Source: Desulfamplus magnetovallimortis (GTDB taxonomy: Bacteria; Desulfobacterota; Desulfobacteria; Desulfobacterales; Desulfobacteraceae). Taken from it: a DNA stretch of 34,741 nucleotides. The stretch is from NCBI RefSeq assembly GCF_900170035.1, contig NZ_LT828559.1:36531-71271 (forward strand), read 5' to 3'. Under the pieces are notes generated by a model, which was not told the DNA's origin, ran no database searches, and was given only the letters and a program-made list of their open reading frames with translations. The translations under genes and the position numbers were made by a program. Shown piece by piece: positions 1 through 34,741 of the stretch (positions within the stretch are counted from its first letter, which is position 1; every line of letters starts with the position of its first letter).

Positions 1-2
1 TT

Positions 3-165
3 TTTATATGAAAGTCTCAGTAAGTGGCTGTTTTTAAAAGGACTTTCATCTCTTCGATTGTGACGTGAATCCGCCATGTACGTTATATGAAAGTCTCGGT
101 AACAGCCTGTTTTTAAAACGACTGTCATCTCTTCGATTGTGGCGGTCATCAGCCATGTACGTTAT
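3..165 (+). repeat. REP-like repeat (family A), two tandem copies
   Basis: Two head-to-tail units of about 83 bp (roughly 3-86 and 83-165). Each has an inner inverted repeat (GAAAGTC...GACTTTC or close variants) followed by a second small palindrome in which GGCGG or GGC faces GCC near GCCATG, and ends in CGTTA. The same unit recurs near 7339, 9724, 9802, 17018, 17098, 29038 (-) and 30576. No coding potential is seen. Likely a REP/BIME-type intergenic repeat; function unknown. Confidence 0.75.
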
Positions 166-171
166 TGCATT

Positions 172-260
172 TGTCTGAATCAGGATAACCAGGATTTACA
201 GGATGTCCAGGATTTTTATCCTGTAAATCATTATCATCCTGGGTATCCTGATTCAGACAG
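172..260. repeat. CAGGAT palindrome (family B core), stand-alone copy
   Basis: An 89-bp imperfect inverted repeat that starts TGTCTGAATCAGGAT and ends ATCCTGATTCAGACAG. Both arms are rich in CAGGAT/ATCCTG. The same core forms the centre of the 174-bp mobile element found elsewhere in the window. The right flank (about 261-295, including GGTGTCGGCTTTGA) resembles a decayed right end of that element. Confidence 0.8.
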
Positions 261-434
261 TAGTGATAAGGCTCAAAAGAGCATAGGTGTCGGCTTTGAA
301 AAGAACACCAATCGCCTGCCCTTACATGCATATCAGTACATTTAATTATCTGGAATACTATATCACAAAAAAGTGTAAAGTACTTTTGGTGTCATATCTA
401 AGGATGCCGATATTGTTAGGAGAATAAACCGAGG
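261..434. other. Leader region upstream of cobQ, no gene seen
   Basis: AT-rich. It holds a fragment shared with other gaps: 341-362 matches the end of the 98-bp family C repeats, and 366-410 resembles 4866-4912. I looked for a B12 riboswitch (B12-box) before cobQ and saw none. An AGGAG at 418-422 lies 12 nt before the cobQ ATG, a rather long spacing. Confidence 0.5.
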
Positions 435-1970
435 ATGAGAAAATTTAAACCCATTGCCGTGTTTGGTACAGGCTCGGATGTAGGAAAAAGCATTGTCGGG
501 GCTGCAATCTGTAAATCCCTTGCTGATAGAGGGGTCGCGGTGGCTCCCTTTAAAGCCCAGAATATGTCCAACAACTCAGGTATCACCCCTGAAGGTCTTG
601 AGATGGGGCGTGCTCAGATTGTACAGGCCGAGGCAGCAGGTGTTGTTCCCCATGTGGATATGAACCCTGTACTGCTTAAACCAACCGGTGAGAAGGGTTC
701 CCAGGTGGTTCTTAACGGAGTTGCAGTTGAAAACAGCACTGCAATGGAGTATCACAGTAAAAAAGAATTCTATTTCAATGAGGCATGTAGGGCATTTGAT
801 CGCCTTCGGGACAGATACGAAATGATAGTCATGGAGGGGGCAGGTTCCTGCGCCGAGGTTAACCTGATGCCTTCAGATATTGTCAATTTCCGGATGGCAG
901 ATTATGCAGGTGCTGATGTGATTCTAGTGGCTGATATTCATCGTGGCGGGGTTTTTGGTCAATTGGTGGGGACACTTGAATGTTTGCCGGACAGGTACAG
1001 AGATATGATTAAAGGTTTTATCATCAACCGGTTTCGGGGTGATATCAAGCTTTTCAGAGAGGGAGTTGAGTGGATAGAGAAGAGAACCGGCAAAAAAGTG
1101 ATGGGAGTACTTCCCTGGTATCATCATTTCAGAATTGATGCTGAAGACTCTGTTGAGCTTGAGGTTTTGTCTTCTGTCTCATCTCTTGAAAAAAACAAAC
1201 CTGCCATTGCAGTAATAAAGCTTAAACATATTTCTAATTTTACAGATTTTCATGCACTCGCAGATACACCCGGGCTTCAGGTGATTTTTCTTGAAAAGCC
1301 CGTTGAGCTTGATAGGTTCAAGGCTGTTATAATCCCGGGTTCAAAGAATACAAGATCAGATCTGCAATGGCTGAAACAAACCGGCTGGGATCAGAAAATT
1401 AAATCTTTTGCAGCATCTGGAGGGCATATTCTGGGGATATGCGGAGGTTATCAGATTCTGGGCAAACATGTGGATGACCCAAACGGCCTTGAAGGTAATC
1501 CCGGTATAACAGATGGACTTGATCTTCTTCCGGTAAATACCATTTTGAAGGCACCCAAGATCACAACATTAAGTACTTTTATATGGTATGATTTTACCAG
1601 AGATTTTCTCGATATTGGTGAGGGGTATGAAATCCATATGGGCCATACCACTCGTTTTGCTGGCTCTCCCATGTTCAAGGTTCATTCCAGAAACAGCATG
1701 GTATGCCATGATGAGGATGGGACTGTTTCACGTGAAAAAAATATATGCGGAACATATATGCACGGTTTGTTTGATGTTCCAGTCATTAAAAACAGGTGGC
1801 TTGAACAGGCAGGAATTGATATGGAACAGCATCTCTATGATAACAGAGCGTCCTCATATGAGCCGGATGGTATTGCCAGAAAAAAGAGAGATTATCAGCT
1901 TTTGAAAGAGCATTTTGAAAGTCATGTAGAACTTGACATTGTTTTTCCGGCACTAAGCCGACAGCTATGA
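435..1970 (+). CDS. cobQ: Cobyric acid synthase CobQ
   Basis: ATP- and glutamine-dependent amidation of cobyrinic acid a,c-diamide (carboxamides b, d, e, g) to cobyric acid, in cytosolic adenosylcobalamin synthesis. The 511 aa match the usual family length. The N-terminal dethiobiotin-synthetase-like P-loop domain has GTGSDVGKS near residue 11, then FKAQNMSNNS. The C-terminal class I glutamine amidotransferase domain has the nucleophile Cys336 in GICGGYQILG and His401/404 in EIHMGHT. The ATG at 435 follows AGGAG at a 12-nt spacing. The last five codons and the TGA appear to lie inside the left end of a decayed 174-bp mobile element (1953 onward), so the native C-terminus may have been replaced by a few residues. 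cobU follows after a repeat-filled gap. Confidence 0.95.
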   Translation: MRKFKPIAVFGTGSDVGKSIVGAAICKSLADRGVAVAPFKAQNMSNNSGITPEGLEMGRAQIVQAEAAGVVPHVDMNPVLLKPTGEKGSQVVLNGVAVENSTAMEYHSKKEFYFNEACRAFDRLRDRYEMIVMEGAGSCAEVNLMPSDIVNFRMADYAGADVILVADIHRGGVFGQLVGTLECLPDRYRDMIKGFIINRFRGDIKLFREGVEWIEKRTGKKVMGVLPWYHHFRIDAEDSVELEVLSSVSSLEKNKPAIAVIKLKHISNFTDFHALADTPGLQVIFLEKPVELDRFKAVIIPGSKNTRSDLQWLKQTGWDQKIKSFAASGGHILGICGGYQILGKHVDDPNGLEGNPGITDGLDLLPVNTILKAPKITTLSTFIWYDFTRDFLDIGEGYEIHMGHTTRFAGSPMFKVHSRNSMVCHDEDGTVSREKNICGTYMHGLFDVPVIKNRWLEQAGIDMEQHLYDNRASSYEPDGIARKKRDYQLLKEHFESHVELDIVFPALSRQL

Positions 1971-2016
1971 TCTTTTGAGCATTGTCAACACTGTCTGAAT
2001 CAGGATACCCATTATT

Positions 2017-2111
2017 GGGGTAGTGTCATAAAAGTGTTGATATCTTTTTGTGAAAGCCCTGCTGAATCAAGGTTTGTGAAGAGCTCATCAACATATTTGG
2101 GACACCACACC
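2017..2111. mobile_element. Small palindromic insertion (about 95 bp) with 25-bp imperfect TIRs
   Basis: The left arm 2017-2041 (GGGGTAGTGTC...GTTGAT) pairs imperfectly with the right arm 2087-2111 (ATCAAC...GACACCACACC). The flanks ATTATT and ATGATT match at 5 of 6 positions, a possible target duplication. Removing it restores the core sequence of the host 174-bp element (CCC-A-x-GATTAACAGG). It is too short to code; probably a MITE whose parent IS I cannot name. Confidence 0.6.
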
Positions 2112-2163
2112 ATGATTAACAGGATAAGGCAGGATTATTTATCCTGAACATCCTTTTCATCTA

Positions 2164-2257
2164 AGTGCTTCTTCAAGTTTAAACTGTCGGGTGATTTTAC
2201 AGGTAATGCAAAGCGAAGAGGCATTTTCTACCCGACAATCAAACCTTGAAAGAACAC
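2164..2257. mobile_element. Small palindromic insertion (94 bp) flanked by TA
   Basis: The left arm from 2164 (AGTGCTTCTTCAAG...TGTCGGGT) pairs with the right arm ending at 2257 (ACCCGACA...CTTGAAAGAACAC), an imperfect TIR of about 29 bp. TA dinucleotides flank both sides (2162-2163 and 2258-2259), as for IS630/Tc1-type insertions. It interrupts the right half of the decayed 174-bp element. No coding potential. Confidence 0.6.
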
Positions 2258-2387
2258 TAGTTATCCTGATTCAGATAAATTCAATAACTGTCAAAAGGCA
2301 ACAAGAAGTCGATTTTGAGAAGATAAGAATCTGCGCTTTTTACAGGGCTACGCCTGAAAACGTATCGTCACGGAGTGAATAAATAAA

Positions 2388-3008
2388 TTGAATAAAAATA
2401 CAAATATCAACAGGATCACCCTTGTGATTGGAGGATGCAGAAGCGGAAAAAGCAATCATGCTCTTTTCCTTGCCAATAAGGCTGTCTCTGTAGAAAAATC
2501 ATGTGCGGACTCACAAATAGAGGCGTATGATAATGCTGAATCTGATTTAAATGATAAATACGGGCATAAGAACATCAGAAAAATTTTTATGGCAACATCG
2601 GTTCCCACTGATAAAGAGATGGAAAAACGGGTTAACAAGCATCAGAAAGAGCGGGGTGAAGATTGGTGTACTGCCGAAGTGCCCATTGAACTGCCATTGG
2701 AGATTAAGCGTGCTTCTGCTGATGTTATTATTGTGGACTGTCTGACACTTTGGGTTTCAAATCTTTTGTTTAATGGATTTGGTGAGGAGGGGATTTTTTC
2801 CAAAACCATGGAACTTCAAATGGCTCTTAAAGATCTCTCTTCTTCCGTTTTTCTGGTAACTAACGAAGTTGGTATGGGTATTGTTCCTGAAAATGCCATA
2901 GCCAGGGAATTCAGGGATATGGCTGGCTATGTCAATCAAAAGATTGCCGAGACTGCGGATGAAGTGGTTTATATGGTGGCAGGTATTCCGTGGAAGATAA
3001 AGCAGTAG
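2388..3008 (+). CDS. cobU: Adenosylcobinamide kinase / adenosylcobinamide-phosphate guanylyltransferase CobU
   Basis: Phosphorylates adenosylcobinamide and then transfers GMP to give AdoCbi-GDP, the substrate for attaching the nucleotide loop and lower ligand. The 206 aa are slightly longer than the roughly 180-aa family norm because of an insertion around residues 35-65. The P-loop GGCRSGKSNHA lies near residue 14. VDCLTLWVSNLL and NEVGMGIVPENAIAREFRDMAG-type signatures lie in the second half. The start is TTG at 2388 with CGGAG at 2371-2375, 12 nt upstream; no better in-frame start precedes the P-loop. A 98-bp family C repeat begins right after the stop codon. Together with cobQ and the B12-controlled bzaF candidate it marks a corrinoid assembly region. 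Confidence 0.93.
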   Translation: MNKNTNINRITLVIGGCRSGKSNHALFLANKAVSVEKSCADSQIEAYDNAESDLNDKYGHKNIRKIFMATSVPTDKEMEKRVNKHQKERGEDWCTAEVPIELPLEIKRASADVIIVDCLTLWVSNLLFNGFGEEGIFSKTMELQMALKDLSSSVFLVTNEVGMGIVPENAIAREFRDMAGYVNQKIAETADEVVYMVAGIPWKIKQ

Positions 3009-3009
3009 A

Positions 3010-3107
3010 TATAGCTTTCCAGAAAAATATTTTATTTTTTGGTTAAAAAAAAATAATAAGATAACAGATAATTAGACTTTCCATTATCAATTTAATTATC
3101 TGAATTC
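3010..3107 (+). repeat. 98-bp family C repeat, copy 1
   Basis: Nearly identical to 17187-17283. Both begin CTTTCCAGAAAAATATTTT and run through GATAACAGATA and ATTATCAATTTAATTATCTG. The ends form a weak inverted repeat (TTCCAGA near the left, TCTGGAA near the right in copy 2). The last 22 bp recur at about 341-362. It starts 1-5 bp after the cobU stop. Confidence 0.75.
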
Positions 3108-3133
3108 TTTCGTTACGGAAACAAGGAGTCTTA

Positions 3134-4546
3134 ATGATCTCAAAATTATTAAAAAAAGAAATAATCGAATCCATATATGAATCTGCCACAGATATCTTAT
3201 CAACCACAGGCATTGAATTTGATATGGAGAGCGCAAGAGAACTTTTTAAAAAAAATGGTGCCGGAATTGATGGTAAAAAAGTCTATATTTCCCCTTTTCT
3301 TCTGGAGAAGAGTTTGGGGTTGATGCCTCAGTATATCCATGAATCAACTGATAATAAAAAGGTGGTTGCAGGCTCACCCTTTTCAAATTCACCCATGGTT
3401 TTAGATGACCGGACAGGAGATGTCAGAAATGGTACTGTTGAAGATGCTGTCAAAATGTATCAACTTGCAGAGACTTCAGAACTTTATGAATCTGTAAATC
3501 CCGGAATTGTGGATCCCGAAGGAAATGACAGTGAGGATAAATTCATTGCTCAAATCGCCATGCTATTGAAATATTCCGACAAATTCCCAAGTCTGGGATT
3601 GCGAGCAACTCCATCTAATACAAAAAATGGTAATGTTTATGCAAGTGCCAGAAAAGCGATAGAGTTGATAAAGGAGATCAAAGAAGAGGATAAAAAAGCG
3701 GTTATGGGACAAGGGATCTGTCCAATGGCACCTTTATCCTATGATGAAGAGAGCTTGATCAATTTAACCGTTCTTGCCGAGGAGAATCAGGATATTACAA
3801 TTTCTCCATGTACTTTGTCATTCATGACAGGTCCGGAAAGCCTTATGGGAATCGTCATTCATGATGTTGCCATTTGTCTTGCAGGGGCTGTATATCTTCA
3901 GCTTCTGAAGCCCGAGACAAGCGTGGCCTTCACAAATTTCTCCACAATGACGGATATGAGAACCATGCAGCCGGTATATGCAAGTCCGGAGTACCTACAT
4001 GTCCAAATAATGTTCTATGAGGTTTGTCAATATTTCGGGATGAATAGTGTGCTTTGTGGATGCCTTGCTGATGCAGCCAGAAATGATTATCAGGCAGGCT
4101 TTGAGTCCTGTCTTACGACAATTGCCCCTTTTTTCATGACAGATGTTGATAGACTCTGGTGTTATCCTGGGCATATGGCGGCATTTTCCGGTGGAAGTTT
4201 TGATAAAATGATATTTGATGAGGAGTTGCTGATAAATTGCAATCGGGTTCTTCAGGGCATGAATCTTTCCATTGATCCTCTGCTTAAAGAGAAACTTGAA
4301 AAAGCCCATGAAACAAAAAGTTTTCTTACAATTGGGGATGTCAATATTTATAGAAAAGAACAGAGAATAAGTAAAATTTTTGATAAAAGGGGGCTTAACT
4401 CCAACAGCTCTTCACTGGAAAGTCCCATCCATCTCAATGCCAGAAAAGAAATAGATAGGCGGTGCGCTGAGTATATCTTGCCGGAACGGAGCAAAAGACA
4501 AAAGGCTTTGCTTCAAAAATATTTGCCATCTCAATGTAAATATTAA
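3134..4546 (+). CDS. MttB-family (trimethylamine methyltransferase-like) corrinoid methyltransferase, non-pyrrolysine type
   Basis: Expected to move a methyl group from a quaternary or tertiary amine to a cognate corrinoid protein. The 470 aa are close to the length of non-pyrrolysine MttB homologues such as MtgB (glycine betaine). The N-terminal half has the family pattern of a helical lead-in (AREL...GAGIDGKKVYISP), then PMVLDDRTGDVRNGT. The barrel segments include GQGICPMAPLSYDEESL, SPCTLSFMTGPESLMG and LCGCLADAARNDYQAG. No internal TAG interrupts the frame, so pyrrolysine is not expected and trimethylamine itself is an unlikely substrate. ATG at 3134 follows AAGGAG at a short, good spacing. 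No MtgC/MttC-type corrinoid protein or MtgA/RamA homologue lies next to it, so its partner must be elsewhere. Substrate unknown. Confidence 0.85.
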   Translation: MISKLLKKEIIESIYESATDILSTTGIEFDMESARELFKKNGAGIDGKKVYISPFLLEKSLGLMPQYIHESTDNKKVVAGSPFSNSPMVLDDRTGDVRNGTVEDAVKMYQLAETSELYESVNPGIVDPEGNDSEDKFIAQIAMLLKYSDKFPSLGLRATPSNTKNGNVYASARKAIELIKEIKEEDKKAVMGQGICPMAPLSYDEESLINLTVLAEENQDITISPCTLSFMTGPESLMGIVIHDVAICLAGAVYLQLLKPETSVAFTNFSTMTDMRTMQPVYASPEYLHVQIMFYEVCQYFGMNSVLCGCLADAARNDYQAGFESCLTTIAPFFMTDVDRLWCYPGHMAAFSGGSFDKMIFDEELLINCNRVLQGMNLSIDPLLKEKLEKAHETKSFLTIGDVNIYRKEQRISKIFDKRGLNSNSSSLESPIHLNARKEIDRRCAEYILPERSKRQKALLQKYLPSQCKY

Positions 4547-4616
4547 CAAAAATTTGGCTTCCACTGCATCATTATGGAAAAAATTTATACTTTTTTAGGC
4601 ATCTTTCATTTCTCGG

Positions 4617-4728
4617 TTTACACTTTTTTTGAACCATGATTTTCATGATTAAGGGATTACCTTGATTTTTAATCGTGTTAATCCTTAAATCCTTTAATCA
4701 TGGTTCAGAATTTTTCTAAAAGTGTAAA
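4617..4728. repeat. 112-bp palindrome ending TTTACACTTTT / AAAAGTGTAAA
   Basis: The outer arms are TTTACACTTTT (4617) and AAAAGTGTAAA (to 4728). Inside, TGAACCATGATT faces AATCATGGTTCA, with ATTAAGGGATTA facing TAATCCTTAAAT near the centre. It is a long, nearly complete inverted repeat with a MITE-like form, between the convergent MttB-like gene and bzaF. Only one full copy is in the window. Confidence 0.65.
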
Positions 4729-4935
4729 CTAATTTTGATTTGATATGAAGGATGTCCTTTTTTAGTGGAAAATTATGCGAAAGATTGGCATCTATTAAAG
4801 GCATGGTTCATACATAATCATTTTACACTTTCTGAAATAACACTACGTTTTCAGGGTGTTCCCCCCAAAAAAGTATAAAGTACTTTTGTGGGGATATGAA
4901 GTATGCCCTATTAAAGCTGAAAATAAGGATGCAAC

Positions 4936-4960
4936 AGAGGCAAGGCATGCCTTGTCTCTA
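4936..4960. repeat. Short hairpin, AGAGGCAAGGCATGCCTTGTCTCT
   Basis: Self-complementary around GCATGC. A related hairpin lies at 7038-7067 (GTAGAGAAACAAGGC facing GCCTTGTCTCTAC). The two share the following context (a T-run, then AACTCTGGAACCC or TCTCAGAACCC), so they look like copies of one small repeat. Confidence 0.55.
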
Positions 4961-5035
4961 CTGTATTTTTATCGAACTCTGGAACCCCCCAACTGATGCG
5001 CATTTCCACATTTTCTTCATCAAGATCAATAATTA

Positions 5036-5209
5036 CTCAAAGTTGACACATATGATGTTGTAAGTTTTGTCAATACTGTCTGAATCAGGATTCCCAAGAT
5101 TAACAAGATAAGGCAAGATTATATATCCTGAGCATCCTATCCATCCTGGTTATCCTGGTTCAGACAACTGCAATAACTTCTGAACAAGCAATAAGATGTC
5201 GATTTTGAG
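5036..5209 (+). mobile_element. MITE-like 174-bp element (family B full copy 1)
   Basis: The left TIR CTCAAAGTTGACA at 5036 and right TIR TGTCGATTTTGAG ending at 5209 are inverted repeats (11 of 13). The flanking 6-bp sequences are identical: TAATTA at 5030-5035 and 5210-5215. The centre carries the CAGGAT palindrome (about 5080-5166). It is non-coding. The right target duplication contains the stop codon of the minus-strand bzaF gene. Confidence 0.85.
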
Positions 5210-5212
5210 TAA

Positions 5213-6535
5213 TTATATTATTGCCTTGTCATATTTTATATCCCTGCTGAAAACCTCCATACCTTTTTTCATGGCACAAAAGTCTCCGCACATGGTGCAG
5301 GTTTTCTCTTCCCTTGGAGAACGTTCGGCACGCATCTGTCTTGCTATTTCAGGAAACATTAGATATTTCCCAAGATCTTCCCATCTCATGTCCCGCCTTG
5401 CCATTGCTGCCAGTTTTTCATTTTCCCTTTTTTCAGGATACTTTGCAATATCACCAATGCGAACAGCAAGACGGGTTGCCCTTACACCCTCACGAACATC
5501 TTGTTCATTTGGCAGGGCAAGATGCTCGGCAGGGGTTATGTAGCATACAAGATCTGCACCATGCCATGAGGATGTTGCAGCACCAATTGCAGATGTTATG
5601 TGATCATAACCGGCTCCTGTATCAGCAGGAAGAGGCCCAAGCACATAATAGGGAGCGTTTCCGCTCATGCGTTTTTCAAGCATTATGTTTCCTTGGATCT
5701 CGTCCATTGGAACATGCCCAGGGCCTTCCACCATCATCTGGCATCCCATCTCACGTCCAAGCTCTGCAAGCTCACAGTTTATTATCATTTCTGCCATCTG
5801 TGCCCTGTCATGGCTGTCATGTATGGCACCTGCCCTGATGCCGTTTCCAAGGGAGAGAACAGCATCATATTTTTTCATGATGGAACATACACGGTCAAAC
5901 TGCTCGTAAAGGGGGTTTTCCTTTCCTGTGGCATCCATCCAGGCAACCATGAACGTTCCCCCCTTGGAAGCAAGTCCGCCATAACGGAATCCCTGTTTTC
6001 TGAGTCGTTCAATGGTGTATTGATTAATTCCGCAATGTATGGCCATGAAGCTCAGGCCATCCTCAAGCTGTTTTTCAATCAGTTCAAAAAGATATTCAGG
6101 ATCAAGTTTTGCAGGATTATGATATTTGCGGCCAGTCTCCTTGAACGCCTGATAGAGTGGAACATTTCCCACAGGCAGGCTAACAGCTTTTAGCACTTCA
6201 CGGCGTATGGCATCCATGTCACCGTCTGCTGAAAGTTCCATCAGGGTGTCGGCTCCCTCCTCCTGGGCTGCGATGGCTTTTCTCACCTCTGCATCAATAC
6301 TGCAAATATCTGAAGATGTGCCAATGGATACATTGACTTTGGTTCTCAAACCTTTTCCAATACCTACAGCTTTCTGGCTTTTTCTCAAGGGATTGTTGGG
6401 AATGACTATCTCGCCTTTGGCAATTCGTTGGCGGATAGTTTCTGACTCAACATTTTCATCCTGAGCAACCTGTTTCATCTGCTCTGTAATCACTCCTGCC
6501 CTGGCAAGTTCAAGCTGGGTTTTAATGCTTTTCAT
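5213..6535 (-). CDS. bzaF: ThiC paralogue, probable 5-hydroxybenzimidazole synthase BzaF
   Basis: A radical-SAM enzyme of the ThiC superfamily. BzaF converts aminoimidazole ribotide to 5-hydroxybenzimidazole, precursor of the B12 lower ligand in anaerobes. The fold is ThiC-like over its 440 aa: SIGTSSDIC near 70-78, MVEGPGHVPMDEI at 268-280, GADLVCYITPAEHLALP at 326-342, and a C-terminal cluster motif Cys413-x2-Cys416-x3-Cys420. It lacks the long N-terminal domain of E. coli-type ThiC. I place the start at ATG 6535, since AAGGA lies 8 nt upstream; an ATG at 6556 would span that RBS. The function is inferred mainly from regulation: the leader holds a cobalamin riboswitch plus terminator, not a TPP riboswitch, and cobQ and cobU are nearby. 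Thiamin-pathway ThiC remains the alternative. The stop codon lies within a MITE target duplication. Confidence 0.8.
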   Translation of the reverse strand: MKSIKTQLELARAGVITEQMKQVAQDENVESETIRQRIAKGEIVIPNNPLRKSQKAVGIGKGLRTKVNVSIGTSSDICSIDAEVRKAIAAQEEGADTLMELSADGDMDAIRREVLKAVSLPVGNVPLYQAFKETGRKYHNPAKLDPEYLFELIEKQLEDGLSFMAIHCGINQYTIERLRKQGFRYGGLASKGGTFMVAWMDATGKENPLYEQFDRVCSIMKKYDAVLSLGNGIRAGAIHDSHDRAQMAEMIINCELAELGREMGCQMMVEGPGHVPMDEIQGNIMLEKRMSGNAPYYVLGPLPADTGAGYDHITSAIGAATSSWHGADLVCYITPAEHLALPNEQDVREGVRATRLAVRIGDIAKYPEKRENEKLAAMARRDMRWEDLGKYLMFPEIARQMRAERSPREEKTCTMCGDFCAMKKGMEVFSRDIKYDKAII

Positions 6536-6697
6536 GGTTTTTGTCCTTTTTTGCATTCAATTAATTTTTGAATATATCTTCTGGCCTGAAATTATTCCTA
6601 AAGCATGTTACCGTGAAGCTGCATCTCTTCATTTCCATGTCAGAGCATGCAAGATATCGTTACATGAAGGTTTTGGATGTAAAAAGCCATGTTCCGG

Positions 6698-6741
6698 ACA
6701 AAAAAAATCCCGGAACCGACATATTCTGTCAGCCCGGGATT
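6698..6741 (-). terminator. Intrinsic terminator in the bzaF leader, downstream of the riboswitch
   Basis: On the minus strand AATCCCGG pairs with CCGGGATT, an inner GACA/TGTC pair extends the hairpin, and a run of eight T follows. It lies between the cobalamin aptamer and the bzaF start, as expected for B12-induced premature termination. Confidence 0.85.
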
Positions 6742-6776
6742 TACCATCTCGCCTGGGTACAAACTTTTAACCTGGC

Positions 6777-6954
6777 AGGTCTTCTGACTCACGGATCATC
6801 CTTGCTCCTGCGTCTTCCCACAAAGCTTAAAAAAACTCTTTGCAGTGACATTTATGCAGGAGCTCGTCCCCGTTTACAGCGGCGGGACCGTTCCGGTTTT
6901 TCACCGGATTCCCATTTTAAGGCAATATATAACGTGCTGTTATTTAAAGGTTAA
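6777..6954 (-). promoter_or_regulatory. Cobalamin (adenosylcobalamin) riboswitch
   Basis: Minus strand. It carries the B12-box-like AGTCAGAAGACCTGCCAG just before the 3' end. Conserved core pieces are CCGGTGAAAAACCGG, ACGGTCCCGCCGCTGTAA and GGGAAGACGCAGGAGCAAGGATGA. The closing P1 helix is TTAACCT (6954-6948) with AGGTTAA (6783-6777). A terminator follows 36 nt downstream, so it should switch transcription of bzaF off when B12 is plentiful. Confidence 0.95.
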
Positions 6955-6980
6955 GCACCATTATCGCCACCTGGTCAAAA

Positions 6981-7011
6981 ATAGAAAAAACTTTGAATAG
7001 TGCTTTGTCAA
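6981..7011 (-). promoter_or_regulatory. Possible sigma70 promoter for riboswitch-bzaF
   Basis: Minus strand TTGACA (7011-7006) and TTCTAT (6986-6981) with a long 19-nt spacer, about 25 nt before the aptamer. The -35 is perfect; the -10 and spacing are weak. Confidence 0.35.
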
Positions 7012-7037
7012 AACTAATAATTAGGGTGCAATGAACT

Positions 7038-7067
7038 GTAGAGAAACAAGGCTTGCCTTGTCTCTAC
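7038..7067. repeat. Short hairpin related to 4936-4960
   Basis: GTAGAGAAACAAGGC faces GCCTTGTCTCTAC with almost no loop. It lies upstream of the bzaF promoter region; see the related hairpin at 4936. Confidence 0.5.
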
Positions 7068-7142
7068 CGGGTTTTCATCAGATGAATTTTATCTCAGAAC
7101 CCTAAAATTAAGTGCTGACAATTCAATAGGTTTTGTGAACCC

Positions 7143-7182
7143 CAAAAAAAACAAGGCTTCAAGAAAAATTCCTGAAGCCTTC
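7143..7182 (-). terminator. Terminator of tRNA-Pro
   Basis: On the minus strand AAGGCTTCA pairs with TGAAGCCTT around a short loop, followed by GTTTTTTTT. It starts about 10 nt after the tRNA CCA end. Confidence 0.9.
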
Positions 7183-7192
7183 TATTTTCTAA

Positions 7193-7269
7193 TGGTCGGG
7201 GCGAAGAGATTCGAACTCCCGACATCCTGCTCCCAAAGCAGGCGCGCTACCAGACTGCGCTACGCCCCG
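7193..7269 (-). tRNA. tRNA-Pro (anticodon TGG)
   Basis: 77 nt including encoded CCA. The acceptor stem CGGGGCG/CGCCCCG is perfect. The anticodon stem CCTGC/GCAGG encloses loop TTTGGGA (anticodon TGG, reads CCA and other Pro codons). The T-arm contains GGAGTTCGAATCTC. Confidence 0.98.
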
Positions 7270-7285
7270 ATAATTTATCAAAAAG

Positions 7286-7314
7286 CTTCTATCATCTTGT
7301 TTAATGAAAATCAA
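7286..7314 (-). promoter_or_regulatory. Possible promoter of tRNA-Pro
   Basis: Minus strand TTGATT (7314-7309), 17-nt spacer, TAGAAG (7291-7286); the tRNA begins 17 nt further on. Confidence 0.4.
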
Positions 7315-7338
7315 GGAAAATATCATTTTAGGAATTTT

Positions 7339-7425
7339 TTTATGTGAAAATCTCAGCAATGACTGCTTTTTAAAACGACTTTCATTCATTCGGTTGTGGC
7401 ATGTTGACCTGCCATGGGGGTTATA
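7339..7425 (+). repeat. REP-like family A copy
   Basis: TATGTGAAAATCTCAG...ACGACTTTCATTCATTCGGTTGTGGC...CCTGCCATG...GTTATA. Same layout as the units at 3-165. It begins inside the presumed upstream region of tRNA-Pro and reads towards tig. Confidence 0.7.
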
Positions 7426-7430
7426 AGAAT

Positions 7431-7611
7431 AAGAAACTCCTCGTTTTTTTCTATTAAGGAATTTATTTTTAATAACTTGCCCATTCATCTCACCTCCAGC
7501 CACCTCTTACAGGCTTGCGATGGGGAGCTTGGGTAAGTTAATTAAACCCAATTACTAAGGAGTTTCATGCTTTGTTGTGGCAGGCATATGGGTCTGCCAT
7601 GACTGTGATAA
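7431..7611 (+). repeat. Family A-related repeat interrupted by a palindrome
   Basis: AAGAAACTCCT (7431) faces AGGAGTTTC (about 7558-7567), followed by the family A right part TTTGTTGTGGCAGG...TCTGCCATGAC. Between the arms sits a second inverted repeat: TTTTAATAACTTGCCCA (7467-7483) with TGGGTAAGTTAATTAAA (7530-7546). The layout suggests one small palindromic element inserted in another. Confidence 0.5.
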
Positions 7612-7655
7612 TAAATGGCACCAAGGTATTGAAATAAAATCTTTTTTCAATTTTC

Positions 7656-7684
7656 TTGACACTTTTGTGGATAAGGATTAACTT
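7656..7684 (+). promoter_or_regulatory. Probable sigma70 promoter for tig
   Basis: TTGACA at 7656-7661 and TTAACT/TAACTT at 7678-7684 with a 16-17 nt spacer, about 115 nt before the tig start. Perfect -35, moderate -10. Confidence 0.5.
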
Positions 7685-7799
7685 AGTTCATTTTATTTAA
7701 TGGTGGCTGCCCACCCACGGGGTTCGGGTTGGCTGGACGTTATTACAGTACATTTGGTAACAGAATGCTTCAGCGTTTTTGATCGTAGAAAGGAATGTA

Positions 7800-9176
7800 A
7801 TGCAGGTAAATATAGAAGATGTAAATACAGTTAAAAAGCATATACACTTTGAAATCCCGTGTGAAGATGTGAAAATCGAGCTTGATAAAGCTTATAAAGA
7901 GCTAAATAAAACAGCTTCAATAAAAGGATTCCGTAAAGGTAAAATACCCCGCAAAGTTCTTGAGAGCCGTTTTGGCAAAGATGTTAATGCAGATATATCT
8001 GCACGAATGGTTCAAAACGCCTTTGTGGAAGTAGCCGAGAATAATGACTATGAAATCATTGGAAAGCCTGTGTTCAATCCTGAAACACCAGTGATTGAGC
8101 AGGGGAAAGATTTAATTTTTGATCTGGATTTTGAGATCAGACCACAGCTTGATGATATTGACTTTAAGGGGCTTGAGCTTAATAAAAATCTTTACAGAGT
8201 AACAAATGAAGAGATTGACGTACAGCTTAAAATGATCCAGAGACAGATGTCCACAAAAGAAGTTGTGACAGAAGAAAGACCTGTAAAATCATCTGATTTT
8301 GTGATGATTGATTATGAGGGTTTTGTTGATGGAGAACCTTTTAGTGCAACTCCCAAGGTTGAAAATTATGTGATGAGTATAGGAAGTAAAGCTCTTCCGG
8401 AAGCTTTTTCGGAAAAACTTACAGGCTCCATGTCTGGCCAGGAACTTGAGATTGAAGTTGTCTATCCTGAAGATGATAAAAATAAAGAGATTGCTGGTAA
8501 AACAGTGCTTTTCAAAGTACTTCTGAAGGAAATTCAGGAGCAGGTGCTTCCACCAATTGATGACGAGCTGGCAAAAAAACTTGGTCAATACGAAACCCTT
8601 GAAGATGTAAAAAAGGTTATTGCAAAAAATCTTCAGATGGGAATTGAGACAAGAGTTCACCAGGAGATGAGTGAACAGATATTTCAACAGCTTCTTGATA
8701 GGTGTCAGTTTGATACTCCTGATGCTCTTGTGGATGCAGAGCTTAACGCCATTGTTGCAGAGACTGAACAGAACCTCGCCCATAATAATCTTACCATGGA
8801 GGAGCTTGGATTTACTGTTGAATCCATAAAAGAACGCTCCCGTGAAGTAGCTGAAAAACAGGCACGGCGTCATATTCTTCTGGGCAAGATAATTAAGCAG
8901 GAAAATCTTGAGCTTAACGAGGAAGAGATCGAAAAATTATGTATCTCAATGGCTTATGCAATGGGGGCTACTACGGAAGTCGTAAAGGCGCTGTTGCAGG
9001 AGTCTCCTCAGCAGGCTGAATATATAAAATATACTGAGCTTGAAAAAAAGGCTGTGAATCTTATTATAGATAATAGCACTATAATTGAGGTAACACCTGA
9101 AATAGAAGGTCAGTCAGCTTCCATTGACGATGCTTCAGAAAAAGAAGAAGCAATCTCCTCTGACCCAACAGAATAG
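7800..9176 (+). CDS. tig: Trigger factor (ribosome-associated chaperone and prolyl isomerase)
   Basis: Binds the ribosome near the exit tunnel and shields nascent chains. The N-terminal ribosome-binding signature GFRKGKIP is at residues 43-50. The FKBP-type PPIase domain follows in the middle (SDFVMIDYEGFVDGEPF, around 160-180), then a helical C-terminal substrate domain and an acidic, Ser/Glu-rich end. I start at ATG 7800 (458 aa) because AAGGA at 7790-7794 lies 5 nt upstream; a TTG at 7779 in frame would place the RBS inside the gene. It precedes clpP-clpX and lon in the order common in proteobacteria, but here a 730-bp repeat-filled gap separates it from clpP, so independent transcription is likely. 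Confidence 0.96.
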   Translation: MQVNIEDVNTVKKHIHFEIPCEDVKIELDKAYKELNKTASIKGFRKGKIPRKVLESRFGKDVNADISARMVQNAFVEVAENNDYEIIGKPVFNPETPVIEQGKDLIFDLDFEIRPQLDDIDFKGLELNKNLYRVTNEEIDVQLKMIQRQMSTKEVVTEERPVKSSDFVMIDYEGFVDGEPFSATPKVENYVMSIGSKALPEAFSEKLTGSMSGQELEIEVVYPEDDKNKEIAGKTVLFKVLLKEIQEQVLPPIDDELAKKLGQYETLEDVKKVIAKNLQMGIETRVHQEMSEQIFQQLLDRCQFDTPDALVDAELNAIVAETEQNLAHNNLTMEELGFTVESIKERSREVAEKQARRHILLGKIIKQENLELNEEEIEKLCISMAYAMGATTEVVKALLQESPQQAEYIKYTELEKKAVNLIIDNSTIIEVTPEIEGQSASIDDASEKEEAISSDPTE

Positions 9177-9497
9177 AGATGGCTTACAGTTTCAGGAATT
9201 AAGGCCGAAATAATTTACCCTCTCTTCCCATATGTTTGTAATATGGGGGCTTGGGGTGAGCAAAAGCTTGAATTATTCAAAATCGGCTTTCTATCCACAA
9301 TTAAAAAATGAAAATCATGAACAGTTTTTTATATTGATCTTCAGCAGGCAGAATTATTTCGCTGAAGCATCAATTTTTTATGGTTTTCATTTTTTTGTTG
9401 TAATCTGGTCGTACTATATTTGACTGGATAGTATAAAATCGAGAATAAAGGTGACCGGTGTTTTTTTTGTTAGAAAGCATCCATAACATACTATATG
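9177..9497. other. Intergenic region after tig, no gene seen
   Basis: AT-rich. It contains the imperfect palindrome described as a possible terminator (9334-9380), nested in wider arms (AAAAATGAAAATCATGA near 9304 and ATGGTTTTCATTTTTTT ending near 9397). A 63-codon frame here merely spans that palindrome. Confidence 0.45.
9334..9380 (+). terminator. Possible terminator of tig
   Basis: TTGATCTTCAGC pairs with GCTGAAGCATCAA (one bulge), then a run of T. It is 160 nt past the stop, so it could instead be part of a larger palindromic repeat. Confidence 0.45.
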
Positions 9498-9671
9498 CTC
9501 AAAGTTGACACCTATGATCTTGTAAACCTTGTGAAAACTGTCTGAATCAAGATTCCCAGGATTAACAGGATAAGGCAGGATTATCTATCCTGAACATCCT
9601 ATCCATCTTGGTTATCCTGATTCAGACAAATTCAATAATTGCTGAAAAAACACTAAGATGTCGATTTTGAG
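9498..9671 (+). mobile_element. MITE-like 174-bp element (family B full copy 2)
   Basis: Left TIR CTCAAAGTTGACA at 9498, right TIR TGTCGATTTTGAG ending at 9671. The flanks TATATG (9492-9497) and TATATA (9672-9677) match at 5 of 6 positions. Central CAGGAT palindrome at about 9541-9628. Non-coding. Confidence 0.85.
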
Positions 9672-9680
9672 TATATATCA

Positions 9681-9890
9681 TGGCTTTCATGCATCGTTGT
9701 GATGCCCTCCAATCATGAGGGTTTTTATAAGAAAGTCCCCGTCTTTTAAGGTTTTAAGGACTTTCATGCTTCGTTGTGGCAAATATGTATGCCATGGCCG
9801 TTATATGAAAAAACTCTGTAATTAGTTGTTTTTATGAAGACTTTTATTCACTCAATTGTGGCGGAAATCCGCCATGCACGTTAAATAATA
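9681..9890 (+). repeat. REP-like family A, one partial and two full tandem copies
   Basis: A partial right half (9681-9722, GGCTTTCATGCATCGTTGTGATGCC) is followed by full units at about 9724-9806 (AAGAAAGTC...GGACTTTCATGC) and 9802-9887 (ending GGCGGAAATCCGCCATGCACGTTA). The last unit ends about 20 nt before the clpP start, so clpP transcripts initiating upstream would carry these hairpins. Confidence 0.75.
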
Positions 9891-9908
9891 AACAAAGGAG
9901 TTTATACA

Positions 9909-10520
9909 GTGCCTTTAATACCCATGGTCGTTGAGCAGAGTAATCGGGGAGAGCGTGCCTACGACATCTATTCAAGACTGTTGAAGGACCGGATTATTTT
10001 TCTGGGTTCAGCGATAAATGATGAAATTGCAAATCTTATTGTGGCTCAGCTTCTTTTTCTTGAATCCGAAGATCCTGAAAAAGATATTAATTTTTACATA
10101 AACTCACCTGGTGGAGCAGTAACTGCGGGTCTGGCGATATATGATACCATGCAGTACATAAAACCCGATGTTTCAACGGTATGTGTGGGGCAGGCAGCCA
10201 GCATGGGCGCTCTTCTACTTGCAGCAGGCGCAACTGGAAAGCGCTACTCCCTTCCCAACTCGAGAATCATGATTCATCAGCCCCTTGGAGGTGCCCAAGG
10301 TCAGGCTTCTGATATAAAAATCCAGGCCAACGAAATTTTGCGCATGAAAGATGTATTGAATAAAATTCTTTCAAGCCATACAAACCAGGATATTGAGAAA
10401 ATATCCAATGACACTGATCGTGATTTTTTCATGTCAGGCGCAGAAGCACTTGAGTATGGTATTGTAGATCGTGTTGTGGCTGACAGAGAAGATACCGAAG
10501 ATCCTTCAAAGGAGGCTTGA
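9909..10520 (+). CDS. clpP: ATP-dependent Clp protease proteolytic subunit ClpP
   Basis: Serine peptidase that forms the tetradecameric chamber fed by ClpX. The 203 aa are normal length. The catalytic triad is Ser98 (GQAASMGA), His123 (MIHQPLGG) and Asp172 (TDRDFFM), matching the E. coli spacing; [11 protein letters not shown] is also present. The start is GTG at 9909 with AGGAG 7-10 nt upstream. clpX starts one base after the TGA, and its RBS (GGAGG) lies inside the clpP end, so the pair is co-transcribed and probably translationally coupled. Confidence 0.98.
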
Positions 10521-10521
10521 T

Positions 10522-11778
10522 ATGGCCCGAAAAAAAGATGACGGCGACCAGTTCTTCTGTTCATTTTGTGGTAAAAACCAGAAAGAGGTTAAAAAGCTCA
10601 TCGCCGGGCCAAGTGTTTTTATCTGCAATGAGTGTGTAGGATTATGTGACGAGATCATTGAGGATGAGGAAAAAAATGAAAAATCCTTTATGTCCGGCTC
10701 TCGCAGAAGCCTTACTCCAAGGGAGATCAAGGATGTTCTTGACACATATGTGATAGAGCAGGATCAGGCCAAAAAGGTGCTCTCTGTTGCAGTTTATAAC
10801 CACTATAAACGCCTTGATTCTGATATTAATCGTAAGGATGATGTTGAGATTCAGAAGAGTAACATACTTCTTATCGGCCCGACAGGTTGCGGAAAGACAC
10901 TTCTTGCACAGACCCTTGCAAAGTTTCTTGATGTTCCCTTTACAATTGCAGATGCCACAACTTTGACCGAAGCCGGCTATGTTGGAGAAGATGTTGAAAA
11001 CATAATCCTTTCTCTTGTTCAGAATGCTGATTATGATATTGATAAAGCCCAGAGGGGTATTATCTATATAGATGAGATAGACAAAATCTCCCAGAGGGGA
11101 GACAACCCTTCTATAACAAGAGATGTTTCCGGAGAAGGTGTACAGCAGGCACTTTTGAAAATAATTGAAGGAACAACAGCAAGTATTCCTCCAAAAGGCG
11201 GACGTAAGCACCCCCAGCAGGATTTTGTAAAAGTTGATACGTCAAATATCCTTTTTATATGTGGTGGAACATTTACCGGCCTTGAAAAAGTTGTTCAAAG
11301 AAGAATCAGCAGCAAATCCATGGGATTTGGAGCCAAGATGACCAGTCGCAAAGAGAAAAATATTGGAGAGCTTCTCGAACTTCTCAAGCCTGAAGATCTT
11401 ATTCGTTTTGGTCTGATCCCTGAATTTCTTGGAAGATTGCCGGTTGTCACTTCACTTGGAGAACTCAACGAAGCATCATTGATCAAGATCTTGACAGAAC
11501 CCAAAAATGCCCTTGTAAAACAGTATCAGCGTCTTTTTGAATTTGAAGGCATTATGCTTAAATTTACGGATGAAGCTCTGGTTGCCATGGCAAAAGAGGC
11601 TGTAACACGTAAGTCTGGCGCAAGAGGATTAAGGGCGATAATGGAAGAGACCATGCTTGATATTATGTATGAATTGCCATCCATTGAAAATGTCAGAGAA
11701 TGCGTAGTGGGGGAAGAGGTTGTGCTGACCCATGAAAAGCCCATCCTTCTGTTTGAACAGAATAAAAAACAGGCATGA
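10522..11778 (+). CDS. clpX: ATP-dependent Clp protease ATPase subunit ClpX
   Basis: AAA+ unfoldase that delivers substrates to ClpP. The 418 aa comprise an N-terminal C4 zinc-binding domain (Cys13, Cys16, Cys35, Cys38) and Walker A GPTGCGKT at 119-126. Walker [11 protein letters not shown], sensor and arginine-finger segments and the C-terminal small domain ([13 protein letters not shown]) follow. ATG at 10522 has GGAGG at 10511-10515; an upstream in-frame TTG at 10471 lies inside clpP and lacks an RBS. A 41-bp gap separates it from lon, so clpP-clpX-lon may be one operon. Confidence 0.98.
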
Positions 11779-11819
11779 CCCTGCTCTCATATGACATTGA
11801 AGGGAACTGATTTTCTAAT

Positions 11820-14486
11820 ATGATCAACTTATCCAAATTGTTCAACTATGATGATGCAATATCTGACCCTGAAGAACTCCCTCTTCTTCCTTTGCGGGAT
11901 CTTGTGCTCTTTCCACATATGACTGCACCGGTTTTTGTGGGAAGAAGCAAATCCATAAACGCCCTTTCACGGGCAATGACTCAGGACAAGAGAATCTTTC
12001 TTGTTACACAGAAGCATCCGGAAGTGGTAAAACCAAAAATAAGTGATATCTATCTTACTGGAACAGAAGCATCCATTACCCAGATTCTGAGACTTCCCGA
12101 TGGTACTGTAAAAGCCCTTGTGGAGGGTCTCAGAAGGGGAAAAATCAACAGTATTCATGGTCATGAAAATGAATCCTATGCCACTGTCCGTTTTCAACCC
12201 ATTAACGACGATCAGTTTATTCTGGATAAATCCAGGGCAGAGGCAGCCATCAGGACAGTAACCGAAGCATTTCAAAAATATGCCAAACATTCTGGCAGCA
12301 TTCCTAAAAGTATGCTTCAAAATATTGAAATTCTTTCCAGGGAACACTCCAAATTTGCAGATATTATTGCATCTCATATGCCCTTTAAACTCAATGACAA
12401 ACAGACTCTGCTGGAAGCCGTTGACCTTGAAGATCGTTTTCTCCTGCTTCTCCGCCTGATAGAAGAAGAGATTGAAGTCCTTGCCATGTCCCAGAAAATC
12501 AAGGTGAGAGTAAAGGAGCAGATGGAGAAACTCCAGAAACGCCACTACCTTACAGAACAGATGAGAGCCATCAAAAAAGAGATGGGAGAGGATGAGCAGC
12601 AATCCAAGACAACCCAGGAGTTTCAGGAGCTTGAGAAAAAAATAAAACGTAAAAGGCTGCCAAAAGAGGCATCTTCTGTTGTTAGAACAGAGTTGGATAA
12701 ATTTGGCAAGATGTCTCCAATGTCTTCGGAAGCAACTGTTGTCAGAAATTATATTGAATGTATATTGTCTTTGCCCTGGTATCGTAAAAGCAGGAAAAAA
12801 ATTAACATTGATGAAGCAGAGTCTATTTTAAACAGAGATCACTATGGCCTTGAAAAGCCAAAGGAGCGAATTCTTGAATACCTTGCCGTACAGGTGCTGG
12901 TAAAAAAAATTAGAGGTCCTGTGTTGTGTCTTGTGGGACCTCCCGGAGTTGGAAAGACCTCCCTTGCCAAGTCAGTTGCAACCTCAATGGGGCGCTCTTT
13001 TGCAAGAATTTCACTTGGTGGTGTCAGGGACGAAGCAGAGATAAGGGGGCACAGAAGAACCTATATAGGAGCCATGCCGGGCAAGATAATCCAGACCCTT
13101 AGAAAAACCGGTTTTAACAATCCTGTATTTTGTCTGGATGAAGTTGACAAAATGAGCACTGATTTTAGGGGTGATCCCTCTTCTGCACTGCTGGAAGTGC
13201 TGGATCCTGAGCAAAATCAGTCATTTAATGACCACTATCTTGATATTGAATATGACTTGTCAGATATCCTTTTTATTACCACAGCAAACACCCTTCATGA
13301 TATCCCTGCACCTCTTCAGGACAGAATGGAGGTGATTCGTATTCCGGGATACACCGAAAATGAAAAGGAACAAATTGCCCACGGATATCTGATACCCCGC
13401 CAGATGGAACAAAACGGCATGAATAAAGACCTTGGGTGTTTTACAAAAGATGCGGTGATCTCCATAATTCGTCAGTACACAAGGGAAGCCGGAGTAAGAA
13501 ACCTTGAGCGGGAAATATCCTCTGTTTTGAGAAAAGTTGCCAGAAAAATTGTACAAACAGGAGAAAGAAAACCATATACAATAACACCAGAATCCCTTGT
13601 CAAATATCTTGGTAAACCCCGTTTTAGAAATGGTGTCCTGGAAAAGGAAGACAGGGTAGGCATTGTAAACGGGCTTGCATGGACCCAGGTTGGAGGAGAG
13701 CTTCTGATCATTGAAACCGTTACCATGAAGGGCAAGGGTGCAGTTTCTGTCACAGGAAAACTTGGTGAGGTGATGAAGGAGTCCGCAAGTGCTGCTGTAA
13801 GCTATGTGCGTTCACGCTCGGCAGCATTGGGAATTCGTGAGGATTTTTATAAGGATCTTGATATACATATACATGTGCCTGAAGGTGCCATACCAAAAGA
13901 TGGCCCTTCAGCAGGTATAGCAATGTGCACTGCTGTTATTTCGGTATTGAGCAATAGACCGGTGATGAGAAAAACAGCCATGACAGGAGAAATTACCCTT
14001 CGTGGCAGGGTGTTGCCTGTGGGAGGCTTAAAAGAGAAGCTCATTGCCGCCCATGCAAGCGGCATTAAAAGGGTTATCATATCAAAGGACAATGAAAAGG
14101 ATATTTCTGATCTGCCGGATTCTATTCAGAAAGCCCTGGATATTGTACTTGTTGAGGATATGGAAGAGGTCCTTGAGATGTCCCTTGTACAGAGCCCTAA
14201 GAAGCCTGATGAAAAGAAAAAGAGTCCTGGTGAAAAGAAAAAGAGTCCTGATGAAAAGAAAAGGAGTCCTGATGAAAAGAAAAGGAGTCCTGATGAAAAA
14301 AAACTTGATTTTAACCATATGACAGAAGATATCTCAGAGCATATGACAGAAGATATCTCAGAACAAGAGAGCTGTAATGCTTCCTCTAAAGAAAGTTGTA
14401 ATGCTGCATCCAAAGAGAGCAGTAGTGCTACTATTAAAGAGTCCTTAAATGCAATGCTTACAGAGAGAGATTTTATATCTGCATAA
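11820..14486 (+). CDS. lon: ATP-dependent protease Lon with unusual repetitive C-terminal tail
   Basis: AAA+ serine protease of cytosolic quality control. The N-terminal substrate domain (LPLLPLRDLVLFPHM) is followed by a coiled coil around residues 220-270, Walker A GPPGVGKT at 373-380, Walker B VFCLDEVDKM, and a peptidase domain with the Ser697 (DGPSAG) / Lys740 (GGLKEK) dyad at E. coli spacing. The catalytic protein ends near residue 795, where most Lon proteins stop. About 93 further residues form three successive tandem arrays: PDEKK[KR]S x5 (796-828), HMTEDISE x2 (833-848), ES-type octads with KES borders (850-879). The tail is highly charged, probably disordered, and of unknown role. 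ATG 11820 has AGGGA 14 nt upstream, a weak RBS. Confidence 0.97.
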   Translation: MINLSKLFNYDDAISDPEELPLLPLRDLVLFPHMTAPVFVGRSKSINALSRAMTQDKRIFLVTQKHPEVVKPKISDIYLTGTEASITQILRLPDGTVKALVEGLRRGKINSIHGHENESYATVRFQPINDDQFILDKSRAEAAIRTVTEAFQKYAKHSGSIPKSMLQNIEILSREHSKFADIIASHMPFKLNDKQTLLEAVDLEDRFLLLLRLIEEEIEVLAMSQKIKVRVKEQMEKLQKRHYLTEQMRAIKKEMGEDEQQSKTTQEFQELEKKIKRKRLPKEASSVVRTELDKFGKMSPMSSEATVVRNYIECILSLPWYRKSRKKINIDEAESILNRDHYGLEKPKERILEYLAVQVLVKKIRGPVLCLVGPPGVGKTSLAKSVATSMGRSFARISLGGVRDEAEIRGHRRTYIGAMPGKIIQTLRKTGFNNPVFCLDEVDKMSTDFRGDPSSALLEVLDPEQNQSFNDHYLDIEYDLSDILFITTANTLHDIPAPLQDRMEVIRIPGYTENEKEQIAHGYLIPRQMEQNGMNKDLGCFTKDAVISIIRQYTREAGVRNLEREISSVLRKVARKIVQTGERKPYTITPESLVKYLGKPRFRNGVLEKEDRVGIVNGLAWTQVGGELLIIETVTMKGKGAVSVTGKLGEVMKESASAAVSYVRSRSAALGIREDFYKDLDIHIHVPEGAIPKDGPSAGIAMCTAVISVLSNRPVMRKTAMTGEITLRGRVLPVGGLKEKLIAAHASGIKRVIISKDNEKDISDLPDSIQKALDIVLVEDMEEVLEMSLVQSPKKPDEKKKSPGEKKKSPDEKKRSPDEKKRSPDEKKLDFNHMTEDISEHMTEDISEQESCNASSKESCNAASKESSSATIKESLNAMLTERDFISA
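14205..14456 (+). repeat. Three adjacent in-frame minisatellites in the 3' end of lon
   Basis: 14205-14303: about 4.7 units of 21 bp (CCTGATGAAAAGAAAAGGAG-like). 14316-14363: two 24-bp units that differ only in the last base. 14367-14456: about 3.75 diverged 24-bp units. All unit lengths are multiples of three, so copy-number changes keep the frame. Confidence 0.9.
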
Positions 14487-14520
14487 AAAGCATAAAAATA
14501 ATAAGGTCATGCTTTTTTTT
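14485..14520 (+). terminator. Possible terminator of lon
   Basis: AAAAAGCAT (14485-14493) pairs with ATGCTTTTT (14509-14517) around a 15-nt loop, followed by T8. The stem is AT-rich. It starts one base before the lon stop codon ends. Confidence 0.5.
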
Positions 14521-14521
14521 C

Positions 14522-14550
14522 TTGACAGTAGATCATGATACTGATAAATA
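14522..14550 (+). promoter_or_regulatory. Sigma70-type promoter of the tRNA pair
   Basis: TTGACA (14522-14527), 17-nt spacer, TAAATA (14545-14550). The tRNA-Val 5' end is 20 nt further on. Confidence 0.75.
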
Positions 14551-14570
14551 GTTGCTCACTTTTGAGGTGA

Positions 14571-14646
14571 GGGCGAATAACTCAGTTGGTAGAGTGCAAC
14601 CCTTACAAGGTTGAAGTCACAGGTTCGAGCCCTGTTTCGCCCACCA
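14571..14646 (+). tRNA. tRNA-Val (anticodon TAC)
   Basis: 76 nt with encoded CCA. Acceptor GGGCGAA pairs with TTCGCCC. The anticodon stem CAACC/GGTTG encloses CTTACAA (anticodon TAC). The T-loop TTCGAGC is normal. Confidence 0.98.
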
Positions 14647-14668
14647 CTTGCCTTGAAGGAAAAAATGC

Positions 14669-14745
14669 GGGGGCGTAGTTCAGTTGGTTAGAACGCCTGC
14701 CTGTCACGCAGGAGGCCGCGAGTTCGAGTCTCGTCGCTCCCGCCA
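14669..14745 (+). tRNA. tRNA-Asp (anticodon GTC)
   Basis: 77 nt with encoded CCA. Acceptor GGGGGCG pairs with CGCTCCC (one G-T pair). The anticodon stem CCTGC/GCAGG encloses CTGTCAC (anticodon GTC). Co-transcribed with tRNA-Val, 22 nt apart. Confidence 0.98.
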
Positions 14746-14754
14746 TTTAAAAAA

Positions 14755-14796
14755 ACAAGCACTTGCAGGAATTTCTTGCAAGTGCTTTTGTTTTTC
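14755..14796. terminator. Terminator between tRNA-Asp and leuB, probably bidirectional
   Basis: AAGCACTTGCA pairs with TGCAAGTGCTT. A T-rich tail (TTGTTTTT) follows on + and an A-run precedes, giving a T-run on the minus strand for leuB, whose stop is a few bases away. Confidence 0.85.
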
Positions 14797-14800
14797 CAGC

Positions 14801-15883
<1,083 letters not shown>

Positions 15884-15938
15884 TTAATAACTCCTTTTTC
15901 ATAATTCATTTCAGATAATATCCGTGTCTGCTCACTGT

Positions 15939-16952
15939 TTAGATGTCAGGCATAAGAGCTGTGATAATTCCGGATTCCATAGGGCCTTTATAGGGGGTTC
16001 TTTCCATATTTACAAATCCGGCATCATCAAGCATATCCATGATTTCAACTTCTGAATATGATTGGCCTCCATCAGTGCCTACAAGCATATTCAATGAGAA
16101 AAGTGCAGGAAAAAGCGGTGCACTTCTTGAGTTGTTCAGAATAAAATCATGAATAATTATCATGCCTCCGGGATTCAGCACAGATGCTGCCTTTTTTATT
16201 AGTTTATGGCAATCTTCAGGTGTTTCTGCGTGCAGGATGTGGGATATCCATACCACATCAAAGCTTGCTTTTATTTCATCCACAAGAAAATTACCACCCT
16301 GAAATGTTATTCTATCCTGCTGGTTAAATCTTGCAATGGTTTTTTCAGCAAATGGCCTTGTTGTAGGCAGATCAAAAACAGTTGCTTTAATATCCTTGTT
16401 ATGAAGACAGAACTGAATTGCATAGGTTCCAGGGCCGCCTCCAAGATCAAGAAGGGTCTTTCTCCCTGAAATATCTATTGTGGGCACAAGTCCCGGAGCT
16501 GTTGCCATGGCAATATTGAACATTCCCATGAGAAAACTTTCTCTTTTTGCATCATCACTGAATGTTGCCCTTGATCTTACCGGTTTTCCACTCATGACAG
16601 ATTCATCAAGACGGGACCATGATTCCACAAGATGGTGATGATGCATTATCATAAAACCGATGTATTTAGGAGAAGATTTTGACAGAAAAGTGGATGAAAC
16701 AATGGAGTTGGAATACAAGTCTCCAGTTTTTTCAAGAAGCTCCATGGCACAAAGAGCATCCAGAAGCATGGCAAGGCTTCTTTCCGGTGCCTTCATCTGT
16801 GCCGCAACATCATGGGCTGATAATTTTTTTTCTCCAATAACAGTAAAAACATCAAGTTTCACTCCTGCATGAAGGGTACAGGTGTTCCAGTAGGAACCTG
16901 AAAGTTGAAGCAGCTTTCCAGGATTGAGTTCATTATTGACTGTCGTGGTCAT
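15939..16952 (-). CDS. SAM-dependent O-methyltransferase (PF00891-like)
   Basis: A class I methyltransferase with the hydroxyindole/plant O-methyltransferase layout in 337 aa. An N-terminal winged-helix dimerisation domain lies at about 10-95 (LSGSYWNTCTLHAGVKLDVF, then a helix-turn-helix-like segment). The SAM motif I LDLGGGPGTYAIQF is near 166-180, and VWISHILHAETPEDC and GGMIIIHDF follow. ATG 16952 has AGGAGG about 5 nt upstream. The substrate is not readable from sequence. BzaC, which O-methylates 5-hydroxybenzimidazole in the anaerobic B12-ligand pathway, belongs to a similar class. With a bzaF candidate 9 kb away this is a possibility, but there is no riboswitch or direct linkage to support it. 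Confidence 0.85.
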   Translation of the reverse strand: MTTTVNNELNPGKLLQLSGSYWNTCTLHAGVKLDVFTVIGEKKLSAHDVAAQMKAPERSLAMLLDALCAMELLEKTGDLYSNSIVSSTFLSKSSPKYIGFMIMHHHHLVESWSRLDESVMSGKPVRSRATFSDDAKRESFLMGMFNIAMATAPGLVPTIDISGRKTLLDLGGGPGTYAIQFCLHNKDIKATVFDLPTTRPFAEKTIARFNQQDRITFQGGNFLVDEIKASFDVVWISHILHAETPEDCHKLIKKAASVLNPGGMIIIHDFILNNSRSAPLFPALFSLNMLVGTDGGQSYSEVEIMDMLDDAGFVNMERTPYKGPMESGIITALMPDI

Positions 16953-16977
16953 GAGTTCCTCCTTAAAATTTTCAATA

Positions 16978-17182
16978 AACCATCATGATTGCGAGGGTAT
17001 CAAAGCGATGCATTAAAGTTTTTTATAAGAAAATCTCCGTAACATACTGATATACAACGACTTTAATGTTTTGTTGTGATGCGTCAGCAAACATGGGGGG
17101 TATAAGAAAGTCCCCGTCTTTTAAGGCTCTAAAGGACTTTCATGATTCGTTTTGGCAGATGGATCTGCCATGGCCGTTATAT
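16978..17182 (+). repeat. REP-like family A, one partial and two tandem copies
   Basis: A degenerate part (16980-17020) is followed by units at about 17018-17103 (AAGAAAATCTCC...CGACTTTAATG) and 17098-17182 (AAGAAAGTC...GGACTTTCATG, then GGCAGATGGATCTGCCATGG). The second unit's terminal palindrome GGCAGATGGATCTGCC is perfect. Confidence 0.75.
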
Positions 17183-17186
17183 ATAC

Positions 17187-17283
17187 TTTCCAGAAAAATA
17201 TTTTGTTTTTTGGTAAAAAATTAATCAAGATAACAGATAGTTAGACTTTTCCATTATCAATTTAATTATCTGGAATACTATAG
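17187..17283 (+). repeat. 98-bp family C repeat, copy 2
   Basis: Near-identical to 3010-3107. It begins CTTTCCAGAAAAATATTTTG and ends AATTATCTGGAATACTATA. The ends form an imperfect inverted repeat. Confidence 0.75.
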
Positions 17284-17315
17284 CAGGCATGTTATGGAAA
17301 CTATCTAATAAAAAA

Positions 17316-17379
17316 GGCATTCTTCATATCAACCCCAGATGATACTCCGGAAAGTATAGGGTGGTCAATGAAGAATGCC
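17316..17379. repeat. 64-bp hairpin with perfect 12-bp arms
   Basis: GGCATTCTTCAT (17316-17327) and ATGAAGAATGCC (17368-17379), with an inner imperfect pair ATACTCCGGAAAGTAT. Pieces ending in ATGCC after an A-rich stretch recur at 366-410, 4590-4616, 4866-4912 and 17405-17452, so this is probably part of another repeat family. Confidence 0.6.
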
Positions 17380-17471
17380 GTAAAAGGAAGGCTCTCTTCC
17401 GAAAATGGGGCAAACTGTCTTTAAAAGTGTAAATCGGGAAATGAATAATGCCGAGAATTAAATGAAATCTA

Positions 17472-17645
17472 CTCAAAGTCGACACCTATGATCTTGTAAG
17501 CCTTGTCAACACTGTCTGAATCAGGATTCCCAAGATTAACAAGATAAGGCAGGATTATCTATCCTGAGCATCCTATCCATCCTGGTTATCCTGGTTCAGA
17601 CAACTGCAATAACTTCTGAAAAAGCAATAAGATGTCGATTTTGAG
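17472..17645 (+). mobile_element. MITE-like 174-bp element (family B full copy 3)
   Basis: Left TIR CTCAAAGTCGACA at 17472, right TIR TGTCGATTTTGAG ending at 17645 (12 of 13 paired). A perfect, non-palindromic 6-bp target duplication AATCTA lies at 17466-17471 and 17646-17651. The right duplication includes the TAG stop (17651-17649) of the minus-strand lutBA gene. Confidence 0.9.
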
Positions 17646-17648
17646 AAT

Positions 17649-19955
17649 CTATATTATTTCCGCCAAATGGACAACTTTAAAACTTCTGTTCTGGTTAAGA
17701 GCACCTCCCCTAAGCTGCATTACACATCCTGGACACTCTGTTACAAGAATTTCTGCTCCTGTCTCTTCAACATCATTTAGTTTGCGTGTCAGAATCTCAC
17801 GGGATACAGCCGGAAAATTAACGGAAAAACTTCCGCCAAAACCGCAGCAGGTCTCCTCTTCATCTGCCTTTACAAACTCATGACCTGTCCTGCCAAGAAT
17901 CTCTTTTGGTTCATCTTTTATCCCGATACCGCGACAGAGGTGGCATGGAGAGTGCCATGTGATTTTCTTTCTATCAATATTTTTAAGCATGTTCTGGCCA
18001 TTTCCTGAATCCTGTAAATCTACAGCATTAAGGCTATCCATCCCTCCTGTCATGTAAATGAACTGACTGAAAGGCATCACTTTTTCTGCAAAATCGGTTG
18101 CAGATTTCCCAAGGATGCTGCCGGTCAAAAGAGGTACTGCGTGTTTAAGGTGGGAAGCACATGAAGCGCACAGTGTGACGATGTAATCAAGCTTAAGGCC
18201 CTTAAATGCATTTACATTCTGAATTGCTACATCTTTTGCTGCATCCTTTTCCCCCATGCTCAATGCAGGAAGGCCACAGCAGGATTGTCCCATGGGAAAC
18301 TCAAGGATAATTTTTTTGTCTTTTTGAGCATATTTTGAAAAAGCCAGAATCCCTGCCTCAAGTTGTTCAGGATATACAAAATCCTGCACACAGCCGGAAA
18401 AAATACCCACCCTGATAATGTTTTTGTCGTTGTCTTTAACGTTTTTCTGATTTTTCTGATCTGATTTTTCGCTTGTTGCAGCCACGGCCTTTATGCTTTC
18501 TGCACTCTGGTGCTCTTTTTTAATACTTTCCCAGCGGTCTCTGAAGGGGATTTTTGCAATTGCAGGAAGTCTTCTGAAGTTATGATCCTTTGCAAAGATC
18601 ATGGGAAGGTGTCTCAGATATGGAGTGTCACCTGTTACAGGCTTTTGTGCCACACTTGCAGCTCTTAAAAGTCCGTGGAACAGTTTTCTGTTTTTTAAAA
18701 CCTTTGCAAGCATAAGACTTTTTAAAGGATGTCCATCCTCATCCTGTATGCGGGTGTGAACCTCTTTGATAAGTCTTGGAAGGTCAATTCCACCTGCACA
18801 GACAGCCTTGCATGCTCCGCAGTTGGTGCAATTCTGGACAATATTCTTTGCATTTTCAGCACCATGAAAAAAATAGGTGGTGATAAGTCCAATTGCTCCG
18901 ATATATATGTAGCCAAGCTGATGTCCGCCAACCATACGATATACAGGACATACATTGGCACATGCTCCGCACCTTACACACTGTAAAATCTGGGCAAAGT
19001 CAGGATCAGATGCAATTTTGCTTCGTCCGTTATCTAAGAGCACAATGTGCATTTCCCGTTTTCCGGATGGAGTGGTTTTGCATTCAGATGGGCCTGTTAT
19101 CCATGTGACATATGAAGTGAGCCTTTGGCCTGTGGCATTTCTGGGAAGTACCTTTGCAACGGTCAATGCATCTTTAAGAGATGGAAGAAGCTTGTCAATT
19201 CCTGCAAGAGCCACATGCACCCGGGGCAGTGTTGTTGCAAGGCGGGCATTGCCTTCATTGGTTACAATACCTATGGTTCCTGTATCTGCAATAACGAAAT
19301 TTGCACCTGTAATTCCCATGTCAGCTTCAAGAAATTTTGACCTAAGCTCCTTTCTGGCCACTTTTACAAGGCGTTCAATCTCTGCATCCTGGTTTTTTCC
19401 TGTTACATCAGAAAAAAGGTCTGCCACCTGAAACCTGGAAAGATGGATCGCCGGCATTACCATGTGGGATGGCCCTTCATGGCGAAGCTGCACAATCCAT
19501 TCACCAAGGTCGGTCTCTGTAACATCAAGATTTTCCTTTTCCAGAAAGTGATTGAGATGAGTCTCTTCTGCTGTCATTGATTTTGATTTGATAATCTTCC
19601 GGGAGCCGCTGTTTTTTGCAATATCTGCGATAATTCTGTTAGCTTCATCTGCTGTGGCAGCCATATGCACCTGTATGCCGCACTCCTCAGCCTTTTTCCT
19701 GAACTGCACCAGAAGCTCACTGTTTTTCATGACAGCGTTTTTCTTAAGCTCTGCCACCTCTGCAATGAGTTCGTCAACACCTGTATCCATATCTGCAAAT
19801 GCATTTTTGCGGCTCTCTTTGTACGCTATTGCAAATTTGTCCATGGCACTTCGGAGGAAATCATTGGAAAGTGCGTTGTTGATGCGTTTTTTATAGGCAT
19901 TAATATGCTCTCCCCCACCTTCTGTTTTTTTTTCAACTGTTTGATCTATTCCCAT
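17649..19955 (-). CDS. lutB: LutB-LutA fusion: LUD-domain iron-sulfur protein joined to CCG-domain protein (L-lactate dehydrogenase subunits)
   Basis: 768 aa joining two Lut/Lld subunits normally encoded apart. Residues 1-310 form the LUD domain (ADTGTIGIVTNEGNARL, 223-239). Two [4Fe-4S] motifs follow: Cys326/329/332/336 (CVRCGACANVCP) and Cys376/379/382/386 (CTNCGACKAVC). A Lys/Gln-rich linker at about 480-512 leads to a LutA-like part (about 515-768) with two cysteine-rich CCG units (SCCGLPA...CASCASHL and HSPCHLCRG...CCGFGGSF...CPGCVMQL). A comparable fusion occurs in Desulfovibrio lactate loci (DVU3033 type). With LutC it should oxidise L-lactate to pyruvate at the cytosolic side of the membrane. 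The ATG at 19955 has only a distant GGAGG, so the start is less certain. The stop codon sits in a MITE target duplication. Confidence 0.9.
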   Translation of the reverse strand: MGIDQTVEKKTEGGGEHINAYKKRINNALSNDFLRSAMDKFAIAYKESRKNAFADMDTGVDELIAEVAELKKNAVMKNSELLVQFRKKAEECGIQVHMAATADEANRIIADIAKNSGSRKIIKSKSMTAEETHLNHFLEKENLDVTETDLGEWIVQLRHEGPSHMVMPAIHLSRFQVADLFSDVTGKNQDAEIERLVKVARKELRSKFLEADMGITGANFVIADTGTIGIVTNEGNARLATTLPRVHVALAGIDKLLPSLKDALTVAKVLPRNATGQRLTSYVTWITGPSECKTTPSGKREMHIVLLDNGRSKIASDPDFAQILQCVRCGACANVCPVYRMVGGHQLGYIYIGAIGLITTYFFHGAENAKNIVQNCTNCGACKAVCAGGIDLPRLIKEVHTRIQDEDGHPLKSLMLAKVLKNRKLFHGLLRAASVAQKPVTGDTPYLRHLPMIFAKDHNFRRLPAIAKIPFRDRWESIKKEHQSAESIKAVAATSEKSDQKNQKNVKDNDKNIIRVGIFSGCVQDFVYPEQLEAGILAFSKYAQKDKKIILEFPMGQSCCGLPALSMGEKDAAKDVAIQNVNAFKGLKLDYIVTLCASCASHLKHAVPLLTGSILGKSATDFAEKVMPFSQFIYMTGGMDSLNAVDLQDSGNGQNMLKNIDRKKITWHSPCHLCRGIGIKDEPKEILGRTGHEFVKADEEETCCGFGGSFSVNFPAVSREILTRKLNDVEETGAEILVTECPGCVMQLRGGALNQNRSFKVVHLAEII

Positions 19956-20080
19956 GATTAAGATTTTCTCAGCCTCCAGTCCATTTGTTGTGCATGTAGT
20001 ATTTTTTAAAACTGTATTTTGCTAAAACATCCTTCGTATCATTGAAAAAGTGTTATTCACCTTCCGGTTTACAGGTTTTG

Positions 20081-20713
20081 TTATTTTTCAATGTCATCCA
20101 GTAGAATGATATGAAGCTCCAGGGGGCCGTGAACCCCTATGGCCAGAACACGCTCAATGTCGGCAGTACGGCTTGGGCCTGTTATGAATGCAGTGTATGA
20201 GGATGGTTTTGATGTTAAAAGTTCAAGCTCTTCGCACATAGCAAGGGCACTTGGTCTGATATTTGATTTTAAAAGAAGAGCCACATGGATTTCGCTGATC
20301 ATGGTTGCAAGGCGTTTTTCTTCGGAGTCTGAGCTTACAACAAGAGTTCCGGTATCGGCGATGCCGTAATCTGCTGTCGTAATGCCAACATCTATTCCCG
20401 TACCATGATTTCTAAGGCTCTCTGTGATAAGATCGATGTTGTTGTCACTACAAAGTTTTGCCAGTATTTTCAGTTTATCTTCATCAAGATCCAAAGCTGC
20501 CATGGTTTTGCCATGCATGAGACTTATACGGCTGTCTGAGTCTCCTGTATGGGGAGTTTCAGAAGAACTGTTTGTCATCATCGCAGGCGATTTTTTTACA
20601 CATACAGATACCGCGATTTCCAGTGCATCTTGAATGCTCTGGGCCTCATGCACCATTGAGGATACCATGGATGTCTTTTTTTTGAATTCTGTCACTATGT
20701 CCATTTGAGTCAA
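20081..20713 (-). CDS. lutC: LutC (LldG) LUD-domain lactate utilization protein
   Basis: 210 aa with the LUD signature YGIADTGTLVVSSDSEEKRL near 117-136 and the family end VLAIGVHGPLELHIILLDD. It is the third Lut subunit; its exact role in the complex is poorly defined in the family. The start is TTG at 20713 with AGGAG 6 nt upstream, a better fit than the ATG at 20704, which would be 15 nt away. The gene lies 125 bp upstream of lutBA on the same strand, the order also seen in related lactate clusters. Confidence 0.9.
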   Translation of the reverse strand: MTQMDIVTEFKKKTSMVSSMVHEAQSIQDALEIAVSVCVKKSPAMMTNSSSETPHTGDSDSRISLMHGKTMAALDLDEDKLKILAKLCSDNNIDLITESLRNHGTGIDVGITTADYGIADTGTLVVSSDSEEKRLATMISEIHVALLLKSNIRPSALAMCEELELLTSKPSSYTAFITGPSRTADIERVLAIGVHGPLELHIILLDDIEK

Positions 20714-20797
20714 TTATATCTCCTGTTCAGAAATGACGAATTGCCAGTTACGATTTTTGTTATAAAGTCTCTTTGTTTCTGGTCAATCCAGGCTAGG

Positions 20798-21778
20798 TTA
20801 TTCAATAAATGTTGTTTTTGAAACCATGTCGCCAGTAATGGTTAATCCCCATTTCTCAAGCTGGGATCTGCTGAAATACAATTGTCCATTATCGGCTGTC
20901 TGGGGAGGAATTCTGCCGTGATTTTTATCTGCAAGCATTTTAAGAGCAAGCTCTCCTGCTTTTTTTCCCTGGGCTTTGCCAAAGAGGACATAGCCGCCAA
21001 TTGCTTTACCTTTACCCACTGTGAAATCCCAGAAAGCAAAAGGCGGAACCGGTGTATTGTCAGATGTCCATCCCAACACTTTATTTGCATCCACATGATT
21101 TCCTGCATCATCAACCAGTGTATGGTAAAGCCCTACGATAATTGCATCATAATCCTGATTTTTTGCCTCAAGGACACTCTTCTGCCATGTTCCAAAATTG
21201 TCAATGAGTTTTATATCTGCAATAATGCCTCCGAAAATCTGTCTCTCTTTTCCACTAAATACTTCAGTGTGAACAACCTTTGATGTTTCTCCTGAATCAA
21301 ACAGAATAAGAACCTTTTTTACTTCAAAAAAATCGTCAATATACTTGATGGAACGCTTCATCAGTGGACGCTCCAGAACTCCGGTGATATTATCAAATCG
21401 TGCCATATCATAATACCTTGGATTGTTGTTGATACCAAGATATACCACAGGAGTGGTTGTGACTGAGAATTTTTTGCCAAGATATTTCAGCGCATTATCG
21501 TCGCCTAGAATAACAAGGGAAGGTTTAAGCTCAAGGTATTTTTCCCAGGCCATCTGTGCTCTTTTGTCATACTCTGAAGCAGGCAGGCGTTTGGTATCCA
21601 TTTCAAAATATTGAAGGTCGTAACCATCCTTGAGAATATCTTTCAGACCTTCAATATAGCTTGCATCCCAGGGATATTCTGCATGATAGCTTTCAATTAC
21701 AAGAATGCTCTCTTTCTGGGCAAATAGGGATACAGGAATAGTCAGTAATAACGTTATTAAAAGAATGATTCGTTTCAT
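20798..21778 (-). CDS. Periplasmic ABC-type substrate-binding protein (ABC_sub_bind family), orphan
   Basis: 326 aa with a signal peptide (KRIILLITLLLTIPVSLFA, cleavage after about residue 20), so secreted to the periplasm. The fold matches the PF04392-type binding proteins: ILVIESYHAEYPWDASY, a nucleotide-like SLVILGDDNALKYLG segment, PVVYLGINNNPRYY, VKKVLILFDSG, and YDAIIVGLYHTL. ATG 21778 has AAGGA about 6 nt upstream. No ABC permease or ATPase lies beside it; it sits between TRAP transporter genes and lutC. Such proteins are also used as sensory input partners for receptors. Ligand unknown; a link to lactate or another organic acid is inference from position. Confidence 0.8.
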   Translation of the reverse strand: MKRIILLITLLLTIPVSLFAQKESILVIESYHAEYPWDASYIEGLKDILKDGYDLQYFEMDTKRLPASEYDKRAQMAWEKYLELKPSLVILGDDNALKYLGKKFSVTTTPVVYLGINNNPRYYDMARFDNITGVLERPLMKRSIKYIDDFFEVKKVLILFDSGETSKVVHTEVFSGKERQIFGGIIADIKLIDNFGTWQKSVLEAKNQDYDAIIVGLYHTLVDDAGNHVDANKVLGWTSDNTPVPPFAFWDFTVGKGKAIGGYVLFGKAQGKKAGELALKMLADKNHGRIPPQTADNGQLYFSRSQLEKWGLTITGDMVSKTTFIE

Positions 21779-21877
21779 AATAATCCTTTTGTCTGTTTTT
21801 TTAAATACTTCCTGCTTTTGCAGAAGATAAATGGAATGGGTATAACGGCCATGGCAGAAACCTTTGCAACAGTGATG

Positions 21878-21967
21878 CTGTCTGAATAAGGATACCCAAG
21901 ATTAACAAAGATAAGGCAGGATTATCTATCCTGACCATCCTATCCATCCTGGTTATCCTGATTCAGA
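21878..21967. repeat. CAGGAT palindrome (family B core), stand-alone copy
   Basis: CTGTCTGAATAAGGAT at the left, ATCCTGATTCAGA at the right, 90 bp. The TIRs of the full element are absent or decayed. It lies within the presumed dctPQM-lut transcription unit, between dctM and the binding-protein gene. Confidence 0.75.
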
Positions 21968-22030
21968 AAAATGCAATAATTGCCGGACTCAAGTTGCAAT
22001 TATTCGTTGATTCTATGAAACTTTTTTATA

Positions 22031-23377
22031 TTATGATGCTCCAAAGAATATACCAGGAAGCCATGTTACGATACCTGGAAAGAGGGATAGAATTGCAAGA
22101 CTTAAAAGCTGAATAAGAACAAAAGGCATGATTCCTTTGTAGATATGCATCATTGTATAACCTTCGGGTGCTACACCTTTAAAATAGAAGAGGGCATATC
22201 CAAATGGCGGGGTCAGAAATGATGTCTGGAGATTTACGCACATTAGCATGGAAAACCATAGTGGATCAAAACCTATCTCCATGGCAATGGGCATGAATAT
22301 GGGAACAGTTACAAGCAAAATGGCAGCCCAGTCAATGAACATGCCCATGAAAAAGACTATGAGCATCATGATGGCAAGAATTGCCCATTTGTTCATTCCG
22401 CTTCCTATGAGGAGATCAGCAACAACATCGCCGCCACCCATCCCTAAAAACACAGTACTGAAAAACTTTCCGCCAATAAAAAGCATCATTACCATTGATG
22501 TTGTTTTAAGTGTTGCATAGGCTGACTCTTTAAGTACTGTCATATTGAGTTTTTTACTTGCAAATGCAAGGATCATTGCACCGCTTGCCCCAAGTCCGGC
22601 AGCTTCTGTAGGAGTTGCAACACCAGCCAGAATGGTACCCATTACCGCAAGTATAAGTGCAAGGGGCGGTACCAGGGATTTCATTGTCATTGTCCATTTC
22701 TGGGCTGCTGTATATTTTGAGGCTTCAGCTTTTGAAATTGGAGGGCCAAGCTGGGGATTGATGTTACAGCGAATAAAGATATAGATAAAATACATTGATG
22801 CCAGCATCATGCCAGGAAGAATTGCACCGGCAAAGAGATTTCCTACAGATGTCTCCTTCATGCCCGTGAGGCCACCAAAAACAACCATCATGATACTTGG
22901 TGGAATAAGTATCCCAAGGGTTCCTGATGCGCATATGATACCGCTTGCAAGCTCTTTTTGATATCCCTTGCTCATAAGGGCAGGTGTTGCCAGAAGGCCC
23001 ATGGCAACCACCGAGGCTCCAATAATACCTGTAGTTGCGGCAAATACTGTGCAGACAACAACAACAGCCAGGCCAAGCCCGCCTTTAAGTCCGCCCAATA
23101 CCACATAGAGAGATTCAAACAGGGCTTCGGAGACTTTTGATCTGTCCAGGAGCTGTGCCATGAGAATAAAAAGAGGGATGGCAACAAGAGTGTAGTTATT
23201 CATCAGGCCCCACGCATTGTTGGCAAACATGTCAAAGAGCATGGGAATGGAGAATCCGTTATCAATAAGACCAAAGAGTGTCGCCACTGCGGCCAGCGTG
23301 TATGCCAGTGGGTGGCCAAGTGTGATGGCCAGAACCAGTGTGGCGAACATCGCCACTGTCATGAATTCGAGACTCAT
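22031..23377 (-). CDS. dctM: TRAP transporter large permease DctM
   Basis: 448 aa inner-membrane protein with about a dozen hydrophobic segments. Family features are TLGHPLAYTLAAVATLFGL near the start, the GIIGASVVAMGLLATPALMSKGY region, GTLGILIPPSIMMVVFG and ATPTEAAGLGASGAMIL. ATG 23377 has GAGG 9 nt upstream. It carries out sodium-driven uptake of an organic acid with DctQ and DctP. The locus suggests lactate or another 2-hydroxy- or 2-oxoacid. 169 bp separate it from dctQ. Confidence 0.95.
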   Translation of the reverse strand: MSLEFMTVAMFATLVLAITLGHPLAYTLAAVATLFGLIDNGFSIPMLFDMFANNAWGLMNNYTLVAIPLFILMAQLLDRSKVSEALFESLYVVLGGLKGGLGLAVVVVCTVFAATTGIIGASVVAMGLLATPALMSKGYQKELASGIICASGTLGILIPPSIMMVVFGGLTGMKETSVGNLFAGAILPGMMLASMYFIYIFIRCNINPQLGPPISKAEASKYTAAQKWTMTMKSLVPPLALILAVMGTILAGVATPTEAAGLGASGAMILAFASKKLNMTVLKESAYATLKTTSMVMMLFIGGKFFSTVFLGMGGGDVVADLLIGSGMNKWAILAIMMLIVFFMGMFIDWAAILLVTVPIFMPIAMEIGFDPLWFSMLMCVNLQTSFLTPPFGYALFYFKGVAPEGYTMMHIYKGIMPFVLIQLLSLAILSLFPGIVTWLPGIFFGAS

Positions 23378-23546
23378 GTGAATACCTCATTTTTAATATT
23401 TGTTTGCCGAAAATTAACGTGAATTTAAAAATCTGTAATATTTACCGTGAAAATGGCTCTCATTTTCATTCACGGGGTGATTGATACGCAATCATGCCCG
23501 TGTAATCCTGCAATTGACTTTTTCCTGGAAATCGTGACTTGAAGGG

Positions 23547-24041
23547 TTATTTCCTAAGAGAATTGATATCATTGATCAGGTTGGCAACTCCCTGAAGCAG
23601 AAGAAAGAGAAAACAGACTGCCATGAGGAGCTTCAGTGGCCATATGGGAGGTGCCCAGCTTGTGGAGTTGACCTCAAGTCCCATGGTGGAGGAGATACCG
23701 AATTTTAATGCCCAGATTGTCATGCAGATCATTACCGGCATGAAAAAGAGAATATTTGTAATAACTTTAAAGATGCTCTGTTTTTTTTCAGAAAAAAGAG
23801 AAGTAAAAATATCCACCTTTACATGGCCGTCATGGACATCAGTGTATGCCATGCCGAACATATAGTGGAGTCCGTAGAGGAAGGTTGTTGCCTCAAAACC
23901 CCATGTTGTGGGTGCATTGAAGGCATATCTCATGAATACTTCGTAAACCACAATAAACAGAAGTGGGTAGATGAGAAAAGATGCCCATTCCCCCTCTTTT
24001 CTGCTGATGGTCTGTAAAACATTTGAAGTTGATTCCAGCAT
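23547..24041 (-). CDS. dctQ: TRAP transporter small permease DctQ
   Basis: 164 aa with four hydrophobic segments (about 20-40, 55-75, 97-118, 135-155) and the family-like YEVFMRYAFNAPTTWGFE after the first. I choose ATG 24041 because AAGGA lies 8 nt upstream. An in-frame ATG at 24065 abuts a palindromic repeat and would put the RBS inside the gene. The partner DctM lies downstream. Confidence 0.9.
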   Translation of the reverse strand: MLESTSNVLQTISRKEGEWASFLIYPLLFIVVYEVFMRYAFNAPTTWGFEATTFLYGLHYMFGMAYTDVHDGHVKVDIFTSLFSEKKQSIFKVITNILFFMPVMICMTIWALKFGISSTMGLEVNSTSWAPPIWPLKLLMAVCFLFLLLQGVANLINDINSLRK

Positions 24042-24068
24042 TGCAAGATTCCTTATTAATTGCATTTT

Positions 24069-24204
24069 TCTGAATCAGGATAAACAGAATTTACAGGTTA
24101 ATGCTGTCCGTCACGATTTTTATCCTGTAAATCCCGGCTATCCTGGTTATCCTGATTCAGACACTATTAAGAAAGCTCAAGTGACGCCAGGTGTCAAGTT
24201 TGAG
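24069..24204 (+). repeat. Partial family B element between dctP and dctQ
   Basis: Core palindrome 24069-24162 (TCTGAATCAGGAT...ATCCTGATTCAGAC) plus a right flank ending GTGTCAAGTTTGAG, a diverged form of the right TIR TGTCGATTTTGAG. No left TIR is seen. It lies in the dctP-dctQ gap, with the TIR remnant 12 bp from the dctP stop. Confidence 0.65.
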
Positions 24205-24216
24205 TATTGAAAGGGG

Positions 24217-25365
24217 TTATTCTGTAATCTGGCCGCTAATATATCTTTCATATGGCCATGGAGTTGCACCACTTCTGGCATCTCTCCAGTCTGCATAGCT
24301 TTCCAGGAACTCTTCCTGGGAATCCATAACTTTTTTTACATCAGGATATTTTGTTTTCAGATCATCAATGTATGCCTTTGTGGTTTTACGGAACTCAATC
24401 AGTGTCTCTTTGTCCATTTTTACGATTTCCACTTTTTCTTTAAAAAGACGAATTGCCTTGGCATTGAGGCTGTTGATCCAGTTGTAGCTCCAAAGCTGAG
24501 TCTCTTTGGCACAGATATCAATGATCCATTTAAGGTCTTCAGGAAGTTTATTGTAGGCATCTTGATTAAAGAAAAGAGCGCACTGGATACCTGGTTGATG
24601 GACACCTGGTTGAATGGCATATTTCGTAATTTCGTCAAAACCCATGGGATAGTTGATGGCAGGAGAGGAGAACTCGGCAGCGTCAATAACGCCACGCTCA
24701 AGGGCAAGATAGACTTCGCCGCCAGGAAGGGGGCTTACAGATGCGCCAAGGTTGTTCATGATATCCATGTACCATCCAGGAGTTCGAAGCCTCATACCCT
24801 TGAAATCTTCCATTTTTGTGGCTTTTTTGTTGGAGAAAAGTCCCATCTCCTGACCGCACTGACCTCCGGGAAGGGCAAAGAGATTGAATTTACCATATAT
24901 CTCCTGCATAAGCTCAAGGCCACCTTTTTCGTAAAGCCAGATGTTGTATCCTTCTGCATCAAGACCAAAAGGGACAGATGCGAATGCAACAAACGCCTCG
25001 TTTTTACCTTTCCAGTAACCTGGCCAGTCATGACCAACCTGAGCAGAACCTTTGCTTACAGCGTCAAAACTCTGCATTGCAGGAACAAGTTCGCCTGCTG
25101 AAAAAGGTTTAATATCAAGGCGACCGGCAGATGCCAGACGAACACTGTCTGCAAAATGGACGGCGATATCGTAGAATAGAAGTCCCTTGGACCAGGGCAT
25201 AACCATTTTCCAGCGAACTTTTTCATCAGAAGGTTTGAATGAGACGCGCTGTGCATCTTTGTGGCGGGGGTCTTCTCCAAATTTTTCACGTTTTGCAAAT
25301 GCATTTGGAACAATGAGACAAAGGGTTATTAGGCAGGCAATCATTAAGGTTAAAGCTTTTTTCAT
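24217..25365 (-). CDS. dctP: TRAP transporter substrate-binding protein DctP
   Basis: 382 aa periplasmic binding protein with a signal peptide (KKALTLMIACLITLCLIVPNAFA, shown here as the stretch before about residue 24). The mature part has WKMVMPWSKGLLFYDIAVHFAD, the FKGMRLRTPGWYMDIMNNLG region and PGGEVYLALERGVIDAAEFS. These match the DctP family, whose arginine in the RTPG segment usually binds the ligand carboxylate. ATG 25365 follows GGAGGA at about 9 nt. It is the first gene of the minus-strand unit and is driven by the promoter at 25559-25588 with an operator at the -10. Confidence 0.94.
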   Translation of the reverse strand: MKKALTLMIACLITLCLIVPNAFAKREKFGEDPRHKDAQRVSFKPSDEKVRWKMVMPWSKGLLFYDIAVHFADSVRLASAGRLDIKPFSAGELVPAMQSFDAVSKGSAQVGHDWPGYWKGKNEAFVAFASVPFGLDAEGYNIWLYEKGGLELMQEIYGKFNLFALPGGQCGQEMGLFSNKKATKMEDFKGMRLRTPGWYMDIMNNLGASVSPLPGGEVYLALERGVIDAAEFSSPAINYPMGFDEITKYAIQPGVHQPGIQCALFFNQDAYNKLPEDLKWIIDICAKETQLWSYNWINSLNAKAIRLFKEKVEIVKMDKETLIEFRKTTKAYIDDLKTKYPDVKKVMDSQEEFLESYADWRDARSGATPWPYERYISGQITE

Positions 25366-25547
25366 TGTGTTGTGTCCTCCATTGATAATGGCTTAAATGA
25401 AATGTTATTCTGGTTTTATTGTACGAAATCGCCATATCGGCGCTACGACCTCTTTGTGGTGTCTGTAACCTCCTTTCCTGGAAAAATTTTTGGATTGTCC
25501 AGCATACCAATGATTTGTTTCTTGCTAAGATGAGTATGAATTTCTTA

Positions 25548-25558
25548 TGGTATGACCA
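25548..25558. promoter_or_regulatory. GntR/FadR-type operator 1
   Basis: TGGTATGACCA, a TGGT-N3-ACCA palindrome inside TTATGGTATGACCAATAA. It directly abuts the -10 of the dctP promoter, so binding should block dctP transcription. Confidence 0.75.
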
Positions 25559-25588
25559 ATAATAAATGGAAGTGATCTGACTTGTCAA
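25559..25588 (-). promoter_or_regulatory. Sigma70-type promoter of dctP
   Basis: Minus strand TTGACA (25588-25583), 17-18 nt spacer, TTATTA/TATTAT (25565-25559). About 195 nt before the dctP start, with operator 1 immediately downstream. Confidence 0.7.
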
Positions 25589-25772
25589 GAAAAAAAATAA
25601 AATATTTGAATTTATTTTTTATCTCTGTTATAGGTAAAGAAATCACATGAAAATTAAGGTGTTTATTCAAAAAATCCAATTTGCTTTAAAATTCATAATC
25701 CCATTAAAATAGCCTTTAAATGTCTTACTAAGTTGTTAAGTGATAACGCCGTAGAGCAAAAAAACATTAAAT

Positions 25773-25783
25773 TGGTATTACCA
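25773..25783. promoter_or_regulatory. GntR/FadR-type operator 2
   Basis: TGGTATTACCA, a perfect TGGT-N3-ACCA palindrome in context AAATTGGTATTACCATAT, close to the AATTGGTnnnACCAATT class known for PdhR and LldR. About 40 nt before the glcD start. Confidence 0.75.
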
Positions 25784-25791
25784 TATTTATA

Positions 25792-25802
25792 AGGTCATAC
25801 CA
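25792..25802. promoter_or_regulatory. GntR/FadR-type operator 3
   Basis: AGGTCATACCA, one mismatch from TGGTCATACCA, which is operator 1 read on the other strand. Its centre is 19 bp from operator 2, on about the same helix face. Confidence 0.6.
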
Positions 25803-25819
25803 TAATCAAAAAGGACGAT

Positions 25820-27208
25820 ATGATTATGCAAGGAGTCATTGACGAATTACAGAAAATTGTGGGCAGGGAAAATCTTCTCACCCGTAAGGAAGATATGGTT
25901 ACCTACTCCTATGATGCTGCTGTGCTTGATTCTGTGGTACCATCTGCTGCGGTTATGCCTGAAACAAGTGAAGAGCTTGGAGAGATTGTAAAGGTGTGCA
26001 GCCGTCAAAGGGTGCCCCTTACAGTAAGAGGTTCCGGTACCAACTTAAGTGGCGGTACCATCCCTTCCAGTACATCAGGTGTTGTTCTTCTGACCGGAAA
26101 ACTCAATAAAATTCTGGAGATCAACGAGGCAGACATGTATGCCGTGGTTCAGCCTGGTGTTGTAACCGCAACCCTTGCAGCGGCTGTGGAAAAAAAAGGA
26201 CTCTTCTATCCCCCTGATCCAGGCAGCCAGGCAGTATCCACAATTGGAGGAAATGTTGCTGAAAATGCAGGAGGTCTTAGAGGACTAAAATATGGTGTCA
26301 CAAAGGATTATGTTATGGGTATAAGCTTTTTTGACGCCATGGGTGAACATGTTAAGTCAGGTTCCAGAACTGTAAAATGTGCCACAGGCTACAATCTTGC
26401 AGGCATGATGGTTGGCTCCGAAGGCACCCTCGGGGTTATGGACGAAATAATACTGAAGCTCATTCCTCTTCCCAAGGCAAGAAAATCCATGGTGGCTGTA
26501 TATAAAACCATAGAAAAGGCATCTGAAACTGTTGCTGCAATTATTGCCAATAGAATTGTTCCGGCAACACTTGAGATACTTGACAATTTTACCATAAGGG
26601 CAGTTGAGGCCTACAGCAGGGCAGGTCTTCCCGTGGATGCAGGTGCCCTTCTTTTAATTGAGGTGGATGGTCATCCGGGCCAGGTTGAAGATGAAGGAAG
26701 GGATGTGGAAGAGCTTTGCAGAAAACTTGGTGCTGACAGTATAAAGGTGGCATCTGATGACACAGAGCGGGAAAAGATATGGTCAGCGAGAAGAAGTGCT
26801 CTTTCTGCGCTTGCCAAACTTAAGCCCACCCTGGTGCTTGAAGATGCAACAGTTCCCAGAAGCCAGATACCTGCCATGGTTCGGGCTCTTCAGGAGATAG
26901 CCGTTAAATATAAAATAGAGATAGGCACTTTTGGTCATGCAGGGGATGGCAACCTTCACCCCACCATTTTGACTGATAAACGCAATAAAGAGGAGTGGCA
27001 CAGGGTGGAGTCTGCCATTGAGGAAATTTTTGACAAGGCGCTTGCCCTTGGCGGAACCCTTTCTGGAGAGCACGGAACCGGACTTGCCAAAGCACCTTTT
27101 CTGGAAAAGGAGACAGGGATTTCATCCATCCTCTTTTCAAGACGTCTTAGAAAAGCAATGGACCCTTATGGCATACTCAATCCAGGCAAAGTTACAGGAG
27201 TGATATAG
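25820..27208 (+). CDS. glcD: FAD-linked 2-hydroxyacid (D-lactate/glycolate) dehydrogenase, GlcD type
   Basis: 462 aa flavoprotein oxidising a 2-hydroxyacid, most likely D-lactate to pyruvate here. The N-terminal FAD-binding type 4 domain shows VPLTVRGSGTNLSGGTIP and STIGGNVAENAGG. SEGTLGVMDEIILKLIPLP closes it. The C-terminal FAD-oxidase domain has FGHAGDGNLHP and SGEHGTGLAKAPFL. AAGGA at 25811-25815 serves ATG 25820 (4 nt) or ATG 25826 (10 nt), so the N-terminus may be two residues shorter. glcF begins two bases after the TAG. Three operators precede the gene. Confidence 0.94.
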   Translation: MIMQGVIDELQKIVGRENLLTRKEDMVTYSYDAAVLDSVVPSAAVMPETSEELGEIVKVCSRQRVPLTVRGSGTNLSGGTIPSSTSGVVLLTGKLNKILEINEADMYAVVQPGVVTATLAAAVEKKGLFYPPDPGSQAVSTIGGNVAENAGGLRGLKYGVTKDYVMGISFFDAMGEHVKSGSRTVKCATGYNLAGMMVGSEGTLGVMDEIILKLIPLPKARKSMVAVYKTIEKASETVAAIIANRIVPATLEILDNFTIRAVEAYSRAGLPVDAGALLLIEVDGHPGQVEDEGRDVEELCRKLGADSIKVASDDTEREKIWSARRSALSALAKLKPTLVLEDATVPRSQIPAMVRALQEIAVKYKIEIGTFGHAGDGNLHPTILTDKRNKEEWHRVESAIEEIFDKALALGGTLSGEHGTGLAKAPFLEKETGISSILFSRRLRKAMDPYGILNPGKVTGVI

Positions 27209-27210
27209 GT

Positions 27211-28602
27211 ATGGTTGAAATAAAAAAAACTGTACCGAAAATGGGTACAAAATCAGAGGCAGGCATGAAAAAACTTGCCAACCGTCTCAAGGAACTTGAA
27301 GATCAGCTTGTTGTATGTATCCGGTGCGGCATGTGCCAGTCTGTATGCCCCCTTTTTGAACAGACAAGAAGAGAGGCTGATGTTGCAAGGGGGAAGTTGG
27401 CGCTTCTGGATGGCCTTGGGAAAAATCTTTTTACTGATCCTGATGGAGTTGACGAAAGGCTTAATAAATGCCTTTTGTGTGGCTCCTGCGCTGCCAACTG
27501 CCCAAGCGGTGTCAATGTTGTGGAGATCTTTATAAAGGCAAGGGCAATTCTTGCCGAGTTTAAAGGTTTGTCGCCCATGAAGAAGCTTATATTCAGAAAG
27601 ATGCTTGCCAATCCATCAACTTTTGACAATCTTACTGAATGGGCAGGTAAGTTTCAGGGGATCTTTACAAAGGATGAGAAAAACGCACAGGGCACTTCAT
27701 GTGCAAGGCTTGTGGCTCCCCTGATATCTCCTTTGATCAATGATCGTCACATCCTGCCCATGGCAGCAAAACCATTACATAAAACAACACCCATGATAAA
27801 TACAGCTCCAGGGAGATCAGGCCTTAAAGCTGCAATTTTCACAGGCTGCATCATTGACAAGATTTTTCCTGCAATTGGCCATGATCTTATTGATATTTTT
27901 AAATATCATGGAGTTGGAACATATATTCCCCAAGGAGAGGGCTGTTGCGGCATTCCAGCCCTTGCATCCGGTGATATGGCAACCTTTGAAAAACTTGTGG
28001 AATATCATATCAAACTTTTTGATCAGGAACAATTTGATTATCTTATAACTGCATGTGCCACATGCACATCCACAATAAAAAAACTTTGGCCATCCATCTA
28101 TGAGGGAAAATCCAGCGGTATTCGGGAAAAAATTGGGCGTTTGTCGGAAAAAACCCTTGATATAAATCAATTTTTGGTTAATAAAGTCAGTTTTTCCAAT
28201 GACACTCAAGGGATTAAAAGTGAAAACTTCAATCAGAATAATGTTCGGAAAACAAGGGTGACATACCACGATCCATGTCACCTGAAAAAATCCCTTGGAG
28301 TCATTAGTGAACCAAGGGATGTAATAAGGGCATCGGGCAAAGAACTTGTGGAGATGGAGGGTTCAGACAAGTGTTGTGGCATGGGAGGCAGTTTTAATCT
28401 TTATCATTACGGAATATCCTCAAAGATCGGCAACTTGAAACAGAAAAACATTGCAGATACAGGATGTGACACCGTAGCTACTGGTTGCCCTGCATGTATG
28501 GTACAGATTTCAGACATGCTTGCAAAAGAACACCTTGATATAAAAGTAAGGCATCCGATTCAGCTATATGCCGATTTTCTGAGGGAACAGAAATTAATTT
28601 AG
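27211..28602 (+). CDS. glcF: Iron-sulfur electron-transfer subunit, GlcF/HdrD-like
   Basis: 463 aa partner of GlcD, passing electrons towards the membrane quinone or another acceptor. There are two [4Fe-4S] motifs near the N-terminus: CIRCGMCQSVCP (about 32-43) and CLLCGSCAANCP (about 87-98). Two CCG units follow in the C-terminal half: EGCCGIPALASGD with CATCTSTIKKL, and YHDPCHLKKSLG with KCCGMGGSF and CPACMVQI. ATG 27211 has AGGAG 10 nt upstream at the end of glcD, so the two are coupled. Confidence 0.94.
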   Translation: MVEIKKTVPKMGTKSEAGMKKLANRLKELEDQLVVCIRCGMCQSVCPLFEQTRREADVARGKLALLDGLGKNLFTDPDGVDERLNKCLLCGSCAANCPSGVNVVEIFIKARAILAEFKGLSPMKKLIFRKMLANPSTFDNLTEWAGKFQGIFTKDEKNAQGTSCARLVAPLISPLINDRHILPMAAKPLHKTTPMINTAPGRSGLKAAIFTGCIIDKIFPAIGHDLIDIFKYHGVGTYIPQGEGCCGIPALASGDMATFEKLVEYHIKLFDQEQFDYLITACATCTSTIKKLWPSIYEGKSSGIREKIGRLSEKTLDINQFLVNKVSFSNDTQGIKSENFNQNNVRKTRVTYHDPCHLKKSLGVISEPRDVIRASGKELVEMEGSDKCCGMGGSFNLYHYGISSKIGNLKQKNIADTGCDTVATGCPACMVQISDMLAKEHLDIKVRHPIQLYADFLREQKLI

Positions 28603-28735
28603 ATTTGTCTGCATGTTCATGACCACTTTACAATTGCAGAAGCCAAGCTCCGTCTTTCAGGGTCTGAATCTCCAAAGTTGCTTTTAATAATTTCAGTGAG
28701 TTGCATATTGCTACTTTGTTAGCTTATCTTTTTTG
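28603..28735. other. Short unassigned spacer after glcF
   Basis: No gene, terminator or known motif recognised. The rest of the glcF-GntR gap (to 29149) is repeats. Confidence 0.4.
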
Positions 28736-29006
28736 CTGTCTGAATCAAGATAACCAGGATGAAAAAGATGCTCATGATACTTACTCAAAATCGACACCTA
28801 TAACCTCCTGAGCCTTGTCAATATTGTCTGAATCAGGATGTCCAGGATGATAATGATTTACAGGATAAAAATCCTGAGCATCCTGTAAATCCTGGTTATC
28901 CTGATTCAGACAAATGCAATAAATGCCGAGAAAGCCAACAAAATGTCGATTTTGACTACTTAATCCTGACTTATCCTGTTAATCCAGGGTATCCTGATTC
29001 AGACAA
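28736..29006. repeat. CAGGAT palindrome (family B core) split by a family B full element
   Basis: Left half 28736-28783 (CTGTCTGAATCAAGAT...) and right half 28963-29006 (...ATCCTGATTCAGACAA). Removing the inserted element and one target duplication leaves a 92-bp palindrome, the size of the stand-alone cores elsewhere (89-94 bp). Confidence 0.8.
28784..28956 (+). mobile_element. MITE-like 173-bp element (family B full copy 4), inserted in a family B core
   Basis: Left TIR CTCAAAATCGACA at 28784 and right TIR TGTCGATTTTGA(C) ending at 28956; 12 of 13 positions pair perfectly. The perfect 6-bp target duplication is TACTTA (28778-28783 and 28957-28962). Confidence 0.9.
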
Positions 29007-29037
29007 TTTATAGAAGATAACAAAGCAGAAATATAAA

Positions 29038-29113
29038 CCCTCATGATAGAGAGGGCATCACAACGATGCAGAAAGTCTTTATATGTCAGTATGTTATGAA
29101 GACTTTCTAATAA
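29038..29113 (-). repeat. REP-like family A copy
   Basis: Minus strand AGAAAGTC...AAGACTTTCTGCATCGTTGTGATGCCC...TCATGAGG. Same layout as the other units, reverse orientation, just upstream of the GntR gene. Confidence 0.6.
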
Positions 29114-29149
29114 AGTGCTGGAATCTAATTTTTTACGAGATAATCAATT

Positions 29150-29866
29150 ATGAATATACCAATCAAACCCATTAAACCCAAACGGATCTCTGATCAGGTA
29201 TTTGATCAGATACGGGAATTGATCTACAGAGGTAATCTCAAGCCCGGAGAGAAACTTATGCCTGAAAGGGAGCTTGCTGAAGCCATGAAGGTGAGCAGAA
29301 CCACCATAAGAGATGCCATTCAGCGCCTTGTGGTTATGGGGCTGATTGTTCAGAAACAGGGACAGGGGACTTTTGTTAAATCTCTTGATACCCAGGAACA
29401 GAGCCCCCTTGCAAAGGCCATGCAGACCCAGGATGCATCAATTCAGGATCTTTTAGAGGTGCGCATGGGGCTTGAGTGCAATGCTGCTGCCCTTGCAGCA
29501 AGAAGAGCTGATGAAAATGATATCAATGCCATGGTTCACTCAATTGAGGAGATGAAAAAAGAGGTGCGTTCAGGCCGTCTTGGAACCGAAGCTGACACAT
29601 CGTTTCATATGGCTGTGGCCTATGCTGCAAAAAATCCACTTCATATCCTTATAATGAGAAATTTTTATGACTATCTTTTTCATGGCATCAGAGAGAACCT
29701 GTCAGGGCTTTATGAAAACATGGATAACATTGATATCATCTTAAATCAGCACCATAACATTGTGGATGCCATAAAATCCAGAGACTCTTATCAGGCATAC
29801 TCTGCCATGAAGGATCATATAACATTTGTAATGGTCTTTTTCAGTGAAAAAAAGAGCCAGGGCTAA
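29150..29866 (+). CDS. GntR-family transcriptional regulator, FadR/FCD subfamily (LldR/PdhR-like)
   Basis: 238 aa. The N-terminal winged helix-turn-helix (about 12-75) contains IYRGNLKPGEKLMPERELAEA, VSRTTIRDAIQRL and GLIVQKQGQGTFV. The C-terminal FCD ligand-binding domain (about 95-230) has the helical LLEVRMGLECNAAALAA, the metal-site-like FHMAVAYAAKNP and NQHHNIVDAI. FadR-subfamily proteins of this kind answer to lactate, pyruvate, glycolate and similar acids. It is almost certainly the regulator of the adjacent lactate locus through the three TGGT-N3-ACCA operators. The RBS at ATG 29150 is weak. Its stop is one base from the convergent nth stop. Confidence 0.9.
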   Translation: MNIPIKPIKPKRISDQVFDQIRELIYRGNLKPGEKLMPERELAEAMKVSRTTIRDAIQRLVVMGLIVQKQGQGTFVKSLDTQEQSPLAKAMQTQDASIQDLLEVRMGLECNAAALAARRADENDINAMVHSIEEMKKEVRSGRLGTEADTSFHMAVAYAAKNPLHILIMRNFYDYLFHGIRENLSGLYENMDNIDIILNQHHNIVDAIKSRDSYQAYSAMKDHITFVMVFFSEKKSQG

Positions 29867-29867
29867 T

Positions 29868-30515
29868 TTATGTAATTTGATGGGCGGCGGCGGGGCATAA
29901 ATCAGCAATCACGCAACGGTGACAATGGGGTGAGACAGGACGGCATGTCCCCTGTCCGAATGCAACAAGGATACCGTTAACCTCCTGCCAATGATTTTGA
30001 GGAAGTTTTTTTCTCAATGCCATTTCCGTTTCAAGGGGGGTTTTTGTATTTACATAACCCCATTTATTCATGATTCTGTGTACATGGGTGTCAACGCATA
30101 TGGCATCCTTGTTAAATGCCACACTTCTTACCAGATTTGCAGTTTTACGGCCAACCCCTGGCAATTTTATAAGATCGTCAATCTCTTCGGGAATCCTGTT
30201 ATCAAAATTTTCAAGTGCCTGTGGAAGCTTTTTCAAATAGCCTGCCTTTGATTTATAGAAACCCACAGGATAGATAAGATCCATAATCTTTTTTTCCGGA
30301 AGTTTTGCAAGGGCTTTGATATCAGGAGCTTCCCTGAAAAGACGGGATGCAGCAGCAGCAGTGGTTTCATCCTTTGTTCTGGAAGAGAGAATGGTTGCCA
30401 CAAGAATCTTGAATGGATCACGGGTCTGTACAGATATAAGATCAACCACCGGAACCTTGTAGCTCTTAACCTCTTCTTTTAGTGTTTCCAGAAACAGTGC
30501 AATGTCAATTGCCAT
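29868..30515 (-). CDS. nth: Endonuclease III (DNA glycosylase/AP lyase)
   Basis: Removes oxidised pyrimidines and cuts at AP sites. The 215 aa are normal length. The helix-hairpin-helix LPGVGRKTANLV includes the catalytic Lys124. The catalytic Asp142 is in CVDTHVHRI. The C-terminal [4Fe-4S] loop is Cys191-x6-Cys198-x2-Cys201-x5-Cys207. ATG 30515 follows AAGGAG at about 10 nt. Convergent with the GntR gene with one base between stops. Confidence 0.96.
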   Translation of the reverse strand: MAIDIALFLETLKEEVKSYKVPVVDLISVQTRDPFKILVATILSSRTKDETTAAAASRLFREAPDIKALAKLPEKKIMDLIYPVGFYKSKAGYLKKLPQALENFDNRIPEEIDDLIKLPGVGRKTANLVRSVAFNKDAICVDTHVHRIMNKWGYVNTKTPLETEMALRKKLPQNHWQEVNGILVAFGQGTCRPVSPHCHRCVIADLCPAAAHQIT

Positions 30516-30575
30516 GACTTATGTTTCTCCTTGTCACCTATGGCGTTTGAACTGCTTTTTGCCGTGAGTGATGGG

Positions 30576-30660
30576 TTTATTAGAAAGTCTCCATAACATG
30601 CTGATATATAACGACTTTAATGTTTCGTTGTGGCGGATGGATCTGCCATGGCCGTTTTAC
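30576..30660 (+). repeat. REP-like family A copy
   Basis: TTTATTAGAAAGTCTCC...ACGACTTTAATGTTTCG, then GGCGGATGGATCTGCCATGG and CGTTTTA. It ends about 10 bp before the stop codon of the hybrid kinase gene. Confidence 0.75.
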
Positions 30661-30668
30661 GGAGGATA

Positions 30669-32429
30669 TTAAAGCCCGAAGATTAGGCCAAGTATGGTCT
30701 CCATTAAAACAATGCGCTTGATGGGCTTTGTTATGTAGGCATCCATACCACTTTTAAGAAACATATCCCTGTCTTCCACCATTGCATGGGCAGTAATTGC
30801 AATGATTGGAGTGTGTCGGGATTTATCCGGAAAAGTTCTGTTTTCAAACTCCCTGATTTTTGTAGTAGCCTCAAGACCTGTCATAACAGGCATCTGACCA
30901 TCCATTAAAATGATATCAAAAAGAGATGTTTTTTCCCTGTATTGATAAATAAGTTTATCAACTGCTTCTTTACCGTTTTCAGCAATAACTATATTTTTTA
31001 TTTTCAGTGTACCAAGAATGCTTGCAAGCACTTTTTGGTTAACAGGATTATCCTCGGCAATTAGAATATTCAATCCCTTTATTTTTTCAATATTTTCTTC
31101 CCATCGTTTTTCAGTATCAACCGCACTTCTGTTAAACCTGCTATCAGCAAATGAAGATTCTCCCGCATTATTCTCCTGCTTTGTCCTCTGTTTCCGGAAT
31201 TTCACCGTGAACCAGAAAGTAGAGCCTTTTCCTTCGGCTGATTCAACGCCAATGGTTCCGCCCATGAGTTCTGTCAACTGTTTGGATATGGCAAGACCAA
31301 GCCCTGTTCCTCCATAGTTGCGGGTCATGGATGCATCCACCTGGGAAAATGACTGAAAAAGTCTGTTTTTTCGATCCTCCGGAATACCTATGCCGCTGTC
31401 TATTACATTGAAACGGACAAGGGCAGAGTTAGAAGTCTCTTCAAGAAGAAGGACTTTGATTGTTACACTGCCTTCTCTTGTAAATTTCACAGCATTACCG
31501 CACAGGTTAAAAAGAACCTGTCTTAATCTACCGGGATCTCCCACAAGACGGGCAGGAATATTATCGTCTATTGTTACTTGATATAAAAGCCCCTTTTTTT
31601 CTGCATTGATTTTCATCATATCTGTTATATTGCTGATGACCCTGTTGAGGTCAAAGGGGATGTCTTCCATCTCAAGCTTTCCGGCTTCAATTTTGGAGTA
31701 GTCCAGGATATCATTGATAATGTCCAGAAGAGCATCTGCACTGTAATGTATGGCTTCTGCATAGTGCATCTGCTCTCTGTTCAAATTGGTCTGAAGTAGA
31801 AGCTCAACCATACCTATGACACCGTTCATGGGGGTTCTTATCTCATGACTCATGTTTGCAAGAAATTCACTTTTTGCAACACTTGCAGATTCTGCTCTCT
31901 CCCTTGCAGCGATCAACTCTTTATTTGCCTGCTTAAGTTCTGCCGTTCTTTTTTCAATCTCAGAGTTCAGTCGTGTGGAATACTCCATGCTGTTTTTGTG
32001 ATTTTCCACAAGAATCTCTTCATATTTTTTCTTGAAAACAGCAACCTTGCGATTCAACTGCTCCTTCATGGTTTCAAGCATCTCATGCTGCTCTTCAACC
32101 TTTTCCTCTTTTATGCAAAGCTCCTGGCAAAGCATTAAAAGATTGGGGAGAAACGGTTGAACTGCTTCTGAATTAAGGTTGTCTGGTAATTTATACAGAA
32201 GGGTTATTTTCATCTGTTCCAGATAAAATTCATTCAGGTTCTTTTTTGCATCATCATGGCTCTCAATTGACGGCAGTTGTTTTTCATCTAAGGGTATGGA
32301 AGCTGCAACTTTATCATCTGAAAGGTAAAATTGACCCTTTGGCAGATATCTTTTGAGAATTGCCAGAAATCTGCTGTTTCTTTTTTCAGTATCTTCAAAC
32401 TCTTCAAAAAGAGTCTCCAGTTCAAGCAC
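30669..32429 (-). CDS. Cytosolic hybrid sensor histidine kinase (HisKA-HATPase-REC)
   Basis: 586 aa, no membrane segment. Residues 1-110 are an unrecognised N-terminal region, followed by a long coiled coil (about 110-190). HisKA has phospho-acceptor His195 in [15 protein letters not shown]. HATPase has the N-box near Asn312 (NLCGNAVKF), G1 DSGIGIP and G2 GGTGLGLAI. The C-terminal receiver has AEDNPVNQK and Asp510 in [10 protein letters not shown] start at GTG 32429, since AGGGGG lies 7 nt upstream and the HDOD gene stops 4 bp before it; an ATG at 32498 would lie deep inside the HDOD gene. No separate response regulator or Hpt gene is nearby. Input signal unknown, probably through the HDOD partner or the coiled coil. 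Confidence 0.9.
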
Positions 32430-32433
32430 GCTG

Positions 32434-33306
32434 TTACCCCCTGTCAAGTGCGTAGATATCTTCAGCTTTGGCAAGCTCTTCAGGCAGGCCGTCTGCAAGT
32501 GTTTTATACTCTTTGATATTATCCTTTATATGCAGCATCAAAGGTGGAGAAAGCTCTCCTTTCATGCCGTCCAGAATGTTATACTTCAACCTTGAAACAA
32601 GATAATCAGCTGTTTGTATAACAGAAGGAAGGGTTTTGGGGTCTGCTGAACTTAAAATATCATGGTGGTGAAGTACCCCCTGCTGCACATCCCTTGGCAA
32701 ATGCCAATCATGAACAAGAAGAGAGCCTACTATAGTATGGTCTGTCTCAAGGAGCCCTGTTTCATAATGAACAATATTTTTGTTCTTTTCCGGTTTGTAT
32801 TCCATGCAGACTTTCAAAAATTCATCCGGCATTATCTGATCTTCAATTATAAGGCCAATATCGTGAACAATACCGCACAAAAAAGCATCTTCTCCTTTAA
32901 TACCAAAAATGCGCTCAACAATCATCTGACTGCATATTGCAACAGCTACGCAATGCATCCACAATCTTGTTCTTGAAAAAACCTCTTCATCCTGTTTTCC
33001 GGTAAAAAGATTTTTCAGAGCATCCACCACAATCAAATTTCTCAGATTGTCAATGCCAATATATGCAACAGCTTCGGAAATAGTTTTAACTTTGGTTCTT
33101 AATGCGTAAAAGGGGCTGTTGACAAGACGAAGAATTCTTAATACCAGAGTAGGATCAACTTTAATAACTTCCTCAAAATCCTGCATGGTACTTTTATCAT
33201 CTGCAATCATTCGGGTAAGCCGTGCCGCCACACTTGGAAGGGTTTTCATCTCTTTCAGCCTGGCCAGCAGTTTTTTTGCCTGGGTAACCTTGTTGTGTTG
33301 AGACAT
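32434..33306 (-). CDS. HDOD-domain signalling protein
   Basis: 290 aa built mostly from one HDOD domain: [68 protein letters not shown] and [11 protein letters not shown] with a later VLHHHD. HDOD proteins are HD-related, usually without proven phosphohydrolase activity, and act in signalling. I choose ATG 33306 because GAGGAG lies 9 nt upstream; an earlier in-frame ATG at 33345 overlaps that RBS. Its stop is 4 bp before the GTG of the hybrid kinase, so the two are one translationally coupled unit. Confidence 0.9.
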
Positions 33307-33641
33307 TATGAATAACTCCTCGTGGAGGGCTTTGTATGCCTTCATGAAGATCAGAGTAAAATTTTTTTAAATTATTCTGCAATAAAATTGCCTTTAAGGC
33401 AAATGGTTTTATCAATCGAACCTAAGTGAAAAGAGTTAATCTCTTGATAAAAAAATCATGTTGTGTTTTTGTAAAAAGGCATGTTGCATTAATCAGTTTA
33501 AACTCGCTCTATCAGTATCCCCATTAATAGGCACTTTCCTTAGAAAAAGTTAGGCTAATATGAAACATGCCTGTAAAAAAATAATGAAAAATCAACCATC
33601 CTTTATTTTAAGCTTTGTCAAAGCATAAGGAGAGTATATTT
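33307..33641. other. Divergent intergenic region, no gene seen
   Basis: 335 bp of AT-rich DNA between the HDOD gene (-) and the reductase gene (+). An AGGCATGTT (33477-33485) faces AACATGCCT (33564-33572) about 80 bp away. This may be a decayed repeat or an operator, but no family is recognised. No confident promoter was found. Confidence 0.4.
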
Positions 33642-34640
33642 ATGAACAATACCCCATTTAAGGCATTTATTGTGGAAGAGATATCCGGCAACACTTTTCG
33701 CAGATTTACAGGAGAAAAAAAGGTGGAAGATCTTCCGGATGGAGACCTGCTGATAAGGGTGCAATACTCGTCATTAAATTATAAGGATGCATTGTCTGCA
33801 ACGGGAAACAGAGGCGTTACAAGAAGATATCCCCATACTCCGGGTATTGATGCATCAGGTGTGGTTCAAGAGAGCAGAAGTGATCTTTTTAAGGCAGGAG
33901 ATGAAGTTATTGTGACAAGTTATGATCTTGGCATGAATACCTCCGGCGGTTATGGGCAATATATAAGAGTTCCTGAGTCATGGGCAGTAAAGCTTCCAGA
34001 TGGTATGAGCCTGAAAGAGAGCATGATTCTCGGTACAGCCGGATTTACAGCCGGTATGTCAGTATTTTTTATCAAAGATCAGGTTTCTTCTGAAAACGGC
34101 GATATCCTGGTAACAGGTTCAACAGGCGGGGTTGGGACAATTGCCGTTGCACTGCTCTCTTGTCTGGGTTATAGAGTTACAGCGGTCACAGGTAAACCTG
34201 ATGCAGTTGATTTCCTTTCCACGCTGGGAGCAAGCTTTGTCTTAAGCCGGGAAGACGTGACTAAGGGAGGCGATCAACCAATGATGAAGGCGCGATGGAA
34301 TGGAGTTGTTGATACTGTGGGAGGTGATATTCTTGCATCTTCCATAAAATCCACAAGACCCTGGGGAGTTGTTACATGTTGTGGGCTTGTGGCTTCCCCT
34401 GATCTTTCCGTGAATGTTTTCCCTTTTATCCTCAGGGGAGTAAAACTTGTTGGAATTGATTCACAGAATTGCCCCATGAATATTCGCACTAAAATCTGGC
34501 ATCTTTTTGCCAATGAGTGGAAATTATCTTTTCCCGACGGGTTTTACAGGGAAATAACTCTTGATGATCTTGATGAGAATATTGATCTGATTCTTAAAGG
34601 AAAACAGAAAGGACGGGTCATTGTAAATATGAGTAACTGA
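33642..34640 (+). CDS. Medium-chain zinc-independent oxidoreductase, YhdH/AcuI family
   Basis: 332 aa NADPH-dependent reductase-like MDR protein. The GroES-like N-terminal domain has VQYSSLNYKDALSATG and HTPGIDASGVV, with no zinc-binding cysteines. The Rossmann domain has ILVTGSTGGVGTIAVALLS, and the C-terminal half ends LKGKQKGRVIVN. This matches YhdH/YhfP proteins, which include acrylyl-CoA reductase AcuI; the true substrate cannot be fixed from sequence. The start is ATG 33642 with AAGGAG 9 nt upstream; an in-frame TTG at 33615 lacks an RBS. It stands alone after the divergent HDOD gene. Confidence 0.88.
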   Translation: MNNTPFKAFIVEEISGNTFRRFTGEKKVEDLPDGDLLIRVQYSSLNYKDALSATGNRGVTRRYPHTPGIDASGVVQESRSDLFKAGDEVIVTSYDLGMNTSGGYGQYIRVPESWAVKLPDGMSLKESMILGTAGFTAGMSVFFIKDQVSSENGDILVTGSTGGVGTIAVALLSCLGYRVTAVTGKPDAVDFLSTLGASFVLSREDVTKGGDQPMMKARWNGVVDTVGGDILASSIKSTRPWGVVTCCGLVASPDLSVNVFPFILRGVKLVGIDSQNCPMNIRTKIWHLFANEWKLSFPDGFYREITLDDLDENIDLILKGKQKGRVIVNMSN

Positions 34641-34741
34641 TTGTTATTTGTATTGATCTTGCATCAAATATTATGATTTTTAATAATTGTTTTTGATGTT
34701 ATTTATATTTTACCGTAAAAATGACTATCATCTTTATACTC

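Follow-up and report, generated by a model that had tools for sequence, protein, structure and literature searches.

The only ThiC-superfamily gene of a Desulfamplus magnetovallimortis genome is most likely a riboswitch-controlled bzaF

What does the only ThiC-like gene of the sulfate reducer Desulfamplus magnetovallimortis make? It lies in the window (the whole 34,741-nt stretch analysed here, from contig NZ_LT828559.1 of assembly GCF_900170035.1), under a cobalamin riboswitch. A first-pass annotation, made from the sequence alone, had proposed BzaF, a ThiC-superfamily radical-SAM enzyme that would convert 5-aminoimidazole ribotide (AIR) to 5-hydroxybenzimidazole. That identity is now supported by a clade split, by Ser77 and Asn238 of the protein, by the gene order of clade members and by a conserved riboswitch; the sole 'ThiC' of this genome is, most likely, a BzaF.

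A solitary gene behind a cobalamin riboswitch

The features of the locus are collected in Table 1. The 447-aa open frame (5213–6556, minus strand) matches Pfam ThiC_Rad_SAM with 580.7 bits, in agreement with the superfamily assignment of the first pass. The second of the two candidate ATGs and its shorter product are likelier, because the AAAGGA of the probable ribosome-binding site ends 8 nt ahead of it. Two generic sorters were tried and rejected. The score ranges of BzaF-like and ThiC-type proteins overlap in Pfam (the ThiC-type genes of G057, G061, G070 and G076 score 562–597 bits, inside the BzaF range), and the CX2CX3C cluster motif is present in 112/112 BzaF-like and 62/63 ThiC-type proteins.

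The cobQ and cobU genes noted nearby were both confirmed, but they lie on the opposite strand to bzaF and do not share its transcription unit. Between cobU and bzaF, and converging on bzaF, is an MttB-like gene (PF06253, 153.5 bits) that misses the pyrrolysine-type cut-off (130.7 versus 525) and has no in-frame stop. The window bzaF is a solitary gene served by a riboswitch and a terminator of its own, and cobT is on another contig.

Table 1. Features of the bzaF locus and its neighbours, in window positions
Feature	Position	Strand	Basis or remark
cobQ	435..1970	+	
cobU	2388..3008	+	
MttB-family methyltransferase gene	3134..4546	+	
bzaF	5213..6535	-	440 aa from ATG 6535; alternative ATG 6556 gives 447 aa
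C-terminal cluster motif CTMCGDFC (CX2CX3C)	5276..5299	-	common to ThiC-type proteins, not diagnostic
Asn238 codon (447-aa numbering)	5843..5845	-	alignment; place of AtThiC Asp383
Ser77 codon (447-aa numbering)	6326..6328	-	alignment; place of AtThiC Asn228
Probable ribosome-binding site AAAGGA	6544..6549	-	sequence
Intrinsic terminator	6700..6742	-	hairpin 6742-6705 + T8 6707-6700; sequence, fold, consensus scan, relatives' layout
Cobalamin riboswitch aptamer	6757..6989	-	RF00174, 113.7 bits vs gathering 31.5, model 1-189, E 5.2e-28

The 'clear' B12 riboswitch of the first pass is a member of RF00174 well over the gathering score, reaches 35 nt past position 6954, where the annotated piece had ended, and is the best of four cobalamin riboswitches found in a search of the organism's own genome. 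The other three (C1:217509-217700 (-), C2:188919-189104 (+) and C20:25943-26153 (+)) precede, on our reading of the frames, a region resembling TonB receptors, a gene resembling cobaltochelatase and a series of permease and cbi genes leading towards the window's cobQ.

The hairpin and T8 run, likewise proposed earlier, hold up on folding: 6773–6680 has a folding energy of −35.6 kcal/mol (z −3.96; 1/200 shuffles equally good). A consensus scan recovers this terminator among nine terminator-like sites in 4500–7400, versus 2.4 expected. In an antiterminator check, the longest pairing between terminator arm and aptamer was 6 bp. The order of riboswitch, hairpin and gene recurs in the 15 relatives' leaders printed, all with a hairpin between aptamer and start codon, although that of L037 is without a T run and that of L044 is poor. 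This leader RNA probably acts as a switch that shuts bzaF off when cofactor is plentiful; we infer the direction of switching from the families to which its parts belong.

The window protein groups apart from ThiC

A careful tree of 66 chosen sequences separates 37 BzaF-like from 29 ThiC-type rows by one change with support of 100/100, and a quick tree of 134 rows divides them in the same way (92 versus 42, support 100). This placement, which the first-pass annotation had named as a check, puts the window protein in the BzaF clade, apart from ThiC. The trees contained no named, biochemically tested BzaF, and the link to known BzaF is made by gene order together with clade. Sequences were sorted by the tree and by identity of at least 58% to the window protein, a cut of our choosing; no identity value lies between about 50 and 60%. 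Compared with ThiC (phosphomethylpyrimidine synthase), the window protein shares the superfamily, the C-terminal cluster motif and an alignment over most of its length, at an identity of about 38–50%, and its gene has a cobalamin riboswitch instead of a TPP riboswitch.

ThiC-superfamily matches occur in 56 of 78 relatives' genomes (this one included), many of them with two. With the window protein as query and E <= 1e-130, a threshold outside which weaker matches fall, 90 of 394 genomes from the phylum gave a match: in 85 the identity is at least 60% (this genome is among them, and one match is partial), and in the other five it is 46–50%.

The active site carries a matching signature. In an alignment of 112 deduplicated BzaF-like and 63 ThiC-type proteins, from which shorter frames were dropped, 23 positions separate the two groups at our thresholds. 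Two of these contact the substrate in plant ThiC. The Ser77 position is Ser in 112/112 BzaF-like and Asn in 63/63 ThiC-type proteins; the Asn238 position is Asn in 112/112 and Asp in 63/63. The corresponding residues of plant ThiC (AtThiC; numbering transferred through a Caulobacter alignment, from which the plant protein is offset by 9) are described as holding the ribose hydroxyl (Asn228) and the imidazole N3 (Asp383) of the substrate (PMC4389238). AtThiC N228D is reported to make no HMP-P and D383N to keep part of its activity (PMC11117688), so a change of Asp383 to Asn does not by itself exclude ThiC function. The window protein neither groups with the ThiC-type proteins nor has their substrate-contacting Asn and Asp. 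Ser77/Asn238 versus Asn/Asp, taken with the type of riboswitch, offers a simple rule for sorting bzaF from thiC.

Riboswitches and gene order in relatives

Aptamers were modelled with a covariance model from 14 examples, the window's included, and neighbouring genes were placed by tblastn positions. The nearer-relative set comprises 91 unique genes (30 from nearer relatives and 61 from titled contigs, with 19 duplicates dropped), and 85 of these have a cobalamin riboswitch directly upstream on the same strand (29/30 and 56/61). Six miss it: two with less than 90 nt of upstream sequence, two whose riboswitch is about 2.4 kb upstream and two with none. Across 57 ThiC-type loci there is a single cobalamin-riboswitch match, on the opposite strand to the gene, and a TPP riboswitch stands ahead of ThiC in 9 of the 40 ThiC-type loci scanned with Rfam. 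cobT is immediately 3' of bzaF in 61/91 nearer genes, the window bzaF not being among them.

Twenty wider-phylum loci, which we chose and fetched, connect the clade to known BzaF. Here the cobalamin riboswitch is directly upstream in three, elsewhere in the locus in ten and absent from the fetched stretch in seven; cobT lies upstream within 6 kb in 12/20 and cobB in 10/20, and nine loci have the order cobU-cobT-cobS-cobB-bzaF. This order matches that reported for Geob_0538-0543 of Geotalea daltonii, cobU-cobT-cobS-cobC-cbiA-bzaF (PMC13119186), cbiA there standing for cobB. It also agrees with GSU3010 (CobU) and GSU3005 (BzaF) of Geobacter sulfurreducens, whose cobamide is described as carrying 5-hydroxybenzimidazole (PMC7726332). 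By tree and gene order the window protein probably falls in the same clade as these BzaF proteins (GSU3005, Geob_0543), with cobalamin riboswitch control and the two signature residues in common. The setting differs: the Geobacter and Geotalea genes sit inside the cobU-to-bzaF run, whereas the window bzaF is solitary and has no ThiC accompanying it; its own cobalamin riboswitch gives it the link to cobamides. All 20 wider-phylum genomes have a second ThiC-superfamily gene, scoring 634–669 bits (the ThiC range) in 19; that of G330, at 559 bits, was left unclassed. BzaA and BzaB of Moorella and Eubacterium are reported to perform the same reaction as two proteins (PMC8123684), whereas the window has a single gene whose product is under the BzaB cut-off (TIGR04386; 501.1 versus 700).

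The predicted lower ligand

CobT is encoded on contig C14 of the organism's own genome (432.3 versus a cut-off of 319.3). A second CobT is part of a 727-aa fusion frame on contig C7 (L162:5980-8163 (-)), whose N-terminal half resembles alcohol dehydrogenases (ADH_N, 55.7 bits) and is joined to a full CobT (DBI_PRT, 415 bits). No BluB over the cut-off was found in this genome (four matches, the best 43.6 versus 150).

Some relatives may modify the base further. In 17/61 unique titled loci and in 0/30 of the other nearer set, bzaF is followed downstream by a Methyltransf_2 gene, usually in the order bzaF-cobT-methyltransferase; loci with the downstream gene include L094, L096, L097, L099, L100, L101, L104, L110, L111, L117 and L137. 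The Moorella order is given as bzaA-bzaB-cobT-bzaC (PMC8123684), and by analogy the relatives' gene may be a BzaC making 5-methoxybenzimidazole. The best match to these bzaF-side methyltransferases in the window organism's genome is an O-methyltransferase-like gene (window 15939-16952 (-), 174.7 bits). We did not count it as BzaC: with that profile, solved methyltransferases that are unrelated still score up to 127 bits, and the window protein keeps 16 of 27 invariant positions, with 11 missing. Because no BzaC is supported, the predicted ligand is 5-hydroxybenzimidazole.

The species that yielded methylbenzimidazolyl-cobamides in 1988 were reportedly Desulfobacterium autotrophicum and Desulfobulbus propionicus, and we know of no described pathway for the 5-methylbenzimidazolyl cobamides of sulfate reducers. 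The title of the 1988 work speaks of 5'-methylbenzimidazolyl-cobamides from some sulfate reducers (reference in PMC4303638). The Desulfobacterota BzaF branch, alone or with an unrecognised partner, could conceivably be their source, an idea that we rate as unlikely; if it were true, the window gene would be the minimal case. That the enzyme of the sulfate-reducer branch itself directly forms a benzimidazole other than 5-hydroxybenzimidazole, such as 5-methylbenzimidazole, would suit the presence of Desulfobacteraceae and Desulfobulbus records in the BzaF clade. It seems to us quite improbable given that the signature residues are found in wider-phylum members too (11/11 rows kept) and that Geobacter sulfurreducens BzaF is reported to make 5-hydroxybenzimidazole (PMC7726332).

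Thiamin genes and the case against ThiC

A BzaF making 5-hydroxybenzimidazole would leave this genome without a ThiC. We found no second ThiC-superfamily gene in it (97.3% complete, 108 contigs); at that completeness, an assembly gap could conceal a ThiC. As for ThiE and ThiG, the partners expected of a thiamin ThiC in the same genome, the former has no match here and the latter no convincing one, only a 22.7-bit piece of a frame read as HisF. A second ThiC with a TPP riboswitch, a pairing raised by the first-pass annotation, is thus missing from the organism itself and holds for many relatives.

The single TPP riboswitch of the genome (65.6 bits) is ahead of three ABC-transporter genes. The first product scores 278.6 as a member of the thiamine substrate-binding subfamily, over the cut-off of 93.4, but only 119.1 against the ThiB equivalog, whose cut-off is 317. 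The permease and ATPase are both under the thiamin cut-offs, so the case for thiamin import comes chiefly from the riboswitch and the first of the three genes. Taken together, the state of ThiE and ThiG and a TPP riboswitch before an importer-like operon do not suggest a thiamin prototroph with this gene as its only ThiC, a case that the first pass had set against BzaF; a thiamin auxotroph is probable from the gene content. D. magnetovallimortis BW-1, a relative available in culture, is described as grown with added vitamins (PMC9534983).

A census of 52 relatives' genomes (completeness >=90%, contamination <=5%, this one included) finds BzaF with ThiC in 10, nine of which have ThiG, and ThiC without BzaF in 21, with ThiG in 14; six, this one included, have BzaF without ThiC, and five of those six are without ThiG. 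ThiG therefore accompanies ThiC, not BzaF. In these counts the fragments of G002, G043 and G064 were not taken as ThiC, and G068 is uncertain (a broken second copy).

The census bears on a bifunctional enzyme, one that would supply both HMP and benzimidazole in genomes that lost ThiC. The six genomes with BzaF alone, of which G036 keeps ThiG, speak for such an enzyme; the lack of ThiG in the other five (G068 uncertain) against its presence in nine of ten two-gene genomes speaks the other way, HMP would be without a partner in this genome, which lacks ThiE, and the organism's own TPP riboswitch precedes an importer. We regard bifunctionality as very unlikely. Least probable of all, and likewise very unlikely, is that a thiamin ThiC has come by chance to sit under a cobalamin riboswitch: the protein is over the NCBIfam ThiC equivalog cut-offs (570.5 versus 410 and 518.4 versus 460, which counts against BzaF) and this genome has no other member of the superfamily, but the 100/100 clade split, the Ser/Asn signature, the missing ThiE and convincing ThiG, and the many relatives carrying both genes all oppose it.

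A proposed scheme and its setting

We hold with considerable confidence the joint reading of a bzaF that makes 5-hydroxybenzimidazole and is shut off by riboswitch and terminator, in an organism that imports thiamin and has dispensed with ThiC. In this scheme CobT, from its other contig, would activate 5-hydroxybenzimidazole as the cobamide lower ligand, and the activated base would join the corrinoid. Adenosylcobamide, when plentiful, would bind the leader RNA and transcription would stop at the hairpin and T8 run; when it is scarce, transcription would proceed into bzaF. Imported thiamin would let the organism do without ThiC.

BzaF is an already known kind of enzyme, and the new part is its unusual setting: bzaF is here an orphan under a switch of its own, and its host is probably a thiamin auxotroph. 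We found no report of bzaF in Desulfamplus in the literature searched, a scope outside which most subscription journals fall. The NCBIfam cut-offs would name the gene ThiC, crediting thiamin synthesis to an organism that probably lacks it; the same label would also hide the organism's own benzimidazole cobamide synthesis.

Several relatives carry the two genes close together: thiC and bzaF are about 5–7 kb apart in L038 (G039), L044 (G018) and L046 (G033), and L044 and L046 have both a TPP and a cobalamin riboswitch. In L046 the third motif cysteine of the ThiC-type gene (minus strand) is Tyr (CTMCGDFY), and the ThiC of G033 may be decaying. bzaF is called unique to Geobacteraceae and one order in PMC7726332; we find BzaF-like genes across Desulfobacterota and in three contigs titled Lentisphaerota (L128, L139 and L152, of Lentisphaeria, Victivallaceae and Victivallales). 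L152 has no cobalamin riboswitch directly upstream and L128 and L139 each have one; these Lentisphaerota genes may reflect transfer or misbinning of contigs.
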